From a bacterium (GTDB lineage: Bacteria; Actinomycetota; Acidimicrobiia; Spongiisociales; UBA5794), in the NCBI GenBank assembly GCA_024228555.1, contig JAAETI010000574.1:1-56468 (forward strand): DNA of 56,468 bases, given 5' to 3'. Position numbers and translations under genes: made by a program. Every line of letters starts with the position of its first letter. Positions within the stretch are counted from its first letter, which is position 1. A model generated the notes under the pieces. It did no database searches, was not told the origin of the DNA, and was given only the letters and a program-made list of their open reading frames with translations. Positions 1 through 56,468 of the stretch are shown here, piece after piece.

Positions 1-252
1 CAGGCGGAAGCCCACGGTGATCTCGATGAGGCAATCCGGCTGCTCTTTCTCGACGGTGTTGACCACCTGGAGAAGAACGACGTGGTCAGCAGTGCCGCAA
101 CTACCTCCACCGCGACGGTGCGACGACTCTCCAACGAGACCACGTTTCTCGACACGTTCGACGAGGTCGCCTACGGAGGTGTCCCGGCGCAACCCGATGA
201 CGTGGTCGAAGCCAGGACGGCCTGGGGTCGACTCAAGGCACGATTGCTATGA
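1..252 (+). CDS. DUF4129-type protein, C-terminal fragment (partial)
   Basis: An open frame runs from the first base of the window to a TGA at 250-252, giving about 83 residues. The 5' end lies outside the window. The tail is acidic and alpha-helical, with residues such as EAHGDLDEAIRLLF and a terminal AWGRLKARLL. Its stop overlaps the ATG of the DUF4350 gene by 4 nt. The downstream order DUF4350-MoxR-DUF58 is the usual actinobacterial partner set of a DUF4129 (transglutaminase-associated) protein, so the assignment rests mainly on context. The visible fragment alone is too short to prove the family. Confidence 0.55.
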   Translation, partial: QAEAHGDLDEAIRLLFLDGVDHLEKNDVVSSAATTSTATVRRLSNETTFLDTFDEVAYGGVPAQPDDVVEARTAWGRLKARLL

Positions 253-1333
253 GCGACCAGCCCATCTTCAGGACGAGGACCGGTCTAGTAGTCATCGTGG
301 CGGCCGGTCTACTTCTCGTCGTGGGACTGTTCCAGTCGGCCACCGAACCATCGCCGACCGAAGGCCCCGCCGGATCGACGTATTCGACAACCCCCGATGG
401 AGCGGCGGCGTTTGCCGCCCTGCTTGAGCAGAATGGCTACGACGTTGCACATTGGCGGATCCCGCTGGCCACCCGACCACCTGAATCGTCCGACGTGATT
501 GTGGTTGTCAACGGCAACCTGCTCGATCTCGATGACAGCGCGACTCTCCGCTCCCACCTCGAGTCGGGAGGACGGGTGGTTGCCATCGGCAACACCTGGC
601 TGGCCGGAATCCTGGATTCGCCACCCAACAGCACTGCGACAACAGATGAAGTGAGTGGTGCGCTTCTCCCGTTCGGGAGCTTTGCGGACATCGAGCAGGC
701 GAATGGCCCCACCGTCTGGGCCGAGCCCGGTTCCATGCTGGGCGTTGTCGGAAACCAAAGTGGGATCCTCGCCGCAGTTCAGTCCGTCGGGCAGGGGCAG
801 CTCGTAGCCATTGCCGACGCATCAGTCATCTCGAATGCCGGTCTCAGCGAGGTCGACAACGCTCTTCTCGGAGTTCAGGCAGTCGGGGCTCCGGGACCCA
901 CGGTCAAGTTCATCGAGTACCTCCACGGTTTCGAGCAACCGGCGGGCCTCGCCGCGTTGCCGCGTCGCTGGAAGCAGGCGTTACTGGTGCTCGCCTTTGC
1001 CGGCTTGATCTGGCTGCTCTCACATGCCAGAAGGCTCGGCCCTCCCCAACAGACCGAGCGCGCTTTGCCCCCGCCACGGGCGGCATACGTCGACGCAGTG
1101 GCAGCGACCCTCGCCGCAGGCAAGAGCGACAAGGCGATCGTCCCGCTACAGGAGCGGATCGAAATCGAATTGGCTCGGCGTGGGGCGGATCTAGGCTCAG
1201 CCACAGACGTCATCGATGTTGCCATTCGGAGCGGGGTCGACCCGGAGGTCGCCCGCACCGCGCTGGGCGAATCAGGACACGATCCCCTGGCAAAGGTCAA
1301 ACTTCTATCCCAGATAGTGAGCAAGGAGCAATT

Positions 1334-1337
<4 letters not shown>
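249..1337 (+). CDS. DUF4350 domain-containing membrane protein
   Basis: The 362-aa product has an N-terminal membrane helix (about residues 12-32, GLVVIVAAGLLLVVGLFQSA) and a second helix near 240-265 (ALLVLAFAGLIWLLSHARR). The extracytoplasmic part between them has the DUF4350 pattern: 'TPDGAAAFAALLEQNGYDV', then a Rossmann-like stretch about setting or resetting a value. Function is unknown; the family travels with MoxR and DUF58 and is thought to belong to a membrane complex. It overlaps the upstream gene by 4 nt (ATGA) and its TGA overlaps the GTG start of moxR, so translation of the run is probably coupled. Confidence 0.8.
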
Positions 1338-2259
<922 letters not shown>

Positions 2260-2263
<4 letters not shown>

Positions 2264-3507
2264 TGCCGACGCCACGACTGGCACTGGCTCTAGTGATGGG
2301 GGCAGTCGTGCTCGCTGGCCTGGGCACAGTGCTCGGCACCATCGCCGTTGCTCTACTGGCGGCGGGATTCATCGCCGATGCGCTGGTTCTCAATAAGCTC
2401 CCCGAAGTAGAGCGAAACGTCCCGAGGACACTGGAGCGGCTCCGCCCAGTGCCGCTGACGGTCACCGCAACCGACCCTCGCGCCGGGTCAATCATCGTGA
2501 GGCAAACATCGGTACCCGACCTCAAGGTGCAACGTCAGATTGGCAACGACGGATTGGACACAACCGTCCAAGCTGTTCGCAGGGGTAGCCACACGCTACC
2601 GCCGGTGACAGTGCGCAGCACCGGCCCGTTCGGTCTGGCATCACGACAGCGCGAGATCGGGGGTAACCATCCCGTCACCGTCTACCCCGATATCACCGGT
2701 GCGATGAGAATCGCCAGAGCCGTGGCCAACGGCAGTTTCTCTTCCGCAGGCCTGAGAAGACGAGGACCCATCGGCATCGGAACCGAGTTCGAGTCGGTAC
2801 GGGACTACACCCCGGATGACGATATCCGCCACGTCAATTGGCGGGCGACAATGCGCACCGGAAGACCGATGACCAACAGCTACCGGATCGATCGAGACCG
2901 AGACGTCGTCTGTGTCGTGGATAGCGGGCGGCTCATGACCGCCCCCATCGGCAGGCACAGCCGCCTCGACGTTGCCGTTGACGCCACTACCGCTATCGCC
3001 CATACCGCCGATGCGATCGGTGATAGGTGCGGCGTCGTTGCGTTCGACCGAAAGGTCGAACGGTCGCTACCGCCAATGCGTCGTGGCGCACGCGCTGTGG
3101 TCGAAGCCGTCCACGACCTCGAACCTGTTCCTGTGGAGAGTGACTACGAGCTTGCGTTCCGAGCGGTCAGTAGGACAAAGCGCTCCCTTGTCGTTCTGTT
3201 TACCGACCTCTTCGAAGAAGCCGCCGCCCTCCCTCTGCTCGAAGCACTGCCAATCCTGTCGCGCCGCCACGCCGTGATCGTGGCATACGTCAGGGATGAG
3301 GACCTCAGGGCTGCGGTTACTGAGCCCGGCGACGACAGCGAAGCCCCCTATCGAACAGTTGTTGCCCTCGATGCTCTTGAAACTCGACGTGCCGTTGTTG
3401 CCCGACTCCGGCATAGCGGGATCACAGTGATCGAGGCTGCTGCTGCCGAACTCCCGGCCGCAGCCGTCGACGCTTATCTCCGACTCAAACAGCGTTCGGT
3501 GATCTGA
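2260..3507 (+). CDS. DUF58 domain-containing protein
   Basis: The 415-aa product begins with a hydrophobic hairpin (LALALVMGAVVLAGLGTVLG and the following 20 residues) that would anchor it in the membrane. The DUF58 signature VRDYTPDDDIRHVNWRATMR lies near residues 182-201, and a VWA-like fold follows ('DVVCVVDSGRLM', 'LVVLFTDLFEE'). DUF58 proteins partner MoxR ATPases. A GTG at 2260 overlaps the moxR stop; the adjacent ATG at 2263 is an equal alternative start. The last 23 nt overlap the convergent SpoIIM gene. Confidence 0.88.
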
Positions 3508-4450
3508 CGACGCTGCCTCGAGACCACATCATGAACCAGAAGAGTCCACCGACAAACAGGCCGACGATTGTCATCGGAAGAGCAGCGAACCCGCTTCGGC
3601 TCACAAACGCCTCGATGATCCCTGCCACCACGAGCCAGAGCATCGACCCCAGAGTCATCAGCACCGCAGGTCTGGCTTCGGCAACAAGCGCGTCCCGTCG
3701 GGTCAGATCTCCTGGGCCTACCAACGCCCACCCCAGACGTAGGCCGGCAGCGGCGGAGACCACGATGCACGACAGCTCCAAGATTCCGTGAGCGGCGGCC
3801 AGCTCGAGGAAGAAGGCTCCACTGCCGCCGCTGACGAGGGCACCGGCGATAACGCCAAGGGTGATCCCGTTGGTAGCCAGAACGTAGACCGTCGGCACAC
3901 AGAACATGACTCCCACGGCGAACGACAAGATGGCCACCGTCACGTTGTTGGCTATCAGGAACGCCGAGAATTCCGCCTGCATCGCAAGATCGGCGCCCAT
4001 ATCAGTGCCACCAGCCGGATCAAGGGCGCCGGCGAACTCGCCGGGCACCATTCCGATGGCGGCGCTCGTGTCTACGACCGCCCACACCCAGCCAAGCGCC
4101 GACGTGCCGAATAGCACCCCTGCCGCGACCGCCAGGAACGCCGGGCGCGCCATGGCAAGACGCCAGTAGTCAGTGGTCATGAACCGAATCGGATGTGGTC
4201 GCCGCGAGCCGCTTCGATAAACGAGCGGGCGCGCCCGTGCCACCAGACCCGCTACCTCATGCGTGGCAGGATGTGAGGGGTGCTTGGCCCGCATCCGGGA
4301 GAGGTCGGCGATCGCCGAGCGATACAGCCGACCGAGTTCGAGGATGGCAGGGGCGGGAAGCCGCTCGGGACGACCCTTTGCCTGCTTCACCAGTGACTCA
4401 AGGCGATCCCAATCCGCCTGGCGCTTGTTGGTGAGTGTGCCTATCTTCAC
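3485..4450 (-). CDS. Stage II sporulation protein M (SpoIIM)-family membrane protein
   Basis: About 321 aa. A soluble helical N-terminus rich in basic residues ('KQADWDRLESLVKQAKG', 'ELGRLYRSAIADLSRMRAKHP') precedes at least five hydrophobic segments, including 'FAVGVMFCVPTVYVLATNGI' and 'GFAALPMTIVGLFVGGLFWF'. This is the SpoIIM/DUF95 layout. In non-sporulating actinobacteria it co-occurs with RDD, MoxR and DUF58 genes and its role is unknown. I place the start at GTG 4450 (protein begins VKIGTLTNK) because the longer GTG at 4474 would overlap the divergent RDD start. The two start codons are then only 9 nt apart. Confidence 0.8.
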   Translation of the reverse strand: MKIGTLTNKRQADWDRLESLVKQAKGRPERLPAPAILELGRLYRSAIADLSRMRAKHPSHPATHEVAGLVARARPLVYRSGSRRPHPIRFMTTDYWRLAMARPAFLAVAAGVLFGTSALGWVWAVVDTSAAIGMVPGEFAGALDPAGGTDMGADLAMQAEFSAFLIANNVTVAILSFAVGVMFCVPTVYVLATNGITLGVIAGALVSGGSGAFFLELAAAHGILELSCIVVSAAAGLRLGWALVGPGDLTRRDALVAEARPAVLMTLGSMLWLVVAGIIEAFVSRSGFAALPMTIVGLFVGGLFWFMMWSRGSVVRSPNAV

Positions 4451-4459
4451 GCCTACTCC

Positions 4460-5179
4460 ATGGATACTGACCACATCGAGATCACGACGCCTGAGGGATT
4501 CTCCCTCCAGCTGGTGCTGGCCGGGCTCGGGTCTCGGTCCGCCGCCGCAATCGTCGACACGTCCATTATCGTCGCCTGCAGCACCCTGGCCTATCTCCCG
4601 TTGCTGAACTCAGACGCACCTGCCCCGGCCCGGATCATTCTCCAGATGATGCCTTTGGTGCTGTTCTTTGGATACCACATCGCCTTCGAGACTCTGGGCC
4701 GACGACAGTCGCCGGGCAAGCGTCTCTTGCGGCTGCGGATCGTCCGTACCGACGGATCGCCGATGGGGGCAACGGGTTCGCTAGTACGCAATCTCCTACG
4801 AATCGTCGACTTCTTGCCGTTTGCCTATCTGGTCGGGATGGCCACCGTGTTCTCGTCGACCAGCAACCAGCGTCTCGGCGATATCGCCGCCGGAGTCGTA
4901 GTTGTCATGGAGCCGAAGGCAGGCGGTGATCATGAGACATCGCCATTGCCCTCCGCTGTGGTTCCTGAAGGATGGGACGTCAGTGCGGTCACGGACGAGG
5001 ACATAGCGATGATGACTGAGTTCATGGCGCGGCGAACCTCATTGGACACCAGCTCGCGCGGAACCATCGGCCTGCGGCTGGCCAACCGGATAGATGCCAA
5101 GGTCAGCCGCCCCCCACAACACATGAGTTCGGAAGACACCATCGAGACCGTGTTACGACTCAAGCAGCAGCACTCCTAG
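4460..5179 (+). CDS. RDD family membrane protein
   Basis: 239 aa. The N-terminal half holds the RDD transmembrane domain. The first RDD helix carries 'GSRSAAAIVDTSIIVAC', the second is 'MMPLVLFFGYHIAFETLG', and the conserved loop 'RRQSPGKRLLRLRIVRTDG' is followed by a third membrane segment (FLPFAYLVGMATVFSS) and 'NQRLGDIAAGVVVV'. The C-terminal ~90 residues are hydrophilic and not conserved. The function of RDD proteins is mostly unknown; some act in ion transport. It diverges from SpoIIM by 9 nt and its stop overlaps the convergent MDMPI gene by 4 nt. Confidence 0.85.
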   Translation: MDTDHIEITTPEGFSLQLVLAGLGSRSAAAIVDTSIIVACSTLAYLPLLNSDAPAPARIILQMMPLVLFFGYHIAFETLGRRQSPGKRLLRLRIVRTDGSPMGATGSLVRNLLRIVDFLPFAYLVGMATVFSSTSNQRLGDIAAGVVVVMEPKAGGDHETSPLPSAVVPEGWDVSAVTDEDIAMMTEFMARRTSLDTSSRGTIGLRLANRIDAKVSRPPQHMSSEDTIETVLRLKQQHS

Positions 5180-5928
5180 ATCGAACAGACCTCGCGCAGC
5201 CGATCGACAATCTGCGGGTCACCGGAAGCGGATATGCCTTCGAGAGAAGCCCTACCCCACATCCACAGCAATACGCGGTCAGGCTCACCTGCAACAGCCG
5301 TGTCTGCCGTGGCATCAGGGTCAAGGACGGCCTTCAATATGTCGAAGCGCTTGCCTCGGCTTTCTCCGACTGCACGGCCAAACCGCAGGATCCGCGGACG
5401 TCCGCCGGCGTCGATGCGCACGAGATCCTCGCTCGGGAGAAACTCGGCGGATGAGGGAATCCGGGTAGCAAAGACATCGAAGAGCTCATCGATACCGTCG
5501 GAAGCCAGCTCCGCATCGAAGAGGCTTTCGTACCCATGAGCCTGCTCGGCATCGATGCGATGTACCGCAGTCTCGTGAGCCATTCGCCTGATCCAGAACT
5601 CGATCGTTGTCACCCCGCCAAATCCCTGCGCCGGGGCCGTTGGATCGGCGGCCGCCAGAACGCGGCAAAGCCTGTCTGCCCCGCTGCGGTACCAATCGAG
5701 CGGATCGACTCCCGCGGGGGGTCGGGCCCGCTCCGGCCATCGATCGACCAGACCTTGTTCCACGATGTCCGAACTGCGGGCGTGCACCGCGGCAACGTGG
5801 GACAACAAGTCGGAGACCGTCCAAGCCGGACAACCCGGGACCATTGCATCGGGGCCCCGTACCGCGGCAGCGGCAAGCAAGTGGGCGTCAGCGTCGAGAT
5901 GGGCCAGGTAATCGGCGACGGACAACAT
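5176..5928 (-). CDS. Maleylpyruvate isomerase family mycothiol-dependent enzyme (MDMPI/DinB-like)
   Basis: 250 aa. The N-terminal MDMPI domain is a DinB-like four-helix bundle with the metal-site histidines in 'PAWTVSDLLSHVAAVH' and 'IRRMAHETAVHRIDAE'. The C-terminal part ('RVLLWMWGRASLEGI') matches the second MDMPI domain. Proteins of this family use mycothiol, the actinobacterial thiol, although the exact substrate of most members is unknown. The ATG is preceded at 6 nt by TAGGGT on the minus strand (5935-5940), so the mRNA is probably leaderless. Confidence 0.85.
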   Translation of the reverse strand: MLSVADYLAHLDADAHLLAAAAVRGPDAMVPGCPAWTVSDLLSHVAAVHARSSDIVEQGLVDRWPERARPPAGVDPLDWYRSGADRLCRVLAAADPTAPAQGFGGVTTIEFWIRRMAHETAVHRIDAEQAHGYESLFDAELASDGIDELFDVFATRIPSSAEFLPSEDLVRIDAGGRPRILRFGRAVGESRGKRFDILKAVLDPDATADTAVAGEPDRVLLWMWGRASLEGISASGDPQIVDRLREVCSI

Positions 5929-5934
5929 GGCACA

Positions 5935-5940
5935 ACCCTA
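5935..5940 (-). promoter_or_regulatory. Putative leaderless -10 box (TAGGGT) of the MDMPI gene
   Basis: TAGGGT on the minus strand lies 6 nt from the ATG at 5928. TANNNT placed 6-7 nt before a start codon is the actinobacterial signature of a transcript that begins at its start codon. No Shine-Dalgarno sequence is present. Confidence 0.5.
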
Positions 5941-5980
5941 ACGACACGGTCCCTTTCTTTCCCGATTTCGAAAAAGGACC

Positions 5981-6009
5981 TTGACAGCACCTCAACAGCA
6001 TGGCAATGT
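5981..6009 (+). promoter_or_regulatory. Putative sigma70-type promoter for the small-ORF locus
   Basis: A perfect TTGACA lies at 5981-5986. A 17-nt spacer leads to CAATGT at 6004-6009, which is a poor -10. The start at 6086 would then have a leader of about 70 nt. The -35 is convincing; the -10 is weak. Confidence 0.4.
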
Positions 6010-6085
6010 TCTTGCAAGCCGTGACACCCCTTTTGGGGGAGTTGCGGCATCTCAGTTTCGGTTCTCGAGAAGAAGGGAGACGCAT

Positions 6086-6205
6086 ATGATCACCATGACA
6101 TTCACAGCTGGACACAGCCTCACGCATGCGTCTCCACGGCTTCGTGGAGGCAGCGTGTCAGACGCTGTCAGCACGGCTTCTCGGAACACCGGAGCAACGA
6201 TCTAG
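6086..6205 (+). CDS. Small ORF, 39 aa, unknown function
   Basis: An ATG at 6086 follows AAGGGAG with about 7 nt spacing, a strong ribosome binding site, and is read to TAG at 6203-6205. The product starts MITMTFTAGHSLTHASPRLR and is rich in Ser, Thr and Ala, with no cysteine and no membrane segment. I recognise no family. An in-frame ATG at 6095 is an alternative start. Support comes only from the ribosome binding site and the promoter-like sequence upstream; it could also be a regulatory leader ORF for the structured region that follows. Confidence 0.4.
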   Translation: MITMTFTAGHSLTHASPRLRGGSVSDAVSTASRNTGATI

Positions 6206-6245
6206 CAATCGTCAGCCCGCATATCGTTCACGAGGAGTCGCCCGA

Positions 6246-6338
6246 GGGGCGGCCTTCTTAGTTCTCCGCTCCTTCGGCACCACCGGGGCGAACCCACCAA
6301 TTGGGGGTTTCCCGGAGGTTCGAACCCTCCCCGCCCCA
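6246..6338 (+). ncRNA. tRNA-like structure: acceptor stem and T-arm without normal D or anticodon arms
   Basis: A perfect T-arm occurs at 6314-6330: stem GGAGG/CCTCC around the loop TTCGAAC. It is followed by CCGCCCCA, whose seven bases pair perfectly with GGGGCGG at 6246-6252. Between them is a long hairpin (CCGGG...CCCGG outside, AACCC/GGGTT inside, loop AATT) in the place of a variable arm. No D-loop GG and no anticodon stem-loop can be drawn, so this is not a standard tRNA. It may be a decayed tRNA, a tRNA-like RNA, or chance. Confidence 0.3.
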
Positions 6339-6349
6339 CGACGGAACAA

Positions 6350-6408
6350 CGTCGGAATCTGCGGCTCGCCACATACACGGCCCGTACTGCGGATTGCAGA
6401 TTCCGACG
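6350..6408. repeat. 13-bp perfect inverted repeat
   Basis: CGTCGGAATCTGC at 6350-6362 is the exact reverse complement of GCAGATTCCGACG at 6396-6408, with a 33-nt spacer. As RNA it would form one strong stem with a large loop. As DNA it could be a dimeric protein site. It lies between small ORFs and directly after the tRNA-like fold. Confidence 0.6.
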
Positions 6409-6564
6409 GCGTTCCCGTCAGTCGCATCGATTGCGGAAGAGGCGACGCTGCCCACCCAGGCCCCAGGCCCACGGCGGGAGCGGAGCAAACGATCCGCAAC
6501 GATCGATTGGCGGCCCGTCAGTAGGCACCGGCAACGGTGAACGACAAAGGAAAGGAGGGGGACG

Positions 6565-6708
6565 GTGTACGCACCTATCGCCCGCATCAGCGATGTGCTG
6601 GCTCGCCACGGCGTAGTAATTGGTCGCAATCCACGATGGATTGAAGAAGCCAATGCGCAGCAGATTGCTCGTGTCAGCCAAGCGGTTGCAGCACTTCGCC
6701 AGAAGTGA
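6565..6708 (+). CDS. Small ORF, 47 aa, unknown function
   Basis: A GTG at 6565 follows AAAGGAGGGGGAC, one of the best ribosome binding sites in the window. The product reads MYAPIARISDVLARHGVVIG and continues through NPRWIEEANAQQIARVSQ to a basic end, RQK. The pattern of hydrophobic positions suggests two or three short amphipathic helices, as in a small DNA- or protein-binding peptide. There is no membrane segment and no cysteine. I do not recognise a family. Codon use resembles the neighbouring genes, so this is the best supported of the three small ORFs here. Confidence 0.5.
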   Translation: MYAPIARISDVLARHGVVIGRNPRWIEEANAQQIARVSQAVAALRQK

Positions 6709-6779
6709 CCGGTTTCTCCTCAGGGGGAAGACGGCCGCAAGAGATTCCGTCCGAAAGGGCACGGAACAAAGGAAACGAA

Positions 6780-6839
6780 ATGCTCGCAACACGACCAGGA
6801 CTTCACGACAACTCAGGGACAATCAATGATGAACTTTGA
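6780..6839 (+). CDS. Possible micro-ORF, 19 aa
   Basis: An ATG at 6780 sits 7 nt after AAAGGA and is read to TGA at 6837-6839, giving MLATRPGLHDNSGTINDEL. It directly follows a hairpin at 6745-6766 (TTCCGT-CC-GAAA-GG-ACGGAA with a 2-nt bulge). It is very short, so it is offered only because of the ribosome binding site and its place in the small-ORF cluster. Confidence 0.2.
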   Translation: MLATRPGLHDNSGTINDEL

Positions 6840-6914
6840 TCCGTGACCGCGAGGTCCGCTACCCGCTAGTACCCGCCACCTGAAAAGGTAGGCGGCTACT
6901 GGCGCGAAGCGATG

Positions 6915-6920
6915 TACCCT
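6915..6920 (+). promoter_or_regulatory. Putative leaderless -10 box (TACCCT)
   Basis: TACCCT is exactly 7 nt before the ATG at 6928. There is no Shine-Dalgarno sequence, so the DUF2510 gene probably has a leaderless mRNA. A hairpin with a GAAA loop (CCGCC/GGCGG stem) lies just upstream and may end the preceding small-ORF transcript. Confidence 0.5.
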
Positions 6921-6927
6921 CGATCAC

Positions 6928-7749
6928 ATGAGTCAACAACCTGCACCCAATTGGTACCCGGACCCTTCGGGCAAACACGAGAAGCGCTATTGGGACGGCT
7001 CAACCTGGACCGACCGTGTCATGAACGGTGGAACCGAGTCTGTCGATGGGAGCCGCACTACTCACGTCCCGAGCGGTAACCACGGCGCCGAGCAAGTAAA
7101 ACGGCAGGTAGGAGAGCAAGCCGGATTGACCGGTGCCGCACCGGGTGGCGGTTCGATCTTCAATGAGCCCATTCTCGTCGTGAATCAGAAGGCAAAGTTC
7201 CTCGAGGTTCACAGCGAATACGCGGTCTATGACCAGAGCGGTAACCAGATCGCCGGAATCCGCCAGGTGGGCCAGACGAATCTCAAAAAGGCGCTGCGAA
7301 TGGTGAGCAGCCTTGATCAGTATCTGACGCACAACTTCCAGATCGTCGATATGAGCGGCAATGTGCTTCTGGCAGTTACCCGGCCCGCAAAGTTCATCAA
7401 GTCGCGGATCGAAATATCCGATGGTGCCGGCCGCCCGGTCGGATCCATCGTCCAGAAGAACATGATCGGCAAGATAAACTTCCGCCTCGAAGCAGGAGGA
7501 TCTGTCGTCGGCACGATCAACGCCGAGAATTGGCGGGCGTGGAACTTCAGCATCCAGGACACCTCCAGCACCGAGGTCGCTCGAATCACAAAGACATGGG
7601 AGGGCTTTGCCAAGACCATGTTCACGACCGCCGACAACTACGTACTGCAGATCCATCGGCCCTTGCAGGAACCGCTTCGGTCACTGGTCGTTGCGTCGGC
7701 ATTGTCAATTGACACCGCACTCAAGCAGGATGACAGAGGCTTCAACTAG
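6928..7749 (+). CDS. DUF2510 and LURP-one/phospholipid-scramblase-like protein
   Basis: 273 aa. Residues 6-35 form a DUF2510 module (APNWYPDPSGKHEKRYWDGS then TWTDRV), a short actinobacterial motif often found at the N-termini of envelope-linked proteins. Residues about 75-265 resemble the LURP-one/scramblase-related beta-barrel: ILVVNQKAKFLEVHSEYAVY, 'DQYLTHNFQIVDMSGNVLL', 'WRAWNFSIQD'. There is no membrane helix. The biochemical role in bacteria is not established. The family name follows fold similarity and does not demonstrate lipid scrambling. Confidence 0.8.
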   Translation: MSQQPAPNWYPDPSGKHEKRYWDGSTWTDRVMNGGTESVDGSRTTHVPSGNHGAEQVKRQVGEQAGLTGAAPGGGSIFNEPILVVNQKAKFLEVHSEYAVYDQSGNQIAGIRQVGQTNLKKALRMVSSLDQYLTHNFQIVDMSGNVLLAVTRPAKFIKSRIEISDGAGRPVGSIVQKNMIGKINFRLEAGGSVVGTINAENWRAWNFSIQDTSSTEVARITKTWEGFAKTMFTTADNYVLQIHRPLQEPLRSLVVASALSIDTALKQDDRGFN

Positions 7750-7756
7750 GCAGGGT

Positions 7757-10732
7757 CTATCCCTCGATTCGAGTCAGGGTCCCGTCGGTCGTCAGCACCT
7801 CGATGACCGACATACCGGCACCGACCTTTGGATCAAACCGGAAGGCTCCGACGCTTGTCGATTCATCTACGTAGCGGGGCAATCCGTAGAAGTCGAGGCT
7901 CGCCATCTTGCCCGTCATGTTGACCGCTCCGAGCGTGTTCAGGTCGGATGAGGCGCTGAGCCGGTAGTCACCATCTTGTCGCTCGGGGATGGCGTATGCG
8001 ACATTGGCACGCTCGGCGCCGTCGTCGAGGAAATCAAATGGGTCAGGATTGGGGACTTCTCGATAGTTGCTGTCGAATGTGTCCCGCTCGCCCCAGTTCC
8101 CTAGATAGTCCTCAACACCACCGAGGAAGCTGCCCAAGAACAGATTGTTGATGTAGGTGCGACGGAAGACCGTCAGCTCCCAAGTGTTGAGGTCAATCCG
8201 GTCGAAGTTCTCGGGGCCGGCCGCGCCCCACGAACCGACATCGCCGTACCACCCCGTGTTCGAGTCCCACTTGCCGTCAGTGGTGTTGTTGATGAGCCAG
8301 GTCTGATCGGAGTCCCAGGTGAGAAGGTGAGCTTTCATCCAGTCAGGGCCGAGCCGCAAGCCGGTCACGACATTGTTGGCAACGAGGTTCGGTCCAGGGT
8401 TGCCGTCAACCCCGATCCCCCATGCCCACGGATCGGTGATCAGATTGCCGTCGACTCGAATGCCATAGTTCTCACCGCGCAACGTTATTCCGGGACCGCC
8501 GCCGCGAATAGTGTTGTAGCGGATTGTGCTTCCACTCATCCGCTCAAAGGCGATGCCAGAGACATCCTCGACCCGCGAGTATCCGGCCCAGCCCGCATTG
8601 ATGATCGTGTTGAACTCGACGACCAGCTGGGTTCGACCGGGAGCCCAGTCGTTGACGGTATCTGCGGTGAGCCGCTCGCTGCTGCCGTCGGCAGCGATGC
8701 CCACCGCTCCCGCGTCCACGACCCAGTTGTTGCGGACGGTGATGGGAGCGACTCCCTGGTCACCGGATACCGGGACATCAATACCCGTGAAGTCGCTACC
8801 GCTCAGATAGTTCCCTTCAACGACGACGCCATGAACGAACACGCCATCCGTCTGGTCGGCGGAGCGCGATCCAATGGTCAACAACGCCTCATCCTGGGCT
8901 TGGGCTCCACCCTTGATATCGAATCCATGCAGCTCAACGAAGTCACCGAGAATGGAAACTACCGGCCCGGATCGGGCCGCAATGTCCAGCTCCGCGGTGG
9001 CTGGATCAGCATCGTCGGGCATCCGAACGTAGACAGTCGGTTGGTAGGTCGCAGGCACCGGCCCGAGCACCATGTACTCCGACACATAGTTCTGGGCGGT
9101 GCCATCGGGTCCGCGGCGTTTGTTGAAAGGCTCGGTGGCAGTGGTCAGCGCGTCGCCGGCGATCTCCGGTATTCCGAATCGGAATAGGGGGGTCTCTCGT
9201 TCTGAGCCAGGAGCGGACGTCGTGTCCCACTGGAACACGAGATGATGCCACCCCTCGTCCATGACGACGGAGTGCCATGCCTCTCCGAACTCGCCGAGGC
9301 CAATCTCGGGGTGCGCCTGGTCGGCCTCGTCGTTGCCCGCTTCCAAGAACACCCTGCCGTTGAGCAGCTCTCCATCCAGCCATGCTCGGTAGTCGTAGGG
9401 CTGCTCAGCAAGCGGGGCCCCGCTGATGCCACCTGCCCGGAAAGGCCCGGACACCTGGAGATCGAACTTGTAGGTGTTGTACCAGTCGTAGGCAGAAACG
9501 GTGCGGGGCTGCTCGATGTATACCCACGCCGAGCCCCAGAAGATTCCACCAGCGAACTCATCATCAAAGTCGGACCCGAGGTCCACAAAGCCACCACTGT
9601 CGGCTTGCTTGGCTTCCCAGATGTATTGGCTCGAACCGAAGGTATTCAGCGACCCTTCCCTTGCCGACACGTCACCGTTGAACCGCGGAGAACTCGAGGC
9701 TTCCGAACCGTTTGCAACGACATACTCGCCGGGGGCCAAGTCCCACGGTGCAGACCGGGCGACAAGCTCGTTGCCGGACAGCGAAAGCGAGTTGTCGAAG
9801 TCGGTGAATGCTTTCGCCTGATAAACGCCGCTTAGGCCTTCTACCGGAGTCCAAGCATTGGCAGGGAACGAATCGTTGCCTGTAATGACCGGCATTGCCC
9901 CGGACGCCCCCCGGATTCCCTGGATGACGATCGGGGCCTCTTCGGTACCGTCGGAGTCGATGACGACCGACTCCCGGTAGACACCCGGATACACGTGGAT
10001 GACGGTTCCCGCAGCGGCACGGTCGACGGCCTCACCGATCGTCATGAGCGGGTGGGTAGACGAACCGTCGTTCTCATCGGAGGCAACGGCGTGCTGATTG
10101 TCGACTACGAGATCGGGCCCTCTGGTTACGCCTATCGGTGCAGGGCCGACGGCAGCCGATGGCTCTTCCGCAAGCTCTCCAGTGGGCTCGGTATAGAAGT
10201 AGTAATTGGTCAGTTCCTCGGAGGAACGACCCAGCAAGGTGGTTGCGATTTCGTCGGCGGTTCGGCCCTCGGTCCCGACGATGCGCTCGAGGGGATAGTT
10301 GATCACCCACCAGCCTGCGGGTTCGACGATCAAGCCTGCCTCCAGGTCGTACGACACTGACACCGACACGTCTCGAAGCAGGCGACGCTGCCCGCCGGGG
10401 GTCACCACCGAAGGCTCAATCGATCGCACGCTCGGCAGCAGGTCCGAAGATGGCAGCGGCAGCGGACGCCCGACTCCAGCCAGGGCTTGAACCGCCGCCA
10501 GGGGATGGGGTGCCTCAACCGCTGATGGCTCGGCGCTGAGTCGCGGGACGGTCGTCGTGGTGGTTGCGGTGATCTGGCCTGCCGCGACCAGTTCGGCAGG
10601 GAACTCATACATGTCTGGCGACATCTCGGGCAGGCTGTCCTCACCTTGCGCACAGGCGGAAAGAACCAGCATGAATGCCAGCGCTACTAGCGAGACTGTG
10701 CGAGACAAGGTCAACAGGTCCTTCCCGATCAA
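7757..10732 (-). CDS. Secreted right-handed parallel beta-helix lipoprotein
   Basis: About 991 aa. The N-terminus is a lipoprotein signal peptide with lipobox LSAC. A Thr/Pro-rich linker (ITATTTTTVPRL) and a ~150-residue unassigned region follow. Then comes a DUF1565-type opening 'GSSTHPLMTIGEAVDRAAAG' and 'IHVYPGVYRESVVI', and many beta-helix coils with 'NTIIN', 'VRNNWVVDAGAVGI', 'YNTIRGGGPGITLRGENYGI'. The fold is typical of polysaccharide lyases and hydrolases, but no catalytic site can be named. The first possible codon is TTG 10732; a TTG a few codons later behind AAGGA is an alternative start. It lies alone, convergent with the LURP-like gene. Confidence 0.78.
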   Translation of the reverse strand: MIGKDLLTLSRTVSLVALAFMLVLSACAQGEDSLPEMSPDMYEFPAELVAAGQITATTTTTVPRLSAEPSAVEAPHPLAAVQALAGVGRPLPLPSSDLLPSVRSIEPSVVTPGGQRRLLRDVSVSVSYDLEAGLIVEPAGWWVINYPLERIVGTEGRTADEIATTLLGRSSEELTNYYFYTEPTGELAEEPSAAVGPAPIGVTRGPDLVVDNQHAVASDENDGSSTHPLMTIGEAVDRAAAGTVIHVYPGVYRESVVIDSDGTEEAPIVIQGIRGASGAMPVITGNDSFPANAWTPVEGLSGVYQAKAFTDFDNSLSLSGNELVARSAPWDLAPGEYVVANGSEASSSPRFNGDVSAREGSLNTFGSSQYIWEAKQADSGGFVDLGSDFDDEFAGGIFWGSAWVYIEQPRTVSAYDWYNTYKFDLQVSGPFRAGGISGAPLAEQPYDYRAWLDGELLNGRVFLEAGNDEADQAHPEIGLGEFGEAWHSVVMDEGWHHLVFQWDTTSAPGSERETPLFRFGIPEIAGDALTTATEPFNKRRGPDGTAQNYVSEYMVLGPVPATYQPTVYVRMPDDADPATAELDIAARSGPVVSILGDFVELHGFDIKGGAQAQDEALLTIGSRSADQTDGVFVHGVVVEGNYLSGSDFTGIDVPVSGDQGVAPITVRNNWVVDAGAVGIAADGSSERLTADTVNDWAPGRTQLVVEFNTIINAGWAGYSRVEDVSGIAFERMSGSTIRYNTIRGGGPGITLRGENYGIRVDGNLITDPWAWGIGVDGNPGPNLVANNVVTGLRLGPDWMKAHLLTWDSDQTWLINNTTDGKWDSNTGWYGDVGSWGAAGPENFDRIDLNTWELTVFRRTYINNLFLGSFLGGVEDYLGNWGERDTFDSNYREVPNPDPFDFLDDGAERANVAYAIPERQDGDYRLSASSDLNTLGAVNMTGKMASLDFYGLPRYVDESTSVGAFRFDPKVGAGMSVIEVLTTDGTLTRIEG

Positions 10733-10910
10733 CTAAATGATCGGTATATGGACACGTCTCCTTGAGGATGTTCGCTCGCACAAACACCCAAAAAACCCAA
10801 GTGGTAACTAGTGATATCGGGTCATAGGCAAGATGGCCATCGCAGTGCAATCACCTGAATATGAGCAGCTCATCATGGAGGCTCAGAGGTCACTTTGGTA
10901 GCCAGTCTCG

Positions 10911-12287
10911 CTAGACCGGCTCGAACCTTGCCGTGAAGTGACGAAGCCAGGGCGCTTGCTCGACAATTCGATAGCCGCCCATATCTGCGGCACCCATGGC
11001 AACGTCGATGACCACCTCGGCAACGAAGTCGATATGGCTCTGTGTGTAGGTACGACGTGGGATCGCCAAACGCACCAACTCCATCGGGGCCGGCGTTTCG
11101 GAACCGTCCGGCTGTAGCTTCCCGAACATGACCGAGCCGATCTCGACCCCACGGACGCCACCGTTGCGATACAGCTCAACCGCTAATGCCTGCGCCGGAT
11201 ACTGATCGGGTGGAATGTGAGGCAGGAGAGCCTTCGCATCGAGGTAGACGGCATGGCCACCCGCTGGTCGCACAATTGGAACCCCCGCCGCATATACCTT
11301 CTCTGCCAGGTACTCGGTGGAGCGAATACGATAACGCAGGTAGTTCTCGTCGAGCACCTCTTCAAGGCCAACGGCGATCGCCTCCAGGTCATAGCCGGCA
11401 AGACCGCCGTAGGTGGGGAAACCCTCGGTGAGGATCAACAGGTTGCGGCACTTGCCGGCAAGATCAGGATCATTGAGGGCGAGGAACCCACCGATGTTGG
11501 CAAGCCCGTCCTTCTTGGCAGACATCGTGCACCCATCGGCGATGGAGAACATCTCCCTGGCAATCTCACGGGGTGTCTTGTCGGCATAGCCCTCTTCGCG
11601 CAGCTTGATGAACCACGCATTCTCTGCGAAACGACAGGCGTCGAGGATCATCGGCAACCCATGCTCGTCGCAGACCTCGCGAACGGCACGTAGGTTGGCT
11701 ATCGATACCGGCTGCCCACCGCCCGAGTTGTTGGTTACGGTCACCATCACCATCGGGATTCGGTCTGCCCCCACGTCGGCAATCGTCGCTTGCAGGGCAC
11801 TGATATCGAGATTGCCCTTGAAAGGGAGCACGATGGCGGGATCCCGCCCTTCCTCGATGACAATGTCTCTGGCCTCAGCACCCTGGTACTCGACGTTGGC
11901 GCGGGTCGTGTCGAAGTGCGTGTTGGAGGGAACCACATCGCCCTCCTTGACCGCGTTGGCAAACAGGATCCGCTCAGCCGCTCTACCCTGATGGGTCGGA
12001 ATCACCTCTGCGTAACCGGTGATGTCCTTGACGGTGGACTCAAACTTGAAGAACGAACGTCCACCCGCATAGGACTCATCACCAAGCATCATTCCTGCCC
12101 ATTGCCGGGCCGACATCGCACCCGTTCCTGAGTCGGTCAGCAGGTCGATGATCACCGCATCAGCGTGAAGCCCGAACAGGTTGTAGCCGGCACCTTGGAG
12201 TGCTTCTTCACGTTCCTCGACGGTCGGCAGGTCAATAGACTGCACACTCTTGATCTTGAATGGTTCGATTATGCTGCGGTGCGGCAT
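10911..12287 (-). CDS. tnaA: Tryptophanase (tryptophan indole-lyase), beta-eliminating lyase family
   Basis: 458 aa, aligned end to end with tryptophanase and tyrosine phenol-lyase: IDLLTDSGTGAMS, 'PTHQGRAAERILF', 'TNNSGGGQPVSIANLRAVR', the PLP lysine in MSAKKDG, 'EGFPTYGGLAGYD', 'RTYTQSHIDFV'. Reaction: L-tryptophan to indole, pyruvate and ammonia. Tryptophanase is favoured over the tyrosine enzyme because the substrate-site segment reads HFDTTR (Asp where tyrosine phenol-lyase has Thr), 'DACRFAENAW', and 'GVEIGSVMFG' where tyrosine phenol-lyase has Met-Glu-Arg. The start is ATG 12287 behind GAGGAG. No tnaC leader was seen. Confidence 0.82.
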   Translation of the reverse strand: MPHRSIIEPFKIKSVQSIDLPTVEEREEALQGAGYNLFGLHADAVIIDLLTDSGTGAMSARQWAGMMLGDESYAGGRSFFKFESTVKDITGYAEVIPTHQGRAAERILFANAVKEGDVVPSNTHFDTTRANVEYQGAEARDIVIEEGRDPAIVLPFKGNLDISALQATIADVGADRIPMVMVTVTNNSGGGQPVSIANLRAVREVCDEHGLPMILDACRFAENAWFIKLREEGYADKTPREIAREMFSIADGCTMSAKKDGLANIGGFLALNDPDLAGKCRNLLILTEGFPTYGGLAGYDLEAIAVGLEEVLDENYLRYRIRSTEYLAEKVYAAGVPIVRPAGGHAVYLDAKALLPHIPPDQYPAQALAVELYRNGGVRGVEIGSVMFGKLQPDGSETPAPMELVRLAIPRRTYTQSHIDFVAEVVIDVAMGAADMGGYRIVEQAPWLRHFTARFEPV

Positions 12288-12345
12288 GACGCTCCTCGGT
12301 GTGGTTGGCAAGAGTCTGCCACACTCGATCCGTTTTCGGTTTGCG

Positions 12346-12373
12346 TTGACCTCCACCGATTTGCGAGTATCTA
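12346..12373 (+). promoter_or_regulatory. Putative sigma70-type promoter of the Na/Pi symporter operon
   Basis: TTGACC (12346-12351), a 16-nt spacer and TATCTA (12368-12373) lie 46 nt before the GTG at 12420. The diverging tnaA leader holds a small hairpin (12299-12324). Confidence 0.5.
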
Positions 12374-12419
12374 GGCGTCGATTGCTGAGGGAGGGCAATC
12401 ACCTACTGGAGGAGCGATA

Positions 12420-13562
12420 GTGGATCCTATCGAGCCAGTCGTTCGCCAACGTGCCGCGGCCTTGCCCGGGCCGATCCGCGGCGTCTTGGTCATTGGCCTT
12501 CTCTACCTCTTCCTCATCGGGGTCAAACTCCTCGAGGGCGGCATCAAGGGTCTTGGTTCTGACTTCACCGATGCGTTGTTCCAGGGTGTTTCCAATCCAG
12601 TGGCCGGGCTCTTCGTCGGTGTGCTCGCAACCGTCCTCGTCCAATCATCATCGGTAACCACCGCGACAATTGTCGGACTCGTCGGAACTGGTGTGGTCTC
12701 GGTCGAGCACGCTGTGCCGATGATCATGGGCGCCAACATCGGCACCACCGTCACCAACACGATCGTGTCGCTGGCCCACATGCGGCATTCGGATGAATTC
12801 CGTCGTGCGTTCACCGCGGCCACGATGCATGACTTCTTCAATCTGATGGCGGTGGCAGTCCTACTGCCTCTTGAAGTCTTCACCAAGGTGCTCTCCGACA
12901 CGGCACGTTCGATCACTGAGGCCATCGCCGGCGATATCGGTGGGGGTAGGTTCAACAGCCCCATCAAAGGAGCCGTCAAATGGGGCGCCAACCTCGTCGA
13001 AGGTCTCTTCGATTGGATAAGCAACGAGAAGGTCACCGCCGTGATTTTCCTTATCCTCGGCATCGCCCTCATCTTCCTCACGCTCACCTTCATCACCAAG
13101 AACATGCGGGTTCTAGTCGCCGCCAGGATCGAGCGCTCCTTGAATGCGGCCCTCGCCAGGAGCGGCCTCGTGGGGATCGTGGTCGGCATGCTGGTGACCG
13201 TTGCGGTTCAGTCATCAAGCATCACAACGTCGATCCTGATTCCACTCGTCGCTTCGGGAATTCTCGCTGTACGCAACGCATATCCCATCACGCTCGGTGC
13301 CAATATTGGTACCACGGTCACGGCCTTGATCGCCGCACTTGGCATCGGCGAGATCGACGGGCTAACCATCGCCGTCACCCACACCATCTTTAACACAGCC
13401 GGGATCCTGCTGATCTATCCATGGTCAAAGATCCGTTACATCCCAGTCGACCTGGCCGACAAATTGGCCGGTTTGGCGCTCAAGAGAAAGTCCTTGGCGC
13501 TCGGGTATACGCTGACAATGTTCGTCGCAATACCCCTAATCGGTATTCTGGTTCTCAGATAA
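12420..13562 (+). CDS. Na/Pi cotransporter family protein (NptA/PF02690)
   Basis: 380 aa, polytopic. Two inverted Na/Pi repeats are visible, each with the QSSS motif: 'TVLVQSSSVTTATIVGLVG' near residues 75-93 and 'VAVQSSSITTSILIPLVA' near 260-277. Each is followed by 'MGANIGTTVTNTIVSLA' or 'LGANIGTTVTALIAALG'. It predicts sodium-coupled phosphate import at the cytoplasmic membrane. A GTG start follows GGAGGAG. A PhoU-domain gene begins 12 nt downstream, the common two-gene arrangement. Confidence 0.9.
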   Translation: MDPIEPVVRQRAAALPGPIRGVLVIGLLYLFLIGVKLLEGGIKGLGSDFTDALFQGVSNPVAGLFVGVLATVLVQSSSVTTATIVGLVGTGVVSVEHAVPMIMGANIGTTVTNTIVSLAHMRHSDEFRRAFTAATMHDFFNLMAVAVLLPLEVFTKVLSDTARSITEAIAGDIGGGRFNSPIKGAVKWGANLVEGLFDWISNEKVTAVIFLILGIALIFLTLTFITKNMRVLVAARIERSLNAALARSGLVGIVVGMLVTVAVQSSSITTSILIPLVASGILAVRNAYPITLGANIGTTVTALIAALGIGEIDGLTIAVTHTIFNTAGILLIYPWSKIRYIPVDLADKLAGLALKRKSLALGYTLTMFVAIPLIGILVLR

Positions 13563-13574
13563 GGGAGGCCCAAC

Positions 13575-14252
13575 ATGGTGTTTGATTTCTTCCGCGGAGG
13601 CGGACAATCAACAATCGAAGAGGTCGAAGAGACACTCGTCGTAATGATGCACAACGCCCGCCACGTCTACGACGAGGCCATGGGAGCCGTCTTCGGGGGC
13701 GGTAAATCCAAAGAGACCAAGAAGGATCTGAAGAAAACCGACAAGGAAATCAACGTCGCACAGCAAGAAGTTCGCCGCGCCCTTGTCATGCACGCTTCGG
13801 TCAGCCCGGCCGTTGACCTCGCAGACACGCTGGCATACATGAGCGTCGTCAAGGACGTTGAAAGAGTCGGCGACTACTCGAAGAACCTCTACGACCTCGC
13901 CAAATACGGCGCCGACTTCACCACAGCAGCCGACTTCGACGATTTGGATAGCTATCGGGAGCGAGTCGGTCAGTTGATGACGGACGCCGCAAACGTGTTT
14001 GCTTCTCGCGATGCCGAAGCCGCACAATATCTCATCGACAAGGCCGACGGCTTTCTCGATGACTACGACGCCAATGTGAAAGCCGCTTTTCAGTCGGTAG
14101 GTCCGGCTCCCGACGCTGTGGCCAGGGCTCTCTACTTCAGGTTCCTGAAGCGGATCACCGCACACGTCATGAATCTGATGACCGCACTGGTGGTCCCGGT
14201 GCATCGTCTCGACTACTACGACGAGGCCAAAGAGGACCGGGTCGAGAGCTAG
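13575..14252 (+). CDS. PhoU-domain protein
   Basis: 225 aa, all helical. The PhoU-like bundle has the metal-binding type motif 'VVKDVERVGDYSKNLYDLA' near residues 91-109 and a second helical half with 'YFRFLKRITAHVMNLMTALV'. Such proteins regulate or accompany phosphate transporters. Here the partner is the Na/Pi symporter 12 nt upstream, behind the same promoter. The start has GGGAGG. Its last 4 nt overlap the convergent acyltransferase gene. Confidence 0.82.
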   Translation: MVFDFFRGGGQSTIEEVEETLVVMMHNARHVYDEAMGAVFGGGKSKETKKDLKKTDKEINVAQQEVRRALVMHASVSPAVDLADTLAYMSVVKDVERVGDYSKNLYDLAKYGADFTTAADFDDLDSYRERVGQLMTDAANVFASRDAEAAQYLIDKADGFLDDYDANVKAAFQSVGPAPDAVARALYFRFLKRITAHVMNLMTALVVPVHRLDYYDEAKEDRVES

Positions 14253-15037
14253 ACCGGCTTGACTGCGAATCGGTAGCTGGGCCAAGTTCCGTCTCGCTCG
14301 GGGAGGTACCGTCGTGGCGGCGCAGCCTCAACCGCCAGAGCGATGGTCTTCATCTCTCGCTCCAGCCGGGGCATCGAGTCGAGTGCATCTGCCGGACTGA
14401 TCGGGCTGAGCATCTCCAGGTGAATCGTCTGCCCCCATCGCAGCGTCCGGGTGAACGGGTATTCCCATATCCGGTGGCTCCCCGTCAGCACAACGGGCAG
14501 GATCGGTAGATCGAGTCGTCGCGCCACGTGGAAGGCACCGGGCTGGAAACTGACATCGAGCCCGAGAACCGAGCCTTGCGGAAAGATGACGAGGCTTTCG
14601 CCGTCGTCGGCGGTGGCCGCAGCTTTGCGGATGATGGTGCGCATCGCGGCCCGTGGGGACTCAGGTTCGACGGCGATGTACCCGGCCAGTCTGAGGTAGT
14701 CACCGAAGTAGGGAAGCTCGAGCAGCTCATCACGAATCACCCAGCTGAGGTCAAGCGGCAAGCTCAGCAAGGCCAGCACATCGGCGAAGCCTTCGTGCAG
14801 CGGTACCACCACATACTGCTGAGAGCTATCGATGAGGTGTTCACCGTGGACTCGGAGATCGATCTCCAGTTCGGCAACGACCGCAGCGGCCCAGGAGCGT
14901 TCGGCGGCGTGCAACCGGGCACGGTCGCCCGATGTCGCCGCCTGCACAACGGCGGCCAGCCGAGGCACAAACAACTCGCGCAACTCAGAGGTCAGCGAAG
15001 CGGGATCAAAGAGATCATCTGGGCGAAGGTTGGGCAT
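14249..15037 (-). CDS. 1-acyl-sn-glycerol-3-phosphate acyltransferase-like (PlsC) protein
   Basis: 262 aa. The PlsC family HX4D catalytic motif appears as HEGFAD in 'VVPLHEGFADVLALLSLP'. The second block is 'SLVIFPQGSVLGLDVSFQPG', where FPQGS replaces the common FPEGT. The third block is 'ILPVVLTGSHRIW'. It predicts acyl transfer to a lysophosphatidate-like acceptor at the membrane. It has an unusually long soluble N-terminus (~90 residues) and no clear membrane helix. An acyl-CoA ligase follows upstream on the same strand about 140 nt away, consistent with lipid metabolism. Confidence 0.75.
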   Translation of the reverse strand: MPNLRPDDLFDPASLTSELRELFVPRLAAVVQAATSGDRARLHAAERSWAAAVVAELEIDLRVHGEHLIDSSQQYVVVPLHEGFADVLALLSLPLDLSWVIRDELLELPYFGDYLRLAGYIAVEPESPRAAMRTIIRKAAATADDGESLVIFPQGSVLGLDVSFQPGAFHVARRLDLPILPVVLTGSHRIWEYPFTRTLRWGQTIHLEMLSPISPADALDSMPRLEREMKTIALAVEAAPPRRYLPERDGTWPSYRFAVKPV

Positions 15038-15176
15038 CGATCACCCCAACCTCCCTCTGAACCGGATTAGTCCCAACTCCTCACCCAGTTGCCGGGCGCC
15101 ACCTCCATAATCCGTAGATGGAATATCGCGTGAGGAGATCTTCGACCCGAGCCAGATCCCACAATCAGCGGCGCAC

Positions 15177-16817
15177 TCAGGCGCTCTCGACCCCCGCTGC
15201 CTCGGCGAGACCAAGGTCGTCAATTGCTATCTCACGCATTATGAACTTCTGCACCTTGCCGGTGACTGTCATCGGGAATTCAGGCACAAACCGGATGTAG
15301 CGCGGAACCTTGAAGTGGGCGATCTTGCCTCTGCAGAACACGATCAGCTCTTCCGTGGTCAGCTCGGAGCCTTCCCGCAGCTTCACCCAGGCCATGATCT
15401 CCTCACCGAACTTCAGATCCGGCACACCGATCACCTGAGCGTCAACCACGTCGGGATGGGTATAGAGGAACTCTTCGATCTCACGGGGATAGACATTTTC
15501 GCCGCCTCTGATGATCATGTCCTTTATCCGCCCGACGATGTTGATATAGCCCTCGTCGTCCATCGTCGCCAGATCTCCCGTGTGCATCCACCCATCTGCG
15601 TCGATGGCTTCGGCGGTTCGGTCCGGATCGTTCCAATAGCCCAACATCACCGAGTAACCGGCGGTGCACAGTTCTCCTGACTCGCCACGTTCCAGCGTCC
15701 GCCCGGATTCGGGCTCGACGATCTTGACTTCGACGTGGGGATGGATGCGGCCCACCGTGGCCACCCGTCGCTCGATGTCGTCGTCGGGGGCAGTTTGCGT
15801 TGAAACCGGTGAGGTCTCGGTCATGCCGTAGGCAATCGTTACCTCGGTCATGTTGAAGTCGGAGATGACCCGCTTCATAACCTCAACCGGACAGGGCGAC
15901 CCCGCCATGATCCCGGTGCGAAGATGCGACAGATCGCTGCTGGCAACATCGGGATGTTCGAGCGCCGCAATGAACATCGTCGGTACTCCGTAGAGGCTGG
16001 TGCAACGCTCGTCGCTCACCGTCCTGAGAACCTCATCGGGAACGAAACGGGCTCCCGGAACCACAATGGTCGCCCCATGGGTGGTGCAAGCAATGTTGCC
16101 CAATACCATTCCAAAGCAGTGGTAGAACGGCACCGGCACACACACCCGGTCATCGCTGGTGTAGCGACACATCTCGCCGGTGAAATACCCATTGTTGAGA
16201 ATGTTCACATGGCTGAGTGTTGCCCCTTTTGGGAACCCGGTAGTCCCTGAGGTGTACTGGATGTTGATGGGATCGTCGGGTCGTAGCGCCGCGGCTGCCG
16301 TGTCAAGGTCAGCCTGAGACACCGATTCCGCACCAGCCAGCAGCTCGTCCCAATCGTCCGATTCCAGATAGAGCGTTCGCTCCAACGTCGGCACCGCAGT
16401 CGCCACCTCGGTCACCATCTTGCGATAGTCGCTGCTGAGGAACTTGGGGGCCGAGATGAGGAAACGGCACTCAGACTGGTTGAGGGCGTACTCGAGTTCG
16501 CTCGTGCGATATGCCGGATTGATGTTGACCAGGATCGCCCCGATCTGTGCGGTTGCATACTGGATCAGGACCCATTCAGCGTTGTTGGGACTCCAGATGC
16601 CAATGCGATCACCTTGCCTCACCCCAAGAGCCAGCAGCCCTTTGGCGACACGATGGACTTCGACGGCAAACTGCGCATAAGTGAGCCGAACCTCTTGATA
16701 GGGGACCACGAGAGCTTCGCTGTCGGGGTATTGGGCGACGGTCCGGGCGAGGTTCTCACCGATCGTCTCGTGAAGAAGAGGAACGCTCTTGGGTCCGGCA
16801 TCCTGAGCGAGGGCCAT
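15177..16817 (-). CDS. AMP-binding acyl-CoA synthetase (FadD-like)
   Basis: 546 aa from ATG 16817, which follows GGAAGGAG. ANL-superfamily motifs in order: '[20 protein letters not shown]' (P-loop), '[15 protein letters not shown]', '[20 protein letters not shown]', '[20 protein letters not shown]', and the C-terminal lysine in '[13 protein letters not shown]'. Reaction: carboxylic acid + ATP + CoA to acyl-CoA. Overall it resembles medium- or long-chain fatty-acyl-CoA ligases, but chain length cannot be read from the sequence. The stretch 15038-15176 holds no gene. Confidence 0.88.
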
Positions 16818-16925
16818 CGGTACTCCTTCCGCCGACGGTGCTGACCGCGGCTTGGTGAACACTGAAACGTTACCCAGCGAGAGCGTGCGTCGTGTATGGC
16901 CAACCGGACCAATCCGCGGAGCCGG

Positions 16926-17672
16926 TCAGCCGCCGTGCTGGAGTTCGATGTCCTGGCTGCCGCAGGTGCGGCACCGCAGTCGTGGGCCCCCAGGCGCCGC
17001 GGCCGGCACTGCAGATGCCTGTCGTTGCGGTGCGGAGATGAGAGGGTTCGCCTTCGCCGATGCGGCAATCGGTGCGGGCGCACTCCCCGGTGGTGGGGTT
17101 GCCGACACCATGCGACCGTGTGCGGAGACATCAGCACCGCAAGCAACACAAACCTCGACCGAGTGATGTTGAGTGACGCCACACCGCGGACAGTCCACCC
17201 ACTCCTTGGCCCCGTTCTCCTCAACAGGACCGAAAGGATTGAGTTCGACTGGAGGAGGCTCCTCCTCGGGTGTGGGCGAATGCAGAAACGCCGGCTCGAG
17301 CGGCTCGCTCGGCACCAGGCTCCTGGCGTATGTCGTGTGCGGATGGACCTCACCAATGGAGTCGATATCGAACAGCCCGAAACCGCGGCTCTCGCCAAGG
17401 GACTTGGCACCATCTGTGAAGCCGGTAACCGAAAACAGCAACCGGCGCACAGCCTCGCCGTCGGTCGCTTTTAACATGGCCAGAATGGCAGCAGGAGCGA
17501 TCGCAGTCCGGTCATACTTGATGCGCGTCACCAGACCCGCGCTACGGAGTTCGATCAGCCCATCGGCAGGCTCGGTGATCTTCTCCGGCACGGCTCCTAA
17601 GAAAGTCAGCCAACGCTGCGCCACGTGATAGGCCTCAGCCAGGCTGACGGTTGGTGTCCGATAGCGATCCAT
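16926..17672 (-). CDS. Uncharacterised protein with two zinc ribbons
   Basis: 248 aa, family not recognised. The N-terminal ~120 residues form an alpha/beta domain (LAEAYHVAQRWLTFLGAV, 'GLVTRIKYDRTAIAPAAILA', 'ESRGFGLFDIDSIGEV') that could be a divergent restriction-endonuclease-like fold; that is a guess from its shape. A Cys4 zinc ribbon follows (DCPRCG ... EVCVACG), then a Pro/Ala-rich linker, and a second CRTCGS pair at the extreme C-terminus with a GG end. The start follows GAGGA. It is neither clearly secreted nor membrane-bound. Confidence 0.6.
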   Translation of the reverse strand: MDRYRTPTVSLAEAYHVAQRWLTFLGAVPEKITEPADGLIELRSAGLVTRIKYDRTAIAPAAILAMLKATDGEAVRRLLFSVTGFTDGAKSLGESRGFGLFDIDSIGEVHPHTTYARSLVPSEPLEPAFLHSPTPEEEPPPVELNPFGPVEENGAKEWVDCPRCGVTQHHSVEVCVACGADVSAHGRMVSATPPPGSAPAPIAASAKANPLISAPQRQASAVPAAAPGGPRLRCRTCGSQDIELQHGG

Positions 17673-17750
17673 TAATTCCTCAACTGCAATTCCCGCCCAA
17701 TCTCCAAAGTATCGGACCGGTATCTGGTGAACATAAGTGCATTGGTCAAT

Positions 17751-18680
17751 CTACGACACTTCGGCCTTCCCGCTGACGCTGCCGCCACTCCGGCTGTAAG
17801 GGAATGAGTGATCCCAATCAGCAAGCAGGGTACGCAGGGCAGCCACAAACGCAAGCGGCTGGTCGAGAATCAGATGATGGTGCGCCTCGGGAATGGTCAC
17901 CACGGGTGACGTGCGATCCATGAGTTCGTACATGTAGGCGGCGGTGTCCTCGGGCACTGTTACCGAGTGCTGGCCACGGAACAGGGCAACCCGGCAGCGG
18001 ACACTCGCCAACTGATCACGCAACGGGATGAGGGTGTGCTTGAACAACATCGGATCAAACTTCCACGTCCACCCCTTTTCTGTCTCGTGAAGCGAATGGC
18101 GGGCAATGTGGTCAATGATGTAGTCATGCTCACAAGGTTGCGGAGGGATCAGCCGAAAATGCCGAACGGCAGACTCGAGATCCGTGTAGCGACCGGGATG
18201 GCGGAAAGCCCGGCCCCTGGCACCTTCTTCAGACTCCGGATCGGGTCTGCGCACCGGTGTGTCCACAATCACAGCCCCGCGCAACCGATCGCCATGATCC
18301 GATGCGGTTTGGATGGTCACCATCCCCCCAAGACTGTGCCCCACGAGCACCGGCGGACCAGGGAACTTGGCAGCGTCGACGACCGCCATAACCTCGCATG
18401 CCCAAGCTTCATGCGAGTAATCCGTACGCCTTCCGCTGTCACCGTGACCGGAGAGATCGAGAGCAACCACGTGCCAATTCTCAGCAAACATTGGGGCAAG
18501 AAAGGCCCACCACTGGGCATGAGCGGCCCCACCATGCACAAATACAAGACCCGGCTGTGACTTGTCTCCCCACTCCAGATAGTGAATCGGGACACCGTCG
18601 ACTTCAACAAAGCCCTCGTCGTATGGCGTAGCCATCGCTCGATAGAACCACTCGGGGATAGCAGATCCCGTGTCAGCCAT
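17751..18680 (-). CDS. Alpha/beta hydrolase
   Basis: 309 aa from ATG 18680. Motifs: oxyanion segment VFVHGGAAHAQWW, nucleophile elbow GHSLGG, the strand 'VVALDLSGHGDSGRR', and a late catalytic histidine in 'EAHHHLILDQP'. The substrate is unknown. The start lies inside the end of the upstream PLP-enzyme gene (8-nt overlap, ATGGCTGA), so the two are translationally coupled and probably act together. A longer start at 18740 exists but would overlap the upstream gene by about 68 nt with no ribosome binding site advantage. Confidence 0.85.
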   Translation of the reverse strand: MADTGSAIPEWFYRAMATPYDEGFVEVDGVPIHYLEWGDKSQPGLVFVHGGAAHAQWWAFLAPMFAENWHVVALDLSGHGDSGRRTDYSHEAWACEVMAVVDAAKFPGPPVLVGHSLGGMVTIQTASDHGDRLRGAVIVDTPVRRPDPESEEGARGRAFRHPGRYTDLESAVRHFRLIPPQPCEHDYIIDHIARHSLHETEKGWTWKFDPMLFKHTLIPLRDQLASVRCRVALFRGQHSVTVPEDTAAYMYELMDRTSPVVTIPEAHHHLILDQPLAFVAALRTLLADWDHSFPYSRSGGSVSGKAEVS

Positions 18681-20388
18681 TGGTGGACCCAGCGTTGCCG
18701 TGAACCTCGTCGGGAAGCGGGAACCACCGCAGGTGTTCAAAATCCTCGGTTACCTGGGGCGCACCCAGCGGTTCGGGGAGATCGGCCGAATCGAAATCGG
18801 CGAGAATCGCATGGGCCTGGTCTAGATACTCCACCAGATGCTCGTCTGAGTGCAACTGGGGACGATACCGGAAGTCCATGTCCCCGCTCGAGTAGTCGAT
18901 GCTCTTGAGGCTCAGCGGGGGTTCGGCGAGTGGTTCACGGTGACGCCACAGGGCAGTCTCCGGCTCAAATCGATAGTACGGAAGGAAACGCCAACCCTGG
19001 TCCGCCACAAAGGCAACGGCCCCCAAAATGAAGTCGATCACCTTCTCCGAGATGAAGTAGTTGAAGTTCACTCGCACCCAGCCCGGCTTGATCCCCTCAC
19101 ACCCGCGGGATATCTCATTCTCGAATTCGTGGGACCGTTCCAGGTCGATTCCCAACAATCTGTGTCCGTAGGGACCGGCACAAGAGCATCCGCCGCGTGA
19201 CTGAATCCCGAACAGATCGTTGAGCAAAGCCACAACGAAGTTGTGATGTAGATAACGACCGTCGTAGCGAATCACGAACGAGACAATGGACAAACGATCG
19301 GCGGCGTGGTTGCCAAGCACCTCGATGTTTGGATGAGCCGACCAAGCTTTGATCGCCTTGCTGGTCATGTCCTCTTCGCGACTCTTGATGACATCCGAGC
19401 CCACGGCTTCCTTGAGCTGGAAGACAAGGCCGGCCCGGATCGACTCAACAATGGCAGGCGTGCCCCCCTCCTCACGATGCTCGATATCCACTAGATAGCT
19501 GTGATCAACCGGATTGACGTAGGCGACTGTCCCGCCGCCCGGGACTGCGGGGACCCGGTTGGCGAAGAGCTCTTTGCGGGCCACCAATAAGCCGGGAGTC
19601 CCGGGGCCACCGATGAACTTGTGAGGTGAGAGATAGATGGCATCCTTGTAGGCAAGCTCGGCGTCGGCGCACGATGCTTGAGATGCCATCGAGATATCGA
19701 CATAGGGGGCAGCGGCCGCAAAATCCCAGAACGACAAAGCGCCGTGCTGGTGGAGCAGTATCGAGATGGCTTCGACGTCCGAGATGATGCCGGTGACATT
19801 TGATGCGGCCGAGAACGATCCAATCTTGAGATCTCGGTCGGCATAGTGCTCCAGTTCCTTCTCCAGCTGGTGCAAGTCGATATGCCCGTCGGCGTCCTCG
19901 GCGATCGTCACCACATCCGCAATCGACTCCCGCCACGGCAACTCATTGGAATGATGCTCGTACGGTCCAATGAATACGACGGGTCGCTCGGCAAGGGGTA
20001 TCTGCTGCGACAGCCGGTACTTGTCTTCGAGAGTGCACGGGATGCGAATCCCCATCACACCGATCAGCCGGTCGATCGCCCCGGTCATTCCCGAGCCACA
20101 GAAAAGGACAGCATGCTCATCAGTGGCACCGACACACTGGCGGACGATCTCACGAGCCTCCTCACGGAATCGTGTTGTCTGCAACCCTGTCCCCGATGAC
20201 TCTGTATGCGTATTGGCATACAGCGGCATCACCGCATTGCGGATGTAGTCCTCGATAAACGTGAGCGACCTTCCAGAAGCGGTGTAGTCGGCATATGTGA
20301 CTTTGCGCGGACCGAACGGGCCTGCAACAACCTCGTCACGCCCGATGACTGAGGAACGAATTGTCTCGATGAGTTGGTCCGGATTCAT
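18673..20388 (-). CDS. Aminotransferase class V-fold PLP-dependent enzyme (cysteine-desulfurase-like)
   Basis: 571 aa. Features: 'YADYTASGRSLTFIEDYIRN', 'NTHTESSGTGLQTTRFREE', 'FCGSGMTGAIDRL', the PLP lysine in 'YLSPHKFIGGPGTPGLL', and a cysteine loop 'QSRGGCSCAGPYGHRLLGI' like that of SufS/Csd enzymes. It is about 150 residues longer than a normal cysteine desulfurase because of C-terminal sequence ('PYYRFEPETALWRHREPLAE' onward). The true reaction is unknown and could be desulfuration or lyase chemistry. The start has no ribosome binding site, but TAGATT lies 6 nt upstream, so it is probably leaderless. Confidence 0.8.
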   Translation of the reverse strand: MNPDQLIETIRSSVIGRDEVVAGPFGPRKVTYADYTASGRSLTFIEDYIRNAVMPLYANTHTESSGTGLQTTRFREEAREIVRQCVGATDEHAVLFCGSGMTGAIDRLIGVMGIRIPCTLEDKYRLSQQIPLAERPVVFIGPYEHHSNELPWRESIADVVTIAEDADGHIDLHQLEKELEHYADRDLKIGSFSAASNVTGIISDVEAISILLHQHGALSFWDFAAAAPYVDISMASQASCADAELAYKDAIYLSPHKFIGGPGTPGLLVARKELFANRVPAVPGGGTVAYVNPVDHSYLVDIEHREEGGTPAIVESIRAGLVFQLKEAVGSDVIKSREEDMTSKAIKAWSAHPNIEVLGNHAADRLSIVSFVIRYDGRYLHHNFVVALLNDLFGIQSRGGCSCAGPYGHRLLGIDLERSHEFENEISRGCEGIKPGWVRVNFNYFISEKVIDFILGAVAFVADQGWRFLPYYRFEPETALWRHREPLAEPPLSLKSIDYSSGDMDFRYRPQLHSDEHLVEYLDQAHAILADFDSADLPEPLGAPQVTEDFEHLRWFPLPDEVHGNAGSTNG

Positions 20389-20394
20389 GCGCCA

Positions 20395-20400
20395 AATCTA
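20395..20400 (-). promoter_or_regulatory. Putative leaderless -10 box (TAGATT) of the PLP enzyme
   Basis: On the minus strand TAGATT ends 6 nt before the ATG at 20388. It is back to back with the box of the small membrane protein at 20426, so about 50 nt carry two divergent leaderless promoters. Confidence 0.45.
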
Positions 20401-20425
20401 ATGGCTTTCCCCGGTCCAGGGGCAG

Positions 20426-20431
20426 TACAGT
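20426..20431 (+). promoter_or_regulatory. Putative leaderless -10 box (TACAGT)
   Basis: TACAGT lies exactly 7 nt before the ATG at 20439. It supports expression of a small ORF that length filters would miss. Confidence 0.45.
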
Positions 20432-20438
20432 TGCAACA

Positions 20439-20612
20439 ATGGATTCTGAGCAGAACAAACCCTCGTTACAAGGCTTCGGGATCGCGACTGCGATCGGTGC
20501 GGGAATCGGGACAGCCTTCTTTGCTGGTTCGGAAAATCCCGTCTGGATTGGACTGGGTGCCGGACTTGGGTTGCTCGTATGGTCGATTTGGAATGCACGC
20601 CGGTCGGGCTAG
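20439..20612 (+). CDS. Small membrane protein, 57 aa
   Basis: The ATG at 20439 opens a 57-aa frame: a polar start (MDSEQNKPSLQGFG), one glycine-rich hydrophobic segment (IATAIGAGIGTAFFAG), a short turn SENP, a second segment (VWIGLGAGLGLLVWSIW), and a basic end NARRSG. This predicts a two-helix hairpin with a positive cytoplasmic tail. A TACAGT box 7 nt upstream indicates a leaderless mRNA. The TAG overlaps the convergent alkyltransferase stop: both genes end in the same CTAG. I know no family for it. Confidence 0.65.
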   Translation: MDSEQNKPSLQGFGIATAIGAGIGTAFFAGSENPVWIGLGAGLGLLVWSIWNARRSG

Positions 20613-21370
20613 CCGGGGCGACACACTTTGCACGGTCGATATCCGGCGTCTATCGCTCGTTGCGGCGTGCGGAACACCATGCGGTGCGAGGCCACGATAC
20701 GGCGGGCGTTGCGACACGTCGGGAAACAAAAGACATCTGTTGTGTCGCTGCCGACGTACTGCAACGAGCCAGGTTCAAAGAGCTCGCTGCTCATTCCCTC
20801 ATGCTCCAGCAGGGTCTTCTTCATGAGCGGCCCGAACGCATAGCTACCAACTGCGCCATCACTGCGCACGACGCGGTGACACGGAATGACAATCGGCACG
20901 GGATTGCGCCCCAATGCGGAACCAACCGCTCGCACCGCACCCGTGTTGCCCATTTCTCTAGCGACCCAGCCATAGGGGCGAACCTCACCAGGAGGAATCC
21001 CTGCGGTCACATTCAAGACCTCACGTTGAAATGCGGACAGCTGTCGGAGATCCACCGGCAGTTTGCCCAGTTTGCCCGTGTCAAAGGACTGCAAGAGAAG
21101 GTTGCCCAGACGGGATGGCAGCTCCTCGGCTCGATAGGCGGGTCTACCAACGGTGCCGGCGTGGACATCGAGGAACATTGATTCATCACTAGTCGGGACG
21201 ATCGATGTGACGCCAAGCGAAGTGAAGCCAACGTACAAGTCTCCGATAGGGCCGGCAACGGTCGTGTACTGATCAGCGAGGTCGGTTCTAATCATTACTA
21301 GCGGTTTGATGGAGTCCGGTGTCGGCTCGAAAGCAGTCAACGAATCTGGGATTTCGAAATCCTGGTTCAT
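20609..21370 (-). CDS. Ada-type alkyltransferase with permuted domains (MGMT then Ada zinc domain)
   Basis: 253 aa. Residues ~25-185 form an O6-alkylguanine-DNA alkyltransferase: 'LRQLSAFQREVLNVTAGIP', 'VRAVGSALGRNPVPIVIPCH' with the active cysteine in PCHRV near residue 161. Residues ~205-253 form an Ada metal-binding domain with C215-x3-C219-x27-C247-x2-C250, matching the spacing of the N-terminal domain of E. coli Ada, which accepts methyl groups from phosphotriesters. No AraC helix-turn-helix is present, and the order is the reverse of Ada. It overlaps the upstream ECF sigma gene by 4 nt (ATGA). Confidence 0.85.
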   Translation of the reverse strand: MNQDFEIPDSLTAFEPTPDSIKPLVMIRTDLADQYTTVAGPIGDLYVGFTSLGVTSIVPTSDESMFLDVHAGTVGRPAYRAEELPSRLGNLLLQSFDTGKLGKLPVDLRQLSAFQREVLNVTAGIPPGEVRPYGWVAREMGNTGAVRAVGSALGRNPVPIVIPCHRVVRSDGAVGSYAFGPLMKKTLLEHEGMSSELFEPGSLQYVGSDTTDVFCFPTCRNARRIVASHRMVFRTPQRAIDAGYRPCKVCRPG

Positions 21371-21924
21371 GTCGTTTCCTCCGTGATCATGATCGTGCGG
21401 AGCCGCTCGAGGCCGCGATGGACGTCGGACTTCACAGTGCCGGCGGGACGGCCGACGACCTCAGCGATCTCGTCATAGGTCAACCCAACAACATGACGGA
21501 GCACAATCGTGTCGCGCTGCCGGGCGGTCAACCGACCCAACCGCACCCGCCACTCATCGACTGTCACCGTCTCGATGGCGCTTTGCTCGGTGGCTTCAGG
21601 ACCCGGCGCATCGGTCCTGCCCAGCGCAACCTGATTGGGACGGCGGCCACGAGTCCTGGCGTGGTTGCGACACAGATTGAGTGTGATTGTGAACAACCAT
21701 GGACGCAACGCCAGATCCACAACGCGCTCCTCCGGGTAGCTCTGCAGTGCTCTGTATGCCTTGACGAATACCTCTTGTGTGACGTCTTCCGCATCCTGCC
21801 GGGCCGGCAACCAGCGGCGCGCCCCGTTGAAAACCAGACCCTGCATCTCGGTCACGAAGTCGGGAAAGGCGCGATCCAAGTCGCCGGCTAGTCGTCTATT
21901 GAGCACACCTTGTGTGACTGTCAT
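21367..21924 (-). CDS. ECF (group 4) RNA polymerase sigma factor
   Basis: 185 aa. Sigma2 carries 'DAEDVTQEVFVKAYRAL' and 'RPWLFTITLNLCRNHAR'. Sigma4 carries 'LTARQRDTIVLRHVVGLTYD' and the helix-turn-helix 'EIAEVVGRPAGTVKSDVHRG'. The start follows GGAGAGG. There is no anti-sigma gene beside it. Instead the next gene, overlapping by 4 nt, is the permuted Ada-type alkyltransferase, which suggests that alkylation damage is the signal or the target regulon. The ECF subgroup was not determined. Confidence 0.9.
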   Translation of the reverse strand: MTVTQGVLNRRLAGDLDRAFPDFVTEMQGLVFNGARRWLPARQDAEDVTQEVFVKAYRALQSYPEERVVDLALRPWLFTITLNLCRNHARTRGRRPNQVALGRTDAPGPEATEQSAIETVTVDEWRVRLGRLTARQRDTIVLRHVVGLTYDEIAEVVGRPAGTVKSDVHRGLERLRTIMITEETT

Positions 21925-21986
21925 AAACCTCTCCGCATGGCGTACACCCCTAACAACCCCGCCGAGATCACGACCGTTGCAAGGTT

Positions 21987-23657
21987 CTACCGAGCCAGTT
22001 CGCTGCGCAGCAGATCCAGACCGACCGGGCCCACCGCAAGCAGTCGAGCGTGGAATTCCTTCTGATCGAACTCGGACCCGAGCCGCGCCTCAGCATCGCT
22101 GCGGATGTCGAGTATCGCCTGTTCTCCAACCTTGTACGAGATTGCCTGACCTGGCCATCCCAGATACCGGGTGATCTCCGATGCAGCGTGGGGCCTGCCT
22201 TGTGCGGCGTACTCCACGAGCATCTCGACGGCGGTTTCGAACGTCCATTCCTCGCCGGGATGGAACGGTTGGCCGTTCGGTATTGGCAATTCCATGTGAG
22301 CACCGATATCAATGACAACTCGACACGCACGCAGCATTTGCCCCGACAACCAGCCGAGCACGTAGTCGGGCTTTTCAAAGAACCCGAGTTCGTTCATGAA
22401 CCTCTCTGCGTACAGCGCCCATCCCTCACCGGACCCTGACTTCCAAACCCAGAGCCGATGGAGTCGGGACAGTTGGTCTGCGAGCGATACCTGAACGCCT
22501 ACCTGGAGATGATGTCCGGGGAAGCCCTCGTGATAAGCAGTCGATACCTCATCGAAGAGCGCATACGGACCTTGTGGGGTCAACGACCACCACACACTGC
22601 CCGGCCGGGTGAAGTCTTCGGATGGCCCTACGTAGTAGGCACCCAGCGAACTCCCCTGCGGTGCGATATTCACTGTCACGGTGCGAATCTGATCGGGCAC
22701 ATCGAAGTGGGTACCAGCGAGGCGATCAAGCGCATCGTCCAGCCGGCCTTGAATGAACTCAGCGAGAGCCGCCGAGTCGGCGACCGTCCGCGACGGATCT
22801 GTTCTCAACAGCTGATCCACCTCGTGAAGACTCGCCCCCGGCCGGATCTGCGCCGCAACCATCTTCATCTGAGCCGCGAGTTCGCGCACCTGCTCCCATC
22901 CCCACGCATAAGTCGCGACCGGGTCGATATTGGTTCCGAGGAATTCGTATGCCGCCCGCACATAGCGTTCCGCCCCAACACCATCGTTAGCGGCGGCATC
23001 TGGGGCATACGTGTCCGCTAAGTAGTCGGCGAGCCCTGCAAAGGCAGCTCTGGCCTCTGCAACGGCTGCGCCTAGTTGGGCGGAAAAACCATCGTCAGGA
23101 TGGTTCCGCGCATACGCATCCACAAGATTGGCGAGCCGGGAACCGGCAGCCGCGCTCACCCGGCACTGCTCGACACCGGCTTCCACCTGCCGCTCGGCTA
23201 CGGCCATGTTCTTGCGTCTGCCCTCATCAAGGCTGGCCCGATAGCCGTCGATCGCAGCAGGCAGCCGCTCCACCCGAGCGAGAATGTTGGCCCAGTCCTC
23301 ATCAGACTCCTGGCCCATGTGATCCCAAATCTCACGCAGGCTCTGCAGCGACGAAGCCATGGAATTCAAGTCGCGGAGATGATCACCGTGCTGGAATCTC
23401 TGTGCTTCCTCATCGAGGGTCGTCTTGGCGAGTTCGACAGCAAGCCGATCCCAGTCGTCTTCAGCCGGAGGCAACGCATCGACCTCCGAGCGAAGCCGGC
23501 GCAGCGTTCCAAGCGCCTCCTCCGCACCTTCCGGACTTCGGTCGGTCCAGCGATCGTCATGCCCGGCGACGCCGAGTTCGGTAGCGACATCTGGATAGGT
23601 TCTGGCGAACTCGTCAACGATCTCGCTGCTCAGCCTATAAATCGGATGGTTTTGCAC
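21987..23657 (-). CDS. DUF885 family putative metallohydrolase
   Basis: 556 aa. The DUF885 signature, a zinc-site motif of the form HEGxPGHH, is seen in 'STAYHEGFPGHHLQVGVQVS' near residue 370. Later blocks include 'SGSGEGWALYAERFMNELGF', 'LRACRVVIDIGAHM' and 'RYLGWPGQAISYKVGE'. Related proteins are thought to be carboxypeptidase-like zinc enzymes, but substrates are unknown. There is no signal peptide. The start is GTG 23657 (begins MQNHPIYRL), 7 nt after GAGGAG. The longer frame to 23672 would place the start before that ribosome binding site. Confidence 0.82.
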   Translation of the reverse strand: MQNHPIYRLSSEIVDEFARTYPDVATELGVAGHDDRWTDRSPEGAEEALGTLRRLRSEVDALPPAEDDWDRLAVELAKTTLDEEAQRFQHGDHLRDLNSMASSLQSLREIWDHMGQESDEDWANILARVERLPAAIDGYRASLDEGRRKNMAVAERQVEAGVEQCRVSAAAGSRLANLVDAYARNHPDDGFSAQLGAAVAEARAAFAGLADYLADTYAPDAAANDGVGAERYVRAAYEFLGTNIDPVATYAWGWEQVRELAAQMKMVAAQIRPGASLHEVDQLLRTDPSRTVADSAALAEFIQGRLDDALDRLAGTHFDVPDQIRTVTVNIAPQGSSLGAYYVGPSEDFTRPGSVWWSLTPQGPYALFDEVSTAYHEGFPGHHLQVGVQVSLADQLSRLHRLWVWKSGSGEGWALYAERFMNELGFFEKPDYVLGWLSGQMLRACRVVIDIGAHMELPIPNGQPFHPGEEWTFETAVEMLVEYAAQGRPHAASEITRYLGWPGQAISYKVGEQAILDIRSDAEARLGSEFDQKEFHARLLAVGPVGLDLLRSELAR

Positions 23658-23691
23658 GCACACGCTCCTCAACGGTCAGAATGATCGGACC

Positions 23692-24609
23692 TCAGCCGGC
23701 CGAACCGTCGATGAGCTCTTGGATGTGCCGCCTTGCCTCTTCATCTTCAGGCGTCTCCATCAGGGCCTGAGTGAAGTCGTTCTGAGCCAGAACCTCTTCG
23801 CCGCGAGCTTGATTGATCATGCCGCGCCCGATCAGAGCAATCGCTCTTATCGAAGGTGCCTGGTTCGGGAATTTGAGCGTCCTCGCCAAGACGGATATCG
23901 CCTCATCATCCCGTCCCAGCTCGCCAAGAGCCCGACCCCGATACGCAAGCATAAGGGCCGTGACTTCATCGTCGTTGACTACACCCTCGGTGAGCGCCAG
24001 CACCTGTTCAAACTGCTGCGCCTCGTAGGCCAACTCAGATTGGGAGAGGCGGATGTGAGAGGTTGGCTCAGCTGCTTCGAGTAGGCGCAGCGCCTGATCG
24101 GTGAAGCCGCGCGCTTGATGCAGTTCCGCTACCAGCAACACGAATGAGTTCGTCTGCAGCGGCAGATGCACCATCACGTCCGCGGCGATGACCACGGTCA
24201 GTCCGGCATCGGGCAAATACTTCCGTACGAAGGAGTCGCGGCTGATGTCGGTTCCGCTGGCGATGACTTCCTCGAGTAGGGATATCCCACGGTCGAGGTC
24301 GGTCTCCAGGGAAAGGAGACCGGCGATCGCTTTGGCAGCATCCGCATACTTGGGGTTCTGGCCGGCAACCTGCAGCATCGCGTTGGGATCACCACTCACC
24401 ACCGCAGCGTGGAATGCTTTCTCCCCCTTCGATGAAATCATCCCCGGCTTCTGTCGTCCGACCAACTCCGGGTACTGATCCGGCTCGGCGAAGTCCCACG
24501 TCAGGTCACGAAATACGGGTCCATCATCCCGAGCCGTCGACCGCCAGCGGAAACGTAGGTCATCGTTGGCAGCCTGCTGAAGAGAGAATCTTCGATATCG
24601 GTACATCAT
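23692..24609 (-). CDS. TPR-repeat protein
   Basis: 305 aa. The N-terminus has a tyrosine/arginine-rich start (MMYRYRRF) and 'DLTWDFAEPDQYPELVGRQK'. From about residue 60 it is a run of helical hairpins with TPR-like spacing ('AFHAAVVSGDPNAMLQVAGQ', 'SELAYEAQQFEQVLALTEGV', 'LAYRGRALGELGRDDEAISV', 'NDFTQALMETPEDEEARRHI'). It is probably a scaffold; the partner is unknown. I start at ATG 24609 because TAAGGT lies exactly 7 nt upstream; a GTG at 24618 is less likely. Confidence 0.7.
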   Translation of the reverse strand: MMYRYRRFSLQQAANDDLRFRWRSTARDDGPVFRDLTWDFAEPDQYPELVGRQKPGMISSKGEKAFHAAVVSGDPNAMLQVAGQNPKYADAAKAIAGLLSLETDLDRGISLLEEVIASGTDISRDSFVRKYLPDAGLTVVIAADVMVHLPLQTNSFVLLVAELHQARGFTDQALRLLEAAEPTSHIRLSQSELAYEAQQFEQVLALTEGVVNDDEVTALMLAYRGRALGELGRDDEAISVLARTLKFPNQAPSIRAIALIGRGMINQARGEEVLAQNDFTQALMETPEDEEARRHIQELIDGSAG

Positions 24610-24616
24610 GGTGCCC

Positions 24617-24622
24617 ACCTTA
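24617..24622 (-). promoter_or_regulatory. Putative leaderless -10 box (TAAGGT) of the TPR gene
   Basis: TAAGGT on the minus strand lies 7 nt before the ATG at 24609 and decides the start used here. Confidence 0.45.
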
Positions 24623-24687
24623 TCTGAGGTAGGACGCGGATTTGCGGAGTACCATCTCCAGACTCAGTGTTCAGGAGGTTTGGGGTG

Positions 24688-25704
24688 ATGACGCCAGATG
24701 AGTTCCTTCGAGGTCTTCCGAAGGCAGAGCTGCACGTTCACATAGAGGGGACGCTCGAGCCTGAACTGCTGTTCGAGATCGCGGCTCGCAACAACGTCAC
24801 TACCAGCTACTCGTCGGTCGATGAACTGCGCGCCGCCTATGAGTTCAAGAACCTCCAGGAGTTTCTGGACATCTACTACGAGGGCGCCGGAACACTCCAG
24901 ACCGAGCAAGACTTCTACGACATGACTCTTGCCTATCTGCAACGTGCCGCAGCCGACGGGGTTCGCCGCGCCGAGATCTTCTTCGATCCGCAGACTCATA
25001 CCGACCGCGGCATCCCGTTCGATGTGTTCCTCACCGGTATCCATGCCGCCACCGTCACTGCAGAACGCGACCTCGGTGTCTCGGCAGCACCCATCATGTG
25101 TTTCCTCCGCCATCTTCCCGCAGAAGCCGCAATGGCGACTCTCGAAGCCAGCCTGGCCCATCGCGACAAGTTCATTGGTGTCGGGCTCGACTCTTCTGAG
25201 GTCGGATTCCCGCCCGAGATCTTCACCGATGTCTTTGCCAAGGCGCAGGCCGAAGGTTTGCATTTGGTGGCGCACGCCGGCGAGGAGGGACCGCCCGAGT
25301 ATGTCTGGGGAGCTCTCGATGTACTCGACGTCGAGCGCATTGACCACGGAGTGCGTGCGCTCGAAGACGCCACACTGATACAACGTCTGGTCGACGAGGC
25401 AGTTCCACTGACGATCTGCCCGCTATCGAATATCCGGCTTGGTGGCTTTGCGCGGATGGAAGAACACACGCTGCCCAAGATGCTCGGTCTCGGCCTCAAG
25501 GTGACCATCAACTCCGATGATCCGGCCTACTTCGGCGGCTACGTGAGCGAGAACTATATCCAGACTTTCGAGGCGCTCAATCTGTCACTAGATCAGATGG
25601 TCACTGTTGCGCGGAACTCGCTCGAGTCGACTTTCCTCCCCGAGACCGAGAAGCGCAAGCTAATTGGAGAACTCCACACCTACGTCACAGAAAACCGCCC
25701 ATAG
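24688..25704 (+). CDS. add: Adenosine deaminase
   Basis: 338 aa from ATG 24688, 9 nt after GGAGG. Motifs: metal-binding HVH in 'LPKAELHVHIEGTLEPELL', 'GVGLDSSEVGFPPEIF', the zinc histidine and glutamate in 'LHLVAHAGEEGPPEYVW', 'ERIDHGVRALED', 'LTICPLSNIRLGG' and the aspartates in 'KVTINSDDPAYFGGYV'. It hydrolyses adenosine to inosine; this branch also includes adenine deaminase-like enzymes. Convergent with it is a complete BMP-type nucleoside ABC importer, which supports a role in nucleoside salvage. Confidence 0.9.
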   Translation: MTPDEFLRGLPKAELHVHIEGTLEPELLFEIAARNNVTTSYSSVDELRAAYEFKNLQEFLDIYYEGAGTLQTEQDFYDMTLAYLQRAAADGVRRAEIFFDPQTHTDRGIPFDVFLTGIHAATVTAERDLGVSAAPIMCFLRHLPAEAAMATLEASLAHRDKFIGVGLDSSEVGFPPEIFTDVFAKAQAEGLHLVAHAGEEGPPEYVWGALDVLDVERIDHGVRALEDATLIQRLVDEAVPLTICPLSNIRLGGFARMEEHTLPKMLGLGLKVTINSDDPAYFGGYVSENYIQTFEALNLSLDQMVTVARNSLESTFLPETEKRKLIGELHTYVTENRP

Positions 25705-25759
25705 GGCACCGCGTCGGCAGAGATGCAGCCATCAGTTCCCTCCTCGCGGAAACTCGAAA

Positions 25760-25781
25760 GCCGCCCGCTGAAGCGGGCAGC
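25760..25781 (-). terminator. Terminator after the nucleoside ABC operon
   Basis: GCTGCCCGC-TTCA-GCGGGCGGC on the minus strand, followed by TTTCGAGTTT. It begins 3 nt after the permease stop and lies between the convergent add and permease genes. Confidence 0.75.
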
Positions 25782-25783
25782 CG

Positions 25784-26785
25784 CTAACCCTGCTCGAAGT
25801 TGGTGCCGAGCGAAGCAGGTGGCTCCGAGGCAAGGAACTTCCGCAGCGAAGCAAACCTGTCACCTAGTGCGCGGAAGCCAGGCCGATTGATGACAACCAA
25901 CGTCAGGATCATTGTCGGGAACGGCAGAATCGGAAGCACCTGGGACAGCCCGGGGAAGACCGGCTGCAGCTTCAGCGCCACGACCTGCAACGCCCCAAAG
26001 AGGTAGCAACCGAGCGCAACCCGGAACGGGTGCCACCCCCCAAAGATGACGATGGCGAGAGCGATCCAGCCGAAATTGCGCACATGGCCTTCTGACCAGC
26101 CGAACTTCTGGTCGAGGGAGAATGCGGCGCCCCCGATACCAACCAAAGCGCCACCAAGCACCGTGTAGAAGTATCGAGCCCCCCGTACCGAGATACCGCG
26201 GGCAAACGCCGACTCGGGACGCTCGCCCACCGCTTGCAGCTCCAGCCCTGGGCGAGTCCGGTAGAAGAACCAGTAGGCGACGGCAATCAGAAGGAAGCTG
26301 CCGTAGATCGAAAGGTTGTGCTGGAACAACGCCTTCCCCAGGAAAGGGATGTCGGCGAGGATCGGAATCTCCAGGTTGGGGACGGAGGGACCGGGTTCGC
26401 GGACGAACGGACCCCCAAGCAGGGCGGACAGCTCTGTCGTCAGCAGGAAGAGTACAAACCCGACCGCGATCTGGTTGAGGCGCAGCTCGATGCTCGCATA
26501 GGCAATGATCAACGCAACCAGTGCGGATGCCGCCGCTGCAGCGATAAACCCGACGATCACACTGCCCGACATGAAGGCACCGCCAAACCCAGCCATGGCC
26601 GACAGCAAGAGGCTTCCATCCAGAGATAGGTTTACAACCCCCGCCTTCTCGGTGATCGTCTCGCCGATCGTGGCGTAGATGAGGGGTGCCGCACCCGCGA
26701 TGACGGTACCTGTGGTCACATCGAGGTCACCTGCGATCGCAAGAGCAATCACCAGCGGCGCGGCGGCCAAGAGTCCAAGCACCAT
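25784..26785 (-). CDS. ABC transporter permease, BMP/nucleoside-type (second permease)
   Basis: 333 aa, polytopic, of the branched-chain/sugar permease fold (PF02653). 'LIYATIGETITEKAGVVNLS' near the N-terminus is characteristic of the NupC/YufQ-like permease of BMP-type importers. It is followed by eight or so hydrophobic segments and 'GARYFYTVLGGALVGIGGAA'. It forms the membrane channel with the upstream permease. Its ATG overlaps the previous stop by 3 nt, so it is the last gene of an importer operon, in front of the terminator at 25760. Confidence 0.87.
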   Translation of the reverse strand: MVLGLLAAAPLVIALAIAGDLDVTTGTVIAGAAPLIYATIGETITEKAGVVNLSLDGSLLLSAMAGFGGAFMSGSVIVGFIAAAAASALVALIIAYASIELRLNQIAVGFVLFLLTTELSALLGGPFVREPGPSVPNLEIPILADIPFLGKALFQHNLSIYGSFLLIAVAYWFFYRTRPGLELQAVGERPESAFARGISVRGARYFYTVLGGALVGIGGAAFSLDQKFGWSEGHVRNFGWIALAIVIFGGWHPFRVALGCYLFGALQVVALKLQPVFPGLSQVLPILPFPTMILTLVVINRPGFRALGDRFASLRKFLASEPPASLGTNFEQG

Positions 26786-27843
26786 CAGTTGCTGCCTCCC
26801 GCCTCGGCAGCGGCCCGGTTCTCAGCGCGGCGGCGTTGCCACCCGGTCGCAAGCATCACGAACAAGACGAGAGTCCCTTGAATGACACCGCCCACTGACG
26901 AGTCGAGGTCAAGCCGCAGCTCCAACTGCGAGGCGCCCACGGAGAGTGCGGCAAAGAACAATGCAAGCGGGGCCACGGGGGCCGCCCTGAACCCGGCCAG
27001 GAGGACGACCAAGATCCCGAGGAAGCCAAAACCACCTGACACCGATGGAACCAATTTGTGGTGGAAGGCCATTGCCTGGGTAGTTCCCGCAAGACCGGCC
27101 AGACCACCGGCGACTGCAAAGGCGCCCAGCATGTACCGATTCGAGGGGATCCCGAGACGTGCGGAGCTGGCCATGTTGTTGCCGACGGACTTGAGCTTGA
27201 GCCCGAACATCGTGCCCCGCATCACGAAATAGACACCACCGATCGCGATGATTGCCAGCAACAACGAAAGCCACGAAACGTCAAGCGACCCGATGCGCGG
27301 AAACCACACATCGGCATCGAAGAGGTCGGTGCCGGATGTCGAAGCAACACCTTCTCTCGACCAAGGCCCGATGACGAGATACGTGGTCAGACCAAGAGCG
27401 ACGAAATACAGGCCAAGACCTCCGAAAATCTCATTCACTCCGCCATGGGTCTTGAGCACGCCGGCGAGCAACGCCCAAAGCATGCCGCCCACAATCCCCA
27501 GAATGATGCCGGCCAGCATCACTACCCAGCCCGGACCGGGGATTGTCCTTGCAGCCCAAGTAGCGAAGATGGCTCCCATGATGATCTGGCCCTCGACGCC
27601 GATGTTCCACAAACCAGTCGAGTAGGTGATGACAAGAGAAGCGGAAGCGATCACCAAAGGAACCCAAACCAGCAAGGTCGCCGACAGCTTCGACATTGAC
27701 CCGAACGAACCCTCGAACAGAAGCTTGAAAGCCTCCAGCGGATTGGCGCCCAGCGCCCACAGGAGCAAGGCAGCAATCATCGTGGCACCGGCGACCGCGA
27801 TAACCATTGCCTGAATCCCGCTGCGTTGGGAGGCGCCGCTCAT
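26785..27843 (-). CDS. ABC transporter permease, BMP/nucleoside-type (first permease)
   Basis: 352 aa, polytopic. Typical segments are 'VLVWVPLVIASASLVITYST' and 'GLWNIGVEGQIIMGAIFATW', then 'THGGVNEIFGGLGLYFVALG' and 'FGFLGILVVLLAGFRAAPVA'. It is the YufP-like partner of the following permease. The start ATG overlaps the stop of the ATPase gene by 4 nt and its own stop overlaps the next start, so ATPase and both permeases are tightly coupled. A basic tail (GWQRRRAENRAAA) faces the cytoplasm. Confidence 0.87.
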   Translation of the reverse strand: MSGASQRSGIQAMVIAVAGATMIAALLLWALGANPLEAFKLLFEGSFGSMSKLSATLLVWVPLVIASASLVITYSTGLWNIGVEGQIIMGAIFATWAARTIPGPGWVVMLAGIILGIVGGMLWALLAGVLKTHGGVNEIFGGLGLYFVALGLTTYLVIGPWSREGVASTSGTDLFDADVWFPRIGSLDVSWLSLLLAIIAIGGVYFVMRGTMFGLKLKSVGNNMASSARLGIPSNRYMLGAFAVAGGLAGLAGTTQAMAFHHKLVPSVSGGFGFLGILVVLLAGFRAAPVAPLALFFAALSVGASQLELRLDLDSSVGGVIQGTLVLFVMLATGWQRRRAENRAAAEAGGSN

Positions 27844-29306
27844 TCGCGCTCCTTCCCACCGATGAGATAGCCCAGCTCCTCAGCGTCGGCGTCGGCAGCA
27901 ACGAGCTCGCGCAGGACCCGACCCGCAAAGAAGACGAGGATGCGATCCGAGTAGCGCAGCAATTCATCAAGGTCGGCGGACGAAAACACAATGGCGGTGC
28001 CATCGTTGCGTCGTTCGAGAATCTGATGCCACACCCACTCTGCCGACTCGATGTCCAGACCACGAGTTGGATGTTCCATCAACAACAGCTCGACATGGTC
28101 CGGCATCATCGCCAGCAGCAGCCGCTGCTGATTCCCGCCCGAGAGCGATTCCGGCGTCGATTCCGTCGTCCCCTTCACGGAGAAGTGACTGATCTTGGTT
28201 GCGGCTTCCTCGCCGGCACCGGCCCAATCGACAACAAAGCCCTGCGGAGTATCTCCGGCGAGGGCAAAGTGCTCCGTGACCGACAGCCCTTCGACTAGGC
28301 CCTCACCAAGACGATCGGCCGGAAGCCAGTGCACCCCGATGCCCATGTGATGGTTGTAGCTAGATCGGGTGACATCCTCGCCGTGCACGACAACGGTGCC
28401 AGCATCCGGTTTGCGCTGGCCTGCGCACACCTTGAGCATTGTCTGCTGACCGCTGCCGGCAAGACCCGCCAACCCGATGACTTCACCAGCACGGGCGGTC
28501 AACGAGACATCCTGCAACCTCACCAAGCGCTCGATCGCGGTGATGTTGCGGAGGTCGACGACAGGCTCGCCTAGGTCGACGTCGGTCCGCTCCTCAGGAA
28601 TGATGGCTTTGCCAAACATCAGAGAGACCAGCTCAGAGGAGGAGACGGGTAACACAACTTCACCGGTTACCTGGCCGGCTCGGAGCACTGTTGCCGTGTC
28701 GCATATCTCGTCGATCTCCTCAAGCTTGTGCGACACGAAGATGACAGTCATGCCCTCTTCGGCCAGCTTGCGGAGGGTGGCGAACAGGAGCGCACGTTGT
28801 GTTGCGGAGATGGCGGTCGTCGGTTCATCGAGGATGAGCACGCGGACACCAAGCGACAACAGCCGCAGAATCTCCAATTGCTGGCGCTCGCCAACGGTCA
28901 GAGACCGAGCCGTCGCATCCGCTAGGAATTGGAAATCGAAGCGAGCGGCCAAATCTTCGAGTTCAGTGCGCGCAGTGTCCGGATCAAGAACAAAGCTCTC
29001 GGGTCGACCGAGCATGAAGTTCTCCAACACAGAGAACGGGAGACAGAGCAACGGATCCTGGTGCAACAACCCAATCCCCGCGGTCACGGATTCCTTCGGG
29101 TTGCTGACTTCGAGTGGTTCGCCACCAAGCAGAATCTCACCGCTGTCGGCGGAGATGAATCCCGCCAGCACCTTCATGAGCGTCGACTTGCCTGCTCCGT
29201 TCTCACCAAGCAAACCATGGATGGTCCCGGCCTCGACGCGCATCGTGACACCGTCATTGGCCCGAACCGGGCCAAAGTGTTTGTGGATGTCGATCAGCTC
29301 GAGCAT
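27840..29306 (-). CDS. ABC transporter ATP-binding protein with two nucleotide-binding domains
   Basis: 488 aa from ATG 29306, which follows GGGGGAGG. The first domain has Walker A GENGAGKST, signature 'LTVGERQQLEILRLL' and Walker B 'VLILDEPTTAIS'. The second domain has a degenerate Walker A (GLAGSGQQTMLK instead of GxxGxGKST), signature LSGGNQQR and 'ELLLMEHPTRGLD'. This asymmetry is usual for sugar and nucleoside importers of the RbsA/YufO type. It powers the two downstream permeases. Confidence 0.92.
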   Translation of the reverse strand: MLELIDIHKHFGPVRANDGVTMRVEAGTIHGLLGENGAGKSTLMKVLAGFISADSGEILLGGEPLEVSNPKESVTAGIGLLHQDPLLCLPFSVLENFMLGRPESFVLDPDTARTELEDLAARFDFQFLADATARSLTVGERQQLEILRLLSLGVRVLILDEPTTAISATQRALLFATLRKLAEEGMTVIFVSHKLEEIDEICDTATVLRAGQVTGEVVLPVSSSELVSLMFGKAIIPEERTDVDLGEPVVDLRNITAIERLVRLQDVSLTARAGEVIGLAGLAGSGQQTMLKVCAGQRKPDAGTVVVHGEDVTRSSYNHHMGIGVHWLPADRLGEGLVEGLSVTEHFALAGDTPQGFVVDWAGAGEEAATKISHFSVKGTTESTPESLSGGNQQRLLLAMMPDHVELLLMEHPTRGLDIESAEWVWHQILERRNDGTAIVFSSADLDELLRYSDRILVFFAGRVLRELVAADADAEELGYLIGGKERE

Positions 29307-29327
29307 CTGCCTCCCCCTACGAAAGCC

Positions 29328-29351
29328 GGGGGGCGCCATGTGGCGCCCCCC
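29328..29351 (-). terminator. Intra-operon hairpin between binding protein and ATPase genes
   Basis: Perfect 10-bp stem GGGGGGCGCC/GGCGCCCCCC with a 4-nt loop, placed between the substrate-binding protein stop and the ATPase ribosome binding site. There is no strong T-run after it, so it is more likely a partial attenuator or an mRNA 3'-end stabiliser that keeps binding-protein mRNA in excess. Confidence 0.65.
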
Positions 29352-29363
29352 AACCATCTAGGT

Positions 29364-30626
29364 CTATGACGAGCTGGCGCCGTCGATACCTTCGAGCAAC
29401 TGATCCAAATACCAGATCTGCAGGTCGGAGGCGACCTCACCGTCGGCGAGGAACGGGCTTCCATCCTGGAAGTTCAACGGTCCGGTCCACGGATTGATCG
29501 AACCGTCGGCAAGCCCGGCGATGAAAGCATCGAGCTTCTCGACATCATCGGCGGCTACCGCATCACCGGTGATCCAGCCGATCGTGCTGGTGTCCTTGTC
29601 ATTGATGTCCGCCCAGTCGGGTCCAAGCCACTGGAACTCAGCAGTGAACGAGCCGTCTGCTACGGATTCGGCGATACCGAGATACGACGGGCCCCAATTG
29701 AAGTAAGGAACGCCGAGGCAAATACTCTCCGCCTCTGCGCATGCGCCCTCGAAGTCATAGGGAATCGCCCATACGCTTTCGCCTGCCTCCGCCCGCTGGC
29801 CACCTCGCACGATGGCTTCGGTGGTATCGATACCGGACAGGATGACGTCCACTCCACCGTCGTAGAACTCGTTGACTACCTGGGTCGGGTCAAGAGTCAC
29901 ACCGGGAATCTGGAACCAGAAACCGATCCAGGTAACGGTGAACTCGAGATCGTCGGCCGAATTGCCCTCCTGCTCCCAGCAGTGACGGGCGCCAAGGTAG
30001 GCAGATGCTACGAGACGGCGGGTTTCGTCGTTGATCAGTGGACCGAGGTATCCGATCTGGCCGGTCTCGGTTGTAAGCGCAGCGGCACAGCCGGCAATCA
30101 TCTTGCCGAACTCCATGCGGCCGAACACGTTGCCGAGGTTGGTCAGATCATCACGGTACGCCTCACCGTCTACCCAGGCGCTGTCACCGGAGACCCAAAT
30201 CATCGGGACATCAGTGTTGGCGGCAGCAGAGAGTTCGATGCCGTCCTTCATGTCATCAGACGTTGCGATAACCAGCTGAGCGCCTTGGTCAATCATGTCG
30301 GCGACAACCTGCTCGACGGTCGTTTCGGGCTTGTCGGCGGGATTGAGCGAATCGACAACAATCATCTCAGCACCCAGCTTCGCCTCGACGTACTCTCCGC
30401 CCTCAAAGTGGGCTTGGGAATAGCCGCGGTCGTCGCGAGGTCCAACGAGGATCATGCCGAACTTCAGTGGATCTTCCGACACAGCTGCCGTGGTCTCGGT
30501 GCTGTCATCCGGAGCCGCGGTCGTATCGCCGCTGTCTCCGTCATCGGAACATGCCGCTCCGATCAGAGCAAAGGCAACCAGCAGTACAGCCCACCTCCGC
30601 CAAGTACGTCCGTTGGAAACCTTCAT
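29364..30626 (-). CDS. BMP family nucleoside-binding lipoprotein of the ABC importer
   Basis: 420 aa from ATG 30626. The lipoprotein signal 'RRWAVLLVAFALIGAACSDD' has lipobox GAAC. A Thr/Asp-rich linker (TTAAPDDSTETTAAVS) precedes a PnrA/BMP-type periplasmic-binding fold: 'LKFGMILVGPRDDRGYSQAH', 'QGAQLVIATSDDMKDGIELS', 'GQIGYLGPLINDETRRLVAS'. BMP proteins bind purine nucleosides. It leads the operon ATPase-permease-permease, and adenosine deaminase lies opposite. The frame stays open far upstream of 30626, but that part lacks protein-like character. Confidence 0.9.
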   Translation of the reverse strand: MKVSNGRTWRRWAVLLVAFALIGAACSDDGDSGDTTAAPDDSTETTAAVSEDPLKFGMILVGPRDDRGYSQAHFEGGEYVEAKLGAEMIVVDSLNPADKPETTVEQVVADMIDQGAQLVIATSDDMKDGIELSAAANTDVPMIWVSGDSAWVDGEAYRDDLTNLGNVFGRMEFGKMIAGCAAALTTETGQIGYLGPLINDETRRLVASAYLGARHCWEQEGNSADDLEFTVTWIGFWFQIPGVTLDPTQVVNEFYDGGVDVILSGIDTTEAIVRGGQRAEAGESVWAIPYDFEGACAEAESICLGVPYFNWGPSYLGIAESVADGSFTAEFQWLGPDWADINDKDTSTIGWITGDAVAADDVEKLDAFIAGLADGSINPWTGPLNFQDGSPFLADGEVASDLQIWYLDQLLEGIDGASSS

Positions 30627-30700
30627 AGAACACCCCTCTTCGGAACAGTGGGAGGGAAGTATACGGTCCGATTCTGAAGTCAAGGAGTCGACAATGTCGG

Positions 30701-31456
30701 CTAGCTGAACATCGTCTTTGGCTTGGTCTCCAACTCGCCGTCGACGTAGATATCGAGCTTCTCGTTGTAGAACGAGACGAGACCGGCGACTCGCTGGCTC
30801 TCCTCGGCAGCAAACGGGTACCCCCAGACAACGTTCTCGTGACGATTGCCTTCGATGACCACGTCGTAGTAGCTGGCAGTCCCCTTGTACGGACACTTGG
30901 TGTGGAGGTCGGTCGGTTCGAGCAGGTCCATGCGCACGTCGGTCTTTGACAGGTAGTACCGCACCGGCAGACCCGTTTCGAACAGCAGACGCGGTGACTT
31001 GGAGTCGGCCACCTTGACCCCATCGACGACGACCTCGATATGCCGAGAGCTCTGCAAGACGTCGACGCGGGTGTATGGATCGCGAGCGTGAACATAGACC
31101 TCTTCGTCCTCCTCGAACCATGACCCCATGGCGTCCCAGTCGAAGGCGATGTAATCACGAAGCTGCTCCACCGGCGAGTCAATATGTCGGTAGGCAGCAC
31201 CCTCCGCCTTGGCATCGGCGGTGGCAACGGTGAACAGGGTCGCCTCCCCACGGCTTGGAGATCTCCTCGTCTCCCCCGTCTGGGTAAGCAGTTCGGAACG
31301 GACGTCGGCGATCGGGAAGTAGTAGACGGGGTAGTAGGGCTTCTCCCAAACCAAGAGAGGCGACGTTGTCTCAGCAACGAGTTCACCGCCGAGGTAAGTC
31401 CTGATCCTGCGCTGACTCGCTTCGACGCGGACTCTGTTGCGTTGCCGTTCACCCAT
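30701..31456 (-). CDS. DUF427 domain-containing protein (two DUF427 repeats)
   Basis: 251 aa. Two DUF427 domains can be recognised. The first has 'IRTYLGGELVAETTSPLLVW' and 'YPVYYFPIADVRSELL'. The second has 'IEVVVDGVKVADSKSPRLLF', 'VRYYLSKTDVRMDLLEPTDL', 'TKCPYKGTASYYDVVIEGNR' and 'GLVSFYNEKLDIYVDGELE'. The domain is a small beta fold of unknown function, common in actinobacteria. The start at 31456 follows AAGGA. The 237 nt up to the fhs stop hold no gene. Confidence 0.85.
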   Translation of the reverse strand: MGERQRNRVRVEASQRRIRTYLGGELVAETTSPLLVWEKPYYPVYYFPIADVRSELLTQTGETRRSPSRGEATLFTVATADAKAEGAAYRHIDSPVEQLRDYIAFDWDAMGSWFEEDEEVYVHARDPYTRVDVLQSSRHIEVVVDGVKVADSKSPRLLFETGLPVRYYLSKTDVRMDLLEPTDLHTKCPYKGTASYYDVVIEGNRHENVVWGYPFAAEESQRVAGLVSFYNEKLDIYVDGELETKPKTMFS

Positions 31457-31693
31457 GACTACATCCTTCGTTCTTTGGCACGGTGAAGAACCCGGGGCCT
31501 CGAGTGGGCTATCGACAACTGACCAAAGTCCGACACTCCCAGGAGATCGGAGCGCAGTGGACACAGCCCCCCGCCGATGACACGGCCAATCACGTGGCGG
31601 TTGCCGGTGATGGTCCGAAGCAGTCCCCGTCATAGACAACGGTCAGGCTGTCGAAGCTTCGTTGTGACGGGTGGGGAGTGCGCATGTGGTGAC

Positions 31694-33466
31694 CTAGAAG
31701 AGACCGACAACCTTGCCGTCGTCATCGACATCGACGTTCATGTAGGCAGGGGTCATTCCCAAACCGGGCATGGTTCGCATGGTTCCGAGCAACGGGTAGA
31801 TGAACCCAGCACCGACGGAAGCTCTGGCTTCCCTGACCCGCACCACGTGCCCACTTGGAGCCCCCTTCAGGTTCGGATCCTGCGATATCGACAAATGGGT
31901 CTTGGCAACGCAGATCGGGAGGTTGCCCCACCCCTGGGCTTCAAAGCTTGCGATCTGCCGTTCGGCCAGACCGTCGTATTTGACGTCGGCAGCTCCGTAG
32001 ACCTGCTTGGCGATGATCTCGATCTTGTCCCGAATCGGGATGTCGAGCGGATACAGGTAGTCGAACTCCGTCGGCTGCTCGCACGCGGCGACCACTGCTT
32101 TGGCGAGTTCGATCGCACCTTCGCCACCTTCGGCCCAATGGTTCGTGTGGGCGGCAGCAACGGCTCCTGCCTCGCGAGCTGCTTTGCACACCAACTCAAT
32201 CTCGGCTTCGGTGTCATCCGAGAAAGCGTTCACAGCGACAACAACGGGCACTCCGAACAGGGTGGCGTTGCGGATATGGGCGAGGAGATTGGGAAGACCG
32301 GCCTCCAAGAGCTCGAGGTTCTCCTCTGTGTAGGCCGAATCAAGTGTGCGACCCGGGATTACCCTCGGCCCGCCGCCATGCATCTTGAGCGCCCTGATCG
32401 TGGCCACCAAGACGACTGCATCTGGGACCAGACCGGAAGCGCGGCACTTGATGTCAAAGAACTTCTCCATCCCGATGTCCGCACCGAAACCGGACTCCGT
32501 AACGACATAGTCGCCAAGGTGCAACGCAACGTGATCGGCGAGGATCGAGGAATTCCCATGGGCGATGTTGGCGAATGGCCCAGCATGGACGAAAGCGGCT
32601 TGCCCTTCTGTGGTCTGCATGAGGTTGGGATGAAGTGTGTCCTTCATCAACACGGTGACCGCACCGGCAACCTCGATGTCATCAAGAGTCACGGCGGCGC
32701 CCTGCTTGGTGTGACCGACAACTACGTTGCCGACCCTGCTCCGCAGGTTCTTCAGCGCCGACGCGTAGTCGTCTCCATCGACCAGAGCCAGGATGGCCAT
32801 CAACTCGCTCGCAACCGTGATATCGAACCCGGCTTCCCGCGGCTTGCCGTCGGGCTTGCCGCCCATGCCGACCATGATGTTGCGCAACGCCCGGTCGTTG
32901 ACGTCGGCAACCCGCTTCCATTGAATCGAATACGGATCGATGGCGATCCTCTTCAAGCCACGCGCTTCCAGCCGCTCGTCGCTGCTTTGTGCTTCGTGAT
33001 ACCAACGTGCCTCAACCGCAGCTGCGGCCAGGTTGTGGGCTGCAGTAATCGCGTGGTTATCCCCGGTAAGGTGGAGGTTGAAGTCCTCCATCGGCACGAT
33101 CTGGCTGTAGCCACCACCGGCGGCACCACCCTTGATACCGAATGTCGGTCCCATCGACGGCTGGCGGATTGCGGCGATGGCTTCCAGCCCAAGCTTGCCG
33201 AGACCCTGGACGAGACCAACGACAGTCGTTGTCTTGCCTTCGCCCAAAGGAGTGGGAGTGATCGCGGTGACGTCGATGTACTTGCCCGTGGGACGATCCG
33301 AGATGTCCTTCAGCACGTCGAGGTGTACCTTGGCCTTGTCGAGACCAAACGGGATGACGTGGCGTTGATCGATACCAAGCTTGGCGGCAATCTCAGCGAT
33401 GGGCTTGATTTCTGCGGCCTGGGCGATCTCGAGATCGGAAGGAACCGGTGACTGCGGCTTTGGCAT
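31694..33466 (-). CDS. fhs: Formate--tetrahydrofolate ligase
   Basis: 590 aa, slightly longer than the usual ~555 because of an N-terminal extension (MPKPQSPVPSDLEIAQAA). The nucleotide site is in 'TAITPTPLGEGKTTTVVGLV' near residues 68-87. Family blocks include 'RQPSMGPTFGIKGGAAGGGY', 'LTGDNHAITAAHNLAAAAV', 'DTLHPNLMQTTEGQAAFVHA', and the C-terminal 'MPGLGMTPAYMNVDVDDDG'. Reaction: formate + ATP + tetrahydrofolate to 10-formyl-tetrahydrofolate. The start has GGGAG. It diverges from serA, the source of serine, the other one-carbon donor. Confidence 0.96.
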   Translation of the reverse strand: MPKPQSPVPSDLEIAQAAEIKPIAEIAAKLGIDQRHVIPFGLDKAKVHLDVLKDISDRPTGKYIDVTAITPTPLGEGKTTTVVGLVQGLGKLGLEAIAAIRQPSMGPTFGIKGGAAGGGYSQIVPMEDFNLHLTGDNHAITAAHNLAAAAVEARWYHEAQSSDERLEARGLKRIAIDPYSIQWKRVADVNDRALRNIMVGMGGKPDGKPREAGFDITVASELMAILALVDGDDYASALKNLRSRVGNVVVGHTKQGAAVTLDDIEVAGAVTVLMKDTLHPNLMQTTEGQAAFVHAGPFANIAHGNSSILADHVALHLGDYVVTESGFGADIGMEKFFDIKCRASGLVPDAVVLVATIRALKMHGGGPRVIPGRTLDSAYTEENLELLEAGLPNLLAHIRNATLFGVPVVVAVNAFSDDTEAEIELVCKAAREAGAVAAAHTNHWAEGGEGAIELAKAVVAACEQPTEFDYLYPLDIPIRDKIEIIAKQVYGAADVKYDGLAERQIASFEAQGWGNLPICVAKTHLSISQDPNLKGAPSGHVVRVREARASVGAGFIYPLLGTMRTMPGLGMTPAYMNVDVDDDGKVVGLF

Positions 33467-33579
33467 GATGCTCCCGTATGCGGGCGCCGACCCCGGCGCA
33501 CTTGGTTGGTCCTGAACAAACTGTAAAGATAAAACAGCGCAAAACGCGCCAGTGCAAATGAAATCCCAGGAGTATGGCT
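33467..33579. promoter_or_regulatory. Divergent fhs/serA promoter region
   Basis: The 113-nt spacer is locally A+T-rich around 33518-33540 (AAACTGTAAAGATAAAACAG), which supplies -10-like boxes on both strands. Exact promoters cannot be fixed. No riboswitch fold was recognised. Confidence 0.35.
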
Positions 33580-34791
33580 GTGAAGGTCCTGATCGCCGAC
33601 AAGTTTTCCGACGAGCATCTATCGAGGCTCACCGAGCTAGGCCATGAGGTCAGCCTGGAGCCGAGTCTCTCCGCAGATGACCTGCCCAGCGCCATCAAGG
33701 GCTATCAAGTGCTTGTAGTGCGTTCGACCAAAGTGACCGCGGCGACGATATCTGCCGCCGACGAGCTCAACCTCGTGATTCGAGCCGGTGCCGGTACAAA
33801 CACGATTGCACTTGATGCCGCGGCCACCGCAGGCGTGTTCGTGTGCAACACACCCGGCAAAAACGCAGTGGCCGTCGCTGAGCTGGCTATGGGCCTCATC
33901 ATGGCAATCGACCGCAATATCCCAGACCAGGTCAAGGACCTGCGCAAAGGCAAGTGGCGCAAGAAGCGGTACGCAAAGACCAAGGGTCTGGCCGGTCGCT
34001 CCATCGGTATCGTTGGTCTTGGTGCAATCGGTCTGGAGGTCGCCAAGCGAGCCCATGCGTTCGATATGGAGATTGCAGTGGTGGACCGTCCCAATCGTGA
34101 CCCGATCCGCCTGCACACCCTCACCCAAATCGGCGCCCGCTTCGAGCCGACCCTCGAGGCGCTTGCCGCCACCTGCGACATTCTGAGCTTCCACGTACCA
34201 GCCGCGCCGCAAACCGAAGGTCTGGTTTCACGCGAGCTGTTGGCTGCCATGCGGCCAGGGACGGTGATCGTCAACACCGCCCGCGGATCGGTCATCGATG
34301 AGGAAGCCCTGCTCGAAGCAATCGAAGAGAAGAAGCTCAGGGTCGGTCTCGATGTGTACGCAAGCGAACCTGGATCAGGCGAAGCTGCGTTCCAATCGAC
34401 GCTGGCTCAGCACAAATCGGTATACGGCACTCACCACATCGGTGCTTCCACGAACCAAGCCCAGACTGCCATTGCCGATGCGGTGATCGAAGCGATTGAG
34501 GCGTTCCAGGACGGAAACCCGCTCAACTGTGTCAACCTCGGCGTCGCCGACATTGAAGGTTCCCCGCTCACGGTGATGGTCCGCCACCACAATCGTGTTG
34601 GTGTTCTTGCCGGTGTCCTCGGAACGCTCCGGGAGGCAGGACTCAATGTTGAACACATGGAGAACTTCGTCCTCAAGGGTCGTGACGCGGCGTCGGCATT
34701 GATTCACGTCGTTGGCAATCTCGGGCCCGATACGGTCGCTGAGCTCGAGAGAGTCGACAACGTGATCGCAGTTTCGGTCAACCGGCGATGA
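33580..34791 (+). CDS. serA: D-3-phosphoglycerate dehydrogenase with ACT domain
   Basis: About 403 aa. Family motifs: 'LNLVIRAGAGTNTIALDAAA', the Rossmann loop in 'RSIGIVGLGAIGLEVAKRAH', 'VNTARGSVIDEEALLEAIEE', the catalytic histidine in 'KSVYGTHHIGASTNQAQTAI', and a C-terminal ACT domain ('VGVLAGVLGTLREAGLNVEH'). It oxidises 3-phosphoglycerate in serine synthesis. I prefer GTG 33580 (VKVLIADKF), 7 nt after AGGAG; the ATG at 33574 is only 1 nt from that site. It overlaps the DUF1015 gene by 4 nt. Confidence 0.88.
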   Translation: MKVLIADKFSDEHLSRLTELGHEVSLEPSLSADDLPSAIKGYQVLVVRSTKVTAATISAADELNLVIRAGAGTNTIALDAAATAGVFVCNTPGKNAVAVAELAMGLIMAIDRNIPDQVKDLRKGKWRKKRYAKTKGLAGRSIGIVGLGAIGLEVAKRAHAFDMEIAVVDRPNRDPIRLHTLTQIGARFEPTLEALAATCDILSFHVPAAPQTEGLVSRELLAAMRPGTVIVNTARGSVIDEEALLEAIEEKKLRVGLDVYASEPGSGEAAFQSTLAQHKSVYGTHHIGASTNQAQTAIADAVIEAIEAFQDGNPLNCVNLGVADIEGSPLTVMVRHHNRVGVLAGVLGTLREAGLNVEHMENFVLKGRDAASALIHVVGNLGPDTVAELERVDNVIAVSVNRR

Positions 34792-36035
34792 CCAACGGGC
34801 AGAAACCACTCGTTCGGCCGACAAAGATCTACCTCCCCACCCCTGAGTTCGCCCCCAGGGTTGCCGTAGTGCCAAAGAAGTCGGTACCGAGCGGATATTG
34901 GGAGAACCTCGAAGCCACCAACCCGTACAGCTTCGAGTTGGTGATGCGAGACATCATTCCTTGCGAAGGCGATTGCACCGACCTGGCAACCCCGGTCGGT
35001 AGAGAGCGCCTCGACATCATGATCTCGCGCGGAATCTATGAGTATCACCGCGAGCCGGCGTACTACGTCTATCGGGTTGCGGACGGGCAACGCACCCAGA
35101 CCGGCATCGTTGCCGAGATCGATGCGTCTGCATATGACCGCGGTCTCCTCAAGCGTCACGAGCACACTCGACAGGACGCCGAGGACAAGCTCGTCGACGC
35201 ACTCAGGAACGTGCAGGCAAACTCATATCCGATGTGCATGACGTATCGCAGCGCAGGAATCAACGCACTCATCGACCGTCTCACCACAGAGGAGCCGTTG
35301 ATCGATTATCTCGGCGGTGACGGTGTTCGACAAAGCGTCTGGAAGATCGCAACCGGCGAAGCGGTAGCGGAACTCGAGGCATGTCTCGAGAGTATCGAGG
35401 CCCTCTACATCACCGACGGACATCACAGGGCCGCCGCGGGCGCCGCACTGGCAAGGGAAACGGCGGCCGCTCATCCCGAAGCGACCGGAAACGAGCCGTT
35501 CAACTATGTGATGGGGGTCATCTATCCGGCTCAGCAACTGAAGCTGGTCGAATACAACCGTCTCGTCGCTGACCTAGCCGGACTCACCGAAGTCGAGTTC
35601 GTGCAAAAGGTCAGCGAACGACTCGATGTAGAGAGGCTGCACACCGACAACCCCGAAGATGCCGAGCCAACGGAACCCGGCACATTCGGTATGCACGTCG
35701 GCAACAAGTGGTACCGCCTAACCGTCCCAGCCGAACTCGTCGACGCCGACGACCCGTACCGGAGCCTCGACGTGGTTCTCCTGAACAACCTGATTCTGGG
35801 ACCGATTCTCGGCATTAGTGATCCACGAACAAGCGAACGTCTCGACTACATCCCCGGAACGGTGCCGCTCGAGTACGTGGCGAGCCGGGAGAGCGAAGGT
35901 GCCTTCTTCGTTGTCTACCCGACCAGCATTGAACAGGTGGCTGCGGTCGCCGACCACGGATTGGTCATGCCACCCAAGTCGACATGGTTCCTACCCAAGA
36001 TCACCAGCGGCTTGTTTGTCCGGCTGCTCGACTGA
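34788..36035 (+). CDS. DUF1015 family protein, coupled to serA
   Basis: 415 aa. DUF1015 features: opening 'LVRPTKIYLPTPEFAPRVAV', 'ISRGIYEYHREPAYYVYRVA', 'GLLKRHEHTRQDAEDKLVDA', and the hallmark 'EALYITDGHHRAAAGAALAR'. The hallmark resembles the GHHR motif of ParB-like nucleotide-binding proteins, so an ATP-dependent role is possible; I infer this and have not shown it. Its ATG overlaps the serA stop (ATGA). The serA pairing suggests a function in serine or phosphoserine metabolism. Confidence 0.87.
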   Translation: MTNGQKPLVRPTKIYLPTPEFAPRVAVVPKKSVPSGYWENLEATNPYSFELVMRDIIPCEGDCTDLATPVGRERLDIMISRGIYEYHREPAYYVYRVADGQRTQTGIVAEIDASAYDRGLLKRHEHTRQDAEDKLVDALRNVQANSYPMCMTYRSAGINALIDRLTTEEPLIDYLGGDGVRQSVWKIATGEAVAELEACLESIEALYITDGHHRAAAGAALARETAAAHPEATGNEPFNYVMGVIYPAQQLKLVEYNRLVADLAGLTEVEFVQKVSERLDVERLHTDNPEDAEPTEPGTFGMHVGNKWYRLTVPAELVDADDPYRSLDVVLLNNLILGPILGISDPRTSERLDYIPGTVPLEYVASRESEGAFFVVYPTSIEQVAAVADHGLVMPPKSTWFLPKITSGLFVRLLD

Positions 36036-36037
36036 CA

Positions 36038-36868
36038 ATGCAAGCTCAGGTCTTGGGAGTTGCGCAGGACGGAGGGCACCCACAACCGGGGTGTCGCCAG
36101 AACTGCTGCACCGGGCCACGGGCCCGACCGCACTTGACAACATGCGTCGCAATCATCGACAACGGCCGCGCCTGGCTGCTCGACGCCGGGCCCGATTTCC
36201 CGAGACACCTTGCCGTGCTTGACGCTGCCGGTGTCGAGCTAGCCGGGGTTCTCCTGACCCATGGTCACATGGGTCACTACACAGGCTTGATGTTCCTTGG
36301 CCGCGAGGCGATGGACACCGTGGCAATCCCGGTATGGGCCGCCCCACGGCTCGCTGCCTTTCTTGCCGGCAATGGGCCATGGGAGCAGTTGGTCAACTCC
36401 GGAAATATCGATCTGTGCGTACTTGACCCGCAGGAGCAGATACCACTCGGCGAGCGGGGGTCTGCGATGGGGTTCCTAGTTCCGCATCGAGATGAGTACA
36501 GCGAGACCCTTGGGTTCGTCGTCACCGGGCCAACCGGAAGCCTCGTCTATGTACCCGACACGGATTCATGGGATGGTTGGGATCCCCCAGTTGAGGCGTA
36601 CGTGGCGCAAGCCGATATCGCTCTGCTCGACGCAACCTTCTTCGACCACACCGAACTACCGGGCAGAAACATCGCCGAAATCGCACACCCGCTTGTTGTC
36701 GACTCGATGGCTCGTTTCGCTCAGCTCAGCGATGAAGCCCGCAGCAAAATCCACTTCACCCACCTGAATCACAGCAATCCGTTGCTTGATACCGGAAGCG
36801 ACGAGTACATCCGAGTCGCCCGGTCCGGTATGCACGTGGCGAGCGAGGGCGACATCTTCGACCTGTAG
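36038..36868 (+). CDS. PqqB-like MBL-fold metallohydrolase
   Basis: 276 aa from ATG 36038, 2 nt after the DUF1015 stop. The start 'QAQVLGVAQDGGHPQPGC' with 'CCTGPRARPHLTTCVAII' is typical of PqqB-like proteins. The metal motif is 'VLLTHGHMGHYTGLMFLGRE' (HxHxGH), followed by 'TDSWDGWDPPVEAYVAQADI' and 'KIHFTHLNHSNPLLDTGS'. No other PQQ gene is in the window, so its role is probably not PQQ synthesis. The position suggests a third step in the serA-DUF1015 operon. Confidence 0.85.
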   Translation: MQAQVLGVAQDGGHPQPGCRQNCCTGPRARPHLTTCVAIIDNGRAWLLDAGPDFPRHLAVLDAAGVELAGVLLTHGHMGHYTGLMFLGREAMDTVAIPVWAAPRLAAFLAGNGPWEQLVNSGNIDLCVLDPQEQIPLGERGSAMGFLVPHRDEYSETLGFVVTGPTGSLVYVPDTDSWDGWDPPVEAYVAQADIALLDATFFDHTELPGRNIAEIAHPLVVDSMARFAQLSDEARSKIHFTHLNHSNPLLDTGSDEYIRVARSGMHVASEGDIFDL

Positions 36869-36881
36869 CCGGGGACCTTGG

Positions 36882-37613
36882 CTACGTGAGGTGGGCGCCA
36901 CCGTCGACCCTGATGATCTCACCGGTCACGAAATCATTGCGGATCAGGCCAAGTGCCGCCATGACAACAGGGTCGGTGCCACCCACCCGCTGCAGAGGAA
37001 GCTCGGCGGCAAGCGCCTCGACATAGGCAGCATCTTCGCCGGGCGGCGGGAGAATCACACCGAGAGCAACCGCGTTGACCCGAATGCGCGGAGCGAGACT
37101 CAACGCCGCAGTACGGGTAAAGGTGTCGATGCCCCCCTTGGCGATCACGTAGGAGAAGTGCTTGTGATACGGCGCCATCGTCCGAACGTCAGTGATGTTC
37201 ACAACGGCCCCGGTTGAACCGTCACCGATGAGCTCGGCAAAGCGCTTGGTGAGAAAGACTGGCGAGGCAAGAGTGAGATTGTGGCTGCGGAGCCACCCGT
37301 CGAGGGAGACATCTTCGATGGTGTCGGTGGCGAAGCCGGATGCCGAGTTCACAAGGATCGAAACCTCACCGAGCGCCTTGGTTGCCATATCGATCAAATC
37401 CGCCGCAAGCTCGGGCTGCGACAAGTCAACTGACCCGATCGCGGCCTTTCCGCCGCGACTCTCGATCTCAGCCAACAACTCCTCAGCGGGTTCTGCGGAC
37501 CGGTTGTAGTGGACAAAGACACGGGCCCCAGCATCGGCAAGGCCGAGCGCGATTGAGCGTCCAACACGGCGCGCTGCACCCGTGACTACTGCTGTCCTCC
37601 CGCCGATATCCAT
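36882..37613 (-). CDS. SDR family oxidoreductase, pteridine-reductase-like
   Basis: 243 aa. The cofactor loop reads 'AVVTGAARRVGRSIALGLAD'; the GAARRxG form is typical of NADPH-dependent pteridine and dihydrofolate reductases (PTR1/FolM-like). Other SDR motifs are 'VSILVNSAS', the catalytic YxxxK in 'HFSYVIAKGGIDTFTRTAAL', and 'VRVDGGAHLT' near the end. A folate role would fit with fhs nearby but is not proven. A TACCCT box 6 nt before the ATG suggests a leaderless mRNA. Confidence 0.8.
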   Translation of the reverse strand: MDIGGRTAVVTGAARRVGRSIALGLADAGARVFVHYNRSAEPAEELLAEIESRGGKAAIGSVDLSQPELAADLIDMATKALGEVSILVNSASGFATDTIEDVSLDGWLRSHNLTLASPVFLTKRFAELIGDGSTGAVVNITDVRTMAPYHKHFSYVIAKGGIDTFTRTAALSLAPRIRVNAVALGVILPPPGEDAAYVEALAAELPLQRVGGTDPVVMAALGLIRNDFVTGEIIRVDGGAHLT

Positions 37614-37619
37614 GCACGC

Positions 37620-37625
37620 AGGGTA
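37620..37625 (-). promoter_or_regulatory. Putative leaderless -10 box (TACCCT) of the SDR gene
   Basis: TACCCT on the minus strand lies 6 nt from the ATG at 37613. It forms a divergent pair with the box at 37668. Confidence 0.45.
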
Positions 37626-37667
37626 CCTGCCGGGTCAACAAGAAATGGCACATGCCCGAGGAGTGAC

Positions 37668-37673
37668 TATCTT
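37668..37673 (+). promoter_or_regulatory. Putative leaderless -10 box (TATCTT)
   Basis: TATCTT lies exactly 7 nt before the GTG at 37681 and favours that start over upstream in-frame ATGs at 37612 and 37645. Confidence 0.5.
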
Positions 37674-37680
37674 TGCGCCG

Positions 37681-38256
37681 GTGAGCAAGCAAGACCCCAA
37701 ACACGGCCGCTGGATTCTCCCACTGGTGGTTCTCGCACTAGTTGCGTTTACCTTCACCTTCGTGAATAGCCTCCCACCCGCAGAGGCGCCAACGACGACT
37801 GCGCCACAAGCTGGCGAGGGAACCACCACAACGGAACCTCCTGAGGAAACAACCACGACGACGCTGGCGCCGGGGATCGTTGAGTTCGTGGCGACCGCAG
37901 ATGCGCTGTCGGCCAGGGCCGACGAACTGAGCGATGAGGCCCAGATCATCAATGACGATTATGACGACGCTGGCTACGGGGCGACTCGCGATGCACTGAG
38001 CAACCTCAAGGCAGAGACTGCGGACTTCGTTGCAGAAGTCGAGGCCGTTGAAGAGCCGCCCGCCGCCGCCGATAGGTGGAGCGACGTGACCACCGCCGCC
38101 GTCGCAATGCAAGCCGGTGCAGACAAGATGCTGGACGGTCTTGTGAACACGTCAGGTTCCGAACGCCGTCTCGAGGGTCTTGAGGACTACAACATCGCAG
38201 CGGCAACTCTCACCCAGGCCATCGATGCCGCCAAGGATGCCGCTACCGGCTCATAA
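37681..38256 (+). CDS. Membrane-anchored protein with Thr-rich linker and helical domain
   Basis: 191 aa from GTG 37681. It has a short basic N-terminus (MSKQDPKHGRW), one membrane helix (ILPLVVLALVAFTFTFVNSL), a Thr/Pro/Glu-rich spacer (TTTAPQAGEGTTTTEPPEET), then about 120 residues of acidic helix ('ALSARADELSDEAQIINDDY', 'NLKAETADFVAEVEAVEEPP'). It is probably anchored in the membrane with the helical part outside. No family recognised. It ends 17 nt before a strong bidirectional terminator. Confidence 0.6.
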   Translation: MSKQDPKHGRWILPLVVLALVAFTFTFVNSLPPAEAPTTTAPQAGEGTTTTEPPEETTTTTLAPGIVEFVATADALSARADELSDEAQIINDDYDDAGYGATRDALSNLKAETADFVAEVEAVEEPPAAADRWSDVTTAAVAMQAGADKMLDGLVNTSGSERRLEGLEDYNIAAATLTQAIDAAKDAATGS

Positions 38257-38273
38257 CGTGATGCTTCTCAATC

Positions 38274-38307
38274 AGAAGAGAGGGACCCCTCGGGGTCCCT
38301 CTCTTCT
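38274..38307. terminator. Strong bidirectional terminator
   Basis: A 16-bp near-perfect palindrome, AGAAGAGAGGGACCCC and its complement, with a tiny loop. The ends give T-rich tracts on both strands (TTCTTTGT on plus, TTCTGATT on minus). It separates the convergent anchored-protein and glnII genes. Confidence 0.9.
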
Positions 38308-38325
38308 TTGTCAGTCGGTGTTCGG

Positions 38326-39333
38326 TTAGCGGGCGCTCTCGAAATCGGAGCACACGGTGTCTGTGATCAGGGCAGTCACGACATACGGATCCATGTTGGC
38401 ATTGGGGCGACGGTCCTCGATATAGCCCTTGCCATCACGAGCGACCTGCCATGGAATTCGAACCGAGGCCCCACGATCGGAGACGCCGTAGCTGTACTCG
38501 GTCCATGGTGCAGTCTCGTGAAGGCCAGTCAGGCGACTCTCGATGCCGGCGCCATACTCCTTGATGTGCACGTCGGCTTTCTTCCCAAGTGCTTCGCAGG
38601 CCGCCACGATCGGCTCGTAGCTCTCCCTCATCTCGTTGGTTGAGAAGTTGGTGTGGGCTCCGGCGCCATTCCAGTCGCCGGCCACCGGCTTGGGCATGAG
38701 GTGGGCGGAGATGTCGTAGTCCTCGGCAATGCGATACAGCAACCACCGAGCCAACCAGATTTCGTCGGAAACCTGGAGGGGATCGCCGGGACCAATCTGG
38801 AACTCCCACTGACCAATCATGACCTCAGCGTTTGTCCCTGAGATCTCGAGACCCGCCGTTATGCAGGCCTCGGTATGGTGCTCGACGACGTCGCGGCCCC
38901 AGATTTCGTCGGCGCCGACACCGCAGTAGTAGCCACCCTGAGGTGCGGGGAATCCACCGGCAGGCCAACCGTGGGGACGACCGTCCTTGAAGAAGGTGTA
39001 CTCCTGCTCGATGCCAAACCATGGTTCATGGGAGGCATACTTCTCGGCAACCTCAGCGCACTGGGCACGCTTGTTGGTCTCGTGCGGAGTCATGTCGGTG
39101 TTGAGCACATCGCACATCACCAGCTTGTCATCGCCGCCACGAATCGGGTCGGGCACGGTACGCACCGGACGCAGCACCCGGTCGGAGTCCTTGCCGACGG
39201 CCTGCTCCGTGCTCGATCCGTCAAAACCCCAGATCGGTGGGGCTTCCCCTTCGGCAATGATCTTGGTCTTGGACCGCAGCTTGCCGGTCGGCTTCTGCCC
39301 ATCGATCCAAATGTATTCGGCCCTGTAGACCAT
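38326..39333 (-). CDS. glnII: Glutamine synthetase type II (eukaryotic type)
   Basis: 335 aa from ATG 39333 behind AAGGAG. GSII pattern: 'RAEYIWIDGQKPTGKLRSKT', 'PPIWGFDGSSTEQAVGKDSD', 'WFGIEQEYTFFKDGRPHGWP', 'GDWNGAGAHTNFSTNEMRE', 'DRGASVRIPWQVARDGKGYI', 'EDRRPNANMDPYVVTALI'. It makes glutamine from glutamate, ammonia and ATP in the cytoplasm. GSII is not adenylylated, so control is expected at transcription; a GlnR-type site lies about 85 nt upstream. It diverges from a type I enzyme. Confidence 0.95.
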   Translation of the reverse strand: MVYRAEYIWIDGQKPTGKLRSKTKIIAEGEAPPIWGFDGSSTEQAVGKDSDRVLRPVRTVPDPIRGGDDKLVMCDVLNTDMTPHETNKRAQCAEVAEKYASHEPWFGIEQEYTFFKDGRPHGWPAGGFPAPQGGYYCGVGADEIWGRDVVEHHTEACITAGLEISGTNAEVMIGQWEFQIGPGDPLQVSDEIWLARWLLYRIAEDYDISAHLMPKPVAGDWNGAGAHTNFSTNEMRESYEPIVAACEALGKKADVHIKEYGAGIESRLTGLHETAPWTEYSYGVSDRGASVRIPWQVARDGKGYIEDRRPNANMDPYVVTALITDTVCSDFESAR

Positions 39334-39417
39334 GGTTAGCTCCTTGAAGGTTGGCAACGTTGCCCGTTGTCGCGCACAGCTATTGCGAGTTGCTGCTGAG
39401 CAGTATGTCAATCCGTG

Positions 39418-39433
39418 GTTTCGTTCAAGTAAC
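39418..39433 (-). promoter_or_regulatory. GlnR-type operator
   Basis: On the minus strand the sequence is GTTAC-TTGAAC-GAAAC, a perfect match to the actinobacterial GlnR consensus gTnAC-n6-GaAAC. It lies in the 184-nt spacer between glnII and the type I glutamine synthetase, oriented towards glnII. A second, degenerate GTTTC half-site is at 39451. Confidence 0.6.
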
Positions 39434-39517
39434 GGGAATGTGAACGCTGTGTTTCGTGGCAGATTCGGGCTGTCCTCTGTCGCAGTTGTGGCTTACCATC
39501 TGTCACCGGAGGTTTCG

Positions 39518-40804
39518 ATGCAACGGCAAGAGGAATACGTACTCAAGACGGTTGAGGAGCGCGGTGTGCGCTTCATCCGACTGTGGTTCACCGACATCCT
39601 GGGCTTTCTCAAGTCCTTTGCAATCACTCCGGCCGAGCTGGAGTCGGCCTTCGCCCACGGAATGAGATTCGACGGTTCGGCGATCGACGGGTTCTCCCGT
39701 GATCAGGAATCGGACATGCTCGCCCAGCCGGATCCGACCACGTTTCAGATTCTTCCGTGGCGATCGGACGATGCGGGAGTGGCTCGCATGTTCTGCGACA
39801 TCGTCAGTCCAAACGGTGAGTCCTTCACCGGCGATCCCCGATGGGTTCTGCGCCGCAACCTCGACCGGGCTCGCCACCTCGGCTACACGTTCTACGTCGG
39901 GCCTGAGGTCGAGTACTTCTACTTCGCCGACAGCACACCCGAGCCACAGATCCTGGATCGTGGCGGCTACTTCGACCTCACTCCACTCGACGTCGCTCAG
40001 GAGTACCGCCGAAACACCATCGTTGCGCTCGAGCGACTCGGTATCCCCGTTGAGTCGTCACATCACGAGGTCTCGCCTAGCCAGCACGAAATCGATCTCC
40101 GCCACACCGATGCGTTAACCATGTCGGACAATCTCGTCACAACCCGTCTTGCCGTCAAGGAAGTAGCGATGGAGCACGGCATCTATGCAACGTTCATGCC
40201 GAAACCGCTCGAAGGCCACGACGGTTCTGGGCTTCATCTGCACATCTCCTTGTTCGAGGGCGATGACAATGCATTCCATGACTCGGATGAGTCGGACAAT
40301 CTATCCGCAGTCGCCAGGCAGTTCATGGCGGGCCTGATCCGACACGGCAGGGAGATCACGGCCGTCACCAATCAGTGGGTCAACTCCTACAAACGGCTCG
40401 TGACCGGTTTCGATGCGCCGGTGTTGTCGACTTGGGATCGCACCAATCAGGCGGCTGTTGTTCGCGTGCCCAGCGTCGGCGTAGATCGACCCGGCTCGAC
40501 CCGCATCGAATACCGTGCTCCCGACCCAGCGTGCAACCCTTACCTCGCTCTCTCGGTAATCCTTGCGGCTGGCCTCACCGGAATCGAGAACGGCTACGAG
40601 TTGAGCGATGCCGATACCGCCGCGGAACGGATGCCAACAACACTGGCAGAAGCGCTGGACGCAATGGAGTCGTCCGCTCTCGTCAAGGACACGCTCGGCG
40701 AGCACGTCTTCGAATGGTTCCTTCGCAACAAACGTCAAGAGTGGCAGCGGTACGAGCACCACGTCTCTCGCTTCGAGCTGGAACAGTATCTGCCGGTGTT
40801 GTGA
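39518..40804 (+). CDS. Type I glutamine synthetase
   Basis: 428 aa from ATG 39518, 6 nt after GGAGG. Motifs: 'VRFIRLWFTDILGFLKSFAI', 'GMRFDGSAIDGFSRDQESDM', 'FYVGPEVEYFYFADSTPEPQ', 'LVTTRLAVKEVAMEHGIYAT', 'GSGLHLHISLFEGDDNAF', 'NQWVNSYKRLVTGFDAP', and the C-terminal 'EWQRYEHHVSRFELEQYLPV'. The length and the absence of the NLYDLPPEE adenylylation segment point to the GSI-alpha group. It is probably a true glutamine synthetase, though gamma-glutamyl-amine ligases share this fold. It overlaps the GlnR-like gene by 1 nt. Confidence 0.85.
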   Translation: MQRQEEYVLKTVEERGVRFIRLWFTDILGFLKSFAITPAELESAFAHGMRFDGSAIDGFSRDQESDMLAQPDPTTFQILPWRSDDAGVARMFCDIVSPNGESFTGDPRWVLRRNLDRARHLGYTFYVGPEVEYFYFADSTPEPQILDRGGYFDLTPLDVAQEYRRNTIVALERLGIPVESSHHEVSPSQHEIDLRHTDALTMSDNLVTTRLAVKEVAMEHGIYATFMPKPLEGHDGSGLHLHISLFEGDDNAFHDSDESDNLSAVARQFMAGLIRHGREITAVTNQWVNSYKRLVTGFDAPVLSTWDRTNQAAVVRVPSVGVDRPGSTRIEYRAPDPACNPYLALSVILAAGLTGIENGYELSDADTAAERMPTTLAEALDAMESSALVKDTLGEHVFEWFLRNKRQEWQRYEHHVSRFELEQYLPVL

Positions 40805-41454
40805 TGTTTGTTGCCGTCTACCCCGCTGCGCCAACTCAGCCGCTCATCGCGGCTCTGGTTGCCGCCGGCTACCAGCCGGTGCCAATCGACGAGTTGAGCG
40901 ACCTCGACGAGCGGACCCCTGACGGTGGATGGACAGCGACGGTGGTCGAAGTCACGTCCGATCTAGGCCGGGCGCTGTCGTTATCCGACAAGATCACCGA
41001 TGAGTTCGCCCTACCGGTGCTGCTCGTCATCGACAGAACGATGACCACCGATATCGCAGATGAATCAGGGTTTGTGGACTTCGTCCTCTCCCCGGTCGAC
41101 CGCACCGAGCTCCGGGTTCGTCTGAGCCGCCTCCACTCCGACTCCCCGACCTTGGCCGATGATGACATCGTTCGTTTCCGCGACCTCGAATTGAACACCG
41201 CGACCTACCAAGCAACAGTCGCAGGCGACCCACGTGACCTGACCTTCATGGAATACGAGTTGCTGCGCTTCCTGGTGGAGAACCCGGGAAGGGTGTGGAG
41301 CCGGGACCAGATCCTCTCCAGAGTGTGGGGCTACGACTACTTCGGCGGGTCCCGCACCGTCGATGTCCACGTCCGCAGACTCCGCGCCAAGCTCGGCGAG
41401 GAACGCTCGTCGTGGATCACGACGGTACGCAGCGTCGGCTATCGCTTCGGCTAA
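40804..41454 (+). CDS. GlnR-like orphan response regulator (OmpR family)
   Basis: 216 aa. The C-terminal winged helix is clear: 'DLTFMEYELLRFLVENPGRV', 'SRDQILSRVWGYDYFGGSRT', 'DVHVRRLRAKLGEE', 'ITTVRSVGYRFG'. The N-terminal receiver is degenerate: no acidic pair after the first strand (MFVAVYP), no phosphorylatable Asp at the end of strand 3 (WTATVVEVTSD), and Ser for Lys in 'DFVLSPVDRTEL'. GlnR of streptomycetes and mycobacteria has the same unphosphorylated design. The gene starts 1 nt inside the stop of the glutamine synthetase gene and no histidine kinase follows. I infer a nitrogen regulator binding the nearby GlnR box. Confidence 0.78.
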   Translation: MFVAVYPAAPTQPLIAALVAAGYQPVPIDELSDLDERTPDGGWTATVVEVTSDLGRALSLSDKITDEFALPVLLVIDRTMTTDIADESGFVDFVLSPVDRTELRVRLSRLHSDSPTLADDDIVRFRDLELNTATYQATVAGDPRDLTFMEYELLRFLVENPGRVWSRDQILSRVWGYDYFGGSRTVDVHVRRLRAKLGEERSSWITTVRSVGYRFG

Positions 41455-41546
41455 CGATCGGGGCTAGCCGCTGTAGCGCCTTGGCGACCATCCCAACCAT
41501 CGGGCATTGGTCCTGTAATGTCCAGACTTCGCAAATGGGAGATCTA

Positions 41547-42155
41547 ATGGCATATCCGGTTGACATTGCAGTGGAGTACGGAGACGGCAGACGCAGCCGG
41601 GGCCTGGCAGTCCTCGGCATCTTCTTTCCCTTGAAGGCAGTGGCGGCAATCCCGCACTTCTTCCTGTTGTACTTCGTCGGGATTGCGGCCATGTTTGCAG
41701 CATGGTTCGGCTACTGGGGCATCGCCCTAGGTGGCAGCCTTTCTCCGGGAATTGCACGCTTCTTGCATAACTATCTTGGCTGGACGTTGCGCATCTCGGC
41801 TTGGATCGCAGGCTGGCGAGACGAGTATCCGGGTTTCGCCATGGAACAGCCCGACTACGCCGCCCGTGTCGTCATCACCGAACCGTCCTTGGAGCGAAGC
41901 CGTGGGCTCGCCGTATCCGGCATCGTGTTCTTCTTCAAGGCCATCCTGTTGCTGCCCCACATGATCGTCCTCTACTTCGTAGGGATTGCCGCCGGGATCG
42001 CCGGCTGGGTGGCGTACTGGATCGTCGCGTTCACTGGGGTCTACCCCGACAGCATCTTCAACTTCACCGTCGGGATGATGCGCTGGTCAACCCGCACCAA
42101 CGCATGGATGTTCAGCCTCACCGACGAGTACCCACCATTCCAGTTGGGCTCCTAA
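41547..42155 (+). CDS. DUF4389 membrane protein, internal tandem duplication
   Basis: 202 aa from ATG 41547, behind GGGAG. It is built from two similar ~85-residue halves. Each starts with RSRGLAV, has a membrane hairpin ending in 'LLYFVGIAAMFAAWFGYW' or 'VLYFVGIAAGIAGWVAYW', and ends with DEYPGF or DEYPPF. DUF4389 proteins are widespread in actinobacteria and their function is unknown. A TAATGT box at 41516 could serve as its -10. Confidence 0.82.
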   Translation: MAYPVDIAVEYGDGRRSRGLAVLGIFFPLKAVAAIPHFFLLYFVGIAAMFAAWFGYWGIALGGSLSPGIARFLHNYLGWTLRISAWIAGWRDEYPGFAMEQPDYAARVVITEPSLERSRGLAVSGIVFFFKAILLLPHMIVLYFVGIAAGIAGWVAYWIVAFTGVYPDSIFNFTVGMMRWSTRTNAWMFSLTDEYPPFQLGS

Positions 42156-42233
42156 TCAGTCGCTGATTCGAGGTCGGGCGGAATCGCTCCGCCCGGCTTC
42201 TCATCGTCTCTAGTCGGTGGTGCCCATTTCCGA

Positions 42234-42239
42234 TAGAGT
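42234..42239 (+). promoter_or_regulatory. Leaderless -10 box (TAGAGT) of the leuS leader
   Basis: TAGAGT is exactly 7 nt before the ATG of the leader peptide at 42247. Transcription is therefore expected to start at or next to that ATG. Confidence 0.5.
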
Positions 42240-42246
42240 TATCCAA

Positions 42247-42279
42247 ATGAAGACGAACACTCGACTTCAGCTCATGTGA
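42247..42279 (+). CDS. Leader peptide of the LeuRS-like gene, 10 aa
   Basis: The frame MKTNTRLQLM opens at a leaderless-type start and closes with TGA at 42277-42279. Two leucine codons (CTT, CTC) lie near its end. A terminator follows 26 nt later, then the synthetase gene. Small peptides with codons for the synthetase's own amino acid, placed before a terminator, are the classical attenuation layout. Only two leucines are present, so leucine sensing is suggested but not proven. Confidence 0.45.
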   Translation: MKTNTRLQLM

Positions 42280-42305
42280 GCGCAGCCCTCATACCGGTCT
42301 GTGCC

Positions 42306-42337
42306 AACCTCCTATGCCCCCGGCTAGGAGGTTTTTC
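42306..42337 (+). terminator. Terminator/attenuator upstream of the LeuRS-like gene
   Basis: AACCTCCTA pairs with TAGGAGGTT; inside, GCC pairs with GGC around a CCC loop with one bulged T. A T-run completes it (GGTTTTTC). It is 58 nt upstream of the LeuRS start and on the same strand, so it must be bypassed for expression. Confidence 0.8.
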
Positions 42338-42353
42338 TATACCCGAAAGGAGA

Positions 42354-42464
42354 ATGCTCATGACAAAGCAATCACGAAGGGAGGGTCCGCTCTCATGGCA
42401 ATGCCCTATCCCGTTCACGTTATCGAGGAACGATGGCGAGCCAGGTGGAACGCTGAAGCGATAG
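42354..42464 (+). CDS. Possible upstream ORF overlapping the LeuRS start, 36 aa
   Basis: An ATG at 42354 (or 42360) follows AAAGGAG, a better ribosome binding site than that of the LeuRS gene. It is read in another frame past the LeuRS ATG to TAG at 42462-42464. Its first residues are MLMTKQSRREGPLSWQ. Translation of it would interfere with, or couple to, LeuRS initiation. It may also be non-functional. Confidence 0.25.
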   Translation: MLMTKQSRREGPLSWQCPIPFTLSRNDGEPGGTLKR

Positions 42465-44236
42465 GTCAGGTTGATCTAGCTTCGGCCAAGCCGGAGCGGA
42501 GTTTCTACAACCTCGTCGAGTTCCCTTATCCCTCAGCCGAAGGTCTGCACGTGGGCCACATGTTCCGCTATGTGGGAGTCGATGCTTTCGGCCGCTACAA
42601 GCGTATGTGCGGATATGACGTGTTCCAGCCGATCGGCTTCGACTCGTTTGGCATCCACACCGAGAACTACGCACTCCAGATCGGCGAGCATCCCCAATCG
42701 CTGACCGAACGCACCACCAGCCGCTATCAAGAACAGCTGTCGCGAGTCGGGGCGGCATGGGACTGGTCGCGAGCGATCAGCACCAGCGATCCTGAGTACT
42801 ACCGCTGGACCCAGTGGGTCCTGGTGAGGCTATTCAGGGCTGGACTGATGTACCAGGACGAGGCCACAGTGTTGTGGTGTCCGTCGTGTCTGACGGTCCT
42901 GGCCCGGGAGCAGACTGAGCGCAACGGAGCAGTGTGTGAGCGGTGTGACACCTCGGTCGAGGATCGGATCATGACCCAGTGGTTCCTGCGGACCACGGCA
43001 TACGCCGAACGACTGCTCGCCGGTCTCGACGATGTCGACTGGCCTGACCACGCCAAGGTGCTTCAGCGGCAATGGATCGGCCGAGAGGTCGACGGTAACA
43101 GTGGTGTTCGCTACCGGATGCATGACTGGCTGATCTCACGCCAGAGGTACTGGGGACCGCCGATTCCCATCATCCACTGCGCTAGCTGCGGGGCTGTGCC
43201 GGTTCCGGAGGACCAGCTTCCGGTAGCTCTGCCCGAGGTCGACGAGGTGCAGCCAACCGGTACCGGAGAATCGCCGCTGGCTGGGTTGGATGACTGGGTC
43301 AACACCTCCTGCCCTTCGTGTGGAGGCTCGGCACAGCGAGAGACGGATGTCAGCGACACCTTCGTGGATTCAGCTTGGTACTTCCTGCGCTACCCATCAG
43401 CAGAATTCGACGACAGACCATGGGATGCCGAACGCACCAAGCGGATCTTGCCGGTGGATTTCTATGCGGGAGGTATTGAACACGTCCAACGGCACCACCT
43501 GTATGCACGTTTCGTCATCATGGCCCTGTACGACCTGGGACTAGTGCCGTTCGAGGAACCATTCCCAGTGATTCGGCTGGGAGGGTTGATCAACCTGTCC
43601 GGGGCAAAGATGTCAAAGAGTCGCGGCAACGTGATCTCACCGGATTCGTACATCGACGAGTACGGCAGTGACGTGCTGCGGTGTGCCTTGATGTTCTCGG
43701 CACCTTGGGACCGCGGCGGCGAGTTCTCCGACCGCAGCGTCGCCGGAGTCGAACGATTCCTGTCCCGATGCTGGCGGGTAGTCACCGCACCCGATGGCGA
43801 CGGTCCTACGGACGAGAGACTGAGCGACGTGATTGTGTCGGTCACAGAGGCAATCGAACAGCTGACGTTCAACGTGGCTCTGGCGCGACTGATGGAATGC
43901 GTCGGCGAAGCACAGTCAGCACAGGCGAAGCGGGTGATGGTTCGCTTGTTGGCCCCGTTTGCGCCCCATCTGGCGGAGGAGCTGTGGCACCAGATGGGGG
44001 AATCGTTCTCCATCCACAACCAGTTGTGGCCTGTCGCCGAACGGGTCGAGAGGCACACGGTCGAAGTCATCGTTCAGGTCAACGGCAAGGTCCGTGGTGT
44101 GATCACGGTCGCGGGAGGGTTGGCTGATGATGCGGTGGTTGCCCTTGCTCGCACCGAACTACGGGACGTTCCCAACGCCGCCGGCACGACCAGAACGGTC
44201 GTTGTTCCGGATCGGGTGGTGAACTTCGTCACCTAG
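42395..44236 (+). CDS. Leucyl-tRNA synthetase-like protein lacking the CP1 editing domain
   Basis: 613 aa, against about 800-870 for bacterial LeuRS. The catalytic motifs are intact: HVGH at 52-55 and KMSKS at 405-409. Also present are a zinc module (WCPSC...CERCDT), the 'MHDWLISRQRYWGPPIPI' block, an alpha-helical anticodon-binding domain ('FAPHLAEELWHQMGES'), and a LeuRS-type C-terminal domain ('VEVIVQVNGKVRGVITVAGG'). Between WIGRE (227-231) and MHDWL (242 on), only about ten residues replace the ~180-residue CP1 editing domain. The leucine-specific insert before KMSKS is also absent. The ATG at 42395 follows GGGAGGG. It is probably a second, non-editing LeuRS paralogue. Confidence 0.88.
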   Translation: MAMPYPVHVIEERWRARWNAEAIGQVDLASAKPERSFYNLVEFPYPSAEGLHVGHMFRYVGVDAFGRYKRMCGYDVFQPIGFDSFGIHTENYALQIGEHPQSLTERTTSRYQEQLSRVGAAWDWSRAISTSDPEYYRWTQWVLVRLFRAGLMYQDEATVLWCPSCLTVLAREQTERNGAVCERCDTSVEDRIMTQWFLRTTAYAERLLAGLDDVDWPDHAKVLQRQWIGREVDGNSGVRYRMHDWLISRQRYWGPPIPIIHCASCGAVPVPEDQLPVALPEVDEVQPTGTGESPLAGLDDWVNTSCPSCGGSAQRETDVSDTFVDSAWYFLRYPSAEFDDRPWDAERTKRILPVDFYAGGIEHVQRHHLYARFVIMALYDLGLVPFEEPFPVIRLGGLINLSGAKMSKSRGNVISPDSYIDEYGSDVLRCALMFSAPWDRGGEFSDRSVAGVERFLSRCWRVVTAPDGDGPTDERLSDVIVSVTEAIEQLTFNVALARLMECVGEAQSAQAKRVMVRLLAPFAPHLAEELWHQMGESFSIHNQLWPVAERVERHTVEVIVQVNGKVRGVITVAGGLADDAVVALARTELRDVPNAAGTTRTVVVPDRVVNFVT

Positions 44237-44251
44237 TCGCAGAACCAACTC

Positions 44252-44308
44252 GTCGGCTGTGAGCAAGTAGGCCACAGGGAGTTCGATGGAATCGAACTCC
44301 AAGCCGAC
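44252..44308. terminator. Nested hairpin between convergent LeuRS-like and ALDH genes
   Basis: The inner stem GGAGTTCGAT/ATCGAACTCC (44278-44300) has a 3-nt loop; an outer stem GTCGGCT/AGCCGAC joins 44252-44258 with 44302-44308. There is no T-run, but the position between two stops suggests bidirectional termination or 3'-end protection. Confidence 0.6.
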
Positions 44309-44312
44309 CGCA

Positions 44313-45827
44313 TCAGCCGAACTCGATGCCCTGGGCCAGCGGCAGATCGTCGCTCCAGTTGATGGTCACCGTCTGCCTGCGCATGTAGGCCTTCCAAGAG
44401 TCAGACCCTGACTCACGACCGCCCCCGGTTTCCTTCTCGCCACCAAAGGCGCCACCGATCTCTGCCCCGGAGGTGCCGATGTTGACGTTGGCGATGCCGC
44501 AGTCTGAGCCTTCGTGCGACAGGAACCTCTCCGCAGACTTCATCGAGTCGGTGAAGATGGCGGATGACAGACCTTGGGTGACACCGTTGTTGATCGCAAC
44601 AGCTTCGCTGAACTCGTCGAACTCGATGATATATAGGATCGGGGCGAACGTCTCCACGCCGAGAATCGGCGCATCGGCCGGCATCTTGATGATGGTCGGC
44701 TCGACAAAGCAGCCCTCGCGATCGAGCACGTTGCCCCCAGTGAGGAGTTCGCCACCCTGCTCCTGGGCGATGCCGACAGCAGCCGCAAAGGTGTCAACCG
44801 AAGCCTGGTTGATCAGCGGACCCATAAGGACGCCGTCGGCGAGAGGGTCACCAATCGACACTGTTCCGTAGGCCTCGACCAACTTGGCCGTCACCTTCTC
44901 GGAGATGCCCTTCTGCATGATGATGCGGCGCAGCGAAGTGCAGCGTTGCCCGGCAGTTCCGACGGCGGCAAAGACCGCACCACGGGTGACCAAGTCGACG
45001 TCGGCATCGTCCATCACGATGATGGCGTTGTTGCCGCCCAGTTCGAGAAGCGATCTGCCCAACCGCTTGGCGACGGCGGTGCCAACCTTCTCACCCATGT
45101 CACAGGAACCCGTTGCCGAGATCAGCGGGACGCGGCGGTCGTTGATCATTGTGTCGCCGACAGTACGGCCCGGCCCGACAACCAGGTTGAACACGCCTTC
45201 GAATCCTGACCCGTCCATGACCTCGTGGGCGATGTTCGACACCGCGATCGCGGTCAGCGGAGTCGAACTTGATGGTTTCCAAATCATCGTGTCGCCACAC
45301 ACCGCGGCGATGAACCCGTTCCAGCTCCAAACCGCGGTCGGGAAGTTGAACGACGTGATCACGCCAACCGGTCCCAGCGGGTGCCACTGCTCGTACATGC
45401 GGTGGCGGGGTCGTTCTGACGTCATCGTGAGGCCGTAAAGCTGCCGTGACAGGCCGACAGAGAAGTCTGCGATATCGATCATCTCTTGGACTTCGCCGTC
45501 ACCCTCGGGCTTGATCTTCCCCATCTCGTAGGAAACGAGCGAGCCGAGCGGATCCTTGTAGTCCCGCAGCGCGTTGCCGAGCCGACGCACATACTCGCCG
45601 CGTTCGGGGGCGGGCAGCATGCGCCATTCCTCGAAGACCTCGGCAGAATTGGTGACCACCTTCTCGTAGTCCTCAACTGTTGCCTGCCGCACGGATGCGA
45701 TCGCCTCTCCGGTAGCCGGGTCGTAGCTGGTGAGGAGATCACCGTTGGTCGAAATCCATCCGGCGGCGTATGCCCCGGGGTTCTCTTCCTGTACTCCAAG
45801 TGCGCGCAGAATCTCATCACGGTTCAC
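44313..45827 (-). CDS. Aldehyde dehydrogenase, ALDH7 (aminoadipate-semialdehyde-type) family
   Basis: 504 aa from GTG 45827, 7 nt after GAGGAGG. Motifs: 'GVITSFNFPTAVWSWNGFIA', 'LISATGSCDMGEKVGTAVAK', the catalytic glutamate in 'LLELGGNNAIIVMDD', the catalytic cysteine in 'FAAVGTAGQRCTSLRRIIMQ', and the ALDH7 ending 'GAEIGGAFGGEKETGGGRES' with SDSWKAYMRRQT. ALDH7 enzymes oxidise alpha-aminoadipate semialdehyde in lysine breakdown and some betaine-type aldehydes. No lysine-catabolic gene is adjacent, so the substrate is uncertain. Confidence 0.88.
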   Translation of the reverse strand: MNRDEILRALGVQEENPGAYAAGWISTNGDLLTSYDPATGEAIASVRQATVEDYEKVVTNSAEVFEEWRMLPAPERGEYVRRLGNALRDYKDPLGSLVSYEMGKIKPEGDGEVQEMIDIADFSVGLSRQLYGLTMTSERPRHRMYEQWHPLGPVGVITSFNFPTAVWSWNGFIAAVCGDTMIWKPSSSTPLTAIAVSNIAHEVMDGSGFEGVFNLVVGPGRTVGDTMINDRRVPLISATGSCDMGEKVGTAVAKRLGRSLLELGGNNAIIVMDDADVDLVTRGAVFAAVGTAGQRCTSLRRIIMQKGISEKVTAKLVEAYGTVSIGDPLADGVLMGPLINQASVDTFAAAVGIAQEQGGELLTGGNVLDREGCFVEPTIIKMPADAPILGVETFAPILYIIEFDEFSEAVAINNGVTQGLSSAIFTDSMKSAERFLSHEGSDCGIANVNIGTSGAEIGGAFGGEKETGGGRESGSDSWKAYMRRQTVTINWSDDLPLAQGIEFG

Positions 45828-46435
45828 AGCAGGGACCTCCTCGGGCAAAGATGCAAGTCAAACGCTACTAGACCCGCTGACGCTGTCGGTCTCACGGCAA
45901 GCGGATGACGCTTCAGACCATGCAGAACGATGTCGAAGACTCATGACATCAGTTCACGTTCAGCGTCCGCAAGGCCGGCGGCGGCAAGTGGGAGTGGACC
46001 TGGGGTGATTCACAGGATGGGCGAACCGGCGCAAACGCTCGCACCACCGGTGGAGTCCGCTCCAAGCAACGCCGTCCCCGTGCGACGCTCTTTCCTCGTG
46101 TGACAGACGCCTATCCCATTTCGGTGACGGTGACTTCCCGCATCTGCCCAACGAGGGACCTCCCCCTGGGGAACGCAGCATGCGCCCTACACCGACCAAC
46201 TTGCAGCACGTATCTGTCATCAGCCCTGGCACCTTGACGGCACCAACCGGAAAGTTGGCAATCGGGGACAGCTCCGTCGTGCTCCAGGGGAATCGCTCCG
46301 ACATGGTGCGGTCCGTCCTCATCGACACAACAGCCGACACCTACCCTGTGGTGGCGAGGGTGGCGAACTACACCGATGGAGCGGACGTGGGTTTTCTGGA
46401 AGTGTGGCTTTCCGGCTCAGCCCCGCCGCCGCTGC
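45828..46435. pseudogene. Gene-poor stretch with a possible remnant of a PKD-like secreted protein
   Basis: No intact gene is visible. One plus-strand frame (45947-46237) has no start but protein-like text: QFTFSVRKAGGGKWEWTWGD and then 'VTDAYPISVTV', the beginning and end pattern of a PKD-type beta domain, with an unlikely basic middle. It breaks at TGA 46235. The neighbouring frame 46180-46452 continues with a similar pattern ('TADTYPVVARVANYTDG'). This suggests a decayed exported protein split by a frameshift. The evidence is weak, and it may be chance. Confidence 0.25.
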
Positions 46436-46816
46436 CTAGCGGGCGGCGATGACTTCGATCTCGATCTGGACGCCGAGTGGCAGCGCCGCAACCTCAACTG
46501 TTGAACGGGCCGGCTTGGCATCGGCCACGTATTCGCCATACGCCGCATTGACCACGGGGAAGTCGGCCATGTTGGCCACAAAGATCGTTGTCTTGACGAT
46601 GTCGCTGTAACCGAGACCTACGTCGCCGAGAATCGCCTTGAGGTTCTTCATGATCTGATGGGTTTCTGCTTCGACGCCACCCTCAACGAGTTTCCCAGCA
46701 GCGGTGTCCATACCGAGCTGGCCGGACACGAAGACAAACCCATTGGCCTCGGTAACAACCGAATAAGGGCCGACCGGAGCCGGGGCGCTGGGGACGTCGT
46801 GAATCTTCTTAGGCAT
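46436..46816 (-). CDS. RidA family reactive intermediate deaminase
   Basis: 126 aa, the normal RidA length, from ATG 46816 behind GGAGG. Motifs: 'APAPVGPYSVVTEANGFVFV', SGQLGMD, 'ETHQIMKNLKAILGDVGLGY', 'DIVKTTIFVANMADFPVVNA', and the terminal 'PARSTVEVAALPLGVQIEIE', which includes the conserved active-site arginine. RidA hydrolyses reactive enamine/imine intermediates released by PLP enzymes such as threonine dehydratase. Confidence 0.93.
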   Translation of the reverse strand: MPKKIHDVPSAPAPVGPYSVVTEANGFVFVSGQLGMDTAAGKLVEGGVEAETHQIMKNLKAILGDVGLGYSDIVKTTIFVANMADFPVVNAAYGEYVADAKPARSTVEVAALPLGVQIEIEVIAAR

Positions 46817-46864
46817 GGGTTCCTCCGAGCTGGTGTAGGTCCCCAGGCTACAAGCCAGGAGAGG

Positions 46865-47617
46865 TCACTCCGTTGGTGGGAGCTCGACCTCGTACGAGGT
46901 GGGATCATCAGGGTCGACATGGACCGTGACCTTGTTCCCGTGACTCATGTAATACAGGGTCGGATCCTCATCGAGCCACTCGCTACGGAACCGATACTGC
47001 GTCCCGTCGATTTCTCCCCTGGCTTTGACGCGATACCGAACATCGCCCTTGTCATCCATCTGCGACGGCTCGGTACCCATAAACATCGCCTCGACGGACG
47101 TATGGTTGGTCGGTGGGTCCCATGAGCTCTGGGAAGGTACCTCGCTCGCCCACGGCGGAGTCGCGCCAGGACTCAGTTGCATGGGGATCTCGGTCTCCCT
47201 ACGACGTCGGCGCACCGAAGCCCAGAACATGGCACCCAGAATCAGCAGTGGGACCACCAGCAGGATCAAGGGCAGCCCCAGCATCACCAACATGCTGCGT
47301 ACCTGCACATCGCGGGGGTTATCCGGGTTGTAGAGGAGGGTGCGACGGTCACCGATGTCGGGGACCAGCAATCCTCCGTAGCTCACCCTCGATTGGTAGC
47401 GATAGGTTTCGCCGGCAACTACGTATTCGTAAGTCGGTTTGTAGAGGTCGTCACCATCGCTGTCGAAACTCTGCTCGAGTTCCACCACTACCCCCTCGAC
47501 CGTGTCGTGGGCAAGGAGACGGGTGACGTTGCCGAAGAGCCAGAAACTCACGCCCACAACCGTAAGGATGAGGGGCACTGCGAAGAACGCTTTTAGACAT
47601 CCAAGAGGTCTGGCCAT
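46865..47617 (-). CDS. DUF3592 domain-containing membrane protein
   Basis: 250 aa. It has two membrane helices: 'FFAVPLILTVVGVSFWLFGN' near the N-terminus and 'VMLGLPLILLVVPLLILGAM' near residues 110-130. DUF3592 features are seen between them ('TVEGVVVELEQSFDSDGDDL', 'YEYVVAGETYRYQSRVSYGG', 'RRTLLYNPDNPRDVQVRS'). The C-terminal half is soluble and contains a second copy-like beta region (VRYRVKARGEIDGTQYRFRS, then 'VHVDPDDPTSYEVELPP'). Function unknown. A TAGCCT box lies 6 nt before the ATG. Confidence 0.8.
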   Translation of the reverse strand: MARPLGCLKAFFAVPLILTVVGVSFWLFGNVTRLLAHDTVEGVVVELEQSFDSDGDDLYKPTYEYVVAGETYRYQSRVSYGGLLVPDIGDRRTLLYNPDNPRDVQVRSMLVMLGLPLILLVVPLLILGAMFWASVRRRRRETEIPMQLSPGATPPWASEVPSQSSWDPPTNHTSVEAMFMGTEPSQMDDKGDVRYRVKARGEIDGTQYRFRSEWLDEDPTLYYMSHGNKVTVHVDPDDPTSYEVELPPTE

Positions 47618-47623
47618 GGGGCC

Positions 47624-47629
47624 AGGCTA
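47624..47629 (-). promoter_or_regulatory. Putative leaderless -10 box (TAGCCT) of the DUF3592 gene
   Basis: TAGCCT on the minus strand is 6 nt before the ATG at 47617; no ribosome binding site is present. Confidence 0.45.
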
Positions 47630-47660
47630 ACTGCCGATAAGGCAGGTATGTGGTTTCAGA

Positions 47661-48017
47661 TCAGCAGAAGGACTGACCGCACCCACATGACTTCTGCTCA
47701 TTCGGGTTGTTGATGGCGAAGCCGGCACCCTCGAGGCCACCGTCGCGGAAATCAACGACTGCGCCGCCAACCATTGCCGCACTCTCAGCATCGACAACTA
47801 CCCGCACTCCATCGGTCTCGTTGACAATGTCGGTGTCTTCGAGAGCGGAATCGAAGAACATGTCGTAGGAGAAGCCGGAGCAACCGCCGGGACGAACTGC
47901 GAGACGCAACGACAAGGACTTGTCACCCTCTGCCTCGATTAGCTCGAGCACCTTGGCAGCAGCTGAGTTGGTAAGGGTCACACCCTGAGTGCTGGTGGCT
48001 TCGTCGTTTGTCATCAT
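47661..48017 (-). CDS. HesB/IscA-type iron-sulfur cluster carrier (ErpA-like)
   Basis: 118 aa. The A-type carrier motif is complete: one cysteine in 'LRLAVRPGGCSGFSYDMFFD' and a C-terminal CGCGQSF pair. 'GVTLTNSAAAKVLELI' opens the domain. Such proteins deliver Fe-S clusters to apo-enzymes. It diverges from an Mrp-type Fe-S carrier ATPase about 100 nt away, so this looks like a small Fe-S maturation locus. Two adjacent ATGs (48017, 48014) follow GGAGG and AGGA respectively. Confidence 0.93.
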   Translation of the reverse strand: MMTNDEATSTQGVTLTNSAAAKVLELIEAEGDKSLSLRLAVRPGGCSGFSYDMFFDSALEDTDIVNETDGVRVVVDAESAAMVGGAVVDFRDGGLEGAGFAINNPNEQKSCGCGQSFC

Positions 48018-48110
48018 GGTCCTGGGACCTCCGGGTCGTCTCTGGCTGGGCCGGAGTATATGAGCTGATTCACACTATGGCGATAGGTTTTTTCACCGTT
48101 GTCGGCAGTC

Positions 48111-48116
48111 TACGCT
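48111..48116 (+). promoter_or_regulatory. Putative leaderless -10 box (TACGCT) of the mrp gene
   Basis: TACGCT lies exactly 7 nt before the ATG at 48124, with no ribosome binding site between. Confidence 0.5.
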
Positions 48117-48123
48117 TCTACCC

Positions 48124-49263
48124 ATGGTTCAGATGACGGAAATCGAGGCGGCCCTGAAACGGGTCATCGACCCGGAACTGGGTGCCGACATCGTCGATCT
48201 CGGCATGGTCAAGGACATTCGGATCGACGGGAGAGTGGTGACAGTCAAGGTGGCTTTAACCATCGCCGCCTGTCCTCTGCGCGACCAGATCGAGAACGAG
48301 GTACTGCGCAAACTTCGAGCAGTGCCGGGTGTTGATGAGGCCGTCGTCGATATCGGGGCGATGACCCAAGCTGAGCGCACGGAGCTCATGGAGCGAGCGC
48401 GGCTTCGGGCGCGGGAGGATGCCGAACCGACCATGGTGCACCCCAATACGCGTGTTGTCGCCATCAGCAGCGGCAAGGGTGGCGTCGGCAAGTCTTCACT
48501 CAGCGCCAACCTTGCTCTCGCCATATCTGCCCAGGGTCACAAAGTCGGTCTTCTCGACGCAGATATCTGGGGATTCTCGATACCGCGGATCCTGGGGATC
48601 GGCAGCGAACGGCTCGAAGCCGGCGGAGACAGACGCATCATCCCCGCCAAGGCATACAACATTGACGTCGTTTCGACCGGCCTGCTCCTCGACGATGAGG
48701 ACACCGCGCTCATGTGGCGCGGTCTCATGCTGTCAAAGGCCCTCGAGCAATTCCTGCGAGACGTGGCTTGGCCGCAGGACCTCGACTACCTAATCCTCGA
48801 CATGCCACCGGGAACCGGTGACGTGCAGATGGCTTTGGCCCGGCTGCTCCCCCAAGCGGAGATGGTTGTTGTGACCACACCACAGTTGGCCGCCCAGAAG
48901 GTGGCGGCCCGTGTCGCCGATATGGCGCGCCGCTCACACATGCCGGTTATCGGTGTCATCGAGAACATGTCTGGCTTCACCACGCCATCAGGAGAGCACT
49001 TCCCGCTATTCGGTAGTGGCGGCGGGCAGGCACTTGCGGACGATCTCGGAGTCGATCTACTTGGCGCTGTACCAATCGATCCCCGTATCGCCGAGGGCGG
49101 CGATCTCGGGAACCCGGTCGTGGCAGCCGAACCCGATGCCCCGTCAGCCGTAGCGATCGCAAACGCCGCCAAGGAACTGACCTCACTTCTCCCGCCGATA
49201 GCCGACGACGGATGTTCAGCCCGCCTCACCCTGGTAGCGGAGCAAATCTCCCGGTTGGCCTGA
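48124..49263 (+). CDS. mrp: Mrp/NBP35-family iron-sulfur carrier ATPase
   Basis: 379 aa. Residues ~5-80 form a MIP18/DUF59 domain ('LKRVIDPELGADIVDLGMVK', 'ALTIAACPLRDQIENEVLRK'). The deviant Walker A GKGGVGKS is at 117-124, followed by 'VGLLDADIWGFSIPRILGIG', 'LDYLILDMPPGTGDVQMALA' and 'MPVIGVIENMSGFTTPSGEH'. Mrp proteins bind and transfer 4Fe-4S clusters. The usual CxxC near the C-terminal third is not obvious here. It diverges from the IscA-type gene. A second ATG (48133) is possible. Confidence 0.9.
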   Translation: MVQMTEIEAALKRVIDPELGADIVDLGMVKDIRIDGRVVTVKVALTIAACPLRDQIENEVLRKLRAVPGVDEAVVDIGAMTQAERTELMERARLRAREDAEPTMVHPNTRVVAISSGKGGVGKSSLSANLALAISAQGHKVGLLDADIWGFSIPRILGIGSERLEAGGDRRIIPAKAYNIDVVSTGLLLDDEDTALMWRGLMLSKALEQFLRDVAWPQDLDYLILDMPPGTGDVQMALARLLPQAEMVVVTTPQLAAQKVAARVADMARRSHMPVIGVIENMSGFTTPSGEHFPLFGSGGGQALADDLGVDLLGAVPIDPRIAEGGDLGNPVVAAEPDAPSAVAIANAAKELTSLLPPIADDGCSARLTLVAEQISRLA

Positions 49264-49322
49264 ACCTCCCCGGAGTAGGCACGCCACGCCGAACCCATGG
49301 ACTTCGCTTTGCGAACTTCCAA

Positions 49323-49343
49323 GGAACTCACGAAGTGAGTTCC
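49323..49343. terminator. Hairpin between convergent mrp and M23 genes
   Basis: GGAACTCAC-GAA-GTGAGTTCC, a perfect 9-bp stem between two stops. There is no T-run on either strand, so termination is inferred from position only. Confidence 0.5.
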
Positions 49344-49349
49344 CGCCGT

Positions 49350-50543
49350 CTAGAGACAGAGACCGGCAACCAGCGGATATGGATTGACCGCACCGTTGCC
49401 GCCGGGGCTGTGCTCGAAGTGGAGGTGAGGGACCGTGTACTGAGCGTTGCCTGTGTTGCCGACATAACCAATCAACTCGCCGACTGCCACGGACTGCCCA
49501 GCGCTGAGACCCGGTGCCCAACCGTCGAGGTGTGCGTAGTAGAACTCATCTCCACTGGCACCAGCCAAGACCACGGTGATACCACCGAGACCGCTGTTGC
49601 GCAGTCTCTTGATGGTCCCTGCCTCAATGGCAACGAGCGGGGTACCGCGGGCGGCGATCATGTCGACTCCCTTGTGGGACCGCCCTCCCGAGCGAGGAGC
49701 TCCCCAGGTGTCGGTGAAAGCAACCGCACCGTTGACCGGACATGCCAACGATCCGCTCGGCGGTGGTGGCGTCGTGGTCGGGGGTGCGGTTGTGGTCGTC
49801 ACAGCGGTCGTTGTCGTGTCGCCGGGAGCCCCCGTTGTCGAAGTCGTGGCTACGGTGGTCGACGTTGCAAGACGCCGCCGCTCCTCTTCTTCACGACGGA
49901 GCCGTTCCGCCTCCTCCCTGGCCCGACGCTCTTCTTCCTGTTTCTCGAAGGCGGCGACAACAGTGTTGTACTCAGAGTTGGCCTCCTCGAGTTGGGTGAG
50001 GATGCTCGCCGCCATCGCCTCGAGCTCAACACTCGTTTCCTCTTGGTTTTCGAGCGCAAGGGCGACATTGGCCTCTTGAGCTTCATATGACTCCTCGAGC
50101 GCAAAGAGTCGCAGAACGATGTCGGTACCGGCGCGGCTGAGAATATCCAGATAGCTGGTGCGGACCCGTACATCGTCGATCGAGGTGGAACCGAAGAGTG
50201 CCGATTGGGTCGACCCGGCATACACATAGCGATCCGTCGCGACCTCTTGTGCGGCGACCCTGGCTAAGGCTAGATCCTGCTCGAGGGCGGCGAGTTCGAT
50301 GCCAAGGGTTGTGAGTGAGTCCTCCAGCTCAATGAGCCGGGCGACCGCGGTGTCATATTCGATGGTTGCCGCTTCGAGTTCGGCACTGATTGCCCGCCGG
50401 TTGGCGTCGGCCTCAGCAATGTCATCGCGGGTGACTTCGGACTGGGCGCTCGCTCCCAGGGCAGGAAAGATCGCGAGGCATACCGCCAACACCGCGGTGA
50501 CGCGGCGCGACAATTTCCCGTGGACTCCTAGTTGTCTGGCCAT
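49350..50543 (-). CDS. Exported M23 peptidoglycan peptidase with coiled coil
   Basis: 397 aa. The signal peptide is 'VTAVLAVCLAIFPALGASAQ'. Residues ~40-215 are a long coiled coil of the EnvC/NlpD-activator type, ending in a charged helix (KQEEERRAREEAERLRREEE). A Thr/Pro linker (TTTAVTTTTAPPTTTPPPP) follows, then a LytM/M23 domain with zinc motifs 'SHKGVDMIAARG' (HxxxD) and 'VPHLHFEHSPGG' (HxH). It predicts cell-wall cleavage or activation of cell-separation amidases. The start overlaps the end of the upstream gene by 16 nt. Confidence 0.9.
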   Translation of the reverse strand: MARQLGVHGKLSRRVTAVLAVCLAIFPALGASAQSEVTRDDIAEADANRRAISAELEAATIEYDTAVARLIELEDSLTTLGIELAALEQDLALARVAAQEVATDRYVYAGSTQSALFGSTSIDDVRVRTSYLDILSRAGTDIVLRLFALEESYEAQEANVALALENQEETSVELEAMAASILTQLEEANSEYNTVVAAFEKQEEERRAREEAERLRREEEERRRLATSTTVATTSTTGAPGDTTTTAVTTTTAPPTTTPPPPSGSLACPVNGAVAFTDTWGAPRSGGRSHKGVDMIAARGTPLVAIEAGTIKRLRNSGLGGITVVLAGASGDEFYYAHLDGWAPGLSAGQSVAVGELIGYVGNTGNAQYTVPHLHFEHSPGGNGAVNPYPLVAGLCL

Positions 50544-52141
50544 CTCTCTGACTTCTCCACACGCCGGACTGTCGTCGACCCTTGCACGCCGCCTGAGCCC
50601 AAAGATACTCGTCCCTCGTTCTTGAGCTTGATCAGTTGCGTATGGACCTGCATCACTGCCGCCATCTGCAAAGACGAGTCCAGCCCGGCGTACACGACCT
50701 CAACGACCTCGGCGATGGTCCGAGCCCCGCTACTGACAGCGGCCATGACCTGACGTTCCCGTTCGACCCGGTGCGCGATGTACTCAGCGATGACCTCACG
50801 TGCCTCGGGGAGTTCGGATCCATGACCCGGATAGAGATGGTCGGGTTCAAGCGCCGCAACCTTTTCCAGCGATGCCATATATGCGGCGGCGTCCTCAATG
50901 ATCACAGTTGAGCCACCCATGATGTGGTCTCCCGTGAAGAGGTATTCACCCAGGCGAAAGCAGACATGGTCGGCGGTGTGCCCAGGGGTATGAACTGATA
51001 TCAGTTGGCTCTCCCCAAAAGGAATCGAAGAACCATCCTCGATCCGTACGGTCGGCTCGAACTCATCTCCGCAAGCGAATCCGTAGACCGGGACATCTAG
51101 CTCACGACCAAGACCATTGGCAGCAGGTGCATGATCAGGATGGGTGTGGGTCACCACAACACCGACCGGAGTGAAACCCGAGAGCGCAACACGAATTGCA
51201 TCAACATGAACCGGAATCACAGGACCCGGATCGAGCACCAGCGCCTCGCCCCCTGACTCGATCACATATGAGTTGGTCCCGGGGCCGGTGTAGGGCCCAG
51301 GGTTGGGAGCACGGACAAGCTCAACCCTCGGCTGCCTTTCAGGAGTGGCTGGCGGTGGGGCGACCTCAGCTACCGGATGCCCTTTCTTGGCGGCGGCCCT
51401 TGCGGCGTCCGCCAGGGCGGCGGGGTCGGGTGCGACGTCCTCGAGGTCATCGAACCCGGGATCACCCGGCATCACCACTTCGAGCGAACCGTCGTCGGCC
51501 ACCCGCATCCGCGGTTGCACGGAAACCACGGTGCGGTTCTGCCACTCTCCAAGGGCTGCATCCACCGATGCAAACTTGGCAAGCTGGTGAAGCGTGCGTT
51601 GAGTCGGGAACGGGACCAGCCAATTCCCCGCCTCCGCCCGGCGCAACGCCTCGTGCGGGCTGACAAACTCGGCGGCGTCGACTTCTCGCTCGTCCGGGAT
51701 GGGCACCACTTTGTGATCAACACCGACGATGAAGAACCTCGCATCAAAACGTACCGGAACCATGGTCGGAGTGATCCAATTGGCGAAGTATGCAGATCGT
51801 GCGACCGCAAAGCGGCGGCTCTCCGCAAGGGCGACATCGAAGACGACCCGCTTCCCAAGCGGTTCCACATGGACCGGGTCGGTCAGCCAGACACCGGTCT
51901 CCTCAACCACCTCACGGAAGGCGGCAGCCAACCATGGGCCAAGTTCAGGCTCGAACGTGCCGGCGAGGCTCTGCAATGCGGCATCCTCGTGATCCTCCGG
52001 ATCGACAACACCCCCGGGAAATACCCATGCCCCGGCCATAAACCGGGCCGTGGAGCTGCGCCGCACCATGAGGACCTCGAAACCAGACTCTCCCTGGTGT
52101 AACACGCATACCGTCGACGAGGGGCGCGGGCCGGCGCTCAC
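50528..52141 (-). CDS. NUDIX - metallo-beta-lactamase - winged-helix fusion
   Basis: 537 aa from GTG 52141. Residues ~1-200 are NUDIX: PGGVVDPEDHEDAA begins an interrupted Nudix box that is completed by 'WLAAAFREVVEETGVWL', as in NUDT19-like proteins. After a variable linker rich in Ala and Pro, residues ~270-450 are an MBL fold with 'GVVVTHTHPDHAPAANGLGR' (HxHxDH), 'ISVHTPGHTADHVCFRLGEY' and 'DHLYPGHGSE'. The C-terminal ~80 residues match the winged helix of LACTB2-like hydrolases. It overlaps the fxsA stop (GTGA). Confidence 0.88.
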   Translation of the reverse strand: MSAGPRPSSTVCVLHQGESGFEVLMVRRSSTARFMAGAWVFPGGVVDPEDHEDAALQSLAGTFEPELGPWLAAAFREVVEETGVWLTDPVHVEPLGKRVVFDVALAESRRFAVARSAYFANWITPTMVPVRFDARFFIVGVDHKVVPIPDEREVDAAEFVSPHEALRRAEAGNWLVPFPTQRTLHQLAKFASVDAALGEWQNRTVVSVQPRMRVADDGSLEVVMPGDPGFDDLEDVAPDPAALADAARAAAKKGHPVAEVAPPPATPERQPRVELVRAPNPGPYTGPGTNSYVIESGGEALVLDPGPVIPVHVDAIRVALSGFTPVGVVVTHTHPDHAPAANGLGRELDVPVYGFACGDEFEPTVRIEDGSSIPFGESQLISVHTPGHTADHVCFRLGEYLFTGDHIMGGSTVIIEDAAAYMASLEKVAALEPDHLYPGHGSELPEAREVIAEYIAHRVERERQVMAAVSSGARTIAEVVEVVYAGLDSSLQMAAVMQVHTQLIKLKNEGRVSLGSGGVQGSTTVRRVEKSERWPDN

Positions 52142-52515
52142 AGCACCGTCATACGGTTGGACCAGCGTCGGACACCCCACTTGCGCAGGATCTCTCTGAC
52201 TTCCGGAGTCAACAGTGAGAAGCCAATCACGTCAGTGAGGAATCCTGGGGTAACCAGCAATGCCCCAGCCACCAGGATCATCGCACCGTGAGCGAGGGTC
52301 TTGGCAGGGAATTGCCCAGACGCAAACTCAGCTTGCAGGCTGGCCAAGACTCCACGACCTTGGAGAGAAACGAGATTGGCCCCGATGACCGCGGTGACAA
52401 GAACGATCGCCATTGTCGGCCAAAGCCCGATCCGCCCTCCGACCGCGATAAACAGCCCGATCTCAATCGGGGGCACTAGTACGAACGCAAGAAAAAGAAT
52501 CGATCTCAGTCGCAT
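52138..52515 (-). CDS. fxsA: FxsA family membrane protein
   Basis: 125 aa. FxsA pattern: 'ILFLAFVLVPPIEIGLFIAV', 'GGRIGLWPTMAIVLVTAVIG', 'ANLVSLQGRGVLASLQAEFA' and 'LVAGALLVTPGFLTDVIGFS', giving three to four membrane helices. In E. coli FxsA affects exclusion of phage T7 by the F plasmid; its normal role is unknown. The start is ATG 52515, with TATCCT 7 nt upstream on the same strand, so leaderless. A 36-nt spacer separates it from divergent selA. Confidence 0.88.
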   Translation of the reverse strand: MRLRSILFLAFVLVPPIEIGLFIAVGGRIGLWPTMAIVLVTAVIGANLVSLQGRGVLASLQAEFASGQFPAKTLAHGAMILVAGALLVTPGFLTDVIGFSLLTPEVREILRKWGVRRWSNRMTVL

Positions 52516-52522
52516 GCATCCG

Positions 52523-52528
52523 AGGATA
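52523..52528 (-). promoter_or_regulatory. Putative leaderless -10 box (TATCCT) of fxsA
   Basis: TATCCT on the minus strand lies 7 nt before the ATG at 52515. Its -35 region must overlap the selA -10 and start. Confidence 0.5.
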
Positions 52529-52538
52529 CCGGTATGGG

Positions 52539-52544
52539 TAGGCT
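52539..52544 (+). promoter_or_regulatory. Putative leaderless -10 box (TAGGCT) of selA
   Basis: TAGGCT lies exactly 7 nt before the ATG at 52552. This selects that ATG over the in-frame ATG at 52534. Confidence 0.5.
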
Positions 52545-52551
52545 CTGCCAC

Positions 52552-53877
52552 ATGGAACCAAAGGACCTACCCAGAGTTGATTCGCTCGCCGCGACACTCG
52601 TCGGCAAAGGCCTCCCCCGGCTACTGGCAACAGAAATCGCAAGAGAGACTCTGACCAGGGCACGCATCGAGATCAGCGACGGAGCAGCCCCTGACGTGCT
52701 GGCGATAGCCGACGCCGCAACGCACCGCGTACTCCTCGACCGCCCCTCTCGGGTCATCAACGCAACTGGTGTGCTCCTTCACACCAACCTAGGTAGAGCC
52801 ACCCTCCCGGCAGCCGCCGCAGAACTGGCTGCCAGCTTCAGCACGAACTACGGAAACATCGAGCTCGATGTCGCCACCGGCCAACGTGGCAAACGATCCG
52901 CATACGCCAACCAGCTGCTGACTTCATTGACTGGGGCGGAAGCGGCCCTGGTTGTCAACAACAACGCCGCAGCGCTGCTCCTTGCCCTTGCCGCAATAGC
53001 TGACGGCGGCAACGCCGTCGTGTCCCGCGGCGAGGAGATCGAGATCGGGGGCTCATTCCGACTCCCCGAGCTGATGGCCGTGTCGGGAGCGAGACTTGTC
53101 GAAGTCGGCACCACCAATCGCACTCGCCTTGCCGACTACGAGAAGGTCGTCGCGGACGCATCCGCAATCCTCAAGGTTCATCCTTCCAACTATCGGCTAG
53201 AGGGGTTCGCCGAATCTGCCAGCTATGCCGAGTTGGCCAGCCTGTCAGCCAGGAGCGGTGTTCCGCTTATCGCCGATGTCGGGAGCGGGCTGCTCGATGC
53301 GAACGTACCTTGGCTTCCGGGACAGCCACCGGCTTGGCTCGCGGCCGAGCCCGGTGTCCGTCAAACCCTGGCGACAGGCGCAGACGTGGTTCTGTTCTCC
53401 GGCGACAAGCTCCTTGGAGGACCCCAAGCAGGCATCGCAGTCGGCAGGGCGGACTTGATCGGCCGTATGGCCAAACATCCGCTCGCAAGGGCGCTGCGCA
53501 TAGACGGACCTACCCACGCCGCCCTGGCGGCAACACTGGAGCTATATGCATCTGATCACGGTGCGCAGGTGCCTTTCTGGGCATTGGTGAATCAATCCTA
53601 TGAGGAGCTCCAAGAACGTCACCAGCAACTCCTTGAAGACCTCGGAGGTGGCGGCAACGTCATCGGCGGCGAGTCTCTACCCGGCGCCGGTTCCGTTCCT
53701 GGGGAGACAATCCCTTCCCCAAACCTGCGCCTTTCCGGAAGAGCGGACGCGACATGGCACAAACTGTTGGCAAGTGATCCACCGATCCTCGCCCGCCGCC
53801 ACGACGGTGCCCTCGTCATCGACCTCCGCACCGTTGCGACATCCGATGACCGGCACATCGTGGCCGCCCTGACCTGA
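52552..53877 (+). CDS. selA: L-seryl-tRNA(Sec) selenium transferase
   Basis: 441 aa from ATG 52552. SelA blocks: 'RVLLDRPSRVINATGVLLHT', NLGRATLP, 'AALVVNNNAAALLLALAAIA', 'RGEEIEIGGSFRLPELMAVS', 'LVEVGTTNRTRLADYE', and the PLP lysine in 'VVLFSGDKLLGGPQAGIAVG'. It converts seryl-tRNA(Sec) to selenocysteinyl-tRNA(Sec) using selenophosphate. selB begins 1 nt after its stop. No selD or tRNA-Sec gene was found in the window. Confidence 0.96.
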   Translation: MEPKDLPRVDSLAATLVGKGLPRLLATEIARETLTRARIEISDGAAPDVLAIADAATHRVLLDRPSRVINATGVLLHTNLGRATLPAAAAELAASFSTNYGNIELDVATGQRGKRSAYANQLLTSLTGAEAALVVNNNAAALLLALAAIADGGNAVVSRGEEIEIGGSFRLPELMAVSGARLVEVGTTNRTRLADYEKVVADASAILKVHPSNYRLEGFAESASYAELASLSARSGVPLIADVGSGLLDANVPWLPGQPPAWLAAEPGVRQTLATGADVVLFSGDKLLGGPQAGIAVGRADLIGRMAKHPLARALRIDGPTHAALAATLELYASDHGAQVPFWALVNQSYEELQERHQQLLEDLGGGGNVIGGESLPGAGSVPGETIPSPNLRLSGRADATWHKLLASDPPILARRHDGALVIDLRTVATSDDRHIVAALT

Positions 53878-53878
53878 A

Positions 53879-55654
53879 ATGCCGATCGTCGCCACCGCCG
53901 GTCACGTCGACCATGGCAAATCCACCCTTGTCGAGGCACTCACCGGCCGTGATCCGGACCGCTGGGCCGAGGAGAAGGAGCGCGGCCTGACCATCGACCT
54001 CGGCTTCGCCTGGCGCCGACTTGGCGGACTTGACGTTGGGTTTGTCGATGTCCCCGGCCATGAGCGATTCATCAAGAACATGCTGGCCGGAGTGGGGGCA
54101 CTCGACGTTGCGCTCTTTGTTGTTGCCGCCGACGAGGGCTGGATGCCACAGAGCGAGGAACACCTGGCCATCCTCGATATGATCGATACCCGCCACGGCG
54201 TAGTTGCCCTGACGAGAGTCGACCTTGCCGATGCCGATGCAGCCGATCTCGCTGAACTCGAGATTCTCGAAGCAGTTGAGGGCACAACGCTGTCGAACTG
54301 GCCAGTTATCCGGGTATCAGCGGTCACTGGGTATGGAATGGAGGACCTCGAGAATGCCCTCATCGAACAGCTCGAGGCGGCAGGCCCCCCTGTGGATCGA
54401 CATCGACCCCGTCTCTGGATCGATCGTGCTTTCCACATATCCGGAGCGGGCCGGGTGGTCACAGGGACACTCGCCGGCGGTTCCATCGCAGGCGACGACG
54501 AACTGATGCTGTGGCCGGGAGCGGTGCCGGTGCGTGTACGTGGCATGCAACACCATGACGCACCAACCGAAAACCTCACCCCTGGGACCAGAGCGGCTCT
54601 CAACCTCACCGGTGCAGACGACATCGGCCGCGGCGCCATGCTCGGGCGCCCCGGTTCATTTCGAGACAGCTCAGCGTCCTTGGCAACGCTGCGCACGGTG
54701 AGGAGTCTCACCGAGGACCTCACCACGCGCGGTGCCTATCACCTTCACGTCGGCAGCGGCTCATGGCCGGTGCAGATGCGCATCATCGAGACCGAAGGGC
54801 CGAATACCGTATGTCTGCTGCGGACCGCGGCTCCGATTCCCCTGCAAAGCGGCGACAGGTTCATCTTGCGTGAGACCGGGAGAAAGGCCGTCGTTGGAGG
54901 CGGTGTCGTTCTCGACCCTCATCCGCCAAGTTCGTCTGCCGCGATTCGTGATGCAGCACCGATCCTGCTTGCCGCCGCTGGAAGTGGTCCTGATTCCATC
55001 GCCGACGCGCTGCTCACCGTACGTGGCACGGCGTCGGCAACTGACTTGGGACAGGACTCGGGGGGTGGCGAGCCCTCATCGTCCTTCACCGCTGGCGGCG
55101 ACTTCATGTCGGCGGCCGCAGCGGCCGGTCTGCTGACTTCGATCGCCGAGGCAGTCGCCGGCTTTCATCGGGAGAATCGACTGCGAACCGGTCTACCCAA
55201 GGCGGAGTTGAGTTCTTTGCTCGCAGTCTCAGCAGAGTCAGTTGCCATGGTCGTTGCGGGGTCGAAAGATCTTGTGGACGACGGTGCCATCGTGCGCAGT
55301 CGTGAGTTCGAGCCCGGTCTCTCCGATGCCGAACAGGAAGCTTGGGAAGCGGCGCAACGCGAGTTGCAGCGAGCTCTCGCCGTTCCTAGGGCGTCACAGC
55401 TCGGGCTCGACAATGAACTGCTCCACGCACTGATCCGCGACGGTCGGCTCAGCCGAGTCGGCGACGACCTGGTGTACTTGCCCGACCAAATCGAGGAGAT
55501 CAAGCAGCTACTTGGTCAACTCACCGAAGAATTCACGGTTGCCGAATTCCGGGACGCAATCGGGGTGACGAGGCGGCAAGCAGTGCCGTTGCTCGAGTGG
55601 TTCGACAAAAACGGGGTCACTATCCGTCGCGGGGACGTACGAGCGTTGCGCTAG
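53879..55654 (+). CDS. selB: Selenocysteine-specific elongation factor
   Basis: 591 aa. GTPase motifs: GHVDHGKS at 8-15, the switch I element 'EEKERGLTIDLGF', DVPGHE at 57-62, and 'VVALTRVDLADAD' (TRVD in place of the common NKxD). Beta-barrel domains follow ('HISGAGRVVTGTLAGGSIAG'). The C-terminal ~250 residues hold the winged-helix repeats that bind the SECIS RNA ('FTVAEFRDAIGVTRRQAVPL'). It delivers Sec-tRNA to UGA codons. It is operonic with selA. Confidence 0.95.
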   Translation: MPIVATAGHVDHGKSTLVEALTGRDPDRWAEEKERGLTIDLGFAWRRLGGLDVGFVDVPGHERFIKNMLAGVGALDVALFVVAADEGWMPQSEEHLAILDMIDTRHGVVALTRVDLADADAADLAELEILEAVEGTTLSNWPVIRVSAVTGYGMEDLENALIEQLEAAGPPVDRHRPRLWIDRAFHISGAGRVVTGTLAGGSIAGDDELMLWPGAVPVRVRGMQHHDAPTENLTPGTRAALNLTGADDIGRGAMLGRPGSFRDSSASLATLRTVRSLTEDLTTRGAYHLHVGSGSWPVQMRIIETEGPNTVCLLRTAAPIPLQSGDRFILRETGRKAVVGGGVVLDPHPPSSSAAIRDAAPILLAAAGSGPDSIADALLTVRGTASATDLGQDSGGGEPSSSFTAGGDFMSAAAAAGLLTSIAEAVAGFHRENRLRTGLPKAELSSLLAVSAESVAMVVAGSKDLVDDGAIVRSREFEPGLSDAEQEAWEAAQRELQRALAVPRASQLGLDNELLHALIRDGRLSRVGDDLVYLPDQIEEIKQLLGQLTEEFTVAEFRDAIGVTRRQAVPLLEWFDKNGVTIRRGDVRALR

Positions 55655-55899
55655 CCCAACATCGCGGCGGGTATGTGACGTCTTTCGGTCTCGGTGAACC
55701 CACCCCAGATGCCGTATTGCTCGGTCGATTCAACGGCGTAGTCAAGACAGGAGTTTTGCACTGGGCACACCTGACATATCGACTTGGCCCTGATCTCCCT
55801 GCGTTCTCGCTCGTCTTTCCGTTCTGATGTCGTGGGTGGAAAAAACAAATGAGAGTGGTTACCTCGGCATAGCGCAACGGGCTGCCAAGAACGATCCAT
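55651..55899 (-). CDS. WhiB family iron-sulfur transcriptional regulator
   Basis: 82 aa from ATG 55899; a GTG at 55908 closer to GAGGAGGAG is an alternative. The four cluster cysteines are C11, C42, C45 and C51 (CxxCxxxxxC in SICQVCPVQNSC), and the Wbl turn GIWGG is at 63-67, followed by ETERRH. The length is that of a minimal Wbl protein. It binds a 4Fe-4S cluster and acts with the principal sigma factor. Which Wbl subclass it belongs to cannot be decided here. The stop overlaps the convergent selB end by 4 nt. Confidence 0.95.
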   Translation of the reverse strand: MDRSWQPVALCRGNHSHLFFPPTTSERKDERERREIRAKSICQVCPVQNSCLDYAVESTEQYGIWGGFTETERRHIPAAMLG

Positions 55900-56035
55900 C
55901 GGCGTCACGGACTCCTCCTCCAACAAGTTGGTGACACAAACACAGCAGGCGCTGGACCATATACACCTAATCGTATCTGCACCAGGAATATGCTGGCAGG
56001 AATACGGTGGTTTTTCGCGAACGACCAGATTTGGG

Positions 56036-56468
56036 TCACTCCGTCGGTGGCGCAACCTGGAGAGTCGTGCCCTCGACCGCCAACACCTCGATGGCGGACC
56101 CACGTTCGATACCGGCCGCCCGATGTGCCCGAGCACGCCATTTTGCCCCGTCGATGGTCACCACACCATCCGGTTCCAAAGCAGAATCGGCGATGCCGGT
56201 GGCGCCGACAAGGTGTTCCCTGCCGATCGTGGGCGTGCCAAAGCGAGAGCGGACAATGGTGGTCATCGCAAGCAGATAGAACAGCATCACACCGAGCACG
56301 GTCAGCAACACCGCCCACACGCTGGTCCCGATCTGTGGGGGGCCGCCAACAAAGGTCAGCCCGCCACCGAGCAACAGGATGGTTCCGACGATGCTGCGGA
56401 TGCCGAGCTCGTGTCGTTGGAAGTCCCACGTGTGCAAACCGATGCCGATCACAGCCGCCGCCACGGCC
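56036..56468 (-). CDS. NfeD-like membrane protein (partial, runs off the window)
   Basis: At least 142 aa; the frame is open to the window edge, so the N-terminus is not visible. It has hydrophobic helices ('SIVGTILLLGGGLTFVGG', 'SVWAVLLTVLGVMLFYLLAM') and then the NfeD OB-fold: 'GREHLVGATGIADSALEPDG', 'VVTIDGAKWRARAHRAAGIE' and 'GSAIEVLAVEGTTLQVAPP'. NfeD proteins pair with stomatin/SPFH proteins, and long forms carry a ClpP-like protease domain at the N-terminus. Whether this is a long or short form cannot be told. Confidence 0.85.
   Translation of the reverse strand, partial: AVAAAVIGIGLHTWDFQRHELGIRSIVGTILLLGGGLTFVGGPPQIGTSVWAVLLTVLGVMLFYLLAMTTIVRSRFGTPTIGREHLVGATGIADSALEPDGVVTIDGAKWRARAHRAAGIERGSAIEVLAVEGTTLQVAPPTE

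Follow-up and report, generated by a model that had tools for sequence, protein, structure and literature searches.

A conserved ECF sigma factor-alkyltransferase gene pair with its own promoter motif may form a sigma-based adaptive response to DNA alkylation

The window analysed here is a stretch of 56,468 nucleotides from a metagenome-assembled genome that its named relatives show to be acidimicrobial, and the two genes that concern us lie on its reverse strand. The first (21367–21924) encodes a protein of 185 residues with Sigma70_r2 at residues 24–95 (5e-15) and Sigma70_r4_2 at residues 128–175 (1e-13), both above the Pfam cut-off; with regions 2 and 4 only, in about 185 residues, it is an ECF sigma factor. 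The second (20609–21370) encodes an alkyltransferase of 253 residues, in which an N-terminal extension of 40–45 residues (about residues 1–45; 21236–21370) precedes an MGMT DNA-binding/acceptor domain (residues 113–192; 20795–21034; DNA_binding_1, 6e-30) and an Ada metal-binding Cys4 domain (residues 205–252; 20615–20758; Ada_Zn_binding, 3.5e-10). The genes share 4 nt in an ATGA stop/start overlap (21367–21370), from which we infer that their translation is coupled. Direct reading of the sequence places a Shine-Dalgarno-like GGAGAGG 5′ of the sigma ATG (21928–21934, same strand). Further upstream, a predicted ECF promoter of the operon spans 21955–21981, with a −35 element TGCAAC (21976–21981), a 15-nt spacer and a −10 element GGGGTT (21955–21960). 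On the forward strand, a hydrophobic 57-residue membrane ORF (20439–20612) converges with the alkyltransferase gene and uses the same terminal CTAG; its homologues occur at the same position in the same-genus loci L004, L005, L006 and L010, and not elsewhere.

Judged by sequence and modelled fold, the partner is an O6-alkylguanine-DNA alkyltransferase of the MGMT/Ogt type, possessing a PCHR acceptor motif with Cys164 (codon 20879–20881), Tyr133 and the Arg147 finger in a predicted MGMT fold. Its C-terminal domain (FCFPTC...PCKVC) has the four cysteine ligands CxxxC...CxxC and a predicted N-Ada fold, with phosphotriester acceptance as its predicted function, and this is the sole Ada_Zn_binding protein of the genome. 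In an AlphaFold2 model built with 39 relatives (mean pLDDT 93), the closest PDB structure to the MGMT part is E. coli C-Ada (1sfe) and that to the C-terminal part is methylated N-Ada (1u8b; rmsd 1.2 Å over 49 columns). No AraC-type DNA-binding domain was matched in the partner by Pfam at E<1, and the protein is thus not an Ada regulator of the E. coli type; nor did the known anti-sigma domains zf-HC2, RskA and class I ASD match it at E<1. Its hydropathy maximum over 19 residues is only 1.1, so no membrane helix is expected. Sequence reading and Pfam agree with the sequence-only reading on coordinates, strand, 4-nt overlap, domain order and absence of the AraC part. Its term "permuted Ada" is right in that MGMT precedes the Ada zinc domain; the arrangement is more exactly a domain shuffle in which the start of the zinc domain is shortened (profile positions 18–64 of 65). 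The N-terminal extension, a candidate sigma-binding element, has the consensus L..L.t.AP..L...VL..tGlaD, in which P18 and D33 hardly vary among the acidimicrobial and Chloroflexota proteins; residues 21–28 are modelled with high confidence as a helix.

Every distinct locus found to encode an N-extended MGMT, 67 of 67, has a homologous ECF gene immediately 5′ of it; these loci come from Acidimicrobiia, Rubrobacteria, other actinobacteria and Chloroflexota. The pairing is therefore far beyond chance, and the proposal that the two genes are conserved as a pair is borne out across phyla. Among the relatives, every one of 27 distinct high-scoring loci, two from Chloroflexota included, had the ECF homologue in this position. 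Twenty further stretches contained both genes in 16 cases, were cut by a contig end in 2 and held an MGMT without a sigma neighbour in 2. Moreover, the N-terminal part alone, used as a query against 396 genomes of the phylum, retrieved 30 loci, of which 24 had not been met before, and the ECF gene was present in every one. Named carriers are Rubrobacter radiotolerans, Nonomuraea gerenzanensis and three Streptomyces. The acceptor Cys-His-Arg is invariant in all sigma-linked proteins; most members have a complete MGMT catalytic set, and the DNA-binding residues are kept outside the Streptomyces type.

Across the 67 loci there is no third conserved regulator between the sigma and alkyltransferase genes. 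A separate anti-sigma gene was sought as a candidate regulator and the immediate neighbourhood contains none, in line with the sequence-only reading. The conserved neighbours, found in many Acidimicrobiia, are instead a class-V aminotransferase and a DUF885 gene. In the window these flank the operon on the same strand at 18673–20388 (SufS-like, far below cut-off) and 21987–23672, respectively, and over the 81 loci searched, some of which are duplicated, they have matches in 28 and 17. In a Rubrobacter relative (G382), a SnoaL-like gene (L298, 3511–3957, reverse strand) sits just 5′ of the sigma/alkyltransferase operon.

The Ada domain had been put forward as the anti-sigma element or signal carrier. 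As a general role this does not survive, and the domain is ruled out as an essential part, because at least 14 sigma-linked homologues (L132–L139, L142, L143, L177–L180) lack it and end after MGMT. Those from Acidimicrobiia (L132–L139) still have their ECF partner and an autoregulatory promoter. The parts present in every sigma-linked protein are the N-terminal extension and MGMT; on this comparison of sequences, these are the core and the Ada domain is accessory. In one same-genus genome (L010, G003:C1:95195–95770) the frame stops right after MGMT and two TAG stops interrupt the match, perhaps a sign of an Ada domain in decay.

The sequence-only reading had suggested looking for a motif of the sigma factor's own upstream of position 21924, and one is present at 21955–21981. 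This site scores 25.3 on a position weight matrix (PWM) trained without it and is the top site of the window. Exact TGCAAC-N15-GGKGTT stands 5′ of the sigma gene in 25 of 27 homologous operons, and across 61 genomes the pattern has 76 matches, about half of them at the operon, against 11 for a reversed control. In a distant clade that contains Rubrobacter the motif reads TGAAAC-N15-nGTGTT (19 matches in 19 genomes against 3 for the control, 14 of the matches at the operon). An operon promoter motif is found in Nonomuraea and Streptomyces also, and overall the conserved autoregulatory promoter can be written TG(C/A)AAC-N15-nGKGTT. Its AAC-N18-GTT core matches the general plan of ECF promoters. 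No conserved extra operator was noticed near the promoter, and in many operons the −10 element is very close to the start, leaving scant room for additional regulatory DNA. A TGCAAC-N15-GGGGTT also occurs about 80 nt 5′ of a different ECF sigma gene (L300, G046:C39:98607); its PWM score is low (9.5), and it may therefore be a chance site.

Among sites away from the operon, the recurring second target is an EamA/DMT transporter. PWM scores of sites found by the pattern are biased upward, so the fair test is one on EamA exporter orthologues chosen independently of the motif. Of 28 such orthologues scanned, 11 carry a site at the gene start at the threshold of PWM ≥14 and the other 17 score ≤3.3, against a background in which 0 of 201,102 positions reach PWM 12. 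The EamA gene of the window's own genome is among those with a site (G000:C933, 19369–19395). Other exact matches in that genome (C199 and C236) were considered as targets and have no convincing gene downstream.

Repair genes had also been suggested as a place to look for the motif, and it is present at some of them, each a single case. One relative (G037) has a site before an AlkA-like HhH-GPD glycosylase; AlkA-like genes were scanned and this was the only one so marked, and a general alkylation regulon that includes AlkA was rejected. In the Rubrobacter relative G382, a near-copy of the operon promoter precedes a pair of genes for MGMT and Oxygenase-NA, a DNA dealkylation family. Oxygenase-NA was likewise rejected as a general target, being absent from the window's genome and all 60 relatives and present in 1 of 21 others. 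Exporters are the commonest second target, and the placement of these sites suggests that the sigma factor activates genes for alkylation repair and drug export.

Variants of the operon in Streptomyces bear on what the alkyltransferase does. On plasmids of strains NBC_00464, NBC_01022 and NBC_00503 the gene order is sigma factor, Ada-MGMT regulator and second MGMT, and all three modules sit within clusters that contain a methyltransferase, metK, metF and SARP regulators. In NBC_00464 and NBC_00503 the regulator retains PCHR and the Ada cysteines but no longer has Tyr133, Tyr177 or the Arg147 finger; the base-flipping residues are present in the second MGMT. Loss of base-flipping residues with retention of the acceptor cysteines, together with the addition of a normal MGMT, is expected if the job of the regulator is sensing, and this division of labour is what one would look for if one protein were devoted to sensing and its neighbour to repair. 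The motif also lies 43 nt 5′ of an MFS exporter gene in NBC_00503, where it is divergently 5′ of an SDR gene as well, and precedes an SDR-MFS pair in NBC_00464.

A scan of two clusters (L294 and L295; NBC_00464 and NBC_00503) found a nitrosuccinate lyase that passes its NCBIfam cut-off and a diazotase-like adenylating enzyme that falls short of its own. With a diazotase-like enzyme, metK/metF and a kinase, and with the lyase in the two that were scanned, L294, L295 and L297 resemble unassigned diazo-type biosynthetic clusters, and such chemistry yields potentially alkylating products. The diazo literature that was searched for sigma or alkyltransferase terms mentions neither. A fourth strain, NBC_00212, encodes a single 448-residue protein in which sigma region 4 is joined to MGMT and Ada (L264:2467–3813), with a second MGMT beside it. 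In this fusion sigma region 2 was not detected and the promoter motif was not seen, and for these reasons it may be decayed. Judged by annotation, its cluster (VlmB-like, seryl-tRNA ligase, decarboxylase, flavin reductase, MmgE/PrpD) resembles that of valanimycin.

The pair, its conservation, the promoter and the second targets are read directly from the sequences. From them we consider it rather probable that the two genes of the operon make up a sigma-based adaptive response to agents that alkylate DNA, in which the alkyltransferase is a repair enzyme and also a sensor that controls the sigma factor. The wiring proposed by the sequence-only reading, a sensor joined to a sigma factor, is thus the best reading of pair, promoter and targets, although it would not in general run through the Ada domain. 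In outline, the ECF sigma factor would transcribe its own operon and a small repair and export regulon from TGCAAC-N15-GGKGTT promoters. Unmodified alkyltransferase would restrain it, most likely through the N-terminal extension and MGMT body. Once an alkyl group had moved irreversibly onto the MGMT cysteine and, in proteins that have one, onto the Ada Cys4 domain, the sigma factor would be released or activated. This would refill the pool of suicide enzyme and raise efflux and repair until alkylation ends. The parts of this scheme that we infer are contact of the alkyltransferase with the sigma factor, the sign of its control, and the role of alkylation as signal; that the alkyltransferase senses damage as well as repairing it is probable.

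Support for the sensor comes from the conserved pair, the autoregulatory promoter, the exporter and repair targets, the Streptomyces clusters with their residue losses, the fusion and the invariant Cys-His-Arg. There is also a precedent in a 1998 paper by Landini et al., which, going by its title, reportedly deals with an interaction between Ada and the sigma subunit. Counting against it are the lack of a match to known anti-sigma domains, the 17 of 28 EamA orthologues without a site, the single-case status of the glycosylase and Oxygenase-NA targets and the possible decay of the fusion. A bolder form, which we hold tentatively as something short of probable, is that a suicide DNA-repair enzyme is itself the anti-sigma factor, each alkyl group inactivating one inhibitor and freeing one sigma factor; that this class is widespread; and that Streptomyces plasmids recruited the switch as a self-resistance sensor for clusters with alkylating diazo- or azoxy-type products.

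Since most members have an intact MGMT domain, the regulator could be a mere co-regulated repair gene. The alkyltransferase would then be only the main target of a sigma factor controlled otherwise, be it through operon transcription, a different sensor or turnover of the protein. Repair alone would account for retention of the catalytic set, autoregulation plus a repair gene requires no direct contact, and the group ECF122 is described as having no anti-sigma factor. Nevertheless, we regard this as unlikely in view of the strict 1:1 linkage of overlapping genes across phyla, the N-terminal extension on sigma-linked copies, the Streptomyces regulators that stay attached to the sigma factor without base-flipping residues while a second MGMT is added, and the natural fusion with sigma region 4, none of which it explains.

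Direct contact could also be positive, the alkylated protein recruiting or activating the holoenzyme as E. coli Ada does. A signal other than DNA alkylation as such, with the Zn-Cys4 domain or MGMT cysteine reacting directly with electrophiles, oxidants or metals and export as the main output, would suit the prevalence of exporters and the Zn-thiol switches used by redox anti-sigma factors, but is very improbable given the DNA-binding residues conserved outside the Streptomyces type, the action on alkylated DNA of the repair genes at sigma sites, and the Ada-less members, which have no Zn domain. Positive contact is itself an improbable account, since the partner has no AraC-type DNA-binding part, no extra operator was noticed near the promoters, and many operons have little DNA to spare. 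The Ada-sigma interaction named in the 1998 title, which is listed in an Ada review, speaks for it, as does the fusion of MGMT with sigma sequence, which is more readily imagined if the partner acts positively. The Ada review describes C-Ada19 of E. coli as providing the RNA polymerase contact. On the sign of control, the evidence fits inhibition and co-activation alike.

The sigma-controlled adaptive response that we favour has a counterpart in the ECF classification. A review of non-canonical ECFs (PMC8999054) describes, for ECF122, 6-O-methylguanine DNA methyltransferases as conserved neighbours, no anti-sigma factor and a mechanism listed as unknown. The same context, an MGMT-family neighbour and no anti-sigma gene, holds in 67 of 67 loci here, the comparison being with the description of the group, whose representative is WP_057211282.1. 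In the literature searched, that one-line mention was the only one on the pair and on alkylation, and the part of the review that describes ECF122 is silent on the promoter, on targets in export and repair, on an MGMT-Ada architecture and on any link to biosynthetic clusters. The same literature has no description of the promoter and its targets, of variants that lack Ada or the base-flipping residues, of the fusion or of the cluster association, which so appear new. Taken together, the regulon, the promoter and the natural variants indicate that the function of ECF122 lies in DNA alkylation and efflux, which is directly testable. If true, the scheme would explain an adaptive response in bacteria without an AraC-type Ada regulator and would make irreversible alkyl transfer a second chemistry for freeing a sigma factor; moreover, modules within diazo-type clusters could flag genotoxin biosynthesis in genome mining.

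E. coli Ada likewise unites MGMT and the Ada Cys4 domain in one protein within a self-amplifying operon, and there too a suicide repair enzyme is the sensor, as we propose here. It differs in its reverse domain order and AraC part, whereas the present protein has no AraC part and its output would pass through a dedicated ECF sigma factor. AdaA-AdaB of Bacillus subtilis also distributes the Ada functions in a manner unlike that of E. coli, but AdaA retains the AraC part and no sigma factor is involved. Pairs of the SigR-RsrA type, an ECF sigma factor with a zinc anti-sigma factor, are familiar for a sigma-first coupled operon, autoregulation and a cysteine-metal partner, features that recur in this operon, where the coupling is predicted. 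In those pairs the switch is disulfide formation, whereas the partner described here has no recognisable anti-sigma domain and its proposed switch would be alkyl transfer.
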